This document shows positions 1 through 64,000 of a DNA stretch of 64,000 nt, in pieces. Made by a program: the position numbers and the translations under genes. The notes beneath the pieces were generated by a model that was given only the letters and a program-made list of their open reading frames with translations, made no database searches and had not been told where the DNA came from. The DNA lies in the NCBI GenBank assembly GCA_024635755.1, contig JAGXIF010000031.1, positions 1 through 64,000 of the forward strand, read 5' to 3'. This DNA is from Halothiobacillus sp. (GTDB lineage Bacteria; Pseudomonadota; Gammaproteobacteria; Halothiobacillales; Halothiobacillaceae). The stretch's first letter is position 1. Every line of letters starts with the position of its first letter.

Positions 1-279
1 ATGAGCAATCGACGTTATCCAGACGAATTCAAGGTCGAGGCGGTCAAGCAGGTGACCGAACGAGGCCGGCGAGTGAAGGAGGTGGCCGAGCATCTTGGCG
101 TCTCCCAGCACAGCCTTTATGCATGGATCCGGCGGTATCAGCAGCCGGATGAAGAAAAGCAGAAGCAGCAAGCTCAAGCCGACGAGATCCGCCGCCTGAA
201 TGCGCAACTCCGGGAAGTCACCGAGGAGCGCGACATATTAAAAAAGGCGGCCGCGTACTTCGCCAAGCAGTCCGGGTGA
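1..279 (+). CDS. IS3-family transposase OrfA (helix-turn-helix subunit)
   Basis: This is the 92-residue OrfA of an IS3-family element. It has an N-terminal helix-turn-helix (RRYPDEFKVEAVKQV then EVAEHLGVSQHSLYAWI) and a C-terminal leucine-zipper-like stretch (RRLNAQLREVTEERDILKKA) that normally mediates oligomerisation. An A6G run near 240-246 just before the stop matches the -1 slippery sequence IS3 elements use to make the OrfAB transposase, and OrfB overlaps it by 4 bp. The ORF starts at the first base of the window, so the upstream inverted repeat is out of view. Confidence 0.9.
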   Translation: MSNRRYPDEFKVEAVKQVTERGRRVKEVAEHLGVSQHSLYAWIRRYQQPDEEKQKQQAQADEIRRLNAQLREVTEERDILKKAAAYFAKQSG

Positions 280-944
280 AGTACGCGTTCATCAAGGACC
301 ATGAACGCGCCCACCCGGTGCGCCGTCTTTGCCGTTTGATGGATGTCCATCCGAGTGGCTACTACGCCTGGAAGCGACAGCCGGACTCCCGGCGACAGCG
401 GGAAGATCGACGGCTGCTGGGCGTGATCAAGCAGTCCTGGCTGGAGAGCGGCGGCGTCTACGGCTACCGCAAGATCCACCACGGCCTGCGGGATCTGGGT
501 GAGCGCTGCGGCAAACATCGTGTGGCCCGCCTGATGCGTGGAGAAGGATTGAAGTCACAGACCGGCTATCGGCGCCGCCCCGGCTTTCGTGGTGGACGTC
601 CGGCCATCGTGGCGCCGAATCACCTGCAGCAGCAGTTCGACGTTTCTGCCCCCAATCAGGCCTGGGTGACGGACATCACCTACATCCGCACCCACGAGGG
701 ATGGTTGTCCCTATCAGTGGTTCTGGATCTGTTCTCTCGGCAAGTCGTCGGCTGGTCCATGCGCCCTCGCATGGACCGGGAACTGGCCATGAATGCGTTG
801 ATGATGGCCGTGTGGCGACGTCAGCCTGATGGCCCGGTCGTCGTTCATTCCGACCAGGGGAGCCAGTTCAGCAGTCACGACTGGCAGGACTTTCTCAAGG
901 CCCACGGCCTCGTGGGCAGCATGAGCCTCTGGATGCAATCCTGA
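276..944 (+). pseudogene. IS3-family transposase OrfB, C-terminally truncated
   Basis: This is the catalytic OrfB of an IS3-family transposase. It contains the HTH_21-like region (VYGYRKIHHGLRDLG) and an rve integrase core with the first two acidic residues visible (WVTDITYI and VVHSDQGSQFSS). The frame opens at a GTG overlapping the OrfA stop. Family members run about 280 residues and supply a third catalytic Glu after the GSMS motif. Here the frame leaves the family sequence right after LVGSMS and stops nine bases-worth of unrelated codons later (SLWMQS region), so the Glu is missing. The element is therefore dead in trans, and no right inverted repeat is seen. Confidence 0.88.
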
Positions 945-954
945 ACATGCCTCC

Positions 955-1365
955 TCAGCCTTGGGTGCCCACGCTCAGGCCGGCCGGCGGTTCCTTCTCG
1001 CGCAAGTCCGTCCGGACAAAGGTTGGGCGATCGACCGGACATTCTGTTCAACGTCCGCGTATTTGATGGTCTCGGCTTGAGGCTCGGCCCGTGCGTCTGA
1101 TCGATTGCCTTGCGAGCGGCGCGCGACGTGAAGGGTTTGCCAATGATAGGACCTGTTGAACCACCAACTTCGGGAAGTCGGACTCAAGATCCCGAGCCGA
1201 GACATCGGGATCCTCGACGACGTCATGGAGGAGGGTGGCGGCCAGCACGATCGGATTCCGCTCAAACGCCGAAGCCGCGTAGGCGACGCTGACAGGGCGG
1301 TGTGAATGCCACCCCTTTCCCTAACCGCGCCAAACTTGGCCCTCGAGGGCCTGAGGGCGGCTCAT
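955..1365 (-). pseudogene. Frameshifted remnant of an HD-domain RelA/SpoT-like hydrolase
   Basis: Read on the minus strand, pieces of one HD-domain protein appear in successive frames. Near 1318-1245 come GWHSHRPVSVAYAA and IVLAATLLHDVVEDPDVSA, the His-Asp signature seen in RelA/SpoT-type HD hydrolases. Near 1080-1025, in a second frame, comes QAETIKYADVEQNVRSIA, resembling the second metal-binding segment (IKxAD..DN). From about 1023, in a third frame, comes FVRTDLREKEPPAG, like the usual tail. An in-frame TAG precedes the first block. At least two frameshifts and one stop make this non-functional. It lies directly beside the broken IS3 end. Confidence 0.72.
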
Positions 1366-1708
1366 GGGCTTCTTGACCAAGGCGGGCGGAAAGGGTGAAC
1401 CGCAAGAGGTCGAGTGGCGCAGAACCGATCTGGTGGCTCATGGTATCGAGGGGGCGTGAGGACGAGCTGCCCGGTGCGGCTGACTTCCCATGTCCAGCAT
1501 GGGTCGTCACTGCCTGGGCAAGGGAGCAATCAGAAATGGGCGCCTGCCATCCGGCATGCCGTTTGGCTGATTGAGCCCGTTTGGCGGAACGCCGGCCCGG
1601 GCTATGATGATCTCTGGGGCAAGAGCCAGATGTCACCAACGATGTCACCAACACCGATTTTTTGGGGAGTCGAGCCGACGCGAAAAGACGCCAACTCGTT
1701 GATTTGTA
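1366..1708. other. Intergenic stretch without a recognisable gene
   Basis: No open frame here resembles a known protein on either strand. The only pattern seen is a perfect 12-bp tandem repeat (GATGTCACCAAC at 1629-1640 and 1641-1652). It may be decayed mobile-element DNA next to the tRNA, but nothing shows this directly. Confidence 0.5.
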
Positions 1709-1785
1709 TGGTCGGAGTGGAGGGATTCGAACCCCCGACCACCTGCCCCCCAGGCAGGTGCGCTACCAGGCTGCGCTACACTCCG
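1709..1785 (-). tRNA. tRNA-Pro (anticodon GGG)
   Basis: On the minus strand the sequence folds as a full cloverleaf: acceptor CGGAGTG/CACTCCG, a D arm containing GCGCAGCCTGGTAGCGC, anticodon stem CCTGC/GCAGG around loop CTGGGGG (anticodon GGG), and T arm GGGGGTTCGAATCCC. The 3' CCA is encoded at 1711-1709. It is 77 nt including CCA. No integrase gene lies beside it. Confidence 0.96.
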
Positions 1786-1799
1786 GAATCAGGGCGCGA

Positions 1800-1827
1800 A
1801 GGATAGCGTATTTTGGGCAGGTGACAA
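1800..1827 (-). promoter_or_regulatory. Probable sigma70 promoter of tRNA-Pro
   Basis: On the minus strand TTGTCA (1827-1822) is followed after 16 bp by TATCCT (1805-1800). This places a transcription start a few bases before the tRNA 5' end at 1785. Both hexamers are near consensus. Confidence 0.55.
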
Positions 1828-1846
1828 AGCCCAAGCTTGGGCCGGC

Positions 1847-3478
1847 TTAGATTTGATTGGCTGCTGTTACTTCCGCAACACGGTGGGGTTGGACGAGTTC
1901 CGGTCGGCCGAAATGAAAGCCCTGGCCCCAGTCGATGCCCATGTCGCGCAAGGTGTCGGCGGTGCGCTGGTCGCCGATGAACTCGGCTATCGTGATCAGT
2001 CCCATGTCGCTGGCCATGGCCTGAATGTGCTGGACGATTTTCCGGGCGCGCAGGCTGTCGTTCATGTTTTGCACGAGCGCGCCTTCGATCTTGAGGAAGG
2101 TGAAGGGCATGTCCAGAAGATAGCGATAGGAGGAGTAGCCGCTGCCAAAGTCGTCGAGCGCCAGGCGCAGGCCGAAGTCGATCAAGGGCTTGAGGGCGGC
2201 GTAGGCATCGCTAGTGTCCTCGAGCACCTCCCGTTCGGTCACTTCCAGTACCAGCGGCTTGGCTTGCATTTGCCCGGTGTCGTCCAGGCAGGCGCAGGCG
2301 CTGCGGGCATTCTCGATCACTTTCTCCATCAGTTCCGGGTGTTGCAGGAAGTCGCCGGAGATATTGACGAAGTGCGCCATCGGACGGTGGTCGATCGAGG
2401 CGACGCAGTTGGAGATCGTCTGGTTGATGATTTCGAAGTCGATCCGGTGCGCCATTTGCAGCCGAGAAGCGGCGTCGATGAATAGCCCGGCGGGAATGAT
2501 CTCGCCATCGGGGGTGATCATGCGCGCCAGGGCTTCGTCGGCGACGACCTGGCCGGTCTTCAGATCGACGATGGGCTGGCTGGCCGCGACGATCCGTCCT
2601 TCATGGATGGCCCGGTTGAGGGCGCCGCCGGTAGTGTAGACCGAAGGCTGCTTGAGTCGGTCGGCATCGACCACCCGGTCGCGGCCAGTGCGTTTGGCCT
2701 CGTAGACCGCGGCGTTGATGGCACTGAGCTGATCCCGAGGCGGGGTGTGCGCGGTCTCTCCTGGGCCGATCACGCCGTGGCCGATGCTGACGGTCACCGT
2801 GCCCAGGTGCGGAATGTCGTCGACCGAGTCGAAGCGGACGGTGGAGGTTGCGATACGGATACGTTCGGCCAGATCTTGACTGCGATCGGACTGACGCGGC
2901 GGCAGCAGGAGCATGAATTCGTGGCCACTCCAGCGGGCGATCATCACGTCATCCGGCAAGGTTCTCTGCATTGCGTTGGCCAAATCGCGTATCAGGCGAT
3001 CGCCGACCTCGTAGCCGAGGTAGTCGTTGACCGTCTTGAGGTGATCGATATCCACCAGCAGGAGGCGGTGGCCGCCTTCGCCCTGTTCCTGCACTTCGCG
3101 GATGCGTTCCAGCATGGCACTGCGGTCGGGCAAGCGGGTGAGCGAATCGAAATTTCTGGGTGGGCAAAGGCTTTCCAGCAACACCACTAGGCGCTGGTGC
3201 TCGCCGATCGGGGTGATGCCGAGGGTGACCTCGCGGTTGTCCATCAGTCCCTTGAGATTGCTCTCGGCACCGTCGACCAGGGCGGCGCCCAGCGATTCCC
3301 CTTGGTTGAGGGAAAGGCGCTGGTCCAGACGTTCGCGCAAGGTTTCCCCGCCGTCGTGGCGGGGAAATGTCTGGTCGGCACGTGGACTAGCGCTCAGCAC
3401 GCGCCCGGAGGCATTGCACAGGAACACGATCATGCTTGGATCCTGTCCGCTGAAAACCATACTCTCGTCCAGTTGCAT
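1847..3478 (-). CDS. GGDEF-EAL protein, probable c-di-GMP phosphodiesterase
   Basis: The 543-residue product has a short N-terminal PAS-like region (MIVFLCNASGRVLSASP), a GGDEF domain and a C-terminal EAL domain. The GGDEF signature is degenerate: RWSGHEF replaces GGDEF, so cyclase activity is unlikely. The EAL domain keeps EALAR, FVNISGDF, LEVTERE, ALDDFGSGYSSY and a GQGFHFGRP end, consistent with an active phosphodiesterase; KIE stands in for the usual KID. The open frame extends to 3649, but the ATG at 3478 is preferred because it follows a purine-rich AAGGAACAAGGACG and the upstream residues look non-domain. No transmembrane segment is seen. Confidence 0.88.
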   Translation of the reverse strand: MQLDESMVFSGQDPSMIVFLCNASGRVLSASPRADQTFPRHDGGETLRERLDQRLSLNQGESLGAALVDGAESNLKGLMDNREVTLGITPIGEHQRLVVLLESLCPPRNFDSLTRLPDRSAMLERIREVQEQGEGGHRLLLVDIDHLKTVNDYLGYEVGDRLIRDLANAMQRTLPDDVMIARWSGHEFMLLLPPRQSDRSQDLAERIRIATSTVRFDSVDDIPHLGTVTVSIGHGVIGPGETAHTPPRDQLSAINAAVYEAKRTGRDRVVDADRLKQPSVYTTGGALNRAIHEGRIVAASQPIVDLKTGQVVADEALARMITPDGEIIPAGLFIDAASRLQMAHRIDFEIINQTISNCVASIDHRPMAHFVNISGDFLQHPELMEKVIENARSACACLDDTGQMQAKPLVLEVTEREVLEDTSDAYAALKPLIDFGLRLALDDFGSGYSSYRYLLDMPFTFLKIEGALVQNMNDSLRARKIVQHIQAMASDMGLITIAEFIGDQRTADTLRDMGIDWGQGFHFGRPELVQPHRVAEVTAANQI

Positions 3479-3572
3479 CGTCCTTGTTCCTTCCCTGCCG
3501 TTCGTGGCCGCCCTACCTGGGGTGCATTGGCTTGTGAACACTATCCTAGCAATGAATCCTTGCGGGACTGAA

Positions 3573-5921
3573 TCACGATTTGCTGATGTTCTCTTCGCCG
3601 CGGGTCGGAGCGGCGCGGCGCTTGTCGCTGTCGCAGGCCGGTGTGGCATTGATGCCGTCGATGCATTCGATCAGTGAGTCGATACGCCCTTCAATGATTT
3701 GGGAATCGGCCGATTCGTCCAGCGCGGTCTCCAGTTCGCCGGCGAGTGTCTGTAGCTCGGTTTCACGGCAGCAGGCTGCCGCACCACGGAGTTTGTGGGC
3801 CGCGTGCCGCAGGGCATCGTGATCGTCGGGGCGTTCCATGAGCAATCGGCGGTAGCTGGGCAGTTCGTCGCAGAGCAACTGGGTCAGGAAAGGGTCGCGC
3901 CCCGAGGCCGGTGCATCGGGGTGGTCAGCGTCCGTCCCGCCGCGCGAGTGAGCCTGCAGGGGGAAGAATTCCGCGATGGCACTCAGCAACTCGCCTGCGG
4001 TCACCGGCTTGGTCAATACCCGTTCGATGCCGCTGTGCAGCAGGTCCTGGTGCACATTGCCCTGGCGGTTGGCGGTGATGGCGATGATGGGGGTTTCCAG
4101 GTGGCGGGCCCGTTTTTTGAGAATGCGGGCGACCCCCGCCCCGGTGATGTCGGGCATGTGCATGTCGGTGAAGACAATGTCGATGTCTTCGTGGTTGGCC
4201 AGTTCCAGGGCCTGCTTGCCGTTGTCCGCCTTGAGCACGCGGAATCCCAACTCACCCAGCGTTTGCCCCAGGTGCGCGAGATAGACGGGGTCGTCGTCGA
4301 TCACCAAGGCGGTTCGCCCGGCGAAGGAATACAGGGCATGTCGCCCCGGGGTGGTTGGTGCTGCCGCGCGGGACCCGGGATCCCGGGATGGAGGGGCCGG
4401 CTGCGGTTGGGGCGCGCGTCGCGGGGCCAGGCGGTTATTCGGCCGCCGGGGCCCCGGCGCGGGGGCGCCCAGTACGCGTGCGAGCGAGGCAGAAAGGGCC
4501 CGGGCGCGGATGAACAGCGGCAGGGTAAAGTCCGCCCAGTGGAGCGGCGCGGCCGGGCGCCCGCGGATGGTCAGGTGGCTGGAAAGGCCGATCACTCGCC
4601 CGGCCAGCGAGACCCACTGGCCAAACGCCGGGTCGTGATGGTGGCGCTCGACGATCCGCTCGTCGAGGAAGAGCAGGTCCACCGGTTGGCCGAAGTCCGG
4701 TGTGGTCTGGATGCGTGCGCCGAGGGCCGCGAGGTTGCCCTGCCAGGCGCGGCGGTGCTGGTCGGATGCACAGACCACCGCGCAGAGTGTGTCCGCGAGG
4801 CGGTCGCCGTTGTCCGGTTCGCCGATCAGGATCGGGGCGGTGAATACCGCCGTGAGTCCATAGCGACCGTCCCCGGTGTCGACCACCTCCAGTGTCGAGT
4901 CCAGATGCTTGGAAATGCAGCGGATGATCCAGATGTCGATCAAGTCGTCGACCAGGAGCGCACCGAGGGAGTCGGGGAGTGCCTGTTCCAGACGGTCGGT
5001 CAGCGCTGGTCGTCCCATAGATCGCTGTTCGTCGTGCGGTTGCCCGTCGACGGTGATGCGCACTCGCCCCAGCCGGTCCCCGCCCGCGTTTTCCTGTTCA
5101 TCCTCGAGCTCGATGGTCACCGCCGGTTCGCGCAGGTGGCCGATGCACAACACCTCATTGAGCAGGCGGTCGAGCAGCCGGCGCAGCATCTGCGGATCGA
5201 AGGCGATTTCTCGCGGCAGATCCTGGTAGCCGATGAACTGCAGGACCTCGCCATCACGCTGGGCGGTGGTCTGCCAGTCGGTGACCAGATCCTCGCCGGT
5301 GGTGCGCAGATTGACTCGCCCGTCAGTGCGCGTCATGCGCCCGGCTTTGATCTCGTGGAAGTCGATGATGTTCTCGATCGAGATGCGCAGGCGGTGACTG
5401 GCGTGGCGCATCAGCTGAAGGGAGCGGGCGGGTTCCTGCTCGCCCGGCGGGGCCGGAGGCGCGCACTGGGACAGTCGGCGCTCCAGCATCGCCAATGCAT
5501 CGACCGCCGAGCGGATATGCCCCAGCGGGGTGACCCATTGTTGATTGACCAGCTCGAGTACCGAGGCAGTAGACAGCTGGGTATCCGTGCCGTCTGGGCC
5601 GTGCGGCTCTATGGCCGACTCGGTCACCGCGGAATCTTCACCGTATGGCGTCTCGGCGGCTTGCCCGGCATGGGTGCGGCGAGATATCCGCCAAGCGGCC
5701 AGTAACAGGAGCGTCCAGACCCCACCCCAGCCAATGGCGAGCGGAAGCGCGGCCGAGGGGGCGAACTCCTCTCCCCGCAGCAGCGAATCCACTGCCACCA
5801 GGGCAGGCGGGGCGATCAGCGTCGCGAGGGCGAGTAGGCCCATGGGTAGGCGGCTGGCGCGCTGCTGGTCCGGGTCCGTTTGTCTGGGTCTGGAAGCGTT
5901 CACCAAGGGCCTTTGTGGCAT
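3573..5921 (-). CDS. BarA/GacS-like hybrid sensor with degenerate kinase core, REC and Hpt domains
   Basis: The 782-residue product has two N-terminal membrane segments (LLALATLIAPPALVAVDSLL and LAIGWGGVWTLLLLAAW), a kinase-like core, a receiver and an Hpt domain. The dimerisation helix is recognisable (VTPLGHI; ENIIDFHEIKAGRM), but the phospho-acceptor His of the SHEIRTPL box aligns with Gln in NQQWVTPL, and no clear ATP-binding G boxes are visible. The receiver keeps its key residues (VIDDD, FTDMHMP, AITAN, LTKP) and the Hpt has AHKLRGAAACC with the His. It is divergent from cysM, and rlmD lies nearby as in many BarA/GacS loci. It may act as a phosphotransfer hub rather than an autokinase. 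Confidence 0.8.
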   Translation of the reverse strand: MPQRPLVNASRPRQTDPDQQRASRLPMGLLALATLIAPPALVAVDSLLRGEEFAPSAALPLAIGWGGVWTLLLLAAWRISRRTHAGQAAETPYGEDSAVTESAIEPHGPDGTDTQLSTASVLELVNQQWVTPLGHIRSAVDALAMLERRLSQCAPPAPPGEQEPARSLQLMRHASHRLRISIENIIDFHEIKAGRMTRTDGRVNLRTTGEDLVTDWQTTAQRDGEVLQFIGYQDLPREIAFDPQMLRRLLDRLLNEVLCIGHLREPAVTIELEDEQENAGGDRLGRVRITVDGQPHDEQRSMGRPALTDRLEQALPDSLGALLVDDLIDIWIIRCISKHLDSTLEVVDTGDGRYGLTAVFTAPILIGEPDNGDRLADTLCAVVCASDQHRRAWQGNLAALGARIQTTPDFGQPVDLLFLDERIVERHHHDPAFGQWVSLAGRVIGLSSHLTIRGRPAAPLHWADFTLPLFIRARALSASLARVLGAPAPGPRRPNNRLAPRRAPQPQPAPPSRDPGSRAAAPTTPGRHALYSFAGRTALVIDDDPVYLAHLGQTLGELGFRVLKADNGKQALELANHEDIDIVFTDMHMPDITGAGVARILKKRARHLETPIIAITANRQGNVHQDLLHSGIERVLTKPVTAGELLSAIAEFFPLQAHSRGGTDADHPDAPASGRDPFLTQLLCDELPSYRRLLMERPDDHDALRHAAHKLRGAAACCRETELQTLAGELETALDESADSQIIEGRIDSLIECIDGINATPACDSDKRRAAPTRGEENISKS

Positions 5922-5989
5922 ACTCGGGCAGGCGGATTTCCGCCATTGATTCCCGAGTTCATTTAACTGGAAGCGAGCCGGTAAAGCGT

Positions 5990-6892
5990 ATGTTAGGTCA
6001 CCGTCTTGATCAATTGATCGGCAACACCCCGCTGGTGCACATCCAGCGGCTGGATGCGCCGGGCGCCGAGCGCGGCAACGTGATCCTCGGCAAGCTCGAA
6101 GGGAACAATCCCGCCGGCTCGGTCAAGGATCGGGCGGCGCATTCGATGATCTCACAGGCGATCGAGCGCGGTGACCTGCGCCCGGGGGATCGGTTGGTCG
6201 AGGCCACCTCCGGCAACACTGGTATTGCCCTGGCGATGGTGGCCGCCACGCTCGGCATTCGCCTGACGCTGATCATGCCCGAGCACATGTCGATCGAGCG
6301 GCGCCAGTCGATGGCGGCCTATGGCGCCGAGCTCAAGCTGGTCTCGCAGGCCCAGGGCATGGAAGGCGCCCGCGATCTGGCCGACGAGATGGCTGCTCGC
6401 GGCGAGGGGGTGGTGCTCGACCAGTTCGCCAACCCGGACAACCCGCGTGCCCACTACCTGACCACGGGGCCCGAAATCTGGCAGGCCACCCAGGGGCGGA
6501 TCACGCATTTCGTCTCGGCGATGGGTACCACCGGCACCATCATGGGCACGTCCCGTTATCTCAAGGAGCAGAATCCCCAGGTGCAGGTCGTCGGGGTGCA
6601 GCCCGGCGAAGGGGCGCAGATTCCAGGTATCCGACGTTGGCCGACGGAGTACCTGCCGCGCATTTTCGAGCCCCAGCGGGTCGACCGGACCTTGGATGTC
6701 AGTCAGCCGGAGGCCGAAGAGATGACTCGTCGCCTGGCTCGGGAAGAGGGCGTGATGGCGGGCATTTCCTCGGGTGGGGCGATGGCCGCAGCGATCAAGC
6801 TGTCGGCGGAGGTGGAGAATGCGGTGATCGTCACCATCGTCTGCGACCGCGGCGATCGGTACCTGTCCACCGGGGTCTTTCCCGCGGGCTGA
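5990..6892 (+). CDS. cysM: Cysteine synthase B (O-acetylserine sulfhydrylase, PLP enzyme)
   Basis: CysM makes cysteine from O-acetylserine and sulfide or thiosulfate in the cytoplasm. The 300-residue product has the PLP lysine motif NPAGSVKDRAA, the substrate loop ATSGNTGIALA, the phosphate-binding GTTGTIMGTSRYL and a C-terminal SSGGAM. It starts IGNTPLVHIQRL, as CysM proteins do. The frame is open far upstream (from 5645), but the ATG at 5990 matches the family N-terminus. It is divergent from the sensor gene and 104 bp upstream of rlmD. Confidence 0.95.
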   Translation: MLGHRLDQLIGNTPLVHIQRLDAPGAERGNVILGKLEGNNPAGSVKDRAAHSMISQAIERGDLRPGDRLVEATSGNTGIALAMVAATLGIRLTLIMPEHMSIERRQSMAAYGAELKLVSQAQGMEGARDLADEMAARGEGVVLDQFANPDNPRAHYLTTGPEIWQATQGRITHFVSAMGTTGTIMGTSRYLKEQNPQVQVVGVQPGEGAQIPGIRRWPTEYLPRIFEPQRVDRTLDVSQPEAEEMTRRLAREEGVMAGISSGGAMAAAIKLSAEVENAVIVTIVCDRGDRYLSTGVFPAG

Positions 6893-6996
6893 TCGCCCTG
6901 AAAAGCCGTCCCCCAAAGCCATCTCTCGGCGGCGAATCACTCATTTGCCTGCCTGCGGCCATGCAGTCCGGGCATGCCTTTTCCCGCGTTGACTGA

Positions 6997-8340
6997 ATGA
7001 AACCCAAGCAAAAGAAATTTCCTCGGGGCGAATTTCCCGCCCATGTTGAATCCCTGACCCTGGAGGGTCGCGGTGTCGCGCATGTCAACGGCAAGGCGAC
7101 CTTCATCAGCCGGGCGTTGCCCGGCGAGGATGTGCGGTTTGTCTATCGCGACCAGCGGCGCCACTTCGATCTGGGCGATGCCGTGGCCGTCGATGTGCCT
7201 AGCAGCGAGCGGATCGAACCTGGCTGTCCGCATTTCGATGTCTGCGGTGGTTGTGCCATGCAGCACCTGTCACCGGAGGCACAGATCGAACACAAGCAGC
7301 GGGCACTGCTCGAGCAGTTGAGCCGCATCGGGCGGGTGGAGCCGGAAGTCGTCCTCGACCCGTTGGCCGGGCCGGTATGGGCCTATCGGCGCATGGCGCG
7401 GCTCGGCGTGCGACATCTGCGGCGCCAGGGGCGGGTGATAGTGGGCTTTCGCGAGCGGGGCAGTCCCAACATTGCCGATCTTGATGCCTGCCCCGTGTTG
7501 GATCCGCGGGTGGGAGAGCATCTGCGGGACTTGAGCGCATTGATCCACGGGATGGAAGCGCGCCGGGATATCCCGCAGATCGAGGTGGGGTGTGGCGATG
7601 ATCATTGTGCCCTGGCCTTTCGTCACATGGCGCCGCTGTCGGCGGCCGACCGGGCGCGACTGGACGCCTTTGCCGACCAGCACGGCGTGGCGGTTTTCCT
7701 GCAGCCGGGCGGTCCGGAAACACTGACGCCCCTGGTGGACGGGGATCGGGATGTCTACCCCTCCTACCGGATCGAGCCCTTCGATGTCCGGATTCGCTTC
7801 TCGCCGGTGGACTTCGCCCAGGTCAACGCCGTGGTCAACCAGCGCCTGGTGTCCCAGGCCCTCGAGTGGCTGGCGGTCGAGCCCGGTGAACGAGTGCTGG
7901 ACCTGTTTGCCGGGCTGGGCAACTTCACCCTTCCCCTCGCGCGCCAGGCCCAGTCCGTGACGGCGGTCGAGGCGGACCAGGCTATGGTGAACCGCGCCGC
8001 GCAGGCGGCGACAGCCAATGGCATCGCCAATACCCGTCACGTGGTCGGCAACCTGTTCAAGCCGGACTCGGCATATCCCTGGATGCAAGAGCGCTACGAC
8101 CGCGTTCTCCTCGACCCGCCGCGTGCGGGGGCGCAGGCGATGATGCCCGTGATCGCTCGTATGCAGCCAAAACGGATCGTGTACGTTTCCTGTCACCCCG
8201 GCTCACTGGCGCGTGACGTGGGCCAGCTGGTGCATGAACATGGCTATCGACTGATGGCGGCAGGCGTGATGGACATGTTCCCGCAGACCGCGCATGTGGA
8301 GTCGATGGTGGTGCTCGAACGTCGCTCTGGGCGTCGCTGA
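6997..8340 (+). CDS. rlmD: 23S rRNA (uracil-1939-C5)-methyltransferase
   Basis: RlmD methylates U1939 of 23S rRNA with S-adenosylmethionine. The 447-residue protein has an N-terminal TRAM domain (HVESLTLEGRGVAHVNGKA), the [4Fe-4S] cysteines (CPHFDVCGGC plus a later CPVLDP), the SAM-binding motif DLFAGLGNFTLPLA and the catalytic region LLDPPRAGA / IVYVSCHPGSLARD. Length and motif order match the family. In many Gammaproteobacteria relA follows this gene; here the next gene is a convergent prenyltransferase. Confidence 0.95.
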   Translation: MKPKQKKFPRGEFPAHVESLTLEGRGVAHVNGKATFISRALPGEDVRFVYRDQRRHFDLGDAVAVDVPSSERIEPGCPHFDVCGGCAMQHLSPEAQIEHKQRALLEQLSRIGRVEPEVVLDPLAGPVWAYRRMARLGVRHLRRQGRVIVGFRERGSPNIADLDACPVLDPRVGEHLRDLSALIHGMEARRDIPQIEVGCGDDHCALAFRHMAPLSAADRARLDAFADQHGVAVFLQPGGPETLTPLVDGDRDVYPSYRIEPFDVRIRFSPVDFAQVNAVVNQRLVSQALEWLAVEPGERVLDLFAGLGNFTLPLARQAQSVTAVEADQAMVNRAAQAATANGIANTRHVVGNLFKPDSAYPWMQERYDRVLLDPPRAGAQAMMPVIARMQPKRIVYVSCHPGSLARDVGQLVHEHGYRLMAAGVMDMFPQTAHVESMVVLERRSGRR

Positions 8341-8369
8341 ATGGTTTGGCGGCATCTCGGTGTGGACAC

Positions 8370-9317
8370 TCAGCCGGCGACGATCAGGCCTAGGATCATC
8401 AGGCTGCCGTAGGCCAGCGTGGCGATCACCGTGGTGCGCAGCGCGCCCCGTAATCGACTCGGCTCTTTGTAGTGCCGCCAAAGGAGGGCGGCGGCCGTCA
8501 GGGTCAGGGGCAGGGTGGCCCACACGAGCAAGGTGGCAGTGGGGAGACGTCCGGTCGCGACCAGGGCCGGTGGCAGCAGGTAGGCCCCCGCGGTGATCGC
8601 GAGGTAGAGATATCGGGCGCGGGCCTGCCCCAGGCGCACCACCCAGTGTCGCTTGCCCGCCTTGCGGTCGGCACGCAGGTCAGGGAACTGGTTGATTAGA
8701 AGTAGATTGGCCGCGATCAGGGCGAAACCTAGGCCGGCCCAGGCAGGTAGCGGATGCATCATGCCGCGCTGGACCAAGTCGGCCCCGACGGGCATCAACA
8801 TCCCGAAGCCGAGGGCCGCCGTCAGCTCGCCCAAACCGTGTCGGTTGAGTGCCAGTGGCGGGGCCGAATAGGCCCATCCCAGAATAATGCCGACTAGCCC
8901 CAGCCAGAGCAGCGGCATGCCGCCGCGTATCAGTAGGCTGGTCCCGACCACGATCGTGATGCCGTAGAGGACCCAGGCCAGTCGCTGCGTTTCCTGTCGG
9001 GTCATCGCGCCGTTCTGGATCATGCGACTGCCGCCGGTGAATGGAAAAACCCGGTCGCGGTTGTTCGGGTCGGTCCCGTTGAGATCGTCGATGTAGTCGT
9101 TGTGGACGTTGACGGCGGCGTGCAGGAGAGCGGCACCGATGAGGGTCAGTCCGGCCCAGGCCGGGGCGATTGCCAGGCCGCTTGCGTGGCTCGCGGCCAG
9201 GCCGATGCCGACGGCAACCACGGCAAGCAGGAGGAATGCCGGTCGGGTTGCCAGGAACCAGCGTCGAATTGGTTGTCGGGCAAGTCGGGCGCTGTCAGGT
9301 TCGCCGGGTGCTGTCAC
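8370..9317 (-). CDS. UbiA-family membrane prenyltransferase (MenA-like)
   Basis: The 315-residue protein is highly hydrophobic, with about eight to nine predicted membrane helices. It carries both Asp-rich motifs of the UbiA superfamily: NVHNDYIDD (NxxxDxxxD) near residue 90 and DLRADRKAGKR (DxxxD) near 210. The order resembles 1,4-dihydroxy-2-naphthoate polyprenyltransferase (MenA) more than UbiA, but the aromatic substrate cannot be settled from sequence alone. It is convergent with rlmD, with a 29-bp gap. No other quinone genes are nearby. Confidence 0.78.
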   Translation of the reverse strand: MTAPGEPDSARLARQPIRRWFLATRPAFLLLAVVAVGIGLAASHASGLAIAPAWAGLTLIGAALLHAAVNVHNDYIDDLNGTDPNNRDRVFPFTGGSRMIQNGAMTRQETQRLAWVLYGITIVVGTSLLIRGGMPLLWLGLVGIILGWAYSAPPLALNRHGLGELTAALGFGMLMPVGADLVQRGMMHPLPAWAGLGFALIAANLLLINQFPDLRADRKAGKRHWVVRLGQARARYLYLAITAGAYLLPPALVATGRLPTATLLVWATLPLTLTAAALLWRHYKEPSRLRGALRTTVIATLAYGSLMILGLIVAG

Positions 9318-9384
9318 GGTCGGTTTCCGGGGCCGAATGAACGAGGCCTCACTTTACCGCAGTACCGTCAAGCCAAGTTGGCCA

Positions 9385-9413
9385 TTGTCACGGGGCGGCG
9401 ATTTGGTTAGAAT
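9385..9413 (+). promoter_or_regulatory. Strong sigma70 promoter for the tRNA-Ser pair
   Basis: TTGTCA (9385-9390), a 17-bp spacer and TAGAAT (9408-9413) form a near-consensus promoter. The downstream sequence is GC-rich (GCGCCC), the kind of discriminator found at stringently controlled stable-RNA promoters. The first tRNA starts at 9445. Confidence 0.75.
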
Positions 9414-9444
9414 CTGCGCCCTTGCTGACCCGCGGGTCAGGAAC

Positions 9445-9535
<91 letters not shown>

Positions 9536-9597
9536 GTTTCATAGCAGCCCGGGGTGTCCCGGGCCCACGACACGGTCCTGCCGTGTCGTTCCCGTTT

Positions 9598-9688
9598 GGA
9601 GAGGTGCCGGAGCGGTCGAACGGGGCGGTCTCGAAAACCGTTGACCCCCTCGCGGGGTCCCAGGGTTCGAATCCCTGCCTCTCCGCCA
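9598..9688 (+). tRNA. tRNA-Ser (anticodon CGA)
   Basis: A second class II serine tRNA 62 bp downstream of the first. Acceptor GGAGAGG/CCTCTCC, anticodon stem GCGGT/ACCGT around loop CTCGAAA (anticodon CGA), a long variable arm (GACCCC...GGGGTC) and encoded CCA. It reads UCG and probably shares the upstream promoter. Confidence 0.96.
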
Positions 9689-9719
9689 AACACGCCAGTC
9701 CAGGATTACTGGACACACA

Positions 9720-9752
9720 GCGCCTGTCGGCTCATGCCGCAGGCGCTTTTTT
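9720..9752 (+). terminator. Rho-independent terminator of the tRNA-Ser unit
   Basis: A stem GCGCCTG/CAGGCGC, extended by CGG/CCG inside, encloses a short loop and is followed by six T residues. It lies 32 bp after the second tRNA-Ser. Confidence 0.88.
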
Positions 9753-9784
9753 GTGAGGGGCCATCGTCCGCGATGCCCGTCCCT

Positions 9785-10642
9785 TCAGTTCTCGGGCCTC
9801 GATGTCCCTTCGACGCAGACGCGGTTTCGGCCGGATTGCTTGGCGCAGTAGAGTTCTTGGTCGGCCCGCTCCAACAGGGCCGACACGGATTCCCCTGTCC
9901 GGTGAGTGGCGACCCCGGCGCTTATCGTGACGCTCAGCATGGAATGGTCGGCGCTGATTTCCGTCTTCTCCACGGCTTGCCGGATTCGCTCCGCACACTG
10001 TCTGGCTTCCTCAAGCCCTTCGCCCGGCAAAAAGACGGCCAGTTCCTCCCCTCCGAAGCGCACCGGGATGTCACCGGCACGGATCTGCTCGCGCACGAGG
10101 GTGCCAATATGGGCAAGCACCCGGTCGCCCGCGAGGTGACCGTAACGATCGTTGACCCGCTTGAAGTGGTCTAGGTCGAGCATGACCATCGAGAACCCCT
10201 GGTCGGGATGGCGGTCGTGCAAGGCGACAAGCGGCGGAATGGCATCCTTCATGTACAGCCGGGTAAACAGATCGGTCAGCGGGTCACGTATTGCGGTGCG
10301 CAGCATCTGCGCCCTATTCGCCTCGCGTAGTACCAGCACCACGCCCGTCATCGCGATCGCCAGGGCGATGGCGCCGCCCAGTGCGATGTAGGCCAGTAAG
10401 AGCGGCATGGAGGCGTCGGCGGAGGTGTAGAAGGTGATTCGCCAGTCGGTGCCCGGGACCCGTATCGTGGAGACGCCGACGTGCTCGCCCGGGTGCATCA
10501 GGAACGAATGCTGTTCGGTTTCGGGTCGCACCCGGTAGGGAGTGGGCATGACCCTGGGGCGAATGCCCTCGTAACGACGCTCCTCCTTCAGTCGATCCAG
10601 TGTGATGTCGGAAAGTGGGTGACGGCTCAGATGCAGCCATTC
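9785..10642 (-). pseudogene. 3' half of a prophage-split membrane diguanylate cyclase (GGDEF part)
   Basis: This frame encodes the end of a periplasmic sensor domain (WLHLSRHPLSD; HVGVSTIRVPGTDWRIT), one membrane helix (LLLAYIALGGAIALAIAMTGVVLVL) and a GGDEF domain with DPLTDLFTRLY, LDLDHFKRVNDRYGH and active-site RFGGEEL. No start codon lies upstream in the frame before a TAA at 10645-10643; an ATG at 10549 could still give a 254-residue membrane GGDEF protein. The missing N-terminus is at 47354-48018, beyond the prophage. Across one copy of CATTC the two parts join in frame as ...REEWLHLS..., giving 505 residues. Confidence 0.93.
10638..10642. repeat. Left target-site duplication (CATTC)
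   Basis: CATTC at the left prophage edge is matched by CATTC at 47354-47358. Five-bp duplications are characteristic of Mu-type transposition. One copy plus the flanking host DNA restores the interrupted reading frame exactly. Confidence 0.93.
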
Positions 10643-10652
10643 TGTGACTTAA

Positions 10653-10697
10653 CGGGAGAGTCTGCGTAGGTGGGAAGAACAGGGATTTGGTGCGATG
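10653..10697 (+). promoter_or_regulatory. Left-end transposase-binding sites L1 and L2 (proposed)
   Basis: Two inward-facing copies of a 17-bp motif lie here. L1 starts at 10653, 11 bp from the left terminus, and matches R1 at 12 of 17 positions. L2 (10681-10697) matches R2 at 13 of 17. The equal 11-bp offset of L1 and R1 from their ends supports transposase recognition. Confidence 0.6.
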
Positions 10698-10781
10698 AAG
10701 TGGGACGAATGTCGTCGTGGCGCGGTTAGTGCCATGGCTGCGCACTCAATTTGTAGACATCGCGTGGAAACCGGATTTTGC

Positions 10782-10807
10782 AGGCCCCTCAATCGAGGGG
10801 CTTTTTT
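10782..10807 (+). terminator. Rho-independent terminator inside the prophage left end
   Basis: The stem GCCCCTC/GAGGGGC with loop AATC is followed by six T residues, reading rightward. It would stop transcription entering the prophage from the host side. It has no T tract in the leftward direction and so should not stop repressor transcripts. Confidence 0.75.
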
Positions 10808-10810
10808 GTG

Positions 10811-10827
10811 CGCGATTGTTTGCGCGG
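10811..10827 (+). promoter_or_regulatory. Left-end transposase-binding site L3 (proposed)
   Basis: CGCGATTGTTTGCGCGG differs from the right-end site R1 at one of 17 positions and also points inward. It lies 169-185 bp from the left terminus, similar to the distal left site in Mu. It sits just beyond the 3' end of the repressor gene. Confidence 0.68.
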
Positions 10828-10828
10828 C

Positions 10829-11668
10829 TCACCCCATCGGGCCGGCGTGCCAGATCACCTTGCCTATCACCTTCAGCTCCCCATCACCCAGGTGGGCCGT
10901 AAATGGCTCGTACGCGCGGTTTGAACTCATCACCTTCACCTGGTCGCCAGGCAGACGTTGTAGGCGCTTGACCGCTACCTGGTGATCGATCTGCACCACG
11001 TAGATCCCATCGCGCGGCACCCGGTTGGCGAACGAGGTGTCGACCATGACGATCTCGCCGTCGTGCAGGTCGGGCTCCATCGAATCACCGCGCACGTAGA
11101 TGAGGTGGAGATCTGCCGGGTTGGCGTGGATGTCGCGGTGGATCCAATCGCGGCGGAACGAGAGCTGCGTCGCGATCTCCTCGCGCTCGATGTAGGAGCC
11201 GTCGCCAGCGCAGGCCTCGACGTTGTACAGCGGGATGGTGGCGAACTCTTCCGGATGAGCGCAGTAGTCACCCTTAGTCAGGAACGGGGCTATCCGGTGC
11301 AAAAGCCGTTCGGTGGCATCTTCTGGCAAGTGGATCTCTATTTCGTCCGGACCCACATCGGCGCCCGATTCTTGCGCGATCTCAAGTAGGCACTGGTCTA
11401 CAGCATCGGTGATCGATGGGTCCCGGTTGATATTGCCAGGCAGCTTTCGCTGGGCATCGGCAAGCAACATCTCTCCTTTCCCTGCCAGCAGCCAGTCCGC
11501 GCTGTAGCCAGCCTCCATGAGCCGGGAAAGGAAGTCTGCGTCCGGAACGCGGTCACCACGTTCGTAGTTTCCCCAGGAGTTTTTGTGGACCCCGCACTCT
11601 GCTGCGATCGAAGCCTGACTTCGATCACCCCGTATGTGTTTCAGACGATCGCCGATCGTGGTTGTCAC
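10829..11668 (-). CDS. Phage repressor, XRE helix-turn-helix plus S24/LexA-type peptidase domain
   Basis: This is the prophage immunity repressor. The 279-residue protein has an N-terminal HTH (DRLKHIRGDRSQASIAAECG) and a C-terminal S24 domain with catalytic Ser in GDSMEPDL, Lys in VAVKRLQR and a probable Ala-Gly cleavage site in EACAGDG. RecA-stimulated self-cleavage, and hence SOS induction, is expected from the family. The GTG at 11668 is preferred over an upstream TTG because AGGAG sits 6 bp before it. The gene is divergent from ner, as c is in Mu, and transcription runs toward the left end. Confidence 0.9.
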   Translation of the reverse strand: MTTTIGDRLKHIRGDRSQASIAAECGVHKNSWGNYERGDRVPDADFLSRLMEAGYSADWLLAGKGEMLLADAQRKLPGNINRDPSITDAVDQCLLEIAQESGADVGPDEIEIHLPEDATERLLHRIAPFLTKGDYCAHPEEFATIPLYNVEACAGDGSYIEREEIATQLSFRRDWIHRDIHANPADLHLIYVRGDSMEPDLHDGEIVMVDTSFANRVPRDGIYVVQIDHQVAVKRLQRLPGDQVKVMSSNRAYEPFTAHLGDGELKVIGKVIWHAGPMG

Positions 11669-11680
11669 TTGAGTCTCCTG

Positions 11681-11704
11681 AAGTAGCAACTGTGGTTGCT
11701 ACTT
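11681..11704. promoter_or_regulatory. Perfect 24-bp palindrome, probable repressor operator
   Basis: Half-sites AAGTAGCAAC and GTTGCTACTT are perfect reverse complements separated by TGTG. The palindrome lies in the repressor 5' leader, just upstream of its ribosome-binding site, within the divergent repressor-ner region. It is the obvious candidate for autoregulatory binding. Confidence 0.72.
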
Positions 11705-11808
11705 GAACAACAAGGGCAAACTAGCCGAAAGCCCGGTTATAAAACAATAAGTTACGAATATCGCGCCGACGGTAAACCTCAATCGTAAGCAGAAACCCAC
11801 AAAAGGGG

Positions 11809-11836
11809 TTGACGAGACACACGAACGGGTTTAATG
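11809..11836 (+). promoter_or_regulatory. Probable early promoter for ner and the transposition genes
   Basis: TTGACG (11809-11814) is followed after 15-16 bp by TTTAAT/TTAATG (11830-11836). It points rightward into ner and lies in the AT-rich divergent region. The -10 nearly overlaps the first possible ner start, so the downstream ATG at 11846 would be leaderless or nearly so. Confidence 0.55.
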
Positions 11837-11845
11837 TCCACTCCC

Positions 11846-12208
11846 ATGAAGCAGATAGACAGCACCACCCGCCAGCTCTTCAACGACCCCGCCAAGCGGC
11901 GGGCGTGGGTGAAGTACCAGATCCACATGCAGGGGCGAACAATGGCAGCTGTGGCCGAGGAAGCCGGCGTTGAACGCCAGACCCTGTACCAGGCCTTCCA
12001 GCGCAGCTATCCGCGCATGGAGAAGGTGATCGCCGATGCCGTCGGTATCGAGCCGGCCGTGCTGTGGCCGGAGCGGTATGACGAGCACGGCCTGCCTCTC
12101 TACCGCATGGGGCGACCGAAACGTTCCCGCCTGAAAAAGTGTACTTCCAAAAGTAAGCGTAACAGCGCCCCGGCCGGGCGCAACGTCCAGACGCGGGCGG
12201 TGAGCTGA
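11846..12208 (+). CDS. ner: Ner-like DNA-binding regulator
   Basis: The product (120 residues from the ATG at 11846) has the Ner/Nlp-type helix-turn-helix: WVKYQIHMQGRTMAAVAEEA then VERQTLYQAFQRSYPRMEK and IGIEPAVLWPERY-like end. Ner represses early and repressor promoters in Mu during lytic growth. Its position, divergent from the S24 repressor and first in the early operon, matches Mu. An earlier ATG at 11834 would add four residues but overlaps the promoter -10. The C-terminus is a basic Lys/Arg-rich tail longer than Mu Ner. Confidence 0.85.
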   Translation: MKQIDSTTRQLFNDPAKRRAWVKYQIHMQGRTMAAVAEEAGVERQTLYQAFQRSYPRMEKVIADAVGIEPAVLWPERYDEHGLPLYRMGRPKRSRLKKCTSKSKRNSAPAGRNVQTRAVS

Positions 12209-12209
12209 C

Positions 12210-12644
12210 ATGGGCCGTGATCCGCACACCCCCGACCTGTTCGAGGTGCCGCATCCGGTGCCGACATTGCCGGCATCGATGGATTACCGGCGGGAGATGG
12301 CGGCGCTGGTGGCGCACGTACTGAAGGCCGCGGACGGCGATCGGCACGAGATTGCCTCTCGAATGACCCGGCTGGCGGGAGTCGAGGTGTCGAAATACAT
12401 GCTGGACGCCTGGTCCAGCGAGGCCCGTGAGGCCTACAACATGCCGACCTGGGCGGCCCCCGTGCTCGAGGCGGCCTGCGAGAGCTACCTGGTTACCCAA
12501 TGGCTCGCGCAGAAGCGCGGCGCCCAAATGCTGATCGGGCGTGAGGCGCTGACGGCCGAGCTTGGCCGACTGGAGCGCTCCCGGGAAGAAGCGAACCAAC
12601 GGATTCGGGCGCTGAAAAAACAAATGGGACAGGAGGGTGCGTGA
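12210..12644 (+). CDS. Early phage protein of unknown function preceding the transposase
   Basis: This 144-residue protein sits between Ner and the transposase, a place where B3/D3112-like phages carry a similar small protein. Visible features are a conserved-looking central region (MTRLAGVEVSKYMLDAWSSE) and a C-terminal heptad-rich helix (ALTAELGRLERSREEANQRI) likely to form a coiled coil. No catalytic motif is recognised. Its TGA overlaps the next ATG (TGATG), implying translational coupling to the transposase. Confidence 0.72.
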   Translation: MGRDPHTPDLFEVPHPVPTLPASMDYRREMAALVAHVLKAADGDRHEIASRMTRLAGVEVSKYMLDAWSSEAREAYNMPTWAAPVLEAACESYLVTQWLAQKRGAQMLIGREALTAELGRLERSREEANQRIRALKKQMGQEGA

Positions 12645-14689
12645 TGACTAACCGTACCTTTACCGCAAGGGAGATCGCCGAGGCGATCGGTGTCAGCCCG
12701 CAAGCCATAAAGAAGCGTGCGAACCGCGAAGGATGGGCGTTCGAGGAAGCCACCGGGCGCGGCGGCAAGCGCCGCCTCTACCGCCTGACGGACCTACCGC
12801 GCGAAGTCGTCATGCGACTCACGCTGGACACAAGCGCACCCGCTCCGGCCGACGGGACGCTGCCGGCCACCAAAGGAGCCAACCTGCCGGCCGCCGAGGA
12901 GGTCAGCCAACGGCAATTGCGCGTGGCTTGGGCTCGGGCCGGCCTGTGCCGGGCGGTGAATCGCCTGGTGGCCGAGGCTGGTTTCTCCGTGAGCGCCGCC
13001 TGCCGGCACATCGCCGACGACGTGCGTGCCGGCATCGCGCCGGAGAATGTAATGCGACTGGCTAGCGAGGCCAACGACCGTCCGCGCGCCGGCGGCGGGG
13101 TTTCCCCGCGAGGCCTGCTGGGCTGGCACAAGCAATTCCGCCTCCAGGGCGAGCGCGCCCTGATTCCCGGTAGGCGACGCAAGGATCTTTCAGTGCCGTC
13201 ATGGGCAGGCGCTTTCCTGCGCCATTACCAGTTGCCGACCAAGCCGTCCGTAGCGGATGCGTACCGGGCCTTCAAACGCGACGTAAAGCACCCACCGAGC
13301 ATCCATCAGGTGCGCCGTTTCCTGGCCAAGCTATCGCCGGAGGCTCGCGAACGGGGTCGTATGGGGCCGCGCGAGATTCGCAACATCCTTCCCTACCGGG
13401 ATCGGGCTTTCAAGCACCTGGTGCCGAACGACATCTGGACGGCCGATGGACACACCTTCGATGCCGAGATCGCCCATCCGATGTTCGAGGGGAAGCTGTT
13501 TCGGCCGGAGATCACCACGTTCATGGACCTGCGCACCCGGCGGATTGTCGGCTGGAGCGTGGATCTCGCCGAGTCGGCCATCGCCGTTCTCGACGGCCTG
13601 CGCGACGGCATAGGCCGTTGCGGCATCCCGGCCATGCTGTACGTCGACAACGGCTCGGGCTATGCCAACGAGACGGTGAGGGATGTGGTCGACCGCATCG
13701 GGATCACGATGACTCATTCCTTGCCGTACCGCTCCCAGTCACGCGGTGCGATCGAGCGAGCCCAGCAGGTCTGGACCCGCCTGGCCAAGCGCCTGCCGAG
13801 CTACATCGGTGCGGACATGGACAAGGAGGCCGGCACGCGGGTGCACAAGATCACCCGGAAGGCACTCAAGGAAGGGGTAGCCCACCGCGCCATCATCGGC
13901 TGGGACGTGTTCCTTGAGATGGCCGAACAGGCCGTCGCCGAATACAACGCCCTGGTCCACAGCACGCTGAAAGCGAGCCCGGATGGCGTATGGGCGCAGT
14001 TCGTGGCTAACGGCTGGAGCGCGGAGACGGTCGATGCCGAGATGCTGGACATCCTCTGCCGCCCGCAGATCGAACGGAAGACGAACCGCGGTCGCGTGAC
14101 GCTGTTCAACCGAATCTATGCGAGCGACTCGCTGGCTCACCACCACGGCGACGAGGTGCTGGTCGGCTACGACCTGCGTGACGCCAGCCGGGTATGGGTA
14201 CACGACCTCTCCGGTCAATTGATCTGCGTGGCCGAGAAGGATGCGCACCAGACCAAGTACATGCCGGACGACCGGATGGCCGAGGCGCAGGAGAGGCGCA
14301 CCAAGGCCCAGCTGGGCCGACTCGGCACCAAGATCGAGAACACCACCGGCCAGCGGGTCGTTTCCATCCAGCTCGAGCACCAACCGGCCCGCACGATCGA
14401 GGGCGTGCTTGGCCCGCAGGTCATCGAAGCCGCGCCGGTCGAGGCCGAGCGCCTCGAGGAAGCGCGTGCCCGGATGCTGGCCGCCGAGCCGGAAATCGAG
14501 TGGGCCTCCGATCCGATGGGGCGATGGAAGCAATACCAGGAATGGTCAGGCCGAGATGACCTGACCGACGAGCAACGTCGCTGGGTAGCTCACTACCCGA
14601 CGACTGCCGAGTTCCGCCGGACGGCGGAGTTCTACGCGGACTTTGCGCCGCAAAAAAAAACCGCCCAACGGTGCGGCAACACCGTGTGA
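12644..14689 (+). CDS. MuA-like DDE transposase
   Basis: The product (681 residues) catalyses phage integration and replicative transposition. The N-terminus has a Mu-type winged HTH (FTAREIAEAIGVSPQAIKKR; GKRRLYRLTDLP). The catalytic core shows the three acidic residues in IWTADGHTFD, LYVDNGSGYAN and SRGAIERAQQVW, followed by the Mu C-terminal region. The length is close to MuA (663). GTG at 12641 is an alternative start. The last codons contain an A9 run directly followed by a hairpin (see findings). Confidence 0.94.
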   Translation: MTNRTFTAREIAEAIGVSPQAIKKRANREGWAFEEATGRGGKRRLYRLTDLPREVVMRLTLDTSAPAPADGTLPATKGANLPAAEEVSQRQLRVAWARAGLCRAVNRLVAEAGFSVSAACRHIADDVRAGIAPENVMRLASEANDRPRAGGGVSPRGLLGWHKQFRLQGERALIPGRRRKDLSVPSWAGAFLRHYQLPTKPSVADAYRAFKRDVKHPPSIHQVRRFLAKLSPEARERGRMGPREIRNILPYRDRAFKHLVPNDIWTADGHTFDAEIAHPMFEGKLFRPEITTFMDLRTRRIVGWSVDLAESAIAVLDGLRDGIGRCGIPAMLYVDNGSGYANETVRDVVDRIGITMTHSLPYRSQSRGAIERAQQVWTRLAKRLPSYIGADMDKEAGTRVHKITRKALKEGVAHRAIIGWDVFLEMAEQAVAEYNALVHSTLKASPDGVWAQFVANGWSAETVDAEMLDILCRPQIERKTNRGRVTLFNRIYASDSLAHHHGDEVLVGYDLRDASRVWVHDLSGQLICVAEKDAHQTKYMPDDRMAEAQERRTKAQLGRLGTKIENTTGQRVVSIQLEHQPARTIEGVLGPQVIEAAPVEAERLEEARARMLAAEPEIEWASDPMGRWKQYQEWSGRDDLTDEQRRWVAHYPTTAEFRRTAEFYADFAPQKKTAQRCGNTV

Positions 14690-14696
14690 TGGGCGG
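14652..14696. promoter_or_regulatory. A9 run plus stem-loop across the transposase stop codon
   Basis: Nine A residues (14652-14660) are directly followed by an inverted repeat: CCGCCCA and ACGGTG pair with CACCGT and TGGGCGG (14661-14696). Rightward there is no T tract. Leftward it would read as a terminator with nine U residues. One extra A would move translation into a frame that stops at 14713-14715, overlapping the muB start. Confidence 0.5.
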
Positions 14697-14711
14697 GGAA
14701 CAAAGGAGTAA

Positions 14712-15467
14712 ATGAAGACTATGAGTGTAGCAAGCGAAATCCTCCCGCAACAGAGTGCGACGCCGATCGCACCACTGCAGAACGTGGTGCTGATGTGGCA
14801 GGCGCTGGACGGGGCCATGCACCGCCCCGAGCACCTGCCGGGCATGGTCGCCGTCTACGGCCCCTCCGGCGTGGGCAAGTCCATGGCCGCCGCCTGGTCG
14901 GCGAACAAGGCGCGGGCCTACTACGTCGAGCTGCGCAGCACCTGGACCAAGAAGGCCATGATCGAGGCCCTGTGCCGCGAGATGGGCATGCCGCCGGCGC
15001 GGACCATCTACCAGGGCGTCGACCAGATTGCCGAGCAGCTGGCCCTCTCCGGGCGGCCGCTGATCGTCGACGAGGCCGACTACCTGGTCAAGAAATCCAA
15101 CGTCGAGATGATCCGCGACATCTACGAGTCTTCGCACGGCACCGTGCTGCTGATCGGCGAGGAAGCCCTGCCACAAAAGCTCGGCCGCTGGGAGCGGTTC
15201 CACAACCGAATCCTGGACTGGGTGCCTGCGCAGCTGTGCAACCTCGACGACGCCCGAGCCATGGCCAGCGCATACAACTGGGTGAACGTCGAACAGGACC
15301 TGCTCGAAGAGATCCTTCGCCAGAGCCACGGCATCACCCGCCGCGTGGCGGTCAACCTGCACAAGATCGCCTCCGTTACCCGCACTGAAGGCTGGGAAAG
15401 CGTCGATCGCGCCCGCTGGGGAAAGCGTGGTTTCTACACCGGCCAGGCGCCGGTACGGGGGCGCTGA
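14712..15467 (+). CDS. MuB-like AAA+ ATPase, transposition target activator
   Basis: MuB-type ATPases bind target DNA, deliver it to the transposase and confer target immunity. The 251-residue protein has Walker A GPSGVGKS near residue 50, Walker B PLIVDEADYLV near 120 and an LLIGEEALP sensor-1-like strand. It lacks the long N-terminal DNA-binding extension of Mu B (312 residues), as in B3-like phages. The start at 14712 follows AAGGAG closely; ATG 14721 is possible. It is the partner of the upstream transposase. Confidence 0.9.
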   Translation: MKTMSVASEILPQQSATPIAPLQNVVLMWQALDGAMHRPEHLPGMVAVYGPSGVGKSMAAAWSANKARAYYVELRSTWTKKAMIEALCREMGMPPARTIYQGVDQIAEQLALSGRPLIVDEADYLVKKSNVEMIRDIYESSHGTVLLIGEEALPQKLGRWERFHNRILDWVPAQLCNLDDARAMASAYNWVNVEQDLLEEILRQSHGITRRVAVNLHKIASVTRTEGWESVDRARWGKRGFYTGQAPVRGR

Positions 15468-15468
15468 G

Positions 15469-16047
15469 ATGGCGCGCTCCCCGATCAACGAAACCCGAGC
15501 CGCGGACCTGCCGCGCGATCGCGATGCCCTGTGGGCCGAGATTCGACAGCGCCGGAGGTTCACCTTCCGCGACCTCTACCTTGACTCGCATATGGATCAG
15601 CGCTCCATCCGGGTATTCCTCCAGGGGCTGACCCGCGCCGGGATCCTCGAGCGGGACGGCAAGCGCTACCACCTGGCGCGCGACATGGGGCACGAGACCC
15701 CGCGCGTGCGCACCGACGGCAGCATCGTCCCGCCGACCAAGAGCGAGCGCGTCTGGCGGTCGGTCAAGATCCTGGGCACGTTCACCGCCGACGAGATCGT
15801 GACCGCCAGCACGGACGAGACCTCCGGCCCGACCCGCAGCTACGTCCGTGACTACCTCAAGAATCTGCATCACGCGGGCTACCTGCGGGTCGCCTCCCCG
15901 TCACATCCCGGCCAGCTGGCGCGGTACGCGCTGATCCCCGCGATGTGGACCGGGCCACGTCCACCGATGGTTCAGCGCCTCAATCAGGTTTTTGATCCCA
16001 ACCTCAACCGAGTGATCTGGCGCCAGTCGCAGGGGGGTGAGTCATGA
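15469..16047 (+). CDS. Early phage protein with two winged-helix-like regions
   Basis: The 192-residue product starts at the ATG one base after the ATPase stop. Two repeated winged-helix-like segments are suggested: FTFRDLYLDSHMDQRSIRVF with LTRAGILERDGKRYHLA, and GTFTADEIVTAST with YLKNLHHAGYLRVAS. Such proteins bind DNA, but no target is known. It belongs to the early operon and overlaps the next gene by 4 bp (ATGA). Confidence 0.68.
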   Translation: MARSPINETRAADLPRDRDALWAEIRQRRRFTFRDLYLDSHMDQRSIRVFLQGLTRAGILERDGKRYHLARDMGHETPRVRTDGSIVPPTKSERVWRSVKILGTFTADEIVTASTDETSGPTRSYVRDYLKNLHHAGYLRVASPSHPGQLARYALIPAMWTGPRPPMVQRLNQVFDPNLNRVIWRQSQGGES

Positions 16048-16412
16048 CCCGTGCACTCGCCATCGCGACCGAGTTCTGGGGCGACGCCATGCCGGACTGG
16101 ATCCGCATCCTCGCCGCCGAGGTCGACGCCCGCAGCCAGCGCGCCGTGGCCGAGGCCATGGGCTACTCGCCAGCGGTGATTTCCCAGGTGTTGAAGGGGC
16201 GTTACCAGGGCAATACGGACCGCGTACGCAGCGCGGTGATGGGTGCGTTTGCCGGCGCCACCGTGGCCTGCCCGGTGCTGGGCGACCTGCCGCAGCAGGA
16301 TTGCCTGCGTCACCAGCGCGCGCCTTTCAGCCCCACCAATCCGATGCGCGTGCGGCTGTACCGGGCCTGCCATGGCCATTGCCCGCACCGTCACCAGGAG
16401 AAGTCGTCATGA
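16044..16412 (+). CDS. Small helix-turn-helix phage protein
   Basis: The 122-residue product contains a Cro/XRE-like helix-turn-helix (SQRAVAEAMGYSPAVISQVL, then KGRYQGN). The C-terminal half has several Cys and His residues (ACPVL, DCLRHQR, RACHGHCPHRH) that might bind metal. It overlaps its neighbours by 4 bp on both sides, so it is translated as part of the early operon. Its regulatory target is not evident. Confidence 0.68.
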   Translation: MTRALAIATEFWGDAMPDWIRILAAEVDARSQRAVAEAMGYSPAVISQVLKGRYQGNTDRVRSAVMGAFAGATVACPVLGDLPQQDCLRHQRAPFSPTNPMRVRLYRACHGHCPHRHQEKSS

Positions 16413-16729
16413 CCGTTACTCAACAGCAGAGCATCCGCCGCACCTGCGCGCCGCCCGTACGGCGGTCGGAGGAATCCCACCAGCGCTACGCGACGCGCAT
16501 GCTGCGTGTGGCCGCCGCCATCGAGCGACTGGCCGACCTCGATATCGACGTGCGAGGCATCGACCTGGACCGCCCCAGGCCCGTCATCACCATCACCAAC
16601 TGCGCGGCCGTCCGTCACCTCGGGTACGCCGTGCCGTACGTCTTCGGCCACGACCGCCGCGGGCGCATGCGCCGTTACCAGGTGCTGCTCGAAGGCTGTC
16701 GGGTCGAGTGGGACGTGGTGGGCCACTAA
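16409..16729 (+). CDS. Small early phage protein, unknown function
   Basis: The 106-residue product begins at ATG 16409 after AGGAG, overlapping the preceding stop. It has a helical segment (MLRVAAAIERLADLDIDVRGI) followed by a beta-rich end (RPVITITNC, YQVLLEGCRVEWDVVG). No known domain is recognised. Its last base is the first base of the next ATG, implying coupling. Confidence 0.6.
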   Translation: MTVTQQQSIRRTCAPPVRRSEESHQRYATRMLRVAAAIERLADLDIDVRGIDLDRPRPVITITNCAAVRHLGYAVPYVFGHDRRGRMRRYQVLLEGCRVEWDVVGH

Positions 16730-17439
16730 TGAGCCGGCTCGTCGACCAGGTCCGGGACGTGCTGGCCAAGGCCGATCGGGCGCTGTGGCCAGACGACATC
16801 CTCGAATCGGTCAGCGCCACCCGGCACGCCAGTCGCGTGCGCAGCGCACTCCAGACGCTGGCCGAACAAGGCGAGGCCGTCGAATCACCAGAAGGCCTCG
16901 GCTGGCACCGCCCCGGCGTACTGGCGCGCCCGGCAGCGAATGACCGCGCACCGGCCCGGCTGAGCACACCGGACATCAAGCCTGCCGCCCAGGACAACCA
17001 GACAACGGAGAAACCCATGAGCACGACGACCGAATCCGCCGCGCCGCGAGTCCGCGATCTGATCCTGAACCTCGCCGCCGACGGCCAGGAATGGACCGCC
17101 GGTGATCTCGCCGAACGGCTGCCGACGGTGCCGAAGAAAACCATCCGCAACCAGATCATGCGTCTGGAACGCGACGGCCACCTGAGCCGCGTGCGGTACG
17201 GCGTCTACCAGCTGGCCACCGCCGCTTCGACGGAGATCAAGGTCGAGCGAAAGCCGACCAAGCCACAGCGCCAAAGCGACGCCACCACCAAGGCACTGAC
17301 CCGCCATGCCCGGACCGCCCGCGAGGCACTAGACGAGTACCTCGACACGCTGGACGACCCGGTGTTGTCCAGCCTGATCGCCTCGGCATCTGCCGCCGAG
17401 CGCGCCCTGACCACCTACCAGCAGAGGAGCCCGAAATGA
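16729..17439 (+). CDS. Early phage protein with tandem winged-helix regions
   Basis: The 236-residue product starts at ATG 16729 overlapping the previous TAA by one base. Two winged-helix-like units are seen: VRDVLAKADRALWPDDILES with VRSALQTLAEQGEAVE, and VRDLILNLAADGQEWTAGDL with IRNQIMRLERDGHLSRVRYG. They are joined by a Pro/Ala-rich linker and followed by a helical tail. The architecture parallels the product of 15469-16047, suggesting a family of small DNA-binding proteins. Its stop overlaps the next gene by 4 bp. Confidence 0.65.
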   Translation: MSRLVDQVRDVLAKADRALWPDDILESVSATRHASRVRSALQTLAEQGEAVESPEGLGWHRPGVLARPAANDRAPARLSTPDIKPAAQDNQTTEKPMSTTTESAAPRVRDLILNLAADGQEWTAGDLAERLPTVPKKTIRNQIMRLERDGHLSRVRYGVYQLATAASTEIKVERKPTKPQRQSDATTKALTRHARTAREALDEYLDTLDDPVLSSLIASASAAERALTTYQQRSPK

Positions 17440-18131
17440 CCACCACCAACGATCACTGGAGCGCACAGGGCAAGAGCGCCCTCGATGCCCCCGGCCGCAA
17501 TGCGTTCGAGTCCCTGCCGGCCGAGGATGTACCCGCCGGCTACCTGAAGAACTCCTCCGGCCACCTGGTCCCCATCGAGCAGGTGCGCGAGCAGGACAAG
17601 CTGCGCGACGAGGTCGCCCGCCGGATCGCCGGCCGCGCCCGCGAACTCAACCAGGCCCTGGGCGAGTTCAAGCAGACGGCCCTGGGCGATATCGAGGATC
17701 TCGTCGCCATCGCCGCCGACCGCTACGACGTCCAGATGGGCGGCCGCAAAGGCAACGTCTCGGTGACCACGTTCGATGGCCGCTACAAGGTTCAGCGCTC
17801 GGTCGCCGACCGCATCGCCTTCACCGAGGAACTGGAGGCCGCCAAGGCGCTGATCAACGACTGCATCGACCGCTGGAGCGAAGGGGCCAACGCCAACATC
17901 CGCGTGCTGGTCGACCGGGCCTTCCGCACCGATGCCGCCGGCCAGATCAAGACAGCCGCCGTGCTCGAGCTGCTGCGCCTGGACATCGACGACGACGGCT
18001 GGGTCCGCGCCATGGACGCGCTCAAGGATTCCATCCAGACCGTCGGCACCGCCGTGTACGTCCGCGTCTACGAGCGTGTCGGAAACAGCGACCAGTACCG
18101 CGCGATCCCGCTGGATCTCGCGGCCGTTTGA
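17436..18131 (+). CDS. DUF3164-family Mu-like phage protein
   Basis: The 231-residue product matches the DUF3164 family found in Mu-like phages: an N-terminal VPAGYLKNSSGHLVPIEQV, a helical centre and a beta-rich VSVTTFDGRYKVQRSVADR followed by a C-terminal RVYERVGNSDQYRAIPLDL. The family function is unknown; its early-operon position suggests a role in replication or host takeover. It overlaps the upstream gene by 4 bp. Confidence 0.82.
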   Translation: MTTTNDHWSAQGKSALDAPGRNAFESLPAEDVPAGYLKNSSGHLVPIEQVREQDKLRDEVARRIAGRARELNQALGEFKQTALGDIEDLVAIAADRYDVQMGGRKGNVSVTTFDGRYKVQRSVADRIAFTEELEAAKALINDCIDRWSEGANANIRVLVDRAFRTDAAGQIKTAAVLELLRLDIDDDGWVRAMDALKDSIQTVGTAVYVRVYERVGNSDQYRAIPLDLAAV

Positions 18132-18145
18132 AGGGGGAGTACGTC

Positions 18146-18391
18146 ATGAGTGAAGCCATCGAAAACGCACTGAAAGTGCCCGAGGCCGATACGACGGTCG
18201 GCGAAATGATCCTGCGGGCTAGCGACCTGGAACTTGGCGCTGGCCGGGTCGAATACAAGTTCAGCGGTGAAGACGGACGGCCTGTCGCTGCCTTCATCGT
18301 GATCGTCGGCGAGGACACCCAGGATTTCCTCACCGCACTGGACGACGAGGCCGAGCGGCTCGAGTGCGCGGGGGAACCGCGCGATGAGTGA
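18146..18391 (+). CDS. Small acidic early phage protein
   Basis: The 81-residue product starts at ATG 18146 behind GGGGGAG; an upstream TTG in frame is less likely. It is acidic and looks mixed alpha/beta (VEYKFSGEDGRPVAAFIVIV, DFLTALDDEAERL). No domain is recognised. It overlaps the next gene by 8 bp. Confidence 0.55.
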   Translation: MSEAIENALKVPEADTTVGEMILRASDLELGAGRVEYKFSGEDGRPVAAFIVIVGEDTQDFLTALDDEAERLECAGEPRDE

Positions 18392-18569
18392 CAACCCTTT
18401 CCGCACACCACACGGCGTGGTGCAGCCCGCCGGGGATCGGATCGAGATGGTGCGCACCTTCACCGCCGAGCAGTGCCGCTCCGCGTTGGGCCTGTTCAGC
18501 CTGCAAGGCTCGGTCGAGAAGGCCCTGCGCGCACGGTTGAAACAGCTTCAACGGCAGGGCAAGGCATGA
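18384..18569 (+). CDS. Very small early phage protein
   Basis: This 61-residue ORF overlaps both neighbours and follows the operon spacing. It ends in a basic amphipathic helix (VEKALRARLKQLQRQGKA). No function can be assigned. It is kept because its start overlaps the previous stop region and its stop overlaps the following ATG (ATGA). Confidence 0.5.
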   Translation: MSDNPFRTPHGVVQPAGDRIEMVRTFTAEQCRSALGLFSLQGSVEKALRARLKQLQRQGKA

Positions 18570-18976
18570 CCGGGCCGGAGAAGTGGCCTCGGATGGAAGC
18601 GGCGCTGGGAACGCTTTTCGGCGCGGTGAATTTCACGGCGGCTGGCCACGATGTCCGGTGCATCAAGCGACCGCATGGCGAGCAGCTGGTGGTCGAGGTG
18701 TACGTGGATGGCTGGATCAAGGGCGAGTGGAGCAAGGCCGACGAGGCCGGTGCGCCGGTGCATTCCGAGGGCTGGTTTTGGCGGCCGTGTCGCGTTCGCG
18801 CATTTCCACTCAGGAAACACGCTGAACTGAAACGTGCTCTCGGAAGGAGGAAGGCAGACCGGATGACCGCGCTCAAGACTGTGGCGTTCATGCCGTACTG
18901 GAACAGCCCCCGCACGTTGGTGCGCCACCTGAAAAAGCACTTCCCTGATCTGGAGTTGATCGGCGAAGGAATCTGA
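18566..18976 (+). CDS. Early phage protein, unknown function
   Basis: The 136-residue product starts at ATG 18566, overlapping the upstream stop by 4 bp. The N-terminal half looks like a beta-rich domain (VRCIKRPHGEQLVVEVYVDG, WSKADEAG) and the C-terminal half is basic and helical (LKRALGRRKADRM, LVRHLKKHFPDLELIGEGI). No family is recognised. Confidence 0.6.
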   Translation: MTGPEKWPRMEAALGTLFGAVNFTAAGHDVRCIKRPHGEQLVVEVYVDGWIKGEWSKADEAGAPVHSEGWFWRPCRVRAFPLRKHAELKRALGRRKADRMTALKTVAFMPYWNSPRTLVRHLKKHFPDLELIGEGI

Positions 18977-18978
18977 AC

Positions 18979-19014
18979 CCGGCAACGCTCCGGTAACACC
19001 GGATAGTTGCCCGG
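18979..19014. other. Intergenic nested inverted repeat
   Basis: CCGGCAAC pairs with GTTGCCCGG around an inner CCGG/CCGG stem, in the 92-bp gap between two early genes. There is no T tract. It could be a protein-binding site or an mRNA structure. Confidence 0.4.
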
Positions 19015-19068
19015 CTTCGCCATGCGCCCACCGAGTGCATCGCCAAGCCGACACGGAGGAGAGTCGAG

Positions 19069-19275
19069 ATGGAGAAATGGAGAACCAACGACGAAGCACT
19101 GCCGGCACCGCTCACGGACGTGCTGGTGTACCCGACCTACGACCAGCCGCTGGTCGACATGGCCTATCGAAAGCCGGATGGCCGCTGGGTGCTCTCGGGC
19201 AGCCACGATCTGCCGGCCCAGGTTACGTACTGGCGGCCGATGCCGGCCCCGCCGGCGATCCGGAGTGACGCATGA
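19069..19275 (+). CDS. Small phage protein resembling DUF551
   Basis: The 68-residue product starts at ATG 19069 behind GGAGGAGAG. It begins MEKWRTNDEALPAP and contains DVLVYPTYDQ, GRWVLSGSH and VTYWRPMPAPP, the pattern of DUF551-like small phage proteins. Function unknown. Its stop overlaps the gemA start by 4 bp. Confidence 0.65.
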   Translation: MEKWRTNDEALPAPLTDVLVYPTYDQPLVDMAYRKPDGRWVLSGSHDLPAQVTYWRPMPAPPAIRSDA

Positions 19276-19697
19276 AAGACGCCCGCCGCGCCCTGATGGC
19301 GAAGATCCATATCGCCAAGAAGGATCTCGGCCTCGACGAGGACACCTATCGCGCCGTGCTCGCACGGCATGGTGCCGCCGGCGATCGCCCGTCGAGTGCG
19401 CAGATGACCGTCGCCCAGCTGGAATCGGCCGTGCGCGAATTGCAGGCCAAGGGCTGGACTCCGAAGAAGCCGGGCACCGGCCGTCGACCACGCCCGCCGC
19501 GCAACCGCGCCGAGCAGGTCGCCAAGATCGAGGCGCTGCTGGCCGACAAGGCCAGGCGCCAGGGGCGGCCGGTGCCATGGGCCTACGCCGACGCCATCGC
19601 GAAGCGCGTGTGCCGCGTCGACAAGGTCGACTGGTGCTCGACCGACCAGCTGCGTCGCGTGATCGCGGCCCTCGAATACGACCGGAGGCGTGGATGA
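19272..19697 (+). CDS. gemA: GemA-like regulatory protein (DUF1018)
   Basis: The 141-residue product matches the GemA/gp16 family of Mu-like phages: KIHIAKKDLGLDEDTYRAVL at the N-terminus, then RAEQVAKIEALLADKARR and a C-terminal VDWCSTDQLRRVIAALEYD. In Mu, GemA modulates host gene expression and DNA topology. It lies in the early region before mor, as in Mu, and overlaps both neighbours by 4 bp. Confidence 0.88.
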   Translation: MKDARRALMAKIHIAKKDLGLDEDTYRAVLARHGAAGDRPSSAQMTVAQLESAVRELQAKGWTPKKPGTGRRPRPPRNRAEQVAKIEALLADKARRQGRPVPWAYADAIAKRVCRVDKVDWCSTDQLRRVIAALEYDRRRG

Positions 19698-19945
19698 TTC
19701 AACGCGGCCGCCAAGACAAGAGCCACGCCAGGATGCGCGATCGCGTGCTTCTGGCCCTGCGCGCGGGCGAGGCCTCGTCCGAGGCACTCGACGAACGCCT
19801 CGGGGGCGACCACAGCAGCACGCTCTCCGAGCTGGTGCGTCAGGGCCTGGTCGAGCGCGACGACATGTGGGGCGTGAGCTACCGGCTCACCCAGGCCGGC
19901 CGGGCCATCTGCCCGCGCTGGCGCGATATCTGCGGAGGATCGTGA
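19694..19945 (+). CDS. Small winged-helix phage protein
   Basis: The 83-residue product looks like a single winged helix (RMRDRVLLALRAGEASSEAL, TLSELVRQGLVERDDMWG, SYRLTQAGRAICPRW), with a wing and recognition helix typical of MarR/ArsR-like folds. It overlaps gemA by 4 bp and the following gene by 1 bp. The DNA target is unknown. Confidence 0.63.
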   Translation: MIQRGRQDKSHARMRDRVLLALRAGEASSEALDERLGGDHSSTLSELVRQGLVERDDMWGVSYRLTQAGRAICPRWRDICGGS

Positions 19946-20406
19946 TGCGCATTCGCTGCCCGAGCTGCCATGCCGAGCACGCCCTCGAGGCCTGCCTGGA
20001 GGACGAGGCCGCCCGCGAAATGATGGGCCTGCTCGCCGACCTGCCGCGCGAGACCAGCCGCCCGCTGGCTGCCTACCTCGGCCTGTGGCGCCCGAAGACC
20101 CGCGCCCTTGGCTGGGAGCGCGCCCTGCGGATCGCCCGCGAGACGCTGGCGTTGCATGACGACCCGGCCGTGCTGGGTGCATCGCTCTCCGAGACGGTCG
20201 AGGCCATCCGCGCCAAGCGCGACCAGGGCGCCGACCACCGCGCCCTGAACAGCCACAACTACCTGCGACGCGTGCTCGAAAGCGTGGCAGATCGCGGACA
20301 GACGCTCCCGGTTGCCACCGGCCCGCGAACCGGGAGTGCCCCGGCCACGAGCCGCTCCGCCGCCGGACTAACCGCCTTGCATGGGGTACGCAATCGCTAT
20401 GAGTGA
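19945..20406 (+). CDS. Phage protein with N-terminal zinc-finger-like motif
   Basis: The 153-residue product begins MRIRCPSCHAEHALEACLED, a possible metal-binding CxxC-H-x-H...C cluster. A helical middle region follows (LPRETSRPLAAYLGLWRPKT), then a low-complexity Ala/Ser/Thr tail. Similar proteins sit before the Mor gene in B3-like phages, and a replication or regulatory role is possible but unproven. The stop overlaps the next ATG (ATGAGTGA). Confidence 0.62.
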   Translation: MRIRCPSCHAEHALEACLEDEAAREMMGLLADLPRETSRPLAAYLGLWRPKTRALGWERALRIARETLALHDDPAVLGASLSETVEAIRAKRDQGADHRALNSHNYLRRVLESVADRGQTLPVATGPRTGSAPATSRSAAGLTALHGVRNRYE

Positions 20407-20764
20407 AGGCCGCCCACAGCGCTGGTTCGCCGACGCTGTCATCGACGGACTGATGAGCCTGCACGTGCTCGGCCTCGACGGCCGTCCGGCGGCCGACCAG
20501 ATCGACTACACCGCCCAGGTGTGGATCGAATCACTGTGGCCGACCAAGGACTGGATCGAGGCGCTCGACGCCGAGCGTATCCGCGTCGCCTTCCACGCCC
20601 TGGTGCGGGACTGCGATCGCTGGCCGGCCCCGGCGCAGCTGCGTCTGCGGCTGCCCCCGCGTGGCCAGCAGCGGCGCCTGCCGCGCCCGCCGCGCGACGA
20701 ACGCGCCGGGCGGGCCTGGATTGCCGAGATCAGACAGACCCTGCGGGAGGCCAGCCATGAATGA
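20399..20764 (+). CDS. Early phage protein, unknown function
   Basis: The 121-residue product starts at ATG 20399 inside the previous stop region; an upstream ATG at 20381 would overlap more. It is helical with a conserved-looking WFADAVIDGLMSLHVLGLDG and RIRVAFHALVRDCDRWPAPA, then a basic Pro/Arg linker. A similar arrangement is found in phage GpA-like replication accessory proteins, but the match is weak. It overlaps mor by 8 bp. Confidence 0.55.
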   Translation: MSEGRPQRWFADAVIDGLMSLHVLGLDGRPAADQIDYTAQVWIESLWPTKDWIEALDAERIRVAFHALVRDCDRWPAPAQLRLRLPPRGQQRRLPRPPRDERAGRAWIAEIRQTLREASHE

Positions 20765-21185
20765 CGTCGCGCTTGCGGATCTGCCGGAGACGGCTCGTGA
20801 CCTAGCCGACCTGGTCGGCCTGCCCGCCACCTTGCGGCTGGTCCGCCAGCTGGGCGGGACCAGTTTTCCCGTGGCCAAGGGGCGAACCCGAATGGGGGTG
20901 GCTCGCTTCGAACTCCTCGCCGAAGTCGTCGGCGAGGAGGCGGCCGAAACCATCACGCGCCACTACGGAGGTGAAGTGCTGTACGTCCCCCGCTGCCACG
21001 CCGCCCTCCAGCGCAGCCGCGACCGCGCAATCCACGCGCGGTTCGACGAACGGATCCGCGCCGGGGCGAGCGCCAACCAGACCGTGGCCGAACTGGCACG
21101 AATGCACCAGCTATCGGACCGCCGGGTATGGGACATCCTCAAGACCATCCCCGAGCCGGTTTGCCAGAGCGGTCTGTTCGATTAG
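20757..21185 (+). CDS. mor: Mor-family middle operon transcriptional activator
   Basis: The 142-residue product matches the Mor/C activator family: an N-terminal dimerisation region (DLADLVGLPATLRLVRQLGG) and a C-terminal helix-turn-helix (ANQTVAELARMHQLSDRRVWDILK). In Mu, Mor turns on the middle promoter and C the late ones. Only one member of the family is visible here, so it may drive the late genes directly, as proposed for B3-like phages. Confidence 0.88.
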   Translation: MNDVALADLPETARDLADLVGLPATLRLVRQLGGTSFPVAKGRTRMGVARFELLAEVVGEEAAETITRHYGGEVLYVPRCHAALQRSRDRAIHARFDERIRAGASANQTVAELARMHQLSDRRVWDILKTIPEPVCQSGLFD

Positions 21186-21213
21186 AGTTTTCTCATCCAG
21201 GAGGAACCGGACC

Positions 21214-21696
21214 ATGAAACGACTCACCACCACCCTCATCGTCGCCACCCTGTCGCTCGGCACCGCCCAGGCCGCCGTGTACAAATGCGAAGGACCGAAC
21301 GGCAAGCTGACGTTCAGCGACCAGCCCTGTCAGGGCGCGCCGAGCGAGGAAGTCACTGTCGATTACATCGAGCCCAGTGCGGAGCAGCGCCTTGACGCGG
21401 CGGAGGCGGCCGCCAGCTACCAGCGGATGTCGCAAGAACGCGATGCCAAGCGGGCAGAGCAAGCTCGGCAAGACAGCATGGCCTCGATCCGAAACAGCAT
21501 CGAACGCATGCAGAAGGCGCGAGACCGGGAGCTTGCCGCGCTTCGCGCAAAGAAGGCGCGCGCGAACAACAACCTGGCCGGCGCCGCCTGGGAGCAGAGC
21601 ATCAGTCAGGAGATGGAGGCAGTCACGCAGCGGTATGCCGCGGACATTCAGGCAGCCCGCGACCGGCTGCAGGCGCTGCGGAGCGGCGGGCAATGA
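21214..21696 (+). CDS. Secreted DUF4124-containing protein with coiled-coil tail
   Basis: The 160-residue product has a signal peptide (MKRLTTTLIVATLSLGTAQA, cleavage after AQA), then a DUF4124 motif (VYKCEGPNGKLTFSDQPCQG) and a long charged helical region. DUF4124 proteins are normally bacterial periplasmic proteins of unknown function, so this may be an accessory gene expressed with the phage. It follows mor by 28 bp, with GGAGGAA before its ATG. Confidence 0.75.
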   Translation: MKRLTTTLIVATLSLGTAQAAVYKCEGPNGKLTFSDQPCQGAPSEEVTVDYIEPSAEQRLDAAEAAASYQRMSQERDAKRAEQARQDSMASIRNSIERMQKARDRELAALRAKKARANNNLAGAAWEQSISQEMEAVTQRYAADIQAARDRLQALRSGGQ

Positions 21697-21971
21697 ACAT
21701 GCAGCGCCCCGAGTACATGGACCTGCAGCGACGCTATGGCCGCATGGCATACGCGCTGCGTGACGAGGCCGCCGTGCCTGACCCGACATTAGCCATCCCT
21801 GGCAAGGGCCGCCTCTGGATTTACGATGCGGACGGCAACCCGCTGACGGACAGCAGCGCATGCGTCGACTTCAACGCGGGAACCGTAGCGCTTCGTGGCG
21901 AACACCCGCGAGGGGCAACGCACATCAGCGGCAGCGTCACATTCGAGTGGTCGAACGGAGGCGAGCAATGA
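21693..21971 (+). CDS. Small phage protein, unknown function
   Basis: The 92-residue product overlaps the preceding stop by 4 bp. It has a helical start (YMDLQRRYGRMAYALRDEAA) and a beta-rich remainder (GRLWIYDADGNPLTD, HISGSVTFEWSNGG). No domain is recognised. Confidence 0.55.
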   Translation: MNMQRPEYMDLQRRYGRMAYALRDEAAVPDPTLAIPGKGRLWIYDADGNPLTDSSACVDFNAGTVALRGEHPRGATHISGSVTFEWSNGGEQ

Positions 21972-22219
21972 ACCGGCAAGCGAGGAAGGAACTGCGAGCA
22001 GCCAAGCGCATCGCGCGTACTATGCGCGACACGGGAGGCCCCGACTTGACCGGACTGAGCGACGAGGAGCTACTCCGCCGGATCCGTAGCGCGGGCGAAC
22101 AGTTGAATCGTGCGATGGCACGGACAACGGTCACGGCAGAAGAGGCAAGCAAATCGCTCCAGGCGATGGGTAAAGCGTTGAAGCACGGCATGCCACCGCC
22201 GTTCATATCCTCCCACTGA
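21968..22219 (+). CDS. Small basic phage protein, unknown function
   Basis: The 83-residue product is strongly helical and basic at the N-terminus (NRQARKELRAAKRIARTMRD), then LTGLSDEELLRRIRSAGEQL. Its stop codon lies within the first copy of a 34-bp repeat (22213-22246). It is the last gene before a hairpin that probably ends this transcription unit. Confidence 0.55.
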   Translation: MNRQARKELRAAKRIARTMRDTGGPDLTGLSDEELLRRIRSAGEQLNRAMARTTVTAEEASKSLQAMGKALKHGMPPPFISSH

Positions 22220-22246
22220 ACCCCCTCCCCACGACCTGACACCCCC
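22213..22246. repeat. 34-bp repeat, copy A, before the lysis cassette
   Basis: Positions 22213-22233 are identical over 21 bp to 31655-31675, and the next 13 bp match at 10 positions. It contains the stop codon of the preceding gene and is directly followed by a stem-loop. Copy B has the same layout before the protease/scaffold gene. Confidence 0.75.
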
Positions 22247-22276
22247 ACACCCCGCAGCATGCGGGGTGTGTTGTTT
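22246..22276 (+). terminator. Probable terminator before the lysis cassette
   Basis: CACACCCCGC pairs perfectly with GCGGGGTGTG around loop AGCAT and is followed by TTGTTT. It lies between the early/middle genes and the holin gene. Confidence 0.65.
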
Positions 22277-22314
22277 ATGCCCGCGTAAACGGGCCGTAAA
22301 GAGGGTGTCACCGC

Positions 22315-22626
22315 ATGCTTTCCGATCTGTTCCCCCGCCTGCGCGATGCTGCGCGCATGACCCCGATTCTCCTGGCCGGCCTGATCGCCTCGGCGGTGAT
22401 CGCCATGCTGGCGCCGCAACAGATCGGGGTGACCCTATACAAGCTCTCGCTGGTCACGCTGGCCGCCTGGCTGGGTTACTGGATCGACCGCGGGCTGTTC
22501 CCCTACGCCCGACCGCACCGAATGCACTCGCACTCACAGACCGAGCCGGCGCGCTTCTCCTTCGCCACCATCCGCCGGGCGCTGATCGTCGCGGCGGCGA
22601 TGATCGCCGTGGGGCTGGGCGCCTGA
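22315..22626 (+). CDS. Putative holin
   Basis: The 103-residue protein has two or three hydrophobic segments (PILLAGLIASAVIAML, TLYKLSLVTLAAWLGYWI, ALIVAAAMIAVGLGA). The LYKLSLVTLAAWLGYWIDR region resembles putative holins of B3/D3112-like phages. It precedes the transglycosylase and spanins, so it most likely forms the membrane lesion that starts lysis. Confidence 0.78.
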   Translation: MLSDLFPRLRDAARMTPILLAGLIASAVIAMLAPQQIGVTLYKLSLVTLAAWLGYWIDRGLFPYARPHRMHSHSQTEPARFSFATIRRALIVAAAMIAVGLGA

Positions 22627-22627
22627 C

Positions 22628-23278
22628 ATGGCCACGCCGGCCCAGCGTTGTGTCATCCGTGGCCTGATCCTGCTGGCACTGGCCGCGATGCTGGCGTTCC
22701 TCTCGATCGCCAGCGGCCAAGCCGCCGGCATTCCGCACGCGGCCGAAACCTACCAGCGCGACCTGACGCGCGAGGCCAACCGCATCTGGGGCCTGGGCGC
22801 CCCGGTCGCCGGCTTTGCCGCGCAGATCCACGCCGAGAGCGCGTGGCGCCCCGATGCCGTCAGCCCGGTGGGCGCCTCGGGGATGGCGCAATTCATGCCC
22901 GCCACCGCCCGCTGGATCTGCGGCGCCTACGACCTGCCGGGCTGCGACACCACCAACCCACGCTGGGCGATGCGTGCCCTGGTCACCTACGACCGCCACC
23001 TGTACGACCTCTGCCACGGCCACACCGACTGCGATCGCGCCTGGTGCGCGCTGCGAAGCTACAACGGCGGTCTCGGACACTACCGCAACGAGGCCGACAA
23101 CGCCGCCGATCCGCTCGACCACCGCGCCGTCGACGCCGCCTGCGGCAGTGCCAGCCGAAGCACCCGACACTGCGCCGAGAACCTTGGCTATCCCCGCCGG
23201 ATCATCTATGAGCTGCAACCGCGCTACGTCCGCGCCGGCTGGGGCATGGGGTGGCCATGCCGGGAGGGCTGCCCGTGA
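22628..23278 (+). CDS. Lytic transglycosylase-type endolysin (SLT domain)
   Basis: This enzyme cleaves peptidoglycan during lysis. The 216-residue product has an N-terminal hydrophobic segment (GLILLALAAMLAFLSIAS), a signal or signal-arrest-release anchor. The SLT domain follows, with catalytic Glu in IHAESAWRPDAVS and the conserved GASGMAQFMPAT and RSYNGGLGHY. Several Cys residues could form disulfides. It starts two bases after the holin stop. Confidence 0.86.
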   Translation: MATPAQRCVIRGLILLALAAMLAFLSIASGQAAGIPHAAETYQRDLTREANRIWGLGAPVAGFAAQIHAESAWRPDAVSPVGASGMAQFMPATARWICGAYDLPGCDTTNPRWAMRALVTYDRHLYDLCHGHTDCDRAWCALRSYNGGLGHYRNEADNAADPLDHRAVDAACGSASRSTRHCAENLGYPRRIIYELQPRYVRAGWGMGWPCREGCP

Positions 23279-23679
23279 TTCGCTGGATCCTCGTCATCGC
23301 CGCGCTGGTCGTCACCGCCGGGTCAGGCGTGGCTGGCTACCAGCTCGGGCATCGTGCCGGGGTCGCCGAGATGGAGCGCGAGCACCTGGACTCAGTCAAG
23401 CGCGCCATCGACCAGGCGGAGCGAATCCAGACCGAGAACGCCGAGCTATTCCGCGAACGCGCCGCCGATCGCGCCAAGGCACGGCGCATCAACCAACGCA
23501 CCGCCGAGGAGGCGACCCGTCATGTGGCGACCCATCCTGATCTTTACGGCCAGCGTCTTGACCCTTGCGGGCTGTGCCTCGTCCGCGCCGCGGCAGCCGG
23601 ACGTGATCCTGACGACTGCCCCTGCCGAGGCGATGGTCCCGTGCGACGAGATCCAGGAGCCGGGGCCGACGGTGGGTGA
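23275..23679 (+). CDS. Rz: Rz-like inner-membrane spanin
   Basis: The 134-residue product has an N-terminal membrane anchor (WILVIAALVVTAGSGVAGYQL) and a charged coiled coil (VKRAIDQAERIQTENAELFR), the form of an i-spanin. The GTG at 23275 is chosen because GGAGGG lies upstream and it overlaps the endolysin stop; ATG 23257 is an alternative. A second gene is nested in the +1 frame from 23522, the classical Rz/Rz1 layout. Confidence 0.78.
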   Translation: MIRWILVIAALVVTAGSGVAGYQLGHRAGVAEMEREHLDSVKRAIDQAERIQTENAELFRERAADRAKARRINQRTAEEATRHVATHPDLYGQRLDPCGLCLVRAAAAGRDPDDCPCRGDGPVRRDPGAGADGG

Positions 23680-23809
23680 CCTGGCGGTCTCCTACATCGG
23701 GTTGGCCGGCGACCGCCGCAACGTCTGCTCCCGACTGACCGACCTGCAACTGTTCATTCTCAGCCTGGAAGGCAGCGCCAACCAACTCAAGAGCACCGAC
23801 AAGGAGTAA
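23522..23809 (+). CDS. Rz1: Rz1-like outer-membrane spanin lipoprotein
   Basis: The 95-residue product overlaps Rz out of frame by 158 bp. It has a lipoprotein signal ending in the lipobox LAGC (ILIFTASVLTLAGC), so the mature form starts at Cys. It is longer than lambda Rz1 (60 residues) and not especially Pro-rich. With Rz it would fuse the inner and outer membranes at the last step of lysis. Confidence 0.78.
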   Translation: MWRPILIFTASVLTLAGCASSAPRQPDVILTTAPAEAMVPCDEIQEPGPTVGDLAVSYIGLAGDRRNVCSRLTDLQLFILSLEGSANQLKSTDKE

Positions 23810-23812
23810 CCC

Positions 23813-24214
23813 GTGCCCCTCGACAGCATCACCTTTTCCGGCGTCATGCAGTTCATCAACGCCGTCGGCGTGCTCGCCGTCGGGGTCTACACCTGGCTGA
23901 TCAGCCGGTCGGTCGCCAACCGAGAGGCGATCGACAAACTGGTCGCCCGCCAGGCCGAGTCAGACCGACGTATCGACCATCTCGATTCCGTCTCCGAACA
24001 CGTCCCCACTCAACGGGATCTTGCTGAAACAGAGCGGCGCATCGAACGGTTGGAGTCCATTTTCGACCATGCCCCGACGCATCAGGATCTCTCCCAGTTG
24101 CATGGCCGTATCAATGATCTGTCCGAGGCCGTGAGCCGGCTGGTCGGGGTGATGAGTGCCGTGCAGCGCTCGCTCGATCGCGTGGAAACCAAGCTGATGC
24201 AGGAGGCGAAATGA
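23813..24214 (+). CDS. DUF2730-family phage membrane protein
   Basis: The 133-residue product has one N-terminal membrane helix (MQFINAVGVLAVGVYTWLIS) and a long coiled coil (RRIERLESIFDHAPTHQDLS and following). This matches DUF2730 proteins found between lysis and packaging genes in Mu-like phages. The start is GTG 23813 after AAGGAG. Function unknown. Confidence 0.78.
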   Translation: MPLDSITFSGVMQFINAVGVLAVGVYTWLISRSVANREAIDKLVARQAESDRRIDHLDSVSEHVPTQRDLAETERRIERLESIFDHAPTHQDLSQLHGRINDLSEAVSRLVGVMSAVQRSLDRVETKLMQEAK

Positions 24215-24504
24215 CGCACTACCGAGACCTGATTGCCGCTGACCGCCGGCTGGTGCTGCTCCAGGCACTGGCCGAGGTGCCCGACTACGCCCTGCGCGAG
24301 ACCGTGCTGATCCGTCTGCTGGAAGGCGAACGCCTGGCCGTCGGCCAGACCGAGTTGCGCGAAGAGTTCACCTGGTTGGCCGATCGCGGCCTGATCACCG
24401 TCGAGTACCACGACGACATCCAGGTCGGCCGGATCACCCCGCGCGGGTTAGATGTGGCCGCCGGCCGGGTGGCGATTGACGGTGTGGCGAGGCCGCGGCC
24501 GTGA
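24211..24504 (+). CDS. Small winged-helix-like phage protein
   Basis: The 97-residue product resembles the short ArsR-like protein conserved next to DUF2730 in Mu-like phages (RRLVLLQALAEVPDYALRET, LREEFTWLADRGLITVEYHD, RITPRGLDVAAGRV). The last third forms a wing plus the 'GLDVA' motif. It overlaps its neighbours by 4 bp. Function unknown. Confidence 0.72.
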   Translation: MTHYRDLIAADRRLVLLQALAEVPDYALRETVLIRLLEGERLAVGQTELREEFTWLADRGLITVEYHDDIQVGRITPRGLDVAAGRVAIDGVARPRP

Positions 24505-24674
24505 AGCGGGTAATGCAGGCCTTCCGATTCATCGTCAGAAACTTGGCCATCGCTTTCGCCGTTGCGGGCATCGCGTGGGGTACCGGCTACTGGTTCGGCA
24601 AAGGCTGGTCCTATGCCCAGCCCGACGTGACGCTGCACGTGCACTACGAGGACGAGACCGATGCCACCCCGTGA
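24501..24674 (+). CDS. 57-residue single-span membrane protein
   Basis: A GTG overlapping the previous TGA opens a 58-codon frame ending at TGA 24672-24674. The product begins MKRVMQAFRFIVRN, has a membrane helix (LAIAFAVAGIAWGTGYWF) and a short acidic tail (HYEDETDATP). It overlaps the next gene by 14 bp. It is kept for its operon fit and clear helix. Confidence 0.55.
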   Translation: MKRVMQAFRFIVRNLAIAFAVAGIAWGTGYWFGKGWSYAQPDVTLHVHYEDETDATP

Positions 24675-25209
24675 CAAGATCAGCCAGCTGCCAGCCGAGG
24701 TCCGCACCGCGATCGACCGCCTGCTGATCGACCGCGGCTTCTCCGGTTATGAGGCGCTCGAGGAGCAGATCCTCGAGGCGCACGGTATCGAGGTGGGCAA
24801 GTCCACGCTGCACCGCTACGGCCAGCGCCTGGAGCGCCGCCTGTCGGCGATCAAGGCCAGCACCGAAGCGGCCAAAGCCATCGCCGATGCGGCCCCAGAC
24901 GAAGCCGACCAGCGCTCGGCCGCCGTGATCTCGCTAGTGCAGTCCGACCTGTTCGAGGCATTGCTCGACCTGCAAGAGGCCGGCGACGAGGAGGTCGACA
25001 CCTCCGAGCGCGTCAAGCTGCTCTCCCGCGCCGCCCGCGCGATCGCGCAGACCGGCCGGGCCTCGGTCAGCCAGAAGAAATGGGCCGCCGAGATCCGCCG
25101 CGAGGCCGCCAACGAGGCGGCCGAGGTGGCCAGTGCCGCCATGGCCAGCCAGGGCATGAGCAGGGAGGCAATCGCCACCATCAAGCGCGACATCCTGGGG
25201 ATCGCCTGA
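24661..25209 (+). CDS. DUF3486-family protein, probable terminase small subunit
   Basis: The 182-residue product matches DUF3486 (Mu gp27-like): an N-terminal HTH-like region (LPAEVRTAIDRLLIDRGFSG, STLHRYGQRLERRL) and a long helical remainder. It lies directly before the large terminase, where the small subunit is expected to recognise phage DNA for headful packaging. The final A of its stop is the first base of the next ATG. Confidence 0.82.
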   Translation: MPPRDKISQLPAEVRTAIDRLLIDRGFSGYEALEEQILEAHGIEVGKSTLHRYGQRLERRLSAIKASTEAAKAIADAAPDEADQRSAAVISLVQSDLFEALLDLQEAGDEEVDTSERVKLLSRAARAIAQTGRASVSQKKWAAEIRREAANEAAEVASAAMASQGMSREAIATIKRDILGIA

Positions 25210-25310
25210 TGGAGGAGCTGACCATCGCTCAGGCCATCGTGGAAGCGGGCTCCGACATCGCCTTTGCGATCGTCATCGCAGCGCTCATTCGAGGCTTTAT
25301 GAATGACTGA
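25209..25310 (+). CDS. 33-residue hydrophobic peptide between terminase subunits
   Basis: An ATG overlapping the preceding TGA opens a 34-codon frame (MEELTIAQAIVEAGS, then a hydrophobic DIAFAIVIAALIRGF). It overlaps the terminase start by 8 bp. It is short enough to be chance, but the tight overlaps on both sides argue for translation. Confidence 0.42.
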   Translation: MEELTIAQAIVEAGSDIAFAIVIAALIRGFMND

Positions 25311-26793
25311 CTGCCAATACCGCTACGACCCCGACGAGCTGCTGCTGCCGTATCAGCGCTGCTGGATCGAGGACACGTCCCCACTCAAGATCGGCGAGAA
25401 GTCGCGCCGCACCGGCCTGACCTGGGCGGAGGCGGCCGATGCGGTACTGACCGCCTCGGCCCAGCGCGCCGCCGGCGGGACGAACCATTACTACGTCGGT
25501 TCAAACAAGGAGATGGCCATCGAGTTCATCGAGGCCGCCGCCATGTGGGCGCGCGCCTTCGATCGCGCGGCGAGCGCCATCGAGGAGGAGGTGCTCAAGG
25601 ACGACGACAAGGACATCCTCACCTTCAACATCCGCTTTGCCTCGGGCTTCAAAATCCAGGCGCTGTCGTCGCGGCCATCGAACCTGCGCGGTCGCCAGGG
25701 CAACGTCACCATCGACGAGGCCGCCCACCACGACAAGCTCGCCGAGGTGCTGAAAGCGGCCATGGCGCTGACGATGTGGGGCGCACGCGTCCGCCTGATC
25801 AGCACCCACAATGGCGTGGATAACCTGTTCAACGAGCTGATCAAGGATTCCCGCGCCGGCAAGAAGCGCTACAACGTGCACCGCGTCACGCTGGACGATG
25901 CCTGCGAGATGGGCCTTTACCGGCGCATCTGCCAGATCCAGGGCAAGGACTGGACGCCGGCCGACGAGGAACAGTGGAAGGCGGATCTCCTCTCCGACAC
26001 GGCCACGCGCGAGGACGCGCTCGAGGAGTATTACTGCGTGCCCAAGCAGGGTGGTGGCGCCTACCTGTCCCGCGCCCTGATCGAGGGCCGCATGCGTGAT
26101 GCGCCGGTGATTCGCTTCGAGGGCAGCGAGGACTTCAACGGCTGGCCGGACCACCTGCGCGAGGCCGAGATCCGCGACTGGTGCGACGAGCATCTCAAAC
26201 CGCTGCTCATCGCGCTGAATCCCGACCTGCCGCACGCCTTCGGCGAGGACTTCGGCCGCTCCGGGGATCTGACCATCATCGCGCCGCTGGAGATCGGGCA
26301 GGATCTGACCCGCCGCGCGCCGTTCCTGGTCGAGCTGCGCAACGTCCCGTTCCGCCAGCAGGAGCAGGTGCTCAAGTACATCGTCGACCGGCTGCCACGG
26401 CTGATCGGCGGCGCGCTGGATGCCCGGGGAAACGGTCAGTACCTGGCCGAGCAGGCCACCTATCTGTACGGCGCCTCGCGCGTCGAGGCCGTGATGCTCT
26501 CGCAAGGCTGGTACCTGGAGAACATGCCGCCGTTCAAGGCGGCGTTCGAGGACGGCGAGATCGAGATCCCGCGCGACCTCGACGTGCTCGACGACCTGCG
26601 GGCCCTCCAGGTGATCCGCGGCGTGCCCAAGCTGCCGGACGTCAAGACCGGCGACAAGCGCAACCGCCACGGCGACGCGGCGATTGCGCTGGCGCTCGCC
26701 CATTACGCAAGCCGCAAGGACGGCATCGAGATCGCCCCCTTCGAGCCGGCCCCACGCCGGGCGGACCTGCCGACCTCGGGAGGGCTGTGGTGA
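25303..26793 (+). CDS. Terminase large subunit (Mu gp28-like)
   Basis: The packaging motor and nuclease. The 496-residue product has an ATPase region with KSRRTGLTWA (Walker A-like), VTIDEAAHHD (Walker B) and LISTHNG, then a nuclease region with GEDFGRSGD and a final GDAAIALALAHY supplying acidic metal ligands. The length is usual for the Mu family. It follows the small subunit and precedes the portal, the standard order. Confidence 0.92.
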   Translation: MTDCQYRYDPDELLLPYQRCWIEDTSPLKIGEKSRRTGLTWAEAADAVLTASAQRAAGGTNHYYVGSNKEMAIEFIEAAAMWARAFDRAASAIEEEVLKDDDKDILTFNIRFASGFKIQALSSRPSNLRGRQGNVTIDEAAHHDKLAEVLKAAMALTMWGARVRLISTHNGVDNLFNELIKDSRAGKKRYNVHRVTLDDACEMGLYRRICQIQGKDWTPADEEQWKADLLSDTATREDALEEYYCVPKQGGGAYLSRALIEGRMRDAPVIRFEGSEDFNGWPDHLREAEIRDWCDEHLKPLLIALNPDLPHAFGEDFGRSGDLTIIAPLEIGQDLTRRAPFLVELRNVPFRQQEQVLKYIVDRLPRLIGGALDARGNGQYLAEQATYLYGASRVEAVMLSQGWYLENMPPFKAAFEDGEIEIPRDLDVLDDLRALQVIRGVPKLPDVKTGDKRNRHGDAAIALALAHYASRKDGIEIAPFEPAPRRADLPTSGGLW

Positions 26794-27080
26794 TGCGCTG
26801 GCGTCAACGATTGATCTGGTGGCTGCTGCGTCTGGCCTGTCGTCTCGATCCCGATAGCCATTTCGTGCAGGTCCACATGTCGCCGACTCTGCCGACCACG
26901 GCCGGCCCTGTCTTCGTCTCCAGGGAAGATCAGGAGGCCGCGTTACAACAGGCGCTGATGCAGTACATCCGCATGCGCCGCGAGCTGGTCATTGCCAACC
27001 ACGCCGAGCGCGCGCTGGAGCACCACCGCCACGAACTGTTCGAGGAAGAGACCCATGGCGAATTCGATTCTCGGTCCTGA
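26793..27080 (+). CDS. Small phage protein between terminase and portal
   Basis: The 95-residue product starts at ATG 26793 overlapping the terminase TGA. It has an amphipathic N-terminal helix (RWRQRLIWWLLRLACRL), a short beta region and a helical acidic tail (ALMQYIRMRRELVIANHAER). No family is recognised. It overlaps the portal gene by 26 bp in another frame. Confidence 0.6.
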   Translation: MRWRQRLIWWLLRLACRLDPDSHFVQVHMSPTLPTTAGPVFVSREDQEAALQQALMQYIRMRRELVIANHAERALEHHRHELFEEETHGEFDSRS

Positions 27081-28647
27081 CGGCACGCCGATCAGCCCGC
27101 GCAAACTGGCGCGCGAACCACAGACCGCTCGCATGGCCAGCCTGCACCGTGAGCTGGCCGACCACCCCACGCGCGGGCTCACCCCGGCCAAGCTCGCCCG
27201 GCTGTACGAGGATGCCGAGGGCGGCGACCTCACTGCCCAGGCACGCCTGGCCGAGGACATGCAGGAGAAGGATCCCCACCTGCATGCGGAGATCTCCAAG
27301 CGCCAGCTGGCCACCCTGACGGTCGACTGGAACCTGCGCGCGCCCAGTGGTGCCAGCGCGGCCGACCAACGCGCCACCGAGGAGCTGGAGGCGCTGCTGC
27401 GCGAGGAGATGGACATCGACCAGCTGATCCTCGATCTCGCCGGCGCCATCCTGCCGGGCTACGCCGGCATCGAGCTGGAGTGGGAGCAGTCCGAGGGCCA
27501 GTGGCGCGCGACCCCACACGCCCGGTCGGCCGACTGGTTCATGGTCGCCCCGGAGGATCGCGACACCCTTCGCCTGCGCACCACCGCCGCCGGTGGCGAG
27601 GCCCTGCGCCCCTGGGGCTGGATCGTCCATCACCACCCGGCCAAGTCCGGGTACCTGACGCGCTCCGGGCTGGTGCGCGTGCTGGGTTGGCCGTTCCTGT
27701 TCCGGGCCTTGAGCACCCGCGACTTCGCCGAGTTCCTTGAAATCTACGGGCTACCGCTGCGCGTCGGCCGCTACCCGCGCGGGGCCACCGACGACGAGAA
27801 ATCCACCCTGATGCAGGCCGTCGTCAGCATCGGCCACAACGCCGCCGGCATCCTGCCGCAGGGCATGGAGATCGAGTTTCAGGAAGCCGCCCGCGGTGCG
27901 GCCGATCCGTTCCTCGCCATGGTTCGCTGGGCCGAGCAGTCGATCAGCAAGGCGATCCTCGGCGGCACGCTCACCAGCCAGGTGGATGGCAAGGGCAGTT
28001 ACGCGGCCGCCCAGACACACGACGAAGTGCGCGACGACATCAAGCGCGCCGACCTGCGCCTGATCGCCCGCACGCTCACGCGCGACCTGGTCACCCCGCT
28101 GGCCCGCCTGAACACCGGGCTCAAGACCGTCCCGCAGTTCCGGTTCGACACTGCCGAGAACGAAGACATGGGCGCGCTCGCCGAGAGCCTGCCCAAGCTG
28201 GTCGACGCCGGCGTGCGGATCCCGCAGTCGTGGGTGCACGACAAGCTGCGCATCCCGGCCCCGGCAGACGACGAGCCGATCCTTGCCCGCCCGGCGGCCA
28301 TGCCGGCGGCCGCGATGCGCGCCAGCCACCGGCAGGGCTGCACCTGCGATGGCTGCCGAGGCGAGCGCCGCGCGGCCCTGGCCGCCCAGCCCGAGGCCGC
28401 CGACCTGCAAGACGAGATCGGCCAGGTCGACCCGGACGGCCAGCACGACCAGGCGCAGCAGATCATCCGACCCATGCTCGACGCCATCGACGAGGGCCTG
28501 ACGCCCGAGGAGATCATCGCCAGGCTTGCGGACCAGTACCCGGAAACCGACCCGACCGACCTGACCGAGGCACTCGCCCGCGCCATGTTCGCCGCCGAAC
28601 TGGCCGGCCGCCTGGAAGCACAGCAGGAGGCCGAGCGGGATGCCTGA
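27055..28647 (+). CDS. Portal protein (DUF935, Mu gp29-like)
   Basis: The portal forms the dodecameric vertex through which DNA enters the capsid. The 530-residue product begins MANSILGPDGTPIS and shows DUF935 features: HAEISKRQLATLTVDWNLR, GYAGIELEWEQSEGQW, GWPFLFRALSTRDFAEFLEI and KAILGGTLTSQVDGKGSYAA. A Cys-rich patch (CTCDGC) lies in the C-terminal part. ATG 27055 matches the family N-terminus; the open frame runs further upstream. Confidence 0.93.
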   Translation: MANSILGPDGTPISPRKLAREPQTARMASLHRELADHPTRGLTPAKLARLYEDAEGGDLTAQARLAEDMQEKDPHLHAEISKRQLATLTVDWNLRAPSGASAADQRATEELEALLREEMDIDQLILDLAGAILPGYAGIELEWEQSEGQWRATPHARSADWFMVAPEDRDTLRLRTTAAGGEALRPWGWIVHHHPAKSGYLTRSGLVRVLGWPFLFRALSTRDFAEFLEIYGLPLRVGRYPRGATDDEKSTLMQAVVSIGHNAAGILPQGMEIEFQEAARGAADPFLAMVRWAEQSISKAILGGTLTSQVDGKGSYAAAQTHDEVRDDIKRADLRLIARTLTRDLVTPLARLNTGLKTVPQFRFDTAENEDMGALAESLPKLVDAGVRIPQSWVHDKLRIPAPADDEPILARPAAMPAAAMRASHRQGCTCDGCRGERRAALAAQPEAADLQDEIGQVDPDGQHDQAQQIIRPMLDAIDEGLTPEEIIARLADQYPETDPTDLTEALARAMFAAELAGRLEAQQEAERDA

Positions 28648-30007
28648 TCCGGTCCGCATCGGCAATGCCATCGGCCTACCACCGGCCGACGCCATCCGGT
28701 ACTTCGAGGCCAAGGGTCTGAAGCTGACCGGCGACTGGCGTGAGCTGTGGCAGGCACAGCATGCCCGCGCCTTCACCGTCGCCCGCCTGGCGAAGATCGA
28801 CGTGCTCAAGGACATTCACGGTGGCCTTACGGATGCGTTGAAAGAGGGGAAAACCGAGCGCGACTTCATCCGTGAACTGGCCCCAAAGCTCCAGCGCAAG
28901 GGCTGGTGGGGCGAGGCCATCGACAAGGAGACCGGCGAGGTGCTCGAGGCGTACGACGCCACCGGCCGCCCGGTGCGCTGGGGCAGCCCGTGGCGACTGC
29001 GGCTGATCTACCGCCAGAACCTTCAGACCGCCTACATGGCCGGCCGGTACCGACACCAACAGGAGATGGCCGCCAGCGGCGCGCGCCCGTACTGGCAGTA
29101 CCTGGCCGTGCGCGACTCGCACACTCGCCCATCCCATGCCGGTCTGCACGGCCGGGTCTACTCGGCCGACGATCCGGTCTGGTCCTCGATCTACCCGCCC
29201 AACGGCTGGAACTGCCGCTGCCGGGTCCGCGCGCTCTCCGAGCGCCGCCTTCAGTCCGAAGGGCTCACCCCGGAGACCGGGCGCACCGAGACCGTCGAGG
29301 TGCCCGCCGGCAAGCTGCCGGACGGCAGCCCCGACCTGCGCCCGGTCACCGCCGTGCGCTACACCGACCCGACCACCGGCAAGGAGCGGCTGCTGGCGCC
29401 CGATGCTGGCTGGAGCTACAACCCCGGGCAGGCAGGGCTCGCCCACCTGGGCGAACTGCACCTCGCCGGCAGCGCTAAGGCGCCGGCGATGCTCGGGGCA
29501 TTGGCTGCCAGGGAAGCGCTGGCCGATGATCGGGTTCGCCGTGGGGTCGAGGACAGCTACCAGGAGATGGCGCGGGACGTGTTCGCCGGGCTCGATGCCG
29601 CCCAGCCACGGCCGCATGGGCGGGTTCGCCACATCGCCGCGCTGTCGCCCGACGTCATCAAGACGCTGGAACGCCGCGGCATCGGGCCACAATCCGGCGT
29701 GCTTTCGGTACGCGAGGCCGACCTGACCGATATGGCGCGGGCCGACAACGGGCGCGGGGCGGTCGATCGAGACTGGCTGCGGGGTCTACCCGCCCACCTG
29801 GCGAAACCGAGAGCGACCCTGCTGGACGCCACTCAGGACCCACCCACGCTGCTGCTCGCACACGATTACGCCAGCGATGATCGAACGATGGTGCTGGTGC
29901 GTCTCGATAGCCGGGCGTCGACACCACGGGCCAATGCCGTGACCACGGCGCGGTTGGTGGATCGAGCCGACCTGTCGCGATATGAGGTACTCGAGGGGAG
30001 TCTCTGA
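28640..30007 (+). CDS. F-like head morphogenesis protein with C-terminal nuclease-like domain
   Basis: The 455-residue product has the Mu F / SPP1 gp7-type minor head domain (RQNLQTAYMAGRYRHQQEMA, RDSHTRPSHAGLHGRVY, PPNGWNCRCRVRAL). The last ~130 residues after RVRHIAALSPD look like a phage-associated Barnase-EndoU-type (PBECR) nuclease domain (WLRGLPAHLAKPRATLLD, NAVTTARLVDRADLSRYEVL). Such fusions occur in other Mu-like phages; the nuclease idea is inferred from pattern only. It overlaps the portal by 8 bp. Confidence 0.85.
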   Translation: MPDPVRIGNAIGLPPADAIRYFEAKGLKLTGDWRELWQAQHARAFTVARLAKIDVLKDIHGGLTDALKEGKTERDFIRELAPKLQRKGWWGEAIDKETGEVLEAYDATGRPVRWGSPWRLRLIYRQNLQTAYMAGRYRHQQEMAASGARPYWQYLAVRDSHTRPSHAGLHGRVYSADDPVWSSIYPPNGWNCRCRVRALSERRLQSEGLTPETGRTETVEVPAGKLPDGSPDLRPVTAVRYTDPTTGKERLLAPDAGWSYNPGQAGLAHLGELHLAGSAKAPAMLGALAAREALADDRVRRGVEDSYQEMARDVFAGLDAAQPRPHGRVRHIAALSPDVIKTLERRGIGPQSGVLSVREADLTDMARADNGRGAVDRDWLRGLPAHLAKPRATLLDATQDPPTLLLAHDYASDDRTMVLVRLDSRASTPRANAVTTARLVDRADLSRYEVLEGSL

Positions 30008-30462
30008 TGATCGATATCGACTACAAGGACCGCGCCGTCCTCAATGCCCTCCAGAGCCTGGATAGACGTCTGGACAACCTCACCCCCGCCATGCGCGATA
30101 TCGCCGGGGTGCTGACCGACGCCACCGAGCGGGCTTTCCAGGACGAGGCCGATCCCGCCACCGGCACACCCTGGGCACCACTGACCGAGGCCACCGTCGG
30201 CATGCGCGGCGGCGACGCCCACCCCATCCTCCAGCGCTCCGGCCAGCTGGCGGCCAGCGTTTCCGGCGACTGGGGGCCGGACCAGGCCGTCGCCGGAACC
30301 AACAAGGTCTACGCGGCCATGCAGCAGTTCGGCGGCACCACCGCGGCGACCAGCATGATCCCCGGCAAGGACATCCCCGCCCGCCCGTTCCTGGGGATCG
30401 GCGACGAGGACAAGGACGAGATCCTCGACATCGTCCGCAGCTATCTCGACCCGACCGCCTGA
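30007..30462 (+). CDS. Phage virion morphogenesis protein (Mu gpG-like)
   Basis: The 151-residue product matches the virion morphogenesis family (Mu G): LNALQSLDRRLDNLTPAMRD, ATGTPWAPLTEATV, HPILQRSGQLAASVS, YAAMQQFGG and IPARPFLGIGDEDKDE. In Mu it links head and tail assembly. It shares a base with the F-like gene stop. Its end marks where the unknown accessory gene begins after a 216-bp gap. Confidence 0.9.
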   Translation: MIDIDYKDRAVLNALQSLDRRLDNLTPAMRDIAGVLTDATERAFQDEADPATGTPWAPLTEATVGMRGGDAHPILQRSGQLAASVSGDWGPDQAVAGTNKVYAAMQQFGGTTAATSMIPGKDIPARPFLGIGDEDKDEILDIVRSYLDPTA

Positions 30463-30678
30463 GAAGCCGTCTAAGCGTTTCTATCGGTTCCGGCGGACGA
30501 CGACATGGGATGAGGGGGGTATCGGCCGGCAGGCGGGGAGTTAAACGGGGATTAAACGGTTGTATGTGCTAGGTATCGGTAATAGGATTCCCGCGCCTTC
30601 CAGATTCCGTGCTCTGGGCAGCACTTGACGCTTGTTCAGGATCAGCAAGCCGCGCACATGACAGTCAATGGAGTGACC
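30463..30678 (+). promoter_or_regulatory. Leader of the accessory gene with a direct repeat
   Basis: This gap is long for a phage late operon. It holds a direct repeat TTAAACGG (30541-30548 and 30552-30559, 11 bp apart) and below it an AT-richer segment TTGTATGTGCTAGG...GGTAATAGG that could contain a promoter. The accessory gene therefore probably has its own control. Confidence 0.45.
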
Positions 30679-31626
30679 ATGAATGATATGAGCAAATCAT
30701 CCTTCTATGTCGTTTACGACGGCCCTGCGCTCGAAAGCAATCAGATGGATGTGCGTGATCTTGCGCCCGCCTTGCTGGCGCTGGGCGATGTGCTGGAGGA
30801 AGCGAACTACGTCATCAATGGGGATCACGCCAAAGTGAGCCTCAACGTTCGGGCGTCTTTCAAGACGGGCTGTTTCGGTATCGAGTTCGATGTCGTCCAA
30901 GGCATGCTCAGCCATGCCTTGGACTTCTTCCGTCACTCAGCGGTTGCTGATGCCCAGGAGCTCCTCGGCTACCTGGGGTTCGTCTACATGTCAGGCCATA
31001 CCAGCTACAAGGGCCTGATGGGTGTGATCAAGTGGCTGAGGGGGCGCCAAGTTGATCGGGTAGTTCTGCTCGACAATGGGCGGGTCAAGATCATTGCCGA
31101 TAGCGACTCACTCGAAATTGAGCAGCGTGTTCTTGAGCTCTACCGTCAATACCGTTTACGACAGGCCCTTGATCGTGCCATCAACCAGCCGCTGAAACGG
31201 GACGGCATCAACTCTTTTGCGGTGTCCGAAAGCCCGGAATCAGATCACTTCACTGACGTCCAGAAGAACGAGGCGATTTGGTATGCAACTCCAGAGATTG
31301 GTGAGGAGGTCATCGCTGACCAAGAGGAGGTGACCAACCTGCAACTCGTGAGCATTGCTTTTCGCGAAGAGAACAAGTGGCGAGTTTCCGATGGCAGTGG
31401 GTCCTTCTATGCCAGCATCAGCGACACGAACTTTCTGGACCGCATACAACATAACGAGGTGAGCTTCTCTAAGGGCGACATCCTCAAGGTGCGGCTCCGT
31501 AAACGGCAGTGGATCGTGGGAGAAGACATGAAGTCCGAATACGATATTTTGGAAGTGATCGAACACCGTCGTGCTGCCGCTCAACTTCAACTGAAGATGG
31601 ACGATTCTCGCGGGCATGACGCCTGA
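30679..31626 (+). CDS. Unknown accessory (moron) gene inside the head module
   Basis: The 315-residue product is not a recognised structural protein. The N-terminus is a probable beta-rich domain (SSFYVVYDGPALESNQMDVR, VSLNVRASFKTGCFGIEFDV). A central hydrophobic region (LLGYLGFVYMSGHTSYKGLM) follows, then a C-terminal beta-rich domain (WRVSDGSGSFYASISDTNFL, FSKGDILKVRLRKRQWIVGE). Its base composition and codon use look less GC-rich than its neighbours. ATG 30679 follows GGAGTG. It has its own leader and breaks the usual G-to-protease gene order. A role in host defence or superinfection exclusion is only a guess. Confidence 0.72.
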   Translation: MNDMSKSSFYVVYDGPALESNQMDVRDLAPALLALGDVLEEANYVINGDHAKVSLNVRASFKTGCFGIEFDVVQGMLSHALDFFRHSAVADAQELLGYLGFVYMSGHTSYKGLMGVIKWLRGRQVDRVVLLDNGRVKIIADSDSLEIEQRVLELYRQYRLRQALDRAINQPLKRDGINSFAVSESPESDHFTDVQKNEAIWYATPEIGEEVIADQEEVTNLQLVSIAFREENKWRVSDGSGSFYASISDTNFLDRIQHNEVSFSKGDILKVRLRKRQWIVGEDMKSEYDILEVIEHRRAAAQLQLKMDDSRGHDA

Positions 31627-31654
31627 TTCTCCTGCTCCGCTGAAAGCCACGTTT

Positions 31655-31688
31655 CCACTGAACCCCCTCCCCACGTCCTAACTCCCCC
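31655..31688. repeat. 34-bp repeat, copy B, before the protease/scaffold gene
   Basis: The first 21 bp are identical to 22213-22233 and the following 13 bp match at 10 positions. As in copy A, a stem-loop follows at once: GCGGCCC/GGGCCGC at 31689-31708, here covering the first possible start codon of the next gene. Confidence 0.75.
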
Positions 31689-31708
31689 GCGGCCCGATCA
31701 TGGGCCGC

Positions 31709-32800
31709 ATGAAGCGAAAGCATCAACGAATCGCAGCCCTTGCGGCACTGATCCCTGACGCCACGTCCGGGGTGCCGGCCGAGGTGCAGCTGCTGCCTGC
31801 CGGCGAGTTCCGCTCCGGTGACGTCCGTCCCAAGGACGTGCCCGCCTGGATCGTCGACCGCGAGGTCGCCGACAACCTGATCGCCGCCGCTGCCCAGCGG
31901 ACCAACCCCTACGTCATCGACTTCGAGCACCAGACGCTCTACGTGGAGCTCAACGGCCAGCCTGCGCCCGCGGCCGGCTGGTTCCGTGAACTCGAATGGC
32001 GCGAGGGCGTGGGCCTGTTCGCCGTCAACGTCGAATGGACCGAGCGCGCCCGGCAGATGATCGCCGCCGGCGAGTACCGCTTTATCTCCCCCGTCTTCTC
32101 CTATGGCCCGGACGGCCGCGTCCGGCGCCTGTATCACGCCGCCCTGACTAACGACGCCGGCATCGACGGCATGGCCGCCGTGGCCGCACGCGCCGAGCAC
32201 TTCCACCCCGACCACCAACCCGACCCGGAGGAATCCGCCGTGGATGAAGAAACCCTTGCCGCGCTGGGCCTGAAGAAGGACGCCAGCGCCGAAGAGATCA
32301 AGACCGCTATCGCCGCCCTGAAAGCACAGCACGGCCACGTGCTCGCCGCACTGGGCCTTAAGGAGGACGCCGGCGAGGAAGAGATCAAGACCACCGTCAC
32401 CGCCCTGACCACGAAGGCAGGCCAGGTCGATGAGGCCAAGGAGCAGCTGGCCGCGCTGAAGTCCAGCCACCAGCCCAACGAAGTCGTCGCTGCACTGCGT
32501 GGCCAGGTCGCGGACCTGACCAAGCGCGTCAATGAGCGTGATGTCGACGACCTGGTTAAGCCGGCCATCGAGGACGGCCGCCTGCTCAAGGAACAAGAGA
32601 CCTGGGCGCGCGAACTGGGCGAGTCCAACCCGGCCGCTCTCAAGAAGTACCTCGACACCGCCCAGCCGATCGCCGCCCTCAAGGGCATGCAGTCCGGCGG
32701 CAAGACCCCGCCGGATTCCGGCGACCCGCTCTCCGATGAGCAGCGCGCCGTGGCCGGCATGTTCGGCAACACCCCCGAAGACCTCGCGAAGTACAGCTAA
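31709..32800 (+). CDS. Prohead protease/scaffold protein (Mu gpI-like)
   Basis: The product (363 residues from ATG 31709; ATG 31700 lies inside a hairpin) resembles the Mu I protease: AEVQLLPAGEFRSGDVRP, NPYVIDFEHQTLYVE, WFRELEWREGVGLFAVNVEW, GEYRFISPVFSYGPDGRV. The second half is a coiled scaffold with two ~28-residue repeats (LAALGLKKDASAEEIKTAI and LAALGLKEDAGEEEIKTTV). As in Mu, an internal start probably produces the scaffold alone. It precedes the decoration and capsid genes. Confidence 0.9.
   Translation: MKRKHQRIAALAALIPDATSGVPAEVQLLPAGEFRSGDVRPKDVPAWIVDREVADNLIAAAAQRTNPYVIDFEHQTLYVELNGQPAPAAGWFRELEWREGVGLFAVNVEWTERARQMIAAGEYRFISPVFSYGPDGRVRRLYHAALTNDAGIDGMAAVAARAEHFHPDHQPDPEESAVDEETLAALGLKKDASAEEIKTAIAALKAQHGHVLAALGLKEDAGEEEIKTTVTALTTKAGQVDEAKEQLAALKSSHQPNEVVAALRGQVADLTKRVNERDVDDLVKPAIEDGRLLKEQETWARELGESNPAALKKYLDTAQPIAALKGMQSGGKTPPDSGDPLSDEQRAVAGMFGNTPEDLAKYS
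32240..32800 (+). CDS. Nested scaffold protein from an internal GTG start (Mu gpZ-like)
   Basis: Within the protease gene, GGAGG at 32228-32232 lies 7 bp before an in-frame GTG at 32240 (VDEETLAALG...). Translation there would make a 186-residue protein containing only the repeated coiled-coil scaffold. Mu makes its scaffold Z the same way from within I. The site is at the junction between protease and scaffold, which supports it. Confidence 0.6.
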   Translation: MDEETLAALGLKKDASAEEIKTAIAALKAQHGHVLAALGLKEDAGEEEIKTTVTALTTKAGQVDEAKEQLAALKSSHQPNEVVAALRGQVADLTKRVNERDVDDLVKPAIEDGRLLKEQETWARELGESNPAALKKYLDTAQPIAALKGMQSGGKTPPDSGDPLSDEQRAVAGMFGNTPEDLAKYS

Positions 32801-32864
32801 CCCGGCGCCGCCGGGCCAGTCGACCCGTCACCGACATCAGTAAACCCGTCACAGGAGCAACGAG

Positions 32865-33266
32865 ATGCCTCTTACCAAAGACCGCAACACCCCGATGAAG
32901 GACGGCGAGCTGGTCAGCGTGCCGGTCGCCGCATCGGCCGAGATCTTCGCCGGCGGCCTGGTCGTCGCCAACGCCACCGGCTACGCCGCCCCCGGCTCGG
33001 TGGCCACCGACCTGACCTACCTGGGCCGCGCCGACGAACACGTCGACAACGGCGCCGGTGCCGACGGCGACGCGGCCGTCCTGGTCCGCCGCGGCAAGGC
33101 CTTCAAGTGGACCAATTCCGGCACGGACCCGGTCACCCAGGCCGAGCTGGGCAAGACCTGTTACGTGGTCGACGACGAGACCGTCGCCGCCAGTGACGGG
33201 ACCGGCACTCGATCGGCCGCGGGCACCGTGGTCGGCGTGGATTCCGACGGCATCTGGGTCGAGTGA
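32865..33266 (+). CDS. Capsid decoration-like protein
   Basis: The 133-residue product is beta-rich (DGELVSVPVAASAEIFAGGL, YLGRADEHVDNGAGADGDAA, GKTCYVVDDETVAA). It lies between scaffold and major capsid genes, where Mu-like siphophages carry a small structural protein of this type. It is likely a head decoration or stabilising protein. The start is an ATG behind AGGAGC. Confidence 0.75.
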   Translation: MPLTKDRNTPMKDGELVSVPVAASAEIFAGGLVVANATGYAAPGSVATDLTYLGRADEHVDNGAGADGDAAVLVRRGKAFKWTNSGTDPVTQAELGKTCYVVDDETVAASDGTGTRSAAGTVVGVDSDGIWVE

Positions 33267-33301
33267 CCCGGGGCCGCTAACAGTCGCGAAAGGAGCGAAC
33301 G

Positions 33302-34204
33302 ATGATTATCAACCGGGCCAATCTCACCGAGATTTTCAAGAACCTGAAGACGGCCTTCGCCAAGGCGTTCGAGACCGCACCCAGTAACTGGGAGAAGGTC
33401 GCCATGCTGGTGCCGTCCACCGGCAGCCAGAACGACTACAAGTGGCTGGCCAACTTCCCGCGCATGCGCAAGTGGATCGGCGACAAGGCCGTCAAGGCGC
33501 TGGAAGGCTTCGGCTACACCATCGTCAACGACGACTGGGAAGCCACCGTCGAGGTCGACCGCAACGACATCGAGGACGACAACCTGGGCATCTACGCCCC
33601 GCAGGCACAGATGGCTGGTCACTCGGCCAAGCAGCTGCCGGACGAGATCGTCTTCGAGCTGGTCAACGGCGGCTTTACCAACAAGTGCTACGACGGCCAG
33701 CCGTTCTTCGACACTGACCACGAGGTCAACGGCCAGTCGGTCAGCAACAAGGGCAGCACGGTCCTGTCCGTCGCCACCCTGGCACAGGCGCAGGCCTCCT
33801 TCGGCGCGGCCCGCACCGCGATGCGCAAGTTCAAGGACGACGAGGGCCGCCCGCTCAACATCACGCCCAACGTGCTCCTGGTGCCGCCGGCGCTCGAGGA
33901 CACGGCCAACGCGCTGATGACGGTCGACCGTCTCGAGGACGGCAAGCCGAACCCGTACAAGAACACCGCCGAGGTGGTGGTCGATGCCCGACTGACGTCC
34001 GACACCGCGTGGTTCCTCCTGGACACCACCAAGCCGGTCAAGCCGTTCATCTACCAGCAGCGCAAGCAGCCGAACTTCGTCGAGCAGACGGACCCCAGCT
34101 CCGACAACGTCTTCATGCGCAAGAAGTTCACGTTCGGCGCTGAGGCCCGCGCGGCCGGCGGCTACGGCTTCTGGCAGCTGGCCTACGGCTCCACCGGCGC
34201 GTAA
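33302..34204 (+). CDS. Major capsid protein (Mu gpT-like)
   Basis: The 300-residue product matches the Mu T family: MIINRANLTEIFKNLKTAFA, LVPSTGSQNDYKWLANFPRM, VKALEGFGYTIVNDDWEATV, DDNLGIYAPQAQMAG and a GGYGFWQLAYGSTGA end. The GAR-like arrangement follows the HK97 fold of this family. Multiple copies form the icosahedral shell. AAAGGAGCG precedes its ATG. Confidence 0.94.
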   Translation: MIINRANLTEIFKNLKTAFAKAFETAPSNWEKVAMLVPSTGSQNDYKWLANFPRMRKWIGDKAVKALEGFGYTIVNDDWEATVEVDRNDIEDDNLGIYAPQAQMAGHSAKQLPDEIVFELVNGGFTNKCYDGQPFFDTDHEVNGQSVSNKGSTVLSVATLAQAQASFGAARTAMRKFKDDEGRPLNITPNVLLVPPALEDTANALMTVDRLEDGKPNPYKNTAEVVVDARLTSDTAWFLLDTTKPVKPFIYQQRKQPNFVEQTDPSSDNVFMRKKFTFGAEARAAGGYGFWQLAYGSTGA

Positions 34205-34268
34205 TCCATCCGTAAACGGCCATGACGGTGGCTTCACGGTCGCCGTCAATGCCTGACAGGAGAACCTC

Positions 34269-34691
34269 ATGAACCAAGAGCTTTACCACCGACTGGTTGC
34301 CGTCATGGCTCAGTTCCAGGAGAGGCCCAAGGTGGCCGACGCGGCCAAGGCCGCTGGCCTGGACAAGGTCACAGCCGCCGAACGCGATGCCGCCTGGGAC
34401 GCTCATCAGCAACAGGTCGACGAGGCCGCCAAGGCGGACGAGCAGCAGGCGAACCCGCCCGACGATCCGGCCAGCGCACCGGCCGACCAGGGCGAAGACA
34501 TCGAGGGCATCTGGGTTCGTACCGTTCCCGGCGTCCGCCGCTTCCGCCGAGCCGGCATGGCCTTCAACGATGCCGGTACCGGCATCGCCCTGGAGGCGCT
34601 CACCGACGAGCAGCTGGCCGCCCTGGAGGCCGAGCCCAATCTGATCGTCGAGCGCAACACCTTTTCCGACCAGCCGGGCCAGCAGGGCTAA
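34269..34691 (+). CDS. Mu-like gp35-type head-tail region protein
   Basis: The 140-residue product has an acidic helical N-terminal half (VADAAKAAGLDKVTAAERDA) and a C-terminal domain (IWVRTVPGVRRFRRAGMAFN, TDEQLAALEAEPNLIVE) similar to the HI1506/FluMu gp35 family, in which RRAG...F is a hallmark. It follows the major capsid gene as in Mu-like prophages. Function unknown; probably structural. Confidence 0.8.
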   Translation: MNQELYHRLVAVMAQFQERPKVADAAKAAGLDKVTAAERDAAWDAHQQQVDEAAKADEQQANPPDDPASAPADQGEDIEGIWVRTVPGVRRFRRAGMAFNDAGTGIALEALTDEQLAALEAEPNLIVERNTFSDQPGQQG

Positions 34692-34694
34692 CCG

Positions 34695-35120
34695 ATGGCC
34701 TACATCACCCTGGCCGACCTGACCGAGCGCTACGGCGATGAGATCGTCCAGTGGGCCGACCGTGACAACGACGGCCAGCCCGACCCGGACTTCATCGCTG
34801 CCGTGCTGGCCGACGTGGACGCTGAGATCGATGCCCACCTGGCGGGCCGCTACAAGCTGCCGCTGACTGACATCCCTCGCATCCTGATCCGGCTGGCGAC
34901 CGCGCTCACCCGCGAACGTCTGGCCACCGCGAACGGCGCCCGCCTGGACGAGAAAGACCCGGTCCGCCGCGAGGCGGACGGGGCACGCTCGACCCTGCGG
35001 GAGATCGCTGCCGGTCGGGCACACATCGGCACTCCTCTCCCGGATTCCACGGTCGGGCGAGTGCAGATGGAGTCGGGTGGTCGGCACTGGGGACGCAATA
35101 AGTCGATGGGGTACCTCTGA
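34695..35120 (+). CDS. DUF1320 family protein (Mu gp36-like), head-tail connector
   Basis: The 141-residue product has the DUF1320 pattern: MAYITLADLTERYGDEIVQW, DVDAEIDAHLAGRYKLPLTD, RILIRLATALTRERL. The family is a head-completion/connector protein in Mu-like phages. The next gene starts at the last base of its stop. Confidence 0.86.
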   Translation: MAYITLADLTERYGDEIVQWADRDNDGQPDPDFIAAVLADVDAEIDAHLAGRYKLPLTDIPRILIRLATALTRERLATANGARLDEKDPVRREADGARSTLREIAAGRAHIGTPLPDSTVGRVQMESGGRHWGRNKSMGYL

Positions 35121-35560
35121 TGGACAACGTCCTTTCTGCCGAGGATCTGCTTCTCGATCGGCTCGGGGCGAAGCTGCCGCCAGAGGTGCATGTGCTGACG
35201 TCGGCCGAACTCGAAGGGGCGGCCAACGGCAATCACCCGACACCTGCTGCGTTCGTCGTCTTCGACGGCTACACGCCAGCCGAGGCAACGCCCAACAGCA
35301 GCGCCCAGAAACAGACCCAGCGTTGGGTCGTCATCTCGGCGGTGCGCAACGTCGCATTGGCCCGGTCAGGCCGCGCCGCCAGGCAGGAAGCCGGCCGGAT
35401 GGTCAGCCAGGTCATCGGTGCTCTCCAGGGGCACCGCTTGAGCCACGAACACAGCGTCCTGCAGATGGCCACCGCGCCCCGTCCGATCTACCGGAACGGC
35501 CTTGCCTACCTGTTCACCGCCTGGACCACCACCATCGTCACCAAACCCACAGGAGATTGA
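35120..35560 (+). CDS. DUF1834 family protein (Mu gp37-like)
   Basis: The 146-residue product resembles Mu gp37: LSAEDLLLDRLGAKLPPEVH, PAAFVVFDGYTPAEA, QRWVVISAVRNVA and a C-terminal YRNGLAYLFTAWTTTIV. Family members are tail terminator or tail-completion proteins. It overlaps gp36 by one base and precedes the major tail protein. Confidence 0.82.
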   Translation: MDNVLSAEDLLLDRLGAKLPPEVHVLTSAELEGAANGNHPTPAAFVVFDGYTPAEATPNSSAQKQTQRWVVISAVRNVALARSGRAARQEAGRMVSQVIGALQGHRLSHEHSVLQMATAPRPIYRNGLAYLFTAWTTTIVTKPTGD

Positions 35561-35563
35561 CCC

Positions 35564-36322
35564 ATGGGTATCAGCAACATCACCGAAGACTTCTCGCACC
35601 TGGGCGTGGGGGAACTCTGGCTTCGTCGCAAGGGCAGCACGGACCCGTACCGCCCGATCGGCAACGCCAACCAGCTCCAGTTCCAGATCGAGCAGAACAC
35701 GATCACCCAGGGCGAGTTCCGCAGCCCCGGCGGCGGTTCGCGCAACGAGATCAACCGCATCACCAGTGTCGCGGCCAACCTCGCGGTGTTCGACCTGTCG
35801 CCGGAGAACATCGCCATGGTCCTCTACGGCGATGCCAGCACGGTCGACGCCACCAGCGGCACGCAGAAGACCGAAACCTTCACGGCGCGCCCCGGCGGTT
35901 TGATCCCGCTGGAGTACATGAACCCGAGCAACGTCACCGTGACGATCGATCCGGCCGGGACCGCCACCGCGGCAACACTCAGCGACGACTACGAGGTGCG
36001 CGTCGGTGGCGTGTTCATCCCCGAGACGAGCGGCATCGCCGACGGCGACACCATCGAGGTCAGCTATGACCACGGCGGCCAGTACGTGATCGAGGCGATG
36101 GTGAACTCGGGCTACGAGTTCGAGGCGAGCTTCCGCGGCTACAACGAGGCGCGTCAGAAGCACTTCGCGCTGGACATGTACCGCCTGCGTTTCCCGCCGA
36201 CCGAAGGCCTGGACTGGGTGGGCGAGGAGTTCGCCACGTTGCAGACCGCACCGAAGATCCTGGCCGACACAACCAAGCCGGCCGGCAAGTCGCAGTTCTA
36301 TCGCATCTCGATGGAACAGTAA
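35564..36322 (+). CDS. Major tail protein
   Basis: The 252-residue product starts MGISNITEDFSHLGVGELWL and is beta-rich (NQLQFQIEQNTITQGEFRSP, LAVFDLSPENIAMVLYGDAS, QYVIEAMVNSGYEFEASFRG). It follows the terminator-like gene and precedes the tape measure. No sheath gene lies beside it, so it should form the tube of a non-contractile tail. Confidence 0.82.
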   Translation: MGISNITEDFSHLGVGELWLRRKGSTDPYRPIGNANQLQFQIEQNTITQGEFRSPGGGSRNEINRITSVAANLAVFDLSPENIAMVLYGDASTVDATSGTQKTETFTARPGGLIPLEYMNPSNVTVTIDPAGTATAATLSDDYEVRVGGVFIPETSGIADGDTIEVSYDHGGQYVIEAMVNSGYEFEASFRGYNEARQKHFALDMYRLRFPPTEGLDWVGEEFATLQTAPKILADTTKPAGKSQFYRISMEQ

Positions 36323-36377
36323 CCACCGCACAGACGGAGGTCCGCCCGCCCCGGGGTAACTCGGGGCGGGCCCAATC

Positions 36378-39068
36378 ATGAAAGATCTTGTCACCCGCAT
36401 CGTCATCACTGCCAAGGACCGCGCCAGCGGGACTCTGGATGGCTTGCGGCGACAGTTCACCGGGGTCCGTGGCGCGGTCGTCAAGCTGGGCGCCGCGATC
36501 GGAACCTACCTCTCGCTGCGAAGCGTGGTCGGATTCTTCACCGGCAGCGTCAAGGCAGCAGCCAGCCTCGAGGAGCAGCTCGCCACCGTTGGTGCCGTTA
36601 CCCGCGCGAGCGCGGAGGACATGGATCGGCTCAAGGCGTCCGCCGAGGAGATGGGCGCCACCACGCGCTACACCGCCACCGAATCCGCCCAGGCGATGGA
36701 AGCCCTGGGCCGGGCCGGCCTGAACACGACCGAGATCATCAGCGCGCTACCCAACGTCCTGGCGCTTGCCCAGGGCAACGGGCTCGAGCTGGCGCGCGCG
36801 GCCAGCATCATCACCAAGGCCGCGAGCGGCATGGGCGTCGCGTTCGAGGAATCCGGCCGGCTGGCGGACGTGTTCACCGCCGCCGCAGCGCGGGCGAACA
36901 CCAACGTCGAAGACCTCGCCCAAGCGTTCAGCTATGCCGCCCCGAGCGCACGGGCGGCCGGACTATCGGTCGAGGAGCTGGCCGCCTACGTCGGCAAGCT
37001 GGCCGACGCCGGCATCGATGGCAGCCGGGCGGGCACCGCGCTCAACAACATGCTGTCGCAATTCGGCAACGAATCGAGCGCCTTCTCCAAGGCCCTACGT
37101 GACGCCGGCATCTACACGGACGACTTCAACGAAGCCCTCCGGAAACTGGAGGCGGCCGGGGACAAGGGAACCGAGGCGATCAACGCCATCGGCCAGGAAG
37201 CCGGCCCGGCATTGAAGGCTCTGCTTGCCCAAGGCACAGGCAGCGTCGCGGCGCTATCCAAGGAGTTGAGCGGCGCCGAGGGCGAGGCGAACCGTGTCGC
37301 CAAGGCGATGGACAGCAACCTTAACGGCGCATTAAAGGCCCTTGGAAGTGCCTGGGAAAGCCTGAAGACCTACATCGGCGACCCGCTGCTCGAGAAGGTG
37401 AACACCGCCGCCAGGGACCTGGCCGAAACGATCCGTGGACTCGTCACCAGTGGCGCGCTCGAGGATATGCGGGCGAAGATCGTCGATGCATTCGAGCGCG
37501 GCTATGAGGCCATCAAGACGTTCCTCGGCGGCCTCGATGACGGCGAAACCCTGACCGAAAAGCTGCGCGGATCGACCGAAACCCTGATGGGGTGGTTCAC
37601 CAAGCTGGGCCAGGGGGCCAGCGTGGTGGGCAACACCATCGTCGCCGCGTTCAAGACGGTCGACAGCGTGGTCAGCGCCGTGGCGATGGGCGTGGTCGGC
37701 GCGATCACGGTTGTCCAATCGGGCGTGAACAAGCTCATCCAGGGCATGAATGCCATCGGCCTGGCGAGCGACGAGACAGTCAGGAAATCCCAGGCGCTCA
37801 ACGAAACCCTGGTCGAAACCACAAAGCAGCTGGGCGAGCGATCCGTTCAGAGCGCGAAGGATGCCGCCGCTGCGGTCGACAAGGCGGCGACCAGCATGGA
37901 GGCGCTGGCCAAAGGCAGCGACAAGGCAACCGCGGCGAACAAGAAAAACGCGGAAAGCAGCGTCGAGGCCACCAAGCAGGCCCTCGCCCTGGGCGACGAA
38001 CTCGACAAGGCTGCCGAAGCGCAGCGGAAGATGGAGGCCGCCACCGACGGCACGACCGAGGCCACCAAGCGCAATACCGAAGCGCAGAACGAACTGCAAA
38101 ACGAAACGGAGGAAACCGCCCAGGCCGCCGCGAAGCTAGAGGCCGCCTTCAAGACCCTCGGCGTCACCAGCACCACGGCCTTGAAAGAGACAGCGGCCAA
38201 GTCGCGGGAGGCCTACCAGACCATCCGTGCATCGGAGGCGCCCGTTCAGGACGTGCGCCGCGCGTTCGAGAAATACGCCCAGGCGGCCGTGGACGCCAAC
38301 GATGGCGTCGCCAGCGCGGCCCTGGAAGCCGAGGCGGCTCAGAACGGACTCAAGCTGGCAGTCGATGAGAGCGGCAAGGTCGCAACGCAGTCGATCAAGG
38401 AACTGCAACTCGCCGCGCTGGGGCTCGGGAAGGACGGGCGGATCGCAGGCGAGGAAATCGAAGCCGCCATGCTCGACGCAGCCGACGCTACCGGGCAGGC
38501 GGGATCCGCGGCCGGATCGGCATCCGGCGACTATGACGGCATGGCTGCCAGCGCGGAGCGAGCGGCCGACGCCGCGGAGCGCGCCGCGCGGGCCGAAGAG
38601 AAGACCGCGGCCGATAGCGGCCCCGGGTCATGGGGAAATCGGAGCGCGCCGGGCATCAATCCGAAGGGCCTGTCCGACGAGGACCTCGAGAAGCGGATCC
38701 GCGAAGCAGAAAACTACCGCTTCAACCTCCGATGGGGCGGCATTTGGGGTTTCGGGGCCCGCGAATACTACGAGGGCATGAAGCGCGACGAGGCGGAGAT
38801 GCTCAAGGCGGAGGAAGAACGCCGCCGGAAAGAACGAGATCAGCTCGACCAGGCAGCGGATCGCTCCGATCGGGAACGTAAGCGGCAGCCATTTAATCAG
38901 GCCCGGTTCGAAGAACAGGACACCCAGCAAACCAACCGCGGGGGCATGGCGCCGGAGCCGGTCAGGCGCGTCCGCCTCGAGATCGGTTCGTCCTCTGTCG
39001 ACGTCCCCGAGGACCAGGCCGATTCCTTTATCCGTGAACTCCGGCAAGCCGGCATGAGGGCCAGCTAA
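36378..39068 (+). CDS. Tail tape measure protein
   Basis: The 896-residue protein sets tail length. The N-terminal ~300 residues match the TP901-type tape measure domain (LATVGAVTRASAEDMDRLKA, GATTRYTATESAQAMEALGR, GVAFEESGRLADVFTAAAAR, GIDGSRAGTALNNMLSQF). A hydrophobic segment (VSAVAMGVVGAITVVQSGV) lies near residue 440 and long Ala/Lys/Glu coiled coils follow. No chaperone gene is visible between the tail tube gene and this one. Confidence 0.92.
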   Translation: MKDLVTRIVITAKDRASGTLDGLRRQFTGVRGAVVKLGAAIGTYLSLRSVVGFFTGSVKAAASLEEQLATVGAVTRASAEDMDRLKASAEEMGATTRYTATESAQAMEALGRAGLNTTEIISALPNVLALAQGNGLELARAASIITKAASGMGVAFEESGRLADVFTAAAARANTNVEDLAQAFSYAAPSARAAGLSVEELAAYVGKLADAGIDGSRAGTALNNMLSQFGNESSAFSKALRDAGIYTDDFNEALRKLEAAGDKGTEAINAIGQEAGPALKALLAQGTGSVAALSKELSGAEGEANRVAKAMDSNLNGALKALGSAWESLKTYIGDPLLEKVNTAARDLAETIRGLVTSGALEDMRAKIVDAFERGYEAIKTFLGGLDDGETLTEKLRGSTETLMGWFTKLGQGASVVGNTIVAAFKTVDSVVSAVAMGVVGAITVVQSGVNKLIQGMNAIGLASDETVRKSQALNETLVETTKQLGERSVQSAKDAAAAVDKAATSMEALAKGSDKATAANKKNAESSVEATKQALALGDELDKAAEAQRKMEAATDGTTEATKRNTEAQNELQNETEETAQAAAKLEAAFKTLGVTSTTALKETAAKSREAYQTIRASEAPVQDVRRAFEKYAQAAVDANDGVASAALEAEAAQNGLKLAVDESGKVATQSIKELQLAALGLGKDGRIAGEEIEAAMLDAADATGQAGSAAGSASGDYDGMAASAERAADAAERAARAEEKTAADSGPGSWGNRSAPGINPKGLSDEDLEKRIREAENYRFNLRWGGIWGFGAREYYEGMKRDEAEMLKAEEERRRKERDQLDQAADRSDRERKRQPFNQARFEEQDTQQTNRGGMAPEPVRRVRLEIGSSSVDVPEDQADSFIRELRQAGMRAS

Positions 39069-39430
39069 TGCAACTGGATGGAATCCAGATAGACGACGAC
39101 CTCGAGTGGGCCGACGAATTCGAGTGGAGCCCGCGGCAGGCGGCAACCAGCCGTTCGATCACGGGCACCCTGATCGTCGAGCCGAGCGCCGCCCTGGACA
39201 AGGGTCGACCGATCACCTTGACCGCGGCGAACGATCGCGCCTGGCATGACCGCGCGACGGTCGAGGCACTACGGGCAAAGACCGACCAGACCACACCGAT
39301 GACCCTGGAGCTATGGGACGGCCGAACCATGGCGGTCGGGTGGCGCTGGGAGGACACGCCGCTCGATGCAACCGAACTGTGGCCGGGCGCCGGCTACTTC
39401 GTTATTACCCTGCGTTTGAGGACCGTTTAA
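39068..39430 (+). CDS. Small tail protein after the tape measure
   Basis: The 120-residue product overlaps the tape measure stop by one base. It is beta-rich (MQLDGIQIDDDLEWADEFEW, ITGTLIVEPSAALDKGRPIT, LELWDGRTMAVGWRWED) and occupies the distal-tail position, so it is probably a tail tip component as in B3-like phages. No catalytic motif is seen. Confidence 0.72.
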   Translation: MQLDGIQIDDDLEWADEFEWSPRQAATSRSITGTLIVEPSAALDKGRPITLTAANDRAWHDRATVEALRAKTDQTTPMTLELWDGRTMAVGWRWEDTPLDATELWPGAGYFVITLRLRTV

Positions 39431-42400
39431 ATGCCGATCCAAGAAGAAAACATCAACTTTGTGGAATCGCAGGTCATGGACGATGTGCCGGAGGGCGGCG
39501 GGGCCGCCACCGGGACCGTGATCGCGGACGGCGCGATGAACAACGTCTTCAATGACATCAGCGACCTCGACCGAGCCGCCGGACGATTCAACCTCCGCAA
39601 GATTTTCCTGGCGGTTCGGGCGGTCAATAACGACCTATATGGCGGGGCGAAAAGCGTGATCACCGCGCTGCCGATAGACGATGCCATCGGCTACACCCTA
39701 TTCACCACGGACGACCCGTTCGACACGCGCGCAGATGCATCGGATCGGGTCGAATCGTATCTGTACAAAGCAGCGACCTGGCATGGCGTCCTGCACGAAA
39801 ACCACATCGCCGGCATGAGCGTCATCAATATCCTGCAGAAGGTAGGCACCGAATTGCCGCCCATCGGGAAGACGCTGACGCTGGTACAGAACGAAGGGCA
39901 GCAAGACCAGATCGAGCAATACGTCCGAGTGACGGACGTCACCGCCACGACGCGCACCTTCACCGATCAAAAAGGGGACTATGACCGGATGGTGGTGACC
40001 GCCTACCTGTCGGCACCGCTTCAGAGCGACTTCACCGGGCATTCCGCCAGCCGGATCGACGCATGGAACTATGACGCCGCCGCCAGGATTCGAGACACCA
40101 CCGTGGCCGATGCCCAACGCTACTACGGCGCACAGCCGCTGACGGTAGCAGCGAGCATCGGGGACAAGACGGTCCAGGCGCAGTCGCAATTCGCGCAACT
40201 GGTCCCGAGCGCACGAAGCGAGAAGCCGGTCTCCAACCAGACGATCAACCCGACCGTCACGCAGACACTAAGCGCCGGGACGCGGGACGTCGAGGTGGCA
40301 CAGCAGGCCCACACCTGGGCGAAGACGATCACGGCAGCCAATCGCTCCTTGAGCCTGGTGCAGACGCTGCTGCCAATCCCGGCGCCGGGGACGCTGACGA
40401 TCTCCTTCATGGTGCAGGGCAACTGGTACAGATTGACCGACAACGGCAATGGCCAGATCGAGGGCAGCGACCCGAGCGCAGGCGCCGGAACGGTCAACTA
40501 TGCCACCGGCGCGGTGAGCGTGACCCTCGGCGCGCTGCCGGACGTTGGCAGCAGCGTAATCATGATCTATGCAAGCCCGGTCCACTATGAGCAGATGGCA
40601 GGCGACCCGGACATCGATACCACCGTCGAGATCCGCCACAGCGTAGGCGAGGCGATCAAGTCGGGGACGCTTGCCATCACATGGATCGCCGGCGGCGTGA
40701 CGAAGACGGCCACCGCCGATGCCACCGGCCAAATCAGCGGGGACGCCACCGGCTACGCCAGCCAGCCAATCGGCCGATTCTGGCTGAACATAGCCGAGAC
40801 ACCCGACCCGCAGACCAAGATCGGGATCGACTACCAGCGACAGGATCAGCAGACGACCACGCTGGCGGTGAGCGCCGGCACAGACGTCGCCACCACCACG
40901 CTGGGGCAGGCAATCGAGCCAGGCAGCCTAGAGCTAGAGTGGGACACGGAGTCGATCCACAAATGGAGCGACGAGAATGTCACGTCCTATTGGACATTCG
41001 ATTCAAGCGGGAGCGCGTGGGTCGATAGACAACTCAATCGGGTCAGAAATGTCACCAGCCAAACCAAGCGGACCACGCGAAACCACCACGTCGCAGACGC
41101 TGACAGCGGCGACGGCACAGGCGACCTGCTCCAGAACGGGTCCATCGAGTACGCCACCGGCGACATCACCATCGACCTGCTGCCGGGCATGTCGGAAAGC
41201 ACCTATGACGAAACCGGCGGGGCGTGGATCGAGGCACAGAGCGACAGCACGGTCCACAAATTCACCAGCGGGATCGTCACGGCCAAGTACACCCCGGCCG
41301 GCCTCACGCCGGCAGCCATCAGCACCGAGATCCCTGTGCCGCCGCTCGAGTTCAAGATCACCCCGCGGCTGCGCGACATTCTCGCGGTTCCCGGTTCGGT
41401 CGAATTCACCTGGAATGGCAAGACCTACCAGGACCGCCAGGGCGTTATGGTCACGGACATCCAAGCGAACGGCAGCGCCACGCCGGCAGGGAGCATCGAT
41501 TACCTATCCGGCCAGGTCAGCCTCGACTATTACGCCGGAGGGAGCGGGGCCGTCAGCGTAAACAGCCTGCTCGGGATCTATGGCGAATGGCAATCAACCG
41601 GAGCGAGCTTTAGAGCAGACGCCGCGCCCATCGTCCCGCAGTCGCTGCAGGTGCTGGCGACCACGCGAGAGGGCGATCAGATCAGCGGCACGGCAGACCA
41701 GGACGGGGTCATCGCCGGGGACCGCGTGAGCGGATCGGTTAACTACCAATATGGCACCGCCCAAATCGAGTTCGGGGAGATGGTGGCCGACTCGAGCCTG
41801 ACCGCAGAGGACAAGAGCGCCGATTGGTATGACCCGGCGGACGTCGATGGCAGCGGGAACATTTGGCAGCCAGCCTTCGCGCTGCCAAGCACGGTCCGAT
41901 ACAACGCGGTCGCCTACACCTTCATCCCGGTGGATTCCGACATCCTCGGGATCGACCCGGTCCGCCTGCCATCGGACGGGCGCGTCCCGATTTACCACCC
42001 AGGCGACGTCGCCATGATCATGCACCCGCAGGAAACCGGCCCGACCACCCCGGCCGATACCGGCAGCGGCACATTCGACGTCGACCTGGGGCGGACGCGC
42101 ATCGCGTGGGTCCGAGTAACGGACGCGAATGGGGACAAGGTAACGACCGGATACACCCTCGACCGCGCCAACGGCATCGTTTCCTGGGCCGACATTACCG
42201 GCCTCGCCACGCCGGTCGTGATCCAGCACACCGTCGCGGACCTGCGGCTGATAACGGACGCACAGATCAGCGGCGAGATCACCCTGGCGCGACCGCTATC
42301 GCACGACTTCCCGGCCGACGAGTCGGTCGTCGCATCCTGCCTGCTGCATGGCGACCGCCGGGCGCGCGTGGCCGGCTCCTGGGAGGAAACCACATGGAAC

Positions 42401-42862
42401 GGAACATGGGCAGACAACCAGGTCGGGGACGCACCGAGCGCATCGCTCAACTTGATCGACTTCCCCATCACCGTGAACAACGAGGGATGCGACACGGACC
42501 GCTGGATTTTCCGCGTGACGAACGCGAGCCTCAACGAATGGGAACTGATCAGCGAGAAGCGCGGCCTGGTATGGACGGGGACATACTCGCCAGGCGGGAC
42601 GGACGTCGCGCCGATCAACCCGCGCACCAGGACAGAACAGACTGATGGGAGCTTCACCGGCGGCGTCCCCTACATGACGATCCCAGGCGATGCGAACGGC
42701 GGGGGATGGAGTACCGGAAATTCGGTTCGCATCAACACGGTCGGCGCCATCGTGGATATGTGGATCGCGCGGAGCATCGCCCAATCCGACCCGCCGGCAG
42801 GCGATGGCGTGGACGGCATGGAAATGTACGCCCTCGGCAATATCGACAACCCCGTGGAGTAA
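39431..42862 (+). CDS. Large tail protein with repeated beta motifs
   Basis: The 1143-residue protein is very likely the main tail-tip protein. It has an N-terminal domain (MPIQEENINFVESQVMDDVP) and a long beta-rich body. At least four copies of a motif of type G-[TS]-[VI]-x-Y-x-x-G-x-[VI] are seen (GTVNYATGAVSVTLG, GSIEYATGDITIDL, GSIDYLSGQVSLDY, GSVNYQYGTAQIEF), suggesting tandem beta-sandwich modules. It starts one base after the preceding stop. Large proteins at this position occur in B3/D3112-like phages. Confidence 0.78.
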   Translation: MPIQEENINFVESQVMDDVPEGGGAATGTVIADGAMNNVFNDISDLDRAAGRFNLRKIFLAVRAVNNDLYGGAKSVITALPIDDAIGYTLFTTDDPFDTRADASDRVESYLYKAATWHGVLHENHIAGMSVINILQKVGTELPPIGKTLTLVQNEGQQDQIEQYVRVTDVTATTRTFTDQKGDYDRMVVTAYLSAPLQSDFTGHSASRIDAWNYDAAARIRDTTVADAQRYYGAQPLTVAASIGDKTVQAQSQFAQLVPSARSEKPVSNQTINPTVTQTLSAGTRDVEVAQQAHTWAKTITAANRSLSLVQTLLPIPAPGTLTISFMVQGNWYRLTDNGNGQIEGSDPSAGAGTVNYATGAVSVTLGALPDVGSSVIMIYASPVHYEQMAGDPDIDTTVEIRHSVGEAIKSGTLAITWIAGGVTKTATADATGQISGDATGYASQPIGRFWLNIAETPDPQTKIGIDYQRQDQQTTTLAVSAGTDVATTTLGQAIEPGSLELEWDTESIHKWSDENVTSYWTFDSSGSAWVDRQLNRVRNVTSQTKRTTRNHHVADADSGDGTGDLLQNGSIEYATGDITIDLLPGMSESTYDETGGAWIEAQSDSTVHKFTSGIVTAKYTPAGLTPAAISTEIPVPPLEFKITPRLRDILAVPGSVEFTWNGKTYQDRQGVMVTDIQANGSATPAGSIDYLSGQVSLDYYAGGSGAVSVNSLLGIYGEWQSTGASFRADAAPIVPQSLQVLATTREGDQISGTADQDGVIAGDRVSGSVNYQYGTAQIEFGEMVADSSLTAEDKSADWYDPADVDGSGNIWQPAFALPSTVRYNAVAYTFIPVDSDILGIDPVRLPSDGRVPIYHPGDVAMIMHPQETGPTTPADTGSGTFDVDLGRTRIAWVRVTDANGDKVTTGYTLDRANGIVSWADITGLATPVVIQHTVADLRLITDAQISGEITLARPLSHDFPADESVVASCLLHGDRRARVAGSWEETTWNGTWADNQVGDAPSASLNLIDFPITVNNEGCDTDRWIFRVTNASLNEWELISEKRGLVWTGTYSPGGTDVAPINPRTRTEQTDGSFTGGVPYMTIPGDANGGGWSTGNSVRINTVGAIVDMWIARSIAQSDPPAGDGVDGMEMYALGNIDNPVE

Positions 42863-42865
42863 CGC

Positions 42866-43345
42866 ATGGACCTTTCCACCACGCACCAGAACGCCGTGAC
42901 CGAGGCATGCCGGATTCCGGCGCTTGACGCGCGGCTCGCGCTCATTGCGCAGCCGAACAGCCAGGCAGCGGAGCGGACACAGGTCGCCTTCTACGGCACC
43001 GCCTACCCGAGCCCACCGGGCAGCGCACCAGGCGCCGCCCCGGTCGTGACCATCCCGATGACGGACACGGCCGGGGTGGTGGACGCCACCAACAAGCAGA
43101 TCGCAATCGACACGCCAATCGAGGCCCAGGTCGATGGCGCCGATTCGGCCAACGGCACCGTCCCGCAGTGGGCGCGCATCACCACCTTCGACGGGAATTG
43201 GTGGGCGGACGTCACCGTGACGGCCGAAGGCGGAGGCGGTGAGATACAGCTAGTGCAGACAGGCACCGACACCAATGGCGACCCCGAGGCCCGGCTGTTC
43301 AACGGCGCATTTGCCCGGCTCGCCAGCGCGATCATTCAGGGATAA
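42866..43345 (+). CDS. Tail-associated protein, unknown function
   Basis: The 159-residue product has an N-terminal helical region (TTHQNAVTEACRIPALDARL) and a beta-rich body (VAFYGTAYPSPPGSAPGAAP, ITTFDGNWWADVTVTAEGGG). It lies in the distal tail cluster and is probably structural. No known domain is recognised. Confidence 0.65.
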   Translation: MDLSTTHQNAVTEACRIPALDARLALIAQPNSQAAERTQVAFYGTAYPSPPGSAPGAAPVVTIPMTDTAGVVDATNKQIAIDTPIEAQVDGADSANGTVPQWARITTFDGNWWADVTVTAEGGGGEIQLVQTGTDTNGDPEARLFNGAFARLASAIIQG

Positions 43346-43348
43346 GCC

Positions 43349-43957
43349 ATGCCGATCACCATCGGCTCGAAGGTGAACACGGCGCTCGGTCGGCCGTACA
43401 GCGCCTTACTGTTCAACCCGCTCCGTGGCTATCGTTTCGAGGCACTAGCCGCTGGTCGGCCGGGGCAGGCATGGGCCGCACAATGGAGCCTCCCAGGCAT
43501 CGATGCCGCATTTGATCAGCAGCCGGTCTATCAGAGGCCGGGGCAACACGCAGCCAACGCGACTTTCTATGGACAGGACGCGCCGGCGATTGCATACGGA
43601 GTGGTCGTCCCGGTCATAATTTCGCAGGGCGCCAAGCCATACTGCGACCGGCACACCATCACCAAGGACGACGAGTGGGCAGGCGAGGCCGACGCGGACA
43701 TTATCGATGTTCGCCTGGACCTTCGAGCGCAGCCGACGAAGTCGCTGGCCGGCAGCGTCCGGTTCGGAGCCAACGCGGAACCGGCGTCACTGGTCATCCT
43801 GTTCGAGCGCAGGACGCCGAAAAACAGGATCGTTGTGGAACCGGACCAGAGCGGAGCATGGCAGGCGCCAATCTACGATGGCGAGTGGTTCGTCATTTAC
43901 ATCCGGACCGGATGCAAGCCCGTCTGCCACGGACCATTCACATTAGCAAAAGCATAG
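43349..43957 (+). CDS. Tail-associated protein, unknown function
   Basis: The 202-residue product is beta-rich (RPYSALLFNPLRGYRFEALA, VVVPVIISQGAKPYCDRHTI, VRFGANAEPASLVILFERRT). The C-terminal half with FERRTPKNRIVVEPDQSGAW resembles a carbohydrate-binding or carboxypeptidase-regulatory-like fold. It is located between tail tip genes and the lectin-like protein, so probably structural. Confidence 0.62.
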   Translation: MPITIGSKVNTALGRPYSALLFNPLRGYRFEALAAGRPGQAWAAQWSLPGIDAAFDQQPVYQRPGQHAANATFYGQDAPAIAYGVVVPVIISQGAKPYCDRHTITKDDEWAGEADADIIDVRLDLRAQPTKSLAGSVRFGANAEPASLVILFERRTPKNRIVVEPDQSGAWQAPIYDGEWFVIYIRTGCKPVCHGPFTLAKA

Positions 43958-43969
43958 GAAGGGCAACGC

Positions 43970-44959
43970 ATGGCGGTATGGAACCCAGGGACATTGAACC
44001 CACTATTCTGGATTGACCCGTCCGACTCCGCGACGATCACGCTCGACGCCGGAACAGTCGCGCAAATCGATGACCTATCAGGAAACGGCAGGCATGCCGT
44101 CGGCGGCGGTGGGAACAGCAACCCTGCGGTCAGCACGTCCGGGATGAATGGCCTGGACGTGATGCACTTCTACGGCAGCCAATTTGTCGACGCCCCGTTC
44201 CCCGACAACATGACGGACCGGACGGTCTTCACTGTCACGAAAAAGGACCCGACCAGCCACAGCTATGACAATACGGCCATCTATCTGACGATCCAGGCGG
44301 GAGGCAATCGCCAGTCGCAGTTAAACGTCAACGATTCCTCCGGCTATAACGCCCGGTTGAACTTTGAAGATGGCGACAACGCAGCCACCGGATATGTCGA
44401 CCTGAATCCGCACGTTTTCATGGCCGGCCTAGAGGCGGGCGTTAAATCCTACTCCCGCCTGGACGGCGGGGCCCATGCGGCGTTTGATAGCATCGACACA
44501 GGGCTTACGCCAACGGCCAACCAATACCTCCGCATCGGGAGAAACACATGGTCGCTTGGCGGGGTCAGTTGGGTCGGTGATATAGCCGAGGTGGTGGTCT
44601 TCGACCGGGACCTGACGGCCGATGAACGGGACAAGGTCGAGGGCTACCTGGCGCACAAATGGGGGACCGAAGGTGAGCTGCCAGCCACGCACCCATACAA
44701 GGGCAACCCGCCAACGGACAACTACGTCACCGGCGTGATCATGGACGCGAGCGGGAATCCATGCCAACGGCAGGTCTATATCATCAACCGACCCATCGAT
44801 GGATCGCGGCCTGACGTGATTGCATACGGATTGAGCGACCCATCAACCGGCGAATATTCGCTCCCGGCTCCGGTATCCGGAGAGGTCAGCCGCGTGGTCG
44901 TGTCGGAGGATGACAGCAACCCGCTGCTTAACGACATCATCGACCGGATACAACTCTGA
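43970..44959 (+). CDS. LamG/concanavalin-like tail protein, receptor-binding candidate
   Basis: The 329-residue product has a lectin-like beta-sandwich (LFWIDPSDSATITLDAGTVA, VFTVTKKDPTSHSYDNTAIY, VSWVGDIAEVVVFDRDLTAD, VEGYLAHKWG), a form widespread in adhesins. The C-terminal ~90 residues (VTGVIMDASGNPCQRQVYII, TGEYSLPAPVSG) look like a carboxypeptidase-regulatory beta-sandwich. No other fibre-like gene is evident, so this is the best candidate for host recognition. Confidence 0.7.
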   Translation: MAVWNPGTLNPLFWIDPSDSATITLDAGTVAQIDDLSGNGRHAVGGGGNSNPAVSTSGMNGLDVMHFYGSQFVDAPFPDNMTDRTVFTVTKKDPTSHSYDNTAIYLTIQAGGNRQSQLNVNDSSGYNARLNFEDGDNAATGYVDLNPHVFMAGLEAGVKSYSRLDGGAHAAFDSIDTGLTPTANQYLRIGRNTWSLGGVSWVGDIAEVVVFDRDLTADERDKVEGYLAHKWGTEGELPATHPYKGNPPTDNYVTGVIMDASGNPCQRQVYIINRPIDGSRPDVIAYGLSDPSTGEYSLPAPVSGEVSRVVVSEDDSNPLLNDIIDRIQL

Positions 44960-47058
44960 TGAGCTACCAGCGTCCGCCAGCAGATCAGGCAGGCGCCACC
45001 TTCCAGGGCGCGGAGATATACGCGCGGCCTGCTGTCGATCAGGCAGACGCGACCTTCCAGACAAGCGGAAGCGCAGAGATCATCCCAGGCGACCTGGTAG
45101 TCGCCACGCAGCCGCCGCCGGTTCCGTTTTCCGCAGCCATCAGCGAGCAACCGACCAGGGCCGCGGACAGCCTGTGGGCCAAGCCGCCGCACCAGGACCC
45201 GCCGCCAGCAACCGCAAGCGCACAGGGTGGCGTCGACGCCACGGCATCGGCCGCGATTCAAACGGGGCCAACCATCACCACGCCGATCCTGCGCGCGATG
45301 GAACGCGGCTATGAGGCGAGTGCGGAGATACAGACAAGCCCGGCCGCCTACATCGCGGCGCCCACGACCAGCGCCACAGGCGACCAGACGCTCGACCTGC
45401 CGGACAACCAGGGCCCGTCGATTAGCGAGAAAGCAGCCAGGGCGCTGCGTGTTGCGCGTGGCGAGTCGATCAGGCAGGCGCAAGGGGAACGCATCGTTAG
45501 ACGCACTGGCGCGCGACACGCGAGCGCAGAGGCGATGCCTGCCGGGATCACCTACCCGCATGCCGATATGGAATCTCTGGTCCGCGGGGCAGCGGCGCGA
45601 CACGCGGAGGCGGACCATGCATCCGGCGGGATAGAGATCCGGCAGGCGGAAATGGACCGGATGCGGACGGCCGCCTCCGTTCGGAGCGCGGAGGCAGGCA
45701 AGGCGGTGACCGGCGCATGGGCTCGCCATGCCGACACGACCAAGCGGCACACCGGGCTCGGAGCCGGGCATGCCGACGCACTGCAGACGGCCAACCGGAT
45801 CACCTATCGGCTGATGGACGCCAAGGCGCTGGCGAACGCTATCGCCTACCGAAGCGCCGAAGCAATCCCGCCGCCGCCGGGGCGGTGGTGGCCTTTCTAT
45901 GAGGTGCCACCCCTCACCCTGACCATCCCGTGCGAGGCAGCCGACGCGCGCCCGCTGGGATGCGAGATCCTCCTGTCATGGGAGGAAGTCCAACAGCCAC
46001 CGTGCGGAGACACAGAGCCGCCGAAAGAGCCCAAGCGGATCACCGCCGGGAGGATCCTAGTCGTGACACACAGCCTCGAGATTTACCGGACCAGCGATGG
46101 CGCCCCGATAGACGCCAGCGATTTCTCCGTCAGCATCGATATGGACTCATGGGCATGGGGGTGGAACGCGACGCTGCTGACCGATGAAGCCTATGACCTG
46201 ATCCAACCCGATGCGAATGGACCGCAAGAGCTGACCATCATCCTCGATGGCCAGAAATTCCGGGTGTTGGCGGAGGAGAATACCGAGGACCGGAAAGGCG
46301 TATCGAAGCCGGGTCGGAAGGTGTCCGGCCGTGGCATTGCCGCTATTCTTTCGGCCCCTTATTCCCCGCCGCGGAGCCGGACGGCGCAACTCACGCGCAC
46401 CGCCAACCAGCTGGCCGACGAAGAATTGGCCAACACCGGTTGGGCCCTGACCTGGGAAACGATCGACTGGACGGTGCCTGGAGACGTCTACAGCTACGCG
46501 GCCAAAACGCCTATGCAATCGATTAACGAGATTGCGAACACCGCCGGGGCGTTCGTTCTGCCCGACCCCGACAGCGAGATGCTGCGTGTTCGTAGTCGGT
46601 ATCCGGTCAGCCCCTGGGACTGGGACACAGCAACGCCGGACTATGTCATCGATGCAAACCCGATCAAGAGCATCAGCAAGCGCTGGAACCAGCGCCCCGC
46701 CTACAACAAGGCATGGGCGGCCGGTAAGCATGGAGGCGTGATCGTGGATGTGACTAGGCAAGGAACGGCGGGCGACTACGCCGCGCCCCAGGTGGTCCAC
46801 CCCCTGATCACCGACCAGGCAGTCGGTCGGGAGCGCGGTCGGGTCGAGATCTCGGCTGGTGGCAAATGGCAGGAGGTGTCACTGACCATCCCTTACCTCG
46901 ACGGCGCGAATGGTCCCGGTCTGGTCCTGCCTGGGTCGCTGGTTCACGTCAACGACCCGAAGGGCGAATGGCGTGGCATTGTCCAGGGCACAGACATCAA
47001 GGGCACCCTGACCGCCGCCGAACAGACCCTACAGATCGACCGGAGGATGGCGGGATGA
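44959..47058 (+). CDS. Tail hub-like protein with nine 14-residue tandem repeats
   Basis: The 699-residue product has three parts. The first 170 residues are Ala/Pro/Gln-rich with a short repeat (DQAGATFQ and DQADATFQ). Residues 171-296 are nine exact-length 14-residue repeats of type x-R-x-A-[ED]-A... (for example ARHASAEAMPAGIT, ARHAEADHASGGIE, VRSAEAGKAVTGAW). From about residue 350 comes a hub-like domain (FSVSIDMDSWAWGWNATLLT, INEIANTAGAFVLPDPDSEM, ISKRWNQRPAYNKAWAAGKH) found in tail proteins of B3-like phages. The order suggests a tail-tip hub. Confidence 0.75.
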   Translation: MSYQRPPADQAGATFQGAEIYARPAVDQADATFQTSGSAEIIPGDLVVATQPPPVPFSAAISEQPTRAADSLWAKPPHQDPPPATASAQGGVDATASAAIQTGPTITTPILRAMERGYEASAEIQTSPAAYIAAPTTSATGDQTLDLPDNQGPSISEKAARALRVARGESIRQAQGERIVRRTGARHASAEAMPAGITYPHADMESLVRGAAARHAEADHASGGIEIRQAEMDRMRTAASVRSAEAGKAVTGAWARHADTTKRHTGLGAGHADALQTANRITYRLMDAKALANAIAYRSAEAIPPPPGRWWPFYEVPPLTLTIPCEAADARPLGCEILLSWEEVQQPPCGDTEPPKEPKRITAGRILVVTHSLEIYRTSDGAPIDASDFSVSIDMDSWAWGWNATLLTDEAYDLIQPDANGPQELTIILDGQKFRVLAEENTEDRKGVSKPGRKVSGRGIAAILSAPYSPPRSRTAQLTRTANQLADEELANTGWALTWETIDWTVPGDVYSYAAKTPMQSINEIANTAGAFVLPDPDSEMLRVRSRYPVSPWDWDTATPDYVIDANPIKSISKRWNQRPAYNKAWAAGKHGGVIVDVTRQGTAGDYAAPQVVHPLITDQAVGRERGRVEISAGGKWQEVSLTIPYLDGANGPGLVLPGSLVHVNDPKGEWRGIVQGTDIKGTLTAAEQTLQIDRRMAG

Positions 47059-47282
47059 AGAACCTGTTTCGCGAGTTTCAGCGTCTTCTTCCAGACGACC
47101 CTGAGCAGTACGTCGAAGTGGTCGCGATCAACACCAATGGCGCCAGCATTGTGGAGCTTCCAACTGGTGAGAGATTCCGCGTTGAGGGAGACTCAGTGGC
47201 CGCTGGTGCAAACGCCTTCATCCAGGGCGGTCGGATTATCAGTGAGGCCCCGACGCTCCCGTATTACAGCGCGACCGTTTGA
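47055..47282 (+). CDS. Last prophage gene, small tail-region protein
   Basis: The 75-residue product starts at ATG 47055 overlapping the preceding stop by 4 bp. It has a helical start (NLFREFQRLLPDDPEQYVEV) and a beta-rich end (GASIVELPTGERFRVEGDSV, AFIQGGRIIS). It ends 71 bp before the right terminus of the prophage and is the last in the tail cluster. Function unknown. Confidence 0.65.
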   Translation: MKNLFREFQRLLPDDPEQYVEVVAINTNGASIVELPTGERFRVEGDSVAAGANAFIQGGRIISEAPTLPYYSATV

Positions 47283-47304
47283 GGCATCATTAACGCCCAT
47301 TTCG

Positions 47305-47343
47305 CCGCGCATCAAATCCCGCAAAACCGCGCAAACTATCGCG
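47305..47343 (-). promoter_or_regulatory. Right-end transposase-binding sites R1 and R2 (proposed)
   Basis: Read inward from the right end, R1 (47343-47327, CGCGATAGTTTGCGCGG) starts 11 bp from the terminus and R2 (47321-47305, CGGGATTTGATGCGCGG) follows with a 22-bp centre spacing, two helical turns. They match each other at 12 of 17 positions, and R1 matches L3 at 16 of 17. Confidence 0.65.
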
Positions 47344-47353
47344 CCGCTTTACA

Positions 47354-47358
47354 CATTC
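47354..47358. repeat. Right target-site duplication (CATTC)
   Basis: CATTC directly follows the right terminal CA of the prophage and duplicates the five bases at 10638-10642. Confidence 0.93.
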
Positions 47359-48203
47359 CTCGCGCGAGGCGGCGAAGATCACGCCGTACTCGTCGGACAG
47401 GGCCCAGTCGACGGTGTTTGCTTCTTGCTTGCCCAGCTGATCCAGCAACTCGCTGATCGTGGAGGTGCGCACCTTGATCGCGAGTACGCCAGTTATGTGA
47501 CCTTTCTTCCGGATGGGGCCGGCGATGTAGTACCCGGGTTTGCCCGAGGTGGCCCCCAGGGCCACGTAGGTCGATATCTGGCCGTTGAGGGCATTCCGGA
47601 AGTAGGGGCGGAAGCCGTAGTTCTCGCCGATGAATAGCTCGTTGCTGGAGGCTGCGGTGACCCCCGAGGGCCGGATGACGTAGAGGGCGTCTACCTCGAA
47701 TCGCTTCGCGAGCTCTTTCAGCAACGGGTTGGCTGCTTCCGGTGTGGTGGCGTCGGGGATCGCCTGGATGCGGGGCAGCAATTCGAGTGCATGCGGGAGG
47801 AGTGTGTAGCGCGAAAAGAAGGTGCTCAGTGCCGGGCTCCACTGTCGCGTGAGCTCGGTTGCCCGCTCGTCGGCCTGCTGCATTATCGCGTTCGCGCCCC
47901 ACAGGTACCCGGCCGTGCCGCCGAGGAGCGTCAAGCTCAGGGCCGTGGCGAGCAGCCAGTGGTTGCTGATAGGGCGGGCGGGTACGTGTGCGCTCTGCTT
48001 CGTCGATAGACGGAACATGTTGGGGGCTCCGGCCTAGTGGTCCTTCCAGCGTAGACGGTGCGGTCGTCTGTTACGCGGTCGATGAACGGGAAATTGACGA
48101 TGTGGAACTTTTTTCGATGCGGGGGCATCCGAGCTTATGCATGGCAAGTATATGCTTATCTCCACATGCGCCGATACAAGGTGACTGCTTGAGAGGTAAG
48201 ACC

Positions 48204-48518
48204 ATGATCAAGGTGAAGACTATCGGCCCCGCTTTCCTGGCTTCCGCGGCCTTCCTGTCCTCGGGCGTGGCCCTGGCAGACCACAACAGCCCGTCGGGCG
48301 AAGGCACGGCTAACATGCCGAATGACATCCACAACACTCGGGTGGATACGTTGGACGATAACGACACTTTCCTCGCATTCGTGCAGGGTGGCGGCGCCGA
48401 TTCCACCAACCGCTTCCTGGACGACGACAGCACCGTCTCGGCCGGTGGTGGCGGAATGGGTCCCGGTGTGGGTGTCGGTTCTGGCGGCATGGGCGGCGGA
48501 TACGCTGGCGGTCGATAA
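48204..48518 (+). CDS. Small secreted Gly-rich protein
   Basis: The 104-residue product has a clear signal peptide (VKTIGPAFLASAAFLSSGVALA, cleavage before DHNSPSG) and a short mature part with an acidic middle (TRVDTLDDNDTFLAFVQG) and a Gly-rich end (GGMGPGVGVGSGGMGGGYAG). It is periplasmic or secreted. AGAGG precedes its ATG. No family is recognised. Confidence 0.7.
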   Translation: MIKVKTIGPAFLASAAFLSSGVALADHNSPSGEGTANMPNDIHNTRVDTLDDNDTFLAFVQGGGADSTNRFLDDDSTVSAGGGGMGPGVGVGSGGMGGGYAGGR

Positions 48519-48558
48519 TTCGGCTTATCGCCCCCGGGCTATCCCCGGCGAGCATAAG

Positions 48559-48599
48559 AAAACCCCTGTCAGTTGGATGGGTGTCCAACTTTCAGGGGT
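48559..48599 (-). terminator. Terminator of the mscS gene, possibly bidirectional
   Basis: ACCCCTG and AGTTGGA pair with TCCAACT and CAGGGGT around a short loop. Read leftward the stem is followed by four U residues. It sits between the convergent secreted-protein gene and mscS. Confidence 0.65.
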
Positions 48600-48649
48600 C
48601 ACTTCACAACTGCGGGGCTTTTCCGTGGCGAGCGGCTGCTCAGGAGCCT

Positions 48650-49462
48650 TTATTTCTCGTCGCCGGCCTCGGGCGACGTAATCACCATCTGCGGGAACGG
48701 GATGGTAATCCCGTGGGCATCGAATGCCTCCTTTATCTGCTGCTGCAGGTCGGATTTGATTTGCGGCATGTCGGCCGCGCGGATCCACGGTCGAATCAGC
48801 AGGTCGACACTGGATGCACTGAACTGGTCGACCAGGATGGCCGGTGCCGGGTCCTTGAGCACGCGGTCTTCGTTCTCGAAAACCTCCATGATCAGTTCCT
48901 TGGCCTTGGCGATGTTGTCTGCGTAGTCGATACCCACCGAGAGATCGAGGCGGCGGGTGTCGCGTACGCTGTAATTGTTGATGGCCGCGGTGTAGAGCAC
49001 GGAGTTGGGGACGATCAGTTCAACGTTGTCGGGGGTGTTCATTCGGGTATGAAAGATGCCGATCTCGTTGACTGTTCCCATCAGCCCACTGGTGATGATG
49101 AAGTCACCCGCCTTGAAGGGGCGGAAGATCAGGATCATCACGCCGGCAGCAAAATTGCCCAGGGAGTCCTTGAGCGCCAGGCCCACGGCGATGCCGGCGC
49201 CGGCGACGAGGGCAACCAGCGAGGTGGTATCGAGCCCCAGTTGTGACAAGGCGGCAATGGCCACAAATAGCAGGAATGCGGTCCGGGCCAGGGCAACCAC
49301 GAAGCCGGCGAGCATCTTGTCGAGTCTCGATCGATGCAGCCGTCCGCTAAGCCAGGGTGCACCGATTTTGGTTATGTAGTACCCGCCGAAGGCGATTGCT
49401 GCGGCAATTAGGATCTTGATGATCCATGGCAGCACGTACAGCGAGAAAAAGCCTACTTCCAT
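48650..49462 (-). CDS. mscS: Small-conductance mechanosensitive channel MscS
   Basis: The 270-residue protein protects against hypo-osmotic shock. It has three N-terminal membrane helices, the third being the pore-lining Gly/Ala-rich VALVAGAGIAVGLALKDSLG, then the beta domain GVMILIFRPFKAGDFIITSG and the alpha-beta C-terminal domain (DVELIVPNSVLYTAAINNYS). It matches E. coli MscS in length (286). ATG 49462 is chosen after AGAGGGACCG; the frame also runs to 49510. Confidence 0.93.
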   Translation of the reverse strand: MEVGFFSLYVLPWIIKILIAAAIAFGGYYITKIGAPWLSGRLHRSRLDKMLAGFVVALARTAFLLFVAIAALSQLGLDTTSLVALVAGAGIAVGLALKDSLGNFAAGVMILIFRPFKAGDFIITSGLMGTVNEIGIFHTRMNTPDNVELIVPNSVLYTAAINNYSVRDTRRLDLSVGIDYADNIAKAKELIMEVFENEDRVLKDPAPAILVDQFSASSVDLLIRPWIRAADMPQIKSDLQQQIKEAFDAHGITIPFPQMVITSPEAGDEK

Positions 49463-49570
49463 TTCGGTCCCTCTTCGATTGAATTCTTTTTGACTGACGG
49501 CAGTCAGCACCTATGCGCAGTCTTACGAATGCCCGGCAGGGCGTTGCAGGGCGATCTGCGAGGGAGGCAC

Positions 49571-49598
49571 AAACAAAAACACCGCCCGAAGGCGGTGT
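49571..49598 (-). terminator. Terminator of the OmpA-family gene
   Basis: ACACCGCC pairs with GGCGGTGT around loop CGAA, and the leftward transcript then reads a U-rich tail (complement of AAACAAAAAC). It lies 27 bp past the OmpA-family stop. Confidence 0.85.
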
Positions 49599-49625
49599 TG
49601 GGTGTTCGGTCGTCCTTGGGGCGAC

Positions 49626-50237
49626 TTACTGAACGGTGCCCTGCGTGGTGACTTCCACGCGGCGGTTCTGGGCGCGACCTTCGCGAGTCTGGTTGCTCGC
49701 GACCGGTTGGGATTCGCCCATACCGACGGTTTCGATCTTGTCGGCCGGAATGCCCTTGTCGGCAAGGTATTCCTTGACAGTGGCGGCGCGACGCTCGGAC
49801 AGACCCTGATTGTACTCGTCGGTGCCGATGGCGTCGGTGTGACCGACCACTTCGACCTTGGCGACGGAGTTCAGGTCGCCCATGTCTCGTACCAAGGCGT
49901 CGAGGGTGCTCTTGCCTTCCGGCTTGAGGTTTGACTTGTCGAAGTCGAAGTACGTGTCAGCCTCGAGGGTGACCGTCTTCATTTGCGGTGCCGGAGGCGG
50001 CTCGACCACCGGCTTGGGGGCCGGCTCGGCTTGGGCAATCAGTTCCGGGTTACAGGCTGCGATCGCGGTTTCTGCGTTCAGGGTGCCGTGGTTGTTATGC
50101 AGGCACGTGCCGTGGCCGGTCATGACCGGGTTGCCAGCACTGTTGAACACGTAGGGGGACTGGCCCCCGGCGAAGGTCTGGCCAGAGAAGGCAAACGTGG
50201 CTGCAACGGAGGCAGCGAGCACGGTCATTTTCTTCAT
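49626..50237 (-). CDS. OmpA-family outer membrane/peptidoglycan-binding protein
   Basis: The 203-residue product has a signal peptide (MTVLAASVAATFAFSGQTFA), a short N-terminal region, a Pro-rich linker (EPAPKPVVEPPPAPQ) and a C-terminal OmpA domain (YFDFDKSNLKPEGKSTLDAL, VVGHTDAIGTDEYNQGLSER, GESQPVASNQTREGRAQNRR) with the peptidoglycan-binding Asp and Arg. No beta-barrel is present, so it is anchored by peptidoglycan contact only. AGGAGAT precedes the ATG. Confidence 0.9.
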   Translation of the reverse strand: MKKMTVLAASVAATFAFSGQTFAGGQSPYVFNSAGNPVMTGHGTCLHNNHGTLNAETAIAACNPELIAQAEPAPKPVVEPPPAPQMKTVTLEADTYFDFDKSNLKPEGKSTLDALVRDMGDLNSVAKVEVVGHTDAIGTDEYNQGLSERRAATVKEYLADKGIPADKIETVGMGESQPVASNQTREGRAQNRRVEVTTQGTVQ

Positions 50238-50485
50238 CTGTGAAATCTCCTTGTTTCTTCTGAGGTCAGAGATGACTTAAGTATCGCTAACTAGGGTGTA
50301 GCGGGATTCAGGTCCAGCATTGGTCGAATCTCTATGGGGATACTAGTCGTCCATTCGCGTAAAGTGCAAAAAACGCTGTGTTGGCTTGCTGTTTTGGCCA
50401 GTAAACGTCTGCGTGGGGTGCGTGTCGAGTCATTTTCCATGGCTAACCGCCCAGTTACCAGTGTGGCGTATCGAGGAGAGTTGGT

Positions 50486-51523
50486 TTGCTTAAGGCACTG
50501 ATGTACAAGGACAAAAATCTTTATGTTCTTGACCAGCGGCTGCTGCCGCACCAGGAGTCCTGGCTTTGTTGCGGGGATGCAACGGATGTGGTGAAAATGA
50601 TTAGGGACATGGCGGTCAGAGGGGCGCCTGCGATTGGAATTGCCGCGGCCTATGGCTATTTGCTGGCGGCGCGGCAACTTGCCGAGGCAGGCGGATCGGT
50701 CACGGCGCACGCGCTCGAGGGGGCCTATGAAGAACTGGCCGCCGCGCGCCCGACGGCAGTCAATCTGGTCTGGGCGCTGAATCGCATGGCCCGTAGCTTG
50801 ATGAATGTCGCGGCGGATGCCCCGTCTGCCGAACGGGTTTGTCTTCTGGAGGCCGAGGCGCAATCCATCCACCAGCAGGATCTAGTGGCGAATCTTGCCA
50901 TGAGTCAGGCCGGAGCCAGCCTGATTGCCGCCGGGCAGTCGGTTCTGACCCATTGCAATACCGGCGCACTGGCGACAGGCGGGCAGGGGACGGCCCTGGG
51001 CGTGATTCGCGATGCCTGGGCCGCCGGCCGGATAAAGGGCGTCTTTGTCGACGAGACCCGCCCATGGCTGCAGGGTGCCCGTCTGACCGCCTGGGAACTG
51101 CAGCAGGAGTCGATTCCGTATCACCTGATCTGTGACAGCGCCGCGGCGAGCGTGCTGGCGAGCGGCAAGGTGGGGTGGGTGATCGTCGGGGCGGATCGGG
51201 TCGCGGCCAATGGCGATGTCGCCAACAAGATCGGCACCTATTCGTTGGCCGTTCTGGCTCGGCATCACGGCGTGAAGTTCATGGTGGTCGCCCCCCTGGC
51301 CACGCTGGATCGGGATTGTCCGGACGGCAGTCAGATCGAGATCGAGCAGCGTCCGGCCGACGAGGTGCGGGCCTTGGCGGGCCAACCGGTGGCGCCAGCC
51401 GGGGCGCCGGTCCACAACCCCGCCTTCGATGTCACCCCGGCCAAGTTGATTGACGCGCTGGTGACCGAAGCCGGCGTGGTGCGCCATCTTGACAGGGACG
51501 GCATCCAGCGATTGTTCGCTTGA
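50486..51523 (+). CDS. mtnA: S-methyl-5-thioribose-1-phosphate isomerase
   Basis: MtnA converts methylthioribose-1-phosphate to methylthioribulose-1-phosphate in methionine salvage. The 345-residue protein shows RGAPAIGIAAAYGYLLAAR, LTHCNTGALATGGQGTALG (Cys catalytic region), the GADRVAANGDVANKIGTYSL signature and HGVKFMVVAPLATLD. A TTG at 50486 behind GAGGAGAG is likely the start; ATG 50501 is the alternative. gyrA follows, as in Pseudomonas. Confidence 0.94.
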   Translation: MLKALMYKDKNLYVLDQRLLPHQESWLCCGDATDVVKMIRDMAVRGAPAIGIAAAYGYLLAARQLAEAGGSVTAHALEGAYEELAAARPTAVNLVWALNRMARSLMNVAADAPSAERVCLLEAEAQSIHQQDLVANLAMSQAGASLIAAGQSVLTHCNTGALATGGQGTALGVIRDAWAAGRIKGVFVDETRPWLQGARLTAWELQQESIPYHLICDSAAASVLASGKVGWVIVGADRVAANGDVANKIGTYSLAVLARHHGVKFMVVAPLATLDRDCPDGSQIEIEQRPADEVRALAGQPVAPAGAPVHNPAFDVTPAKLIDALVTEAGVVRHLDRDGIQRLFA

Positions 51524-51725
51524 TGGGCGGCGAGCCGGACCGCGCTGCCGGGGGCGGGCATTGTGGTAAGATAACGCGGTTTGCCGGCACCCTTTGCGGT
51601 GCCGTCGCGTTTGGGATCTCCGGCGCACGCCATGACGCCTCGCGTCAGGTCCGCGACCGGCGTCGGCGTGCGCAGCGCGCCGTCAACGGAACAACCAGGA
51701 CACTCGTGGGTATCAGGACACTCGA

Positions 51726-54299
51726 ATGACTCAGTTCGCTCAAGAAATTTTCCCGGTCAATCTCGAAGACGAGATGCGACAGTCATACCTCGACTACGCC
51801 ATGAGCGTAATCGTGGGTCGCGCCCTGCCGGATGCCCGAGACGGCCTCAAGCCGGTACACCGCCGGGTCCTCTACGCCATGCGCGAACTGGGCAACGAGT
51901 GGAACAAGCCCTACAAGAAGTCCGCGCGTGTCGTGGGTGATGTCATCGGTAAGTATCACCCGCACGGGGATTCGGCGGTCTACGACGCGCTGGTGCGCAT
52001 GGCGCAGGATTTTTCCATGCGCAAGATGCTGATCGACGGGCAGGGCAACTTCGGCTCGGTCGACGGCGATGCCCCGGCCGCGATGCGTTACACCGAAGTG
52101 CGCATGGCGAAGATCGCCCACGAGCTGCTTGCCGACATCGACAAGGAAACCGTCGACTTCATCGACAACTACGATGGCTCCGAGTCCGAGCCGCAGGTCC
52201 TGCCGGCGCAGTTCCCCAACCTGCTGGTCAACGGCTCGTCGGGCATCGCCGTGGGCATGGCCACCAATATCCCGCCGCACAACCTCGGCGAAGTCCTGGA
52301 TGCCACCATCGCCCTGATCGATGACCCGGACGTCAACGACGAGGACCTGCTTTCCCTGGTCCCCGCGCCGGATTTTCCCACCGCGGGGATCATCAATGGC
52401 GCGGCCGGTCTGCGCGATGCCTACCTTACCGGCCGCGGCCGGTGCGTCATGCGGGCCCGGACCGATTTCGAGGACAGCGACAAGAGTGACAAGACCTCGA
52501 TCGTCGTCACCGAGCTGCCCTATCAGGTTAACAAGGCGCGCCTGATCGAGCGGATCGCCGAGCTGGTGCGCGACAAGAAGATCGACGGCATTTCCGGTCT
52601 GCGGGACGAATCCGACAAGGATGGCATGCGGATCGTCATCGAGCTCAAGCGCGGCGAGATGCCGGACGTGCTGCTCAACAACCTCTACCAGCAGACCCAG
52701 TTGCAGAGCGTGTTCGGCATCAACATGGTGGCGCTGATCGATGGCCAGCCGCGCACGGTTGGTCTGCGCGAGATTCTCAACGTCTTTCTGCGTCACCGCC
52801 GCGAGGTGGTCACGCGCCGCACGATCTACAAGCTGCGCAAGGCGCGCGAGCGGGCCCACATTCTCGAAGGCCTGGCCGTCGCCTTGGCGAACATCGACCC
52901 GATGATCGCGGTGATCAAGTCCGCCCCCACCCCGGCCGAGGCCCGGGCCAAGTTGCTGGAGACCACCTGGGAGGCGGGTGTGGTGCGCACCATGCTCGAG
53001 AAGGCCGACGCGCGCGCCTCGCGCCCGGAGACCCTGGGCGACGAGTTCGGTCTGCAGGGCGACGGCAACTATCGTCTCTCGTCCGAGCAGGCGCAGGCGA
53101 TTCTCGACATGCGTCTCAACCGTCTGACCGCCCTCGAACAGGACAAGATCGTCGATGAGTACGCCGAGCTGCTCGAGCGCATTTTCGATCTGCTCGACAT
53201 CCTGCGTTCCGAAGAGCGTCTGATGCGGGTGATCCGTGAAGAGTTGATCCGGATCAAGGACGAGTATGCCGATTCGCGGCGCACCGAGATCATCGTCGAC
53301 TACGAAGACCTCTCCATGGAGGACCTGATCGCCGAGGAAGACCGCGTGGTCACGCTTTCACGCGAGGGCTACATCAAGACCCAGTCGCTGACCGACTATC
53401 GCAGTCAGCGCCGCGGCGGACGCGGCAAGTCCTCGACCCGCATGAAGGACGAGGACGTCATCGAACAGCTGCTGGTGGCCAGCACCCACGCCTGGGTGCT
53501 GATGTTCACCAACTACGGTCGGGTCTACTGGCGCAAGGTCTACCAGTTGCCGCAGGGCGCCCGTGGCGCCCGCGGCCGGCCGGTGGTCAATGTGCTGCCG
53601 TTGCAGGAAGGCGAGCGCATCAACACCATGCTCTCCATCCGCGAGTTCGTCGAGGACCACTACATCTTCTTCGCCACCCGGAACGGCCAGGTGAAGAAGA
53701 CGCCGCTGCTCGACTTCTCGCGTCCGCGCCAGGCGGGCATCATCGCCATCGACCTGCGCGAGGGCGATCGCCTGATCGGTGCGGCGCTCACCGATGGCAG
53801 CCGCGAGATCATGCTGTTCACCAACGCCGGCAAGGCGACCCGCTTTGTCGAGAGCGACGTGCGCTCCATGGGGCGCACTGCGGCCGGCGTGCGTGGCATC
53901 CGGTTGCAGGAAAAACAGTTCGTGGTGTCGCTGATCGTGGTCGACGAGGGGCAGGTGCTGACCGCCACCGAGCACGGATATGGCAAGCGAACGCCGATCG
54001 AGGAGTTCCCGGCCTACAACCGCGGTGGCCAGGGCGTGATTGCGATCAACACCAGCGAACGCAATGGCGAGCTGGTCGGCGCCGTGCGCGTGTGCGAGGA
54101 GGACGAGGTGATTCTGATCTCCAACCGCGGTACACTCGTGCGCACCGAGGTCTCCCAGATTTCCTCTCTGTCGCGCAACACGCAGGGCGTGACCTTGATT
54201 CGACTGGGCAAGGACGAGCGTCTGGTCCAAGTCGAGCCGGTGGCGGCGATGGACGACGACAGCGACGAGGACGGCGAAGACCCGGCAGCGGAGGAGTGA
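51726..54299 (+). CDS. gyrA: DNA gyrase subunit A
   Basis: GyrA cuts and rejoins DNA in the gyrase A2B2 complex. The 857-residue protein has the winged-helix active-site Tyr region ([10 protein letters not shown]), the quinolone-resistance region [17 protein letters not shown] with Ser83- and Asp87-equivalents unchanged, six beta-pinwheel blades in the C-terminal part and the GyrA box QRRGGRGK near residue 560. An acidic tail ([15 protein letters not shown]) ends it. A 202-bp leader separates it from mtnA, with a possible -10 TAAGAT at 51567. Confidence 0.97.
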
Positions 54300-54378
54300 T
54301 CCCCGCCGTGGCCAGGGACCGCCACTACAACGATCGGCCGGACCCGCGTTAGAAGGGGTTCGTGCCCAGAGATAGAAA

Positions 54379-54412
54379 GGCCGGGTGAGGCATCGCCCGG
54401 TCCTTGTTTTTT
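54379..54412 (+). terminator. Terminator after gyrA
   Basis: CCGGGTGA pairs with TCGCCCGG around loop GGCA and is followed by TTGTTTTTT. It lies between gyrA and serC, so the biosynthetic genes likely have separate or read-through expression. Confidence 0.82.
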
Positions 54413-54435
54413 GGTGATTTGTTCAGGAGTAGTGC

Positions 54436-55518
54436 ATGGCTCGCGTTTACAACTTCAGCGCCGGTCCGGCGATGTTGCCCACCGAGGTGCTCACCCGCGC
54501 CCGTGACGAGATGGTCGATTACCATGGCACCGGCATGTCGGTCATGGAAATGAGCCACCGCGGCAAGGAGTTCGTCGGCATTGCCGAACGGGCCGAGGCC
54601 AACCTACGCAAGCTGATGAGCATTCCGGACAACTACAAGGTGCTGTTCCTGCAGGGTGGCGCCTCCAGCCAGTTCGGCGCGATTCCGCTGAATCTGGGCA
54701 ATGGTTCCGGCAAGGCCGACTACCTCAACACCGGGCACTGGTCGGTCAAGGCGATCAAGGAAGCCAAGCGCTTCGTCGACGTCAATGTGGTCGCCGACAC
54801 CAAGCCGTCGAACTTCACCACGCTGCCGGCCGAGGGCGAGACCCAGTTCTCTGCTGATGCCGACTACGTGCACTACACCCCGAACGAGACCATCGCCGGC
54901 GTCGAGTTTCCCTACATCCCGGACACCGGCGACGTGCCGCTGGTCGCGGACATGTCCTCGACCATCCTGTCGCGCCCGATTGACGTCTCCAAGTTCGGCG
55001 TCATCTATGCCGGTGCGCAGAAGAACATCGGCCCGGCCGGGCTGACCATCGTCATCGTCCGCGACGACCTGCTGGGCAAGTCGCGCGAAAACACCCCGGC
55101 GATGCTGGACTGGGCCACCCAGGCCGAGGCCGATTCCATGTTCAATACCCCGCCGACCTACGCCTGGTACGTGGCCGGCCTGGTGTTCGAGCACCTGCTG
55201 GCCAACGGCGGCCTCGAGGCGATGGGCAAGATCAACCAGCGCAAGGCGGAGAAGCTCTACGCGGCCATCGACGACAACCCGTTCTACAGCAACCCGGTCG
55301 AGCCCCAGTATCGCTCCTGGATGAACGTGCCGTTCATGCTGGCCGACGATGCGCTCGACAAGACTTTCCTCGAAGAGGCCGGTCGTCAGGGCCTGGTCAC
55401 GCTCAACGGCCACCGCTCGGTGGGCGGCATGCGTGCCAGCATCTACAACGCCATGCCCGAGGCCGGCGTGGATGCGCTGACCCACTTCATGAGCGATTTT
55501 GCCAAGCGTCACGGCTGA
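54436..55518 (+). CDS. serC: Phosphoserine aminotransferase
   Basis: SerC makes phosphoserine from 3-phosphohydroxypyruvate and glutamate; it also works in pyridoxine synthesis. The 360-residue PLP enzyme starts VYNFSAGPAMLP, has LFLQGGASSQFGAIPLN and the PLP lysine in IYAGAQKNIGPAGL, and ends NGHRSVGGMRASIYNAMP. It precedes serA, the enzyme that supplies its substrate. Confidence 0.96.
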   Translation: MARVYNFSAGPAMLPTEVLTRARDEMVDYHGTGMSVMEMSHRGKEFVGIAERAEANLRKLMSIPDNYKVLFLQGGASSQFGAIPLNLGNGSGKADYLNTGHWSVKAIKEAKRFVDVNVVADTKPSNFTTLPAEGETQFSADADYVHYTPNETIAGVEFPYIPDTGDVPLVADMSSTILSRPIDVSKFGVIYAGAQKNIGPAGLTIVIVRDDLLGKSRENTPAMLDWATQAEADSMFNTPPTYAWYVAGLVFEHLLANGGLEAMGKINQRKAEKLYAAIDDNPFYSNPVEPQYRSWMNVPFMLADDALDKTFLEEAGRQGLVTLNGHRSVGGMRASIYNAMPEAGVDALTHFMSDFAKRHG

Positions 55519-55566
55519 GCCAGAGACTTGCCGCGACCGATAGACAGTCGATTTAAAGGACCGGAC

Positions 55567-56730
55567 ATGTACAAGATTCATACCCTCAACGCGATTTCCA
55601 ACAAAGGCCTCGAACGCCTGCCGACCGACCAGTACGACATCGGTGCCGACCTGAATGCCGCCGATGCCATCCTGGTGCGCTCGGCCAAGATGCACGATAT
55701 GGACCTGTCGAAGTCCCTGCTGGCCATCGGCCGGGCCGGCGCCGGCGTCAACAACGTCCCGGTGGACAAGATGACCGAGCAGGGCGTGGTCGTTTTCAAT
55801 GCCCCGGGTGCCAACGCCAACGCCGTCAAGGAGTTGGTCATTGCCGGCATGCTGATGTCGATCCGCAACATCGCCCCAGCCTGGGACTTCGCCCGCAATC
55901 TGGAAGGCTCCGATGAGGAGATCCACAAGGCGACCGAGGCCGGCAAGAAGCACTTCAAGGGCTTCGAGCTGCCGGGCCGTACCCTCGGCATCATCGGTCT
56001 GGGTGCGATCGGCGTGCGAGTGGCCAACTCGGCCAAGGCGCTGGGCATGCGCGTGATCGGCTTCGATCCGGGCATCAGCGTCGAGCGCGCCTGGGAACTG
56101 TCGCCGGACGTCCACCAGGCCGGCAGCGTCGACGAGGTCCTGGCCAAGGCCGATTTCGTCTCCCTGCACGTGCCGCTGGTCGAGCAGACCAAGGACCTGA
56201 TCAACGCCGAGCGTCTGGCGTTCATGAAGGACAATGTCGTCGTGCTCAACTTTGCCCGTGACGGCATCGTCAACGAGCAGGCCATGGTGGACGCGCTGGA
56301 CAATGGCAAGGCGCTGTCCTATGTCTGCGATTTCCCGAGCAACCTGACCAAGAACCACCCCAAGTGCCTGGCGCTGCCACACCTGGGTGCCTCCACCGAC
56401 GAGGCCGAGGACAACTGCGCGATCATGGTCGCTGAGCAGGTGCGTGATTACCTGGAGAACGGCAATATACGCAACTCGGTCAACCTGCCGCACGTCCAGA
56501 TGGCCCGCTCCGGCGCCCAGCGGATCGCGATCGCCAACCTCAACCGTCCGGACATGGTCGGCCAGATCTCGCACATTCTCGGCAAGGCCGGCGTGAACAT
56601 CGAGCACCTGGTCAACGAGTCGCGCGATCAGGTGGCCTACACCTTGCTGGACGTCGACCGGGACGTGCCGGCCGCCACCCGCGACGAGTTGGCGGCGATC
56701 GACGGCGTCCTGCGCCTGCGCCTGCTCTGA
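55567..56730 (+). CDS. serA: D-3-phosphoglycerate dehydrogenase with C-terminal ACT domain
   Basis: SerA oxidises 3-phosphoglycerate as the first step of serine synthesis. The 387-residue protein has an NAD-binding domain (GRTLGIIGLGAIGVRVANSA), the catalytic Arg region VLNFARDGIVNEQAM, His in ALPHLGASTDEAE and an ACT domain (RPDMVGQISHILGKAGVNIE). The usual catalytic Glu in a DVFPxEP stretch is replaced by CDFPSN. It is the short ACT-type form, not the long E. coli form. ATG 55567 follows AAAGGA. Confidence 0.92.
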   Translation: MYKIHTLNAISNKGLERLPTDQYDIGADLNAADAILVRSAKMHDMDLSKSLLAIGRAGAGVNNVPVDKMTEQGVVVFNAPGANANAVKELVIAGMLMSIRNIAPAWDFARNLEGSDEEIHKATEAGKKHFKGFELPGRTLGIIGLGAIGVRVANSAKALGMRVIGFDPGISVERAWELSPDVHQAGSVDEVLAKADFVSLHVPLVEQTKDLINAERLAFMKDNVVVLNFARDGIVNEQAMVDALDNGKALSYVCDFPSNLTKNHPKCLALPHLGASTDEAEDNCAIMVAEQVRDYLENGNIRNSVNLPHVQMARSGAQRIAIANLNRPDMVGQISHILGKAGVNIEHLVNESRDQVAYTLLDVDRDVPAATRDELAAIDGVLRLRLL

Positions 56731-56745
56731 TCGCCCGTCGGGCAC

Positions 56746-57891
56746 ATGGGCGGAACTGACGCCAAGGCCTCCGTGGAGTCGGCATTGCCCGACAGCCTGG
56801 ACGAGGTGCGCGTGCTGATCGACGACCTCGATCGGCAACTGCTCGAATTGCTGAGCCGCCGGGCGAGGCTGGCCGAGCAGGTCGCGCACATCAAGGAGCA
56901 GGCCCCATGCTTCGAGCCGGGGCAGTCCTTCTACCGTCCGGAGCGCGAGGCCCAGGTCCTGGCACGGATTCGTGACGAGAACCCGGGGCCGCTGGACGAT
57001 GACACCATCGCTTGGCTGTTCCGGGAAATCATGTCCGCCTGCCTCGCGCACGAGCGTCCGCTCGTGATCGCGACCCTGGGGCCCAGCGGCACGTTTTCCG
57101 AGCTCGCGGCCATCGCGGCCTTCGGTCATGGTGGCCGTGTCCAGTTCGAGCCCGGCATTCCCGAAGTGTTTCGTGCCGTCATGGCCGGCAGCGTCGATTA
57201 CGGCGTGGTGCCGCTGGAGAACTCCACCGAAGGCAGCGTGTCGGTCACGCTCGATAGCCTCGCCAGCAGCGACCTGCTGCTGTGCGGCGAGGTGGCCCTG
57301 CGGATCGATCAGCAGTTGCTGTCGCGCCGGGATGCCCCGCAGCAGCCTCGCTGCATCGTCTCCCATGCCCAGTCGCTGGCCCAGTGCCGCGAATGGCTCG
57401 ATACCCATTTTCCGGGCATCGAGCGGATCGCCGTGGCCAGCAACAGTGCCGCCGCGCAACAGGCGGCCCGCGATCCGGACGTCTTCGCCATCGGCCCCGC
57501 CTTCGCCGCCGAGCGGCATGAACTGGTGGTACGCGCGGCGGACATCCAGGACAACGTGCAGAACACCACCCGGTTTGCCGTGCTCGGTCGCGAGCCGGTG
57601 GCGGCATCGGGCAACGACAAGACGGCCCTGTTGCTCTCGGTGACCAACGAGCCGGGGGCGTTGTCGAAGCTGCTGCTGCCGCTCTCCGAGGCCGGCATCG
57701 ACGTGCTGCGGATCGAATCACGTCCGGCTCGCGATCGGGTCTGGGACTACGTGTTTTTCATCGACATCGCCGGGCATCGTGACGACCCGGACGTGACGTC
57801 GACCCTCGAGAAGCTCCGGCCGCATTGCGGTCAACTGCGGGTGCTGGGTTCCTATCCGGTGCCGGTGGTCAACTATCCCGGAGGGGCGTGA
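56746..57891 (+). CDS. pheA: Bifunctional chorismate mutase/prephenate dehydratase
   Basis: PheA turns chorismate into phenylpyruvate. The 381-residue P-protein has an N-terminal AroQ mutase domain (VLIDDLDRQLLELLSRRARL, FYRPEREAQVLARI), a dehydratase domain (ATLGPSGTFSELAAIAAFG, YGVVPLENSTEGSVSVTLD, NTTRFAVLG) and an ACT regulatory domain (SVTNEPGALSKLLLPLSEAG, IESRP) expected to bind phenylalanine. It overlaps hisC by one base. Confidence 0.96.
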   Translation: MGGTDAKASVESALPDSLDEVRVLIDDLDRQLLELLSRRARLAEQVAHIKEQAPCFEPGQSFYRPEREAQVLARIRDENPGPLDDDTIAWLFREIMSACLAHERPLVIATLGPSGTFSELAAIAAFGHGGRVQFEPGIPEVFRAVMAGSVDYGVVPLENSTEGSVSVTLDSLASSDLLLCGEVALRIDQQLLSRRDAPQQPRCIVSHAQSLAQCREWLDTHFPGIERIAVASNSAAAQQAARDPDVFAIGPAFAAERHELVVRAADIQDNVQNTTRFAVLGREPVAASGNDKTALLLSVTNEPGALSKLLLPLSEAGIDVLRIESRPARDRVWDYVFFIDIAGHRDDPDVTSTLEKLRPHCGQLRVLGSYPVPVVNYPGGA

Positions 57892-59057
57892 TGGACGATG
57901 CGCGCAAGGCGGCGACCCGCGCCCGCGGCTGCGTGGAGGCGATCAGCCCGTATGTGCCCGGCAAGCCGGCCGACGAGGTGGCGCGCGAGTACGGCGTCGA
58001 TGACGTGCTCAAGCTGGCCTCCAACGAAAACCCGCTCGGCGCGAGCCCCCGTGCCGTCGAGGCGGTCAGCGAGGGCCTGCGCGACCTGCACGTGTATCCC
58101 GACGGCAGCGGCTATCGACTCAAGCAGGCGATCGCGGCGCATTACGGTGCGCGCCCGGGGCAGATCACCCTGGGCAACGGCTCGAACGACGTGCTCGAAC
58201 TGGTGGCGCGCGCCTACCTGGAGCCGGGCAGCAACGCCGTGTTCTCCGAGCACGCCTTTGCGGTCTACGCGCTGGCCACCCAGGCGGCGGGCGCCGAGGC
58301 CAAGGTGGTGCCCGCGCGGCCGGCCGATGACCCGCACATGCCCTTCGGTGCCGACTTGGATGCGATGGCCGCGGCGGTCGACGATCACACCCGCGTCCTG
58401 TTCCTCGCCAACCCCAACAACCCGACCGGCACCTGGGTGGAGGCCGCCGAGCTGCGCGCGTTGCTCGATGCCGTGCCGCCGCAGGTGGTCGTGGTGCTCG
58501 ACGAGGCATATACCGAGTACGTCGAAGATCCGGCCTTTCCGGACGGCATCGAACTGCTCGCGCACTACCCGAACCTGGTCGTCACCCGCACCTTCTCGAA
58601 GATCTTCGGCCTGGCCGCGTTACGGGTGGGTTTCGCGCTCAGTGACCCGGCCATCGCCAGCCTGCTCGACCGCGTGCGACACCCGTTCAACGTCAACTCG
58701 CTTGCCCTGCGGGCCGCCGAAGCGGCGTTGACGGACGCGGCCTTCGTCGAGACAAGCCGGGCGGTCAATCGCGCCGGGCTGGTCCAGTGGCTGGAGGCGG
58801 CGGACGAGCACGGTTGGCAGACCATTCCCAGCCGGGCGAACTTCATCACAGTGTTCACCCCCTTTGCCGCCGGCCGCGTGTTCGAGGCCCTGCTGCGCGA
58901 GGGCGTTATCGTCCGTCCGCTCGGCGGCACCGAGGCCCATGGCGGCCTGAGCCAGGCCCTGCGGATCACTATCGGCACCGCCGAGCAGAACCGGCGCGCG
59001 ATCGAGGCGCTGGCGCGCGTGCTCGAGCGTCTGAGCCGGGAGGATCACTCGGCATGA
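57891..59057 (+). CDS. hisC: Histidinol-phosphate/aromatic aminotransferase
   Basis: The 388-residue PLP enzyme is of the HisC family: KLASNENPLGASPRAVEAVS, GNGSNDVLELVARAYLEPG, LANPNNPTGTW, VVVLDEAYTEY, RTFSKIFGLAALRVGFAL (PLP lysine) and RPLGG...LRITIGT. In the pheA-hisC-tyrA context it probably acts on aromatic amino acids as well as in histidine synthesis. GGAGGGGC precedes its ATG, which overlaps the pheA stop. Confidence 0.93.
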   Translation: MDDARKAATRARGCVEAISPYVPGKPADEVAREYGVDDVLKLASNENPLGASPRAVEAVSEGLRDLHVYPDGSGYRLKQAIAAHYGARPGQITLGNGSNDVLELVARAYLEPGSNAVFSEHAFAVYALATQAAGAEAKVVPARPADDPHMPFGADLDAMAAAVDDHTRVLFLANPNNPTGTWVEAAELRALLDAVPPQVVVVLDEAYTEYVEDPAFPDGIELLAHYPNLVVTRTFSKIFGLAALRVGFALSDPAIASLLDRVRHPFNVNSLALRAAEAALTDAAFVETSRAVNRAGLVQWLEAADEHGWQTIPSRANFITVFTPFAAGRVFEALLREGVIVRPLGGTEAHGGLSQALRITIGTAEQNRRAIEALARVLERLSREDHSA

Positions 59058-59953
59058 TGTTTCGCCGTATGGCGCTGATCGGCACGGGCCTGATCGGTGG
59101 GTCGCTGGCGCTGGCCCTGCGTGACAAGGGTGAGGTGGGCGAGGTGGTGGGTTTTAGCCGTCGACTGGAGACGCGCCTGACCGCCGAGCGCCTGGGCCTG
59201 ATCGACCGACCCGCCGACAGCCTCGCCGAGGCCGTGTCCGGGGCCGACCTGGTTTTTCTGGCCACGCCGGTCAAGGCCATGGACGCGCTGCTCGCCGAGC
59301 TGGCCCACTGCCTGCCGGCGGACGCCCTGATCACGGACGGCGGCAGCGTCAAGGGGGCCGTGGTCGAGCGGGCGCGGGCGCACCTGTCGCCGGCGCAGCT
59401 GGCGCGGTTCATCCCGGGTCATCCGATCGCCGGGCGCGAGCATAGCGGTCCCGAGGCGGCCACGGCCGATCTGTATCGCGGCCACCGTGTGATCCTCACG
59501 CCCATCGAGGAGAATGCGCCGGCGGATGTCGCGCGCATCGAGTCGATGTGGCGGTGCGTGGGCGCGCGGATCGAGCGCCTGGACGTGGCCCACCACGATC
59601 ACGTCCTCGCGGCGACCTCGCACCTGCCGCACGCGGCCGCGTTCGCCATGGTCTCGGCGCTGTCGCGCCTGGCCGAGCGTTACGAGGTGTTTCGTTATGC
59701 CGCCGGCGGGTTTCGCGACTTCACCCGCATCGCAAGTTCCGACCCGGTGATGTGGCGCGACATCTGCCTCGACAACCGCCACGAACTGCTCGGCATGCTG
59801 GACCACTATCGCGAGGAGCTCGACGGCCTGCGCGCGATGCTCGCCGACGGGCAGGGCGAGGCGCTGGAGGCCTACTTTGCCGAGGCCAAGGCGGTGCGCG
59901 ATGCGCTTTACCCGACGGCCGAATTCGACGACCGGCCGGACGAGGCCAGCTGA
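59054..59953 (+). CDS. tyrA: Prephenate (or arogenate) dehydrogenase
   Basis: TyrA makes 4-hydroxyphenylpyruvate from prephenate with NAD(P). The 299-residue product has a Rossmann motif (MALIGTGLIGGSLALALRD), LVFLATPVKAMDALL, ITDGGSVKGAVVERA, PGHPIAGREHSGPEAA, catalytic His in ATSHLPHAAAFAMV and GGFRDFTRIASSDPVMWRD. It overlaps hisC by 4 bp. It is a stand-alone dehydrogenase, without mutase or ACT domain. Confidence 0.95.
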   Translation: MMFRRMALIGTGLIGGSLALALRDKGEVGEVVGFSRRLETRLTAERLGLIDRPADSLAEAVSGADLVFLATPVKAMDALLAELAHCLPADALITDGGSVKGAVVERARAHLSPAQLARFIPGHPIAGREHSGPEAATADLYRGHRVILTPIEENAPADVARIESMWRCVGARIERLDVAHHDHVLAATSHLPHAAAFAMVSALSRLAERYEVFRYAAGGFRDFTRIASSDPVMWRDICLDNRHELLGMLDHYREELDGLRAMLADGQGEALEAYFAEAKAVRDALYPTAEFDDRPDEAS

Positions 59954-60016
59954 GTTGGTCGAGTTGTCCCGTCGTTATCGATACCCATTTCCCCCAACCA
60001 GTCGGATGACCGCGCC

Positions 60017-61372
60017 ATGACTTCCGCTCATGACATCGCCTTGCTCACCTTCCGCAGCACCGCGGCCGAATCGCTCAAGGGCGAGGCCCGCGTGCCGGGG
60101 GACAAGTCGATCTCGCATCGCTCCATCATGCTCGGCTCGCTGGCCGAGGGCACGACCGAGGTGACCGGCTTCCTCCAGGGTGAGGACAGCCTCAACACGC
60201 TGCGCTGTTTTCGTGCCATGGGCGTGGAGATCAGCGATCCAGTCGACGGTCGGGTGACCATTCACGGGGTCGGGCTACACGGCCTGGCCGCGCCGAAGGC
60301 CCCGTTGTACGTGGGCAATTCGGGTACCTCGATGCGCCTGATGGCGGGCATTCTCGCCGGCCAACGCTTCGACTCGGTCCTCCAGGGGGACTCATCGCTC
60401 TCCAAGCGGCCGATGAAGCGGGTGGTCGACCCGCTCGTCGAGATGGGGGCGCGCATCGAATCGGGCGCCGAGGGGCGCTCGCCGCTGAAGATCCACGGGG
60501 GGCAGGCCCTCAAGGCAATCGACTACCGCACGCCGATGGCCAGTGCGCAGGTCAAATCCTGCGTGCTGCTTGCCGGCCTGTACGCCCACGGCCACACCTG
60601 CGTGACCGAACCGGCGCCGACGCGGGACCACACCGAGCGCATGCTCGAAGGGTTCGGCGTGGCCGTCAAGCGCGCTGGCAGGCGCGTCTGCGTGGACCAG
60701 ACCGATCCCGCCGACCGCCACCTGCGGGCCGCCCCACTGGAAGTGCCGGCTGACATCTCTTCGGCGGCCTTCTTTCTGGTGGCGGCGAGCATCCTGCCCG
60801 GCTCGAACATCCTGTTGACCCACGTGGGACTCAATCCGACGCGCACCGGGGTGATCGATATCCTCCTGGCCATGGGGGCCGACATCCGCGTCGAGAACCG
60901 TCGTACCGTGGGCGGCGAGCCGGTAGGCGATCTGCGCGTCAAGAGCGCGGGTCTGACCGGCATCGAGATCGACGAGGCGCTGGTGCCGCTGGCGATCGAC
61001 GAGTTTCCCGTGATCTTCGTCGCCGCCGCCTGTGCCCACGGCCGCACGGTGCTGACCGGCGCCGAGGAGCTGCGGGTCAAGGAGTCCGACCGCATCGCGG
61101 TGATGGCCGATGGCCTGCAGAAGCTGGGCATCGATGCGGCCCCGACGGCCGACGGGATGATGATCGAAGGGCGCGGCGAGCCGACGCCGTTCGGTTCGGC
61201 GACCATCCATGCCCAGGGGGATCACCGCATCGCGATGGCGTTCGCCGTGGCGGGTCTCAAGGCGCGCGGCGAGGTGACGGTGCACGACTGCCAGTTCGTC
61301 GAGACGTCCTTCCCCGGTTTTGCCGAACTATTCAACCGCCTGGGCGGTTGCCTCGAACTCTCACGACACTGA
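60017..61372 (+). CDS. aroA: 3-phosphoshikimate 1-carboxyvinyltransferase (EPSP synthase)
   Basis: AroA makes EPSP in the shikimate pathway. The 451-residue protein shows RVPGDKSISHRSIMLGSLAE, LYVGNSGTSMRLMAGILAGQ, SLSKRPMKRVVDPLVEMGAR, SAQVKSCVLLAGLYAHGHTC, RVKESDRIAVMADGLQKLG and GDHRIAMAFAVAGL. SLSKRPM and the DKSISHRS spacing are closer to the Bacillus-type (class II) enzymes than to E. coli AroA. It follows tyrA after 63 bp. Confidence 0.95.
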   Translation: MTSAHDIALLTFRSTAAESLKGEARVPGDKSISHRSIMLGSLAEGTTEVTGFLQGEDSLNTLRCFRAMGVEISDPVDGRVTIHGVGLHGLAAPKAPLYVGNSGTSMRLMAGILAGQRFDSVLQGDSSLSKRPMKRVVDPLVEMGARIESGAEGRSPLKIHGGQALKAIDYRTPMASAQVKSCVLLAGLYAHGHTCVTEPAPTRDHTERMLEGFGVAVKRAGRRVCVDQTDPADRHLRAAPLEVPADISSAAFFLVAASILPGSNILLTHVGLNPTRTGVIDILLAMGADIRVENRRTVGGEPVGDLRVKSAGLTGIEIDEALVPLAIDEFPVIFVAAACAHGRTVLTGAEELRVKESDRIAVMADGLQKLGIDAAPTADGMMIEGRGEPTPFGSATIHAQGDHRIAMAFAVAGLKARGEVTVHDCQFVETSFPGFAELFNRLGGCLELSRH

Positions 61373-61398
61373 TTGCAACCAAGCCTGAGGAGATACGC

Positions 61399-62064
61399 AT
61401 GGTACCGGTCATCACCATCGACGGCCCGAGTGGCTCGGGCAAGGGCACGGTCGCTCGACGACTGGCCGTCCGACTGGGTTTCGGCTTGCTCGACTCCGGG
61501 GCGCTCTATCGCTTGACCGCGCTGGCCAGTCAGAACGCCGGTCTCGCACCCCAGACGCCGGAGGTGGTCGACATGGCCCGGCGTCTGGATTGCCGCTTCG
61601 ACGAGCAGGGCAAGGTGTTTCTCAACGAGGAAAACGTCAGCCGCGAGTTGCGTACGGAAACCATCGGCGCGGTCGCCTCGCAGATCGCCGCCCGCCCCGA
61701 GGTACGTGACGCCCTGCTGCAGCGCCAGCGCGATTTCGCCCGGCCGCCGGGCCTGGTTGCCGATGGCCGTGACATGGGCACGGTGGTCTTTCCTGAGGCC
61801 CCGGCGAAGATATTTCTCGACGCCAGCGCCGAGGTTCGAGCCGATCGACGTTATAAGCAGTTGATCGAGAATGGATTCGATGCTAATTTTACCGCCCTCG
61901 TTGAGGAGATTCGCCAACGGGATGAGCGGGACCGCAATCGGTCAGTGGCGCCCCTTCGGCCTGCAGACGATGCGTTAGTCGTTGATTCCAGTGATCTTTC
62001 CGTCGATGAGGTGGAGGCCACGCTCTGGCGTTACGCCCAGGATCGGCTCGCCGATCAGGGGTAG
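61399..62064 (+). CDS. cmk: Cytidylate kinase
   Basis: Cmk phosphorylates CMP and dCMP. The 221-residue product begins VPVITIDGPSGSGKGTVARR (Walker A), then FGLLDSGALYRLTALA, the DGRDMGTVVFPEAPAKIFLD segment and RQRDERDRNRSVAPL lid region. ATG 61399 follows GAGGAGAT. It lies between aroA and rpsA as in most Gammaproteobacteria. Confidence 0.96.
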   Translation: MVPVITIDGPSGSGKGTVARRLAVRLGFGLLDSGALYRLTALASQNAGLAPQTPEVVDMARRLDCRFDEQGKVFLNEENVSRELRTETIGAVASQIAARPEVRDALLQRQRDFARPPGLVADGRDMGTVVFPEAPAKIFLDASAEVRADRRYKQLIENGFDANFTALVEEIRQRDERDRNRSVAPLRPADDALVVDSSDLSVDEVEATLWRYAQDRLADQG

Positions 62065-62229
62065 TCGCCGGGGCGGTGGCCATTTGACTCGTGTTTTTGT
62101 GCGGGCAATACCGCCCGATCATCAACCAGTTGGTTCTGGCAAACCCAGGGAAGGATAGGCCAGCATTTTTTAACCACGGCGGACAGCAACAGGAACGTCC
62201 AGTCGTCAACCCTTTGGAAATGCGGATTA
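62065..62229 (+). promoter_or_regulatory. Long rpsA leader
   Basis: This 165-bp gap lies upstream of rpsA. In other bacteria the rpsA leader holds promoters and an autoregulatory structure bound by S1. Here only an A-rich stretch near the start codon (GGAAATGCGGATTA) with weak Shine-Dalgarno is seen, consistent with that type of leader, but no specific fold was established. Confidence 0.4.
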
Positions 62230-63903
62230 ATGTCTGAAAGTTTTGCCCAGCTTTTTGAAGAAAGCCTCCAGAACACCGTCATGCAGGCGGGTTCGATCGT
62301 CTACGGCAAGGTTGTTGCCATCAATGACGATTACGTCACTGTCGACGTCGGCCTGAAGTCGGAAGGGATCATCCCGACCGACCAGTTCCGCGACGACAAC
62401 GGTGAAGTCAACCTCAACGTCGGTGAAGAAGTCGAGGTGGCCCTCGATGCAGTCGACGATGCCTTCGGTGAAACCCGTCTCTCGCGCGAAAAGGCCCTGC
62501 GTGCCCGCGCTTGGACGAAGCTGGAGAAGTCTTTCGACAACGACGAGATCGTCACCGGCCGCATTTCCGGGAAGGTCAAGGGCGGCTTTACCGTCGACCT
62601 CGGCGACGTCCGCGCCTTTCTGCCGGGCTCGCTGGTCGACGTCCGCCCGATTCGGGATACCACGTATCTCGAAGGCAAGGACATCGAGTTCAAGATCATC
62701 AAGCTCGACCAGCGTCGCAACAACGTCGTCGTTTCGCGCCGTGCGGTGGTCGAGGAAGAGTACAGCGCCGAGCGCGAAGCACTGCTCGAGCAGCTGCAGG
62801 AAGGCATGGTGCTGCGCGGGATCGTCAAGAACCTCACCGACTACGGTGCGTTCCTCGACCTGGGTGGCATCGACGGCCTGCTGCACATCACCGACATGGC
62901 CTGGAAGCGCGTCAAGCATCCGTCCGAGATGGTTAACATCGGCGACGAGATCGACGTCAAGGTCCTCAAGTTCGACCGTGAGCGCAACCGGGGCTCGCTG
63001 GGCCTCAAGCAGCTGGGCGAGGATCCGTGGAGTGACATCTCGCGTCGTTACCCGACCAGCACCCGCCTGTTCGGCAAGGTCACCAACATTACCGATTACG
63101 GCTGCTTCGTCGAGATCGAGGATGGCGTCGAGGGCTTGGTACACGTCTCCGAGATGGACTGGACCAACAAGAACGTCAACCCGGGCAAACTGGTCACCGT
63201 TGGCGAGGAAGTCGAAGTGATGATCCTCGACATCGACGAGGACCGTCGCCGGATCTCGCTGGGCATGAAGCAGTGCCAGCCGAATCCATGGGACGCGTTT
63301 GCCGCGACTCATACCAAGGGCGACAAGGTTGCCGGCCAGATCAAGTCGATCACCGACTTCGGCATCTTTATCGGCCTGGAAGGCGGCATCGACGGCCTGG
63401 TTCACCTCTCCGACCTGTCCTGGAGCGAGCCGGGTGAAGAAGCCGTTCGCCAGTTCAAGAAGGGCGAGGAGCTCGAGGCGGTCGTCATCGCCATCGATCC
63501 GGAGCGTGAGCGCATCTCCCTGGGTCTCAAGCAACTCGAGGACGACCCGCTGTCCAACTGGGCGGCCGACCATCCGAAGGGCACCATCGTCAAGGGCACC
63601 TTGGGTGAAGTCGACGCCCGCGGTGCGGTGGTCGATTTGGGTGACGGCGTTGAAGGCTACATCCGCGCTTCTGACATCGCTCGTGAGCGCATCGACGATG
63701 CCCGCACGGTCCTGAAGGAAGGCGAGGAAGTCGAGGCCAAGTTCATGGGGATAGATCGCAAGAACCGCATGATCAGCCTGTCGATTCGCGCCAAGGATCA
63801 CGCGGAAGAGGCCGAGGCAATGGACGACCTCAGCCGCGCTCCGAGCACCTCGTCGCCGACCCTGGGTGACCTGCTCAAGGAGCAGCTCGGCCGCTCCGAG
63901 TAA
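62230..63903 (+). CDS. rpsA: 30S ribosomal protein S1
   Basis: S1 brings structured or weak-Shine-Dalgarno mRNAs to the ribosome. The 557-residue protein has six S1/OB domains, each with the GxVxx(I/V)xDYGxFVxL pattern (for example [60 protein letters not shown]). The first two lack the canonical form, as usual, because they bind the ribosome. The length matches E. coli S1 (557). Confidence 0.97.
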
Positions 63904-63926
63904 ACCGGTCCTGCTGAGCCAGAAAA

Positions 63927-63953
63927 ACGCCATCCTTCGTGATGGCGTTTTTT
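63927..63953 (+). terminator. Terminator after rpsA
   Basis: ACGCCATC pairs with GATGGCGT around CTTCGT, followed by six T residues. It lies 24 bp past the rpsA stop. Confidence 0.9.
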
Positions 63954-64000
63954 ATGGGCGCCCCGGGCGTGACCTGAACTTCCCGCGGGTGCTCACCAAA

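Follow-up and report, generated by a model that had tools for sequence, protein, structure and literature searches.

BarA and GacS are among the best-studied global sensor kinases. In the Halothiobacillaceae, a family of sulfur-oxidizing bacteria, a gene at the barA site raises the question of how the Gac/Csr pathway is served by a sensor whose kinase part appears to be dead. The gene lies in the window, by which we mean the whole stretch of 64,000 nucleotides from Halothiobacillus sp. that was analyzed, and its product is here called pseudo-BarA. The first-pass annotation described it as a BarA/GacS-like sensor that has lost its kinase residues and kept its receiver and Hpt domains, and proposed that it relays phosphate from another kinase or acts as a phosphatase sink on the GacA/UvrY-like regulator. 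We consider it probable that pseudo-BarA is a BarA/GacS-derived pseudokinase in which the receiver and Hpt domains exchange phosphate with GacA, while the dead core plays a regulatory role.

Domain layout of pseudo-BarA

The open reading frame, strand and length of the gene were confirmed. The features of the locus are as follows.

3573..5921, minus strand: pseudo-BarA gene, 782 amino acids (Pfam, homolog alignment, profile-profile alignment)
5670..5858, minus strand: two predicted N-terminal helices, residues 22-84 (AF2 helices 22-49 and 55-84; Pfam)
5346..5570, minus strand: pseudo-DHp (HisKA-like) helices, residues 118-192 (AF2 models, hhalign to BarA, fold match to GacS)
5541..5543, minus strand: codon for Q127, which occupies the position of the phospho-acceptor histidine (hhalign; Gln in 20/20 homologs)
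4824..5330, minus strand: pseudo-CA (HATPase-like) domain, residues 198-366, lacking the N-box Asn, the GxG and GLGL motifs and the ATP lid (Pfam, hhalign, AF2, fold match)
4467..4790, minus strand: pseudo-receiver 1, about residues 378-485, resembling the first, likewise degenerate, receiver region in BarA (hhalign, AF2)
3972..4310, minus strand: intact receiver, residues 538-650, with the D586 acceptor codon at 4164-4166 (Pfam 4.7e-24; key residues invariant in 20/20 homologs)
3648..3893, minus strand: intact Hpt domain, residues 677-758, with the H709 codon at 3795-3797 (Pfam 6.9e-8; H709 invariant in 20/20 homologs)
1847..3478, minus strand: GGDEF-EAL gene directly downstream of pseudo-BarA (Pfam; neighbor homolog in 20/20 loci)
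5990..6892, plus strand: cysM, the divergent neighbor of pseudo-BarA (NCBIfam above cut-off; divergent in 20/20 loci)
6997..8340, plus strand: rlmD (NCBIfam above cut-off)

The only Pfam domains above cut-off in pseudo-BarA were Response_reg (539-649) and Hpt (683-757). HisKA, HATPase_c, HAMP and sCache gave no match in the protein, even at E ≤ 10, and a HATPase_c profile search of the same genome returned 13 places, the pseudo-BarA gene not being among them. The best NCBIfam model was BarA (NF008318), with 93.5 bits, far below the equivalog cut-off of 890. The E. coli BarA protein has a periplasmic sCache_4 domain and a HAMP domain, both of which are absent from pseudo-BarA in the Pfam search, and the modeled N-terminal helices (22-49 and 55-84) may instead form a membrane hairpin nearly without a periplasmic loop.

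A kinase core without catalytic residues

A profile of 20 homologs was aligned with hhalign against a second profile, built from E. coli BarA together with five canonical relatives. The alignment extends over all domains between HisKA and Hpt, both included (probability 100, E 2.5e-43), and places Q127 of pseudo-BarA on H302 of BarA, E256 on N419 of the N box and D292 on or near D451, the Asp of the G1 box. The GxG and GLGL motifs are absent from the aligned core. Glutamine is found at position 127 in all 20 homologs, and position 256 is occupied by E, V, I or Q, but never by Asn. The suggestion that Gln replaces the phospho-acceptor His thereby holds in the related genomes as well as in the window, and the alignment revealed neither a His at the acceptor site nor intact N and G boxes. 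The accompanying claim that the ATP-binding boxes are lost stands for the N-box Asn, the glycine motifs and the ATP lid, but not in full, as the candidate G1 residue D292 is invariant in the 20 homologs and the G boxes are thus not wholly erased. With no acceptor His, N box or glycine loops, the protein would be unable to take phosphate from ATP.

The opposite pattern is seen in the C-terminal half. Residues D542, D543, D544, D586, T616, K638 and H709 are invariant in the 20 homologs, in agreement with the first-pass annotation, and D586 and H709 are the equivalents of D718 and H861 in BarA.

The AF2 model of the full-length protein is of modest confidence (pLDDT 67.5), while the core alone reached 79.2. 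In the models, the TP motif interrupts the DHp helices. The sheet that follows is Bergerat-like but lacks an ATP lid, and then come the degenerate receiver, the second receiver and the Hpt domain. The closest structure to the predicted core was GacS from P. aeruginosa (Z 18.3, rmsd 4.6, 214 residues aligned), tied with DivL (Z 18.2, rmsd 5.3, 200 residues) and followed by RetS (Z 15.9). A predicted DHp/CA fold that is kept under selection without its catalytic residues would place the protein among the histidine pseudokinases of the RcsD and DivL kind.

Probable descent from an active BarA

The gene neighborhood, which was thought to be of the barA/gacS type, was verified by the NCBIfam assignments of cysM and rlmD. 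Pseudo-BarA and cysM are divergently oriented at each of the 20 loci compared (the window and 19 others), with rlmD located beyond cysM in the window genus, and barA in E. coli likewise adjoins rlmD. The single genome from a further genus of the family, G011, encodes at the same cysM-rlmD site an 889-amino acid protein with HisKA (4e-18), HATPase_c (1.2e-18), receiver and Hpt domains, which is an intact BarA. In a tree of the REC-Hpt region this protein was joined to the pseudo-BarA clade with support values of 93/87, although the tree has many long branches and is weak evidence. Taken together, the intact BarA at the same site, the REC-Hpt tree and the profile match argue that the kinase was lost from an active BarA at this location, probably in the common ancestor of the window genus and its sister genus. 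Profile alignment, fold comparison and synteny with an intact ortholog all agree with the initial description of the 782-residue protein as BarA/GacS-like and support its assignment as a putative ortholog of BarA/GacS, a hybrid histidine kinase.

Distribution and selection

Homologs were searched for in 57 genomes, of which 11 belong to the same genus as the window, one is G011, five represent another genus of the family, 10 the sister genus and 30 other families. Pseudo-BarA was identified in 10 of the 11 genomes of its own genus, the single miss being a genome that is 64% complete, and in all 10 genomes of the sister genus, which is the second genus of the family to carry it. It was found in none of the five genomes of the other genus; the match in G011 was partial, and the matches in other families (5/30) covered the receiver-Hpt part only. 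The named contigs with matches are from Guyparkeria, “Halothiobacillus” MAGs and one Halothiobacillaceae MAG. A search of the wider class with a profile of the core matched four of 369 evenly drawn genomes, all from the same genus as the window, but this sample gave no match from the sister genus, which is known to carry the gene, and is thus a thin test of its spread.

Estimates of dN/dS (NG86) for six pairs of homologs, one of which (L025/L027) is near saturation, were 0.04-0.18 for the pseudo-DHp, 0.05-0.21 for the pseudo-CA, 0.02-0.09 for the pseudo-receiver, 0-0.05 for the intact receiver and 0.04-0.17 for Hpt. The values were higher in the N-terminus (0.23-0.57) and in the linker (0.22-0.72). 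The low values in the dead domains indicate purifying selection that nearly matches the selection acting on the live ones. In the alignment of the 20 homologs the first residues are unreliable for L034, whose chosen start overlaps cysM and is probably too far upstream.

The Gac/Csr pathway in the same genome

The genome of the window encodes a single close UvrY-like regulator (39% to UvrY from E. coli). Its best NCBIfam family is UvrY/SirA/GacA, with 183.6 bits, below the cut-off of 280. Such a GacA-like regulator is present throughout both genera (all 11 genomes of the window genus and all 10 of the sister genus), and the gene, with receiver and GerE domains, adjoins uvrC in all four genomes examined (the window genome, G006, G013 and G011). 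In the genus without pseudo-BarA (0/5), a UvrY-like match was obtained in only one genome (G014); it is weaker (35%) and located beside another large open reading frame rather than uvrC. The shared loss of pseudo-BarA and of a UvrY-like gene beside uvrC in this genus speaks for a link between the two, although it may represent one event. CsrA was identified in 49 of the 57 genomes, including the present one and all five of the genus that lacks pseudo-BarA.

The UvrY box in E. coli is reported as TGTAAG-N6-CTTACA (PMC4682653). The exact box was present in 7 of the 57 genomes, none of which is from the window genus, and in one of them, G022, it is located upstream of a CsrB-like RNA. A wider search with TGTRRG recovered a TGTAGG variant, a GacA/UvrY-like box of 18 bp that is identical in 10 of the 11 genomes of the genus and is followed in all ten by a GGA-rich stretch and then by a queA-like start; none of three genomes tested from the genus without pseudo-BarA had any box of the TGTRRG pattern. 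The wide pattern occurs at 18 places in the window genus versus 6 for a backward control, and since this excess is moderate, the argument is built on the box being identical in sequence and in position.

The GGA counts exceeded those of dinucleotide shuffles with z-scores of 1.8-4.6 over the ten box loci. The excess is modest in the present genome (z 2.3, with 7/300 shuffles reaching the count) and in G008 (z 1.8, 19/300), while no shuffle (0/300) reached the count in the other eight. Predicted hairpin loops, studied at six of the box loci with 60 shuffles each, are more informative. They contain seven GGA motifs in the present genome (shuffle mean 1.8, maximum 4), the other five genomes have 8-11 (shuffle maxima 3-5), and the E. 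coli csrB control gave nine (mean 2.2, maximum 6). Second boxes in five genomes of the genus were without clear GGA enrichment, one of the two sides in G001 being too short. The Rfam CsrB model (RF00018) matched none of the 57 genomes at the gathering score and four at E ≤ 0.1, none of them in the window genus. We read the GGA-rich stretch behind the 18-bp box, which is flanked by a hydrolase gene and queA, as a candidate CsrB-family RNA under GacA control. With a GacA-uvrC locus, CsrA and a putative CsrB-like RNA with its box in the same genome, a relay or phosphatase-sink role on the GacA/UvrY-like regulator becomes more plausible.

Possible source and direction of the phosphate

Because the kinase part appears to be dead and the downstream pathway is kept, the phosphate of the pathway would have to come another way. 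The parts kept by pseudo-BarA are exactly those that uptake in trans, forward relay and reverse drainage need, which argues for a REC-Hpt exchange module for GacA. Five Hpt matches were obtained in the genome, in CheA (one), ChpA (three) and pseudo-BarA (one), with three of the five listed by place, and as all five are assigned, pseudo-BarA contains the only relay-type Hpt domain seen in this 88% complete genome.

In the mechanism that we favor, a BarA/GacS ortholog would have become a dedicated pseudokinase in the common ancestor of the two genera, with D586 and H709 still functioning as a phosphotransfer pair that serves the GacA/UvrY-like regulator from the uvrC locus. Phosphate would enter D586 from outside the protein, either from acetyl phosphate or from a kinase acting in trans. 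According to the account of the purified proteins in PMC4734776, BarA mutants in H302 (H302A) and in the G2 box are still phosphorylated on D718 by acetyl phosphate. In the forward route it would move from D586 to H709 and GacA, whereas in the reverse route it would be drained from GacA~P to H709, D586 and finally Pi. GacA~P would turn on the CsrB-like RNA, by which CsrA would be titrated, and the dead DHp/CA core would be retained for dimerization, docking and regulation of the phosphate exchange. That GacA is the partner is inferred, and so are the transfer steps, which way the flux runs and a regulatory role for the core. A forward relay and a drain appear about equally likely.

One possibility, which we put forward tentatively, is that a separate histidine kinase, hybrid or not, either charges D586 in trans or pairs with the dead core as a heterodimer, and that pseudo-BarA then passes the phosphate on to GacA, like in the RcsC-RcsD-RcsB system. 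The strong constraint on the DHp helix speaks in favor of such a donor, and the BarA mutant H302A is reported to be charged in trans by another BarA and to hand the phosphate to UvrY (PMC4734776). The present genome also encodes a PAS-HK-REC hybrid kinase without Hpt which, ChpA apart, is the sole hybrid histidine kinase with a separate receiver seen among the PF02518 places. However, this kinase was matched in only 3 of the 11 genomes of the genus (the present one, G004 and G008), which weakens its candidacy as a general donor, and no BarA-like hybrid kinase was found in the genus (both at E ≤ 1e-60). The remaining kinases in the genome look ordinary by eye, with partners of their own, and no donor kinase conserved together with pseudo-BarA was found.

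The failure to find a conserved donor in the genus speaks for a second, similarly tentative explanation, in which acetyl phosphate or a non-cognate kinase charges GacA and pseudo-BarA only drains it, acting as a GacA~P phosphatase. In the reverse Asp-His-Asp relay described for ArcB, ArcA~P is drained through the receiver and Hpt domains (PMC11620690), which are exactly the parts that are intact in pseudo-BarA, although the sequence cannot reveal the direction of the flux.

Somewhat more speculatively, the two genera could manage without a dedicated histidine kinase for the Gac/Csr switch, with acetyl phosphate or another small phosphodonor charging the receiver, Hpt exchanging phosphate with GacA and the dead core serving as a valve. 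According to the account of the purified proteins in PMC4734776, BarA mutants in H302 (H302A) and in the G2 box are still phosphorylated on D718 by acetyl phosphate.

Other explanations for the conserved locus

The protein encoded directly downstream has SGHEF in place of GGDEF at all 20 loci, and the E-x-L and N-I-S-G motifs are kept, as is DDFG where the locus reaches that far. It is likely to be a c-di-GMP phosphodiesterase. A CsrD-like role in CsrB turnover would be a guess, and CsrD has degenerate motifs. The conservation of this neighbor makes it possible that pseudo-BarA has a partner in c-di-GMP signaling, in addition to GacA or in its place. That pseudo-BarA has been decoupled from GacA altogether and is partnered with the GGDEF-EAL protein is nevertheless unlikely, as the neighbor has neither receiver nor Hpt (GGDEF and EAL being the only Pfam domains above cut-off) and every genome with pseudo-BarA also has a GacA ortholog.

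It is very improbable that the core still binds ATP or autophosphorylates by means of unusual residues, such as Asp292, His128 in the sister genus or His135. The latter, at +8 from the acceptor site, is like D292 invariant in the 20 homologs, and in the sister genus the first N-box Asn is kept at residue 252 and a His is located at +1 of the acceptor site (NQHWVTPL) in nine of ten homologs, the tenth having Asn. Yet the main N-box position and the glycine motifs have degenerated as described above, position 128 varies between Q, H and N, and we rejected both histidines as substitutes for the acceptor since position 127 is Gln throughout. Finally, a decaying pseudogene or a sequencing or assembly artefact, which the lost catalytic motifs might bring to mind, is ruled out for practical purposes by an intact frame in 20 homologs, dN/dS values of 0.04-0.21 in the dead domains and the invariant catalytic residues in the receiver and Hpt.

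Comparison with known systems

Pseudo-BarA shares with E. coli BarA and P. aeruginosa GacS the order of DHp, CA, degenerate receiver, receiver and Hpt domains, the fold, the cysM/rlmD site and the GacA-CsrB-CsrA pathway, but it differs in having no acceptor His, ATP site, sCache sensor or HAMP domain. Since the kinase features of the family are missing, we class it as a BarA/GacS variant of the pseudokinase type.

Several other proteins combine some of these traits. RcsD is not known to have an intact receiver, and RcsB is a LuxR-type protein. DivL has a Tyr at the acceptor site, and neither DivL nor ChrS is known to contain a receiver or an Hpt. Like pseudo-BarA, for which this is a prediction, RcsD is described as membrane-bound and as combining a pseudo-histidine-kinase part with an Hpt domain, from which phosphate is passed to RcsB (PMC3762810; PMC7418988). 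It differs in that an ABL domain precedes the Hpt and that phosphate is obtained from the receiver of RcsC (PMC7418988), while pseudo-BarA has an intact receiver of its own and no known RcsC-like donor. In the Caulobacter pseudokinase DivL, a dead DHp/CA core of similar fold has been kept for binding, but DivL reads DivK~P (PMC4211667). RetS has a GacS-family core of related fold and acts on the Gac pathway, but it does so through the GacS kinase (co-complex 7n0e), and no GacS/BarA kinase was found here. ArcB resembles pseudo-BarA in the use of receiver and Hpt to drain a regulator (PMC11620690), but is also an active kinase. A ChrS variant from C. glutamicum with an inactivated CA domain took on a different role by way of another kinase, but this variant originated from laboratory evolution (PMC9491836). 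By analogy, pseudo-BarA would work most like RcsD and DivL, and yet it does not seem to be an additional protein but the actual ortholog of BarA. The best-ranked matches in the open-access literature searched included no description of a pseudokinase in the BarA/GacS family; the mention of “pseudokinase” in a paper on BarA in Acidovorax concerned a plant reference and not BarA.

Implications

A gene at the barA locus is not necessarily a kinase, which should be kept in mind when such loci are annotated. A lineage in which a conserved pseudokinase is the only BarA, and in which GacA, CsrA and a putative CsrB-like RNA have been kept, would represent a natural separation of the relay from the kinase function. 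This makes it possible to test whether the receiver and Hpt domains are sufficient to control how much GacA~P there is, and what purpose the dead DHp/CA core serves. If a small phosphodonor is indeed what charges the receiver, a membrane sensor pathway would have been turned into a direct gauge of the phosphodonor pool of the cell.

Gene neighborhood and mobile-element-like sequences

The pseudo-BarA gene, which encodes the BarA/GacS ortholog without an acceptor His and ATP-binding boxes, is adjoined by a gene for a GGDEF-EAL protein in all 20 compared loci. In genome G015, the latter gene is apparently split between two frames (L110:10804-12483). The following features were identified in the window, the last two by eye.

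1847-3478, minus strand: GGDEF-EAL protein gene, SGHEF replacing GGDEF
276-944, plus strand: ORF resembling an integrase-core transposase of an insertion sequence
10829-14689: repressor-like ORF, faced on the opposite strand by a transposase-like ORF of 682 aa together with small ORFs

The layout of the third region resembles the beginning of a Mu-like prophage. Overlapping, spurious ORFs of a type often found over tRNA genes were also observed at 9354-9716.

CsrB-like RNA and GacA-like boxes

One candidate CsrB-family RNA was located in the genome containing the window.

Contig C36, about 30976 (L134), minus strand: candidate RNA preceded by an 18-bp GacA/UvrY-like box

The candidate, which is flanked by a hydrolase gene and queA, is likely to represent a CsrB-family RNA; it gave no match to Rfam RF00018. 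Within the genus, five genomes carry a second GacA-like box (loci L126, L132, L133, L183 and L184) with no clear GGA enrichment next to it, and these boxes could possibly represent a further target of the GacA-like regulator.
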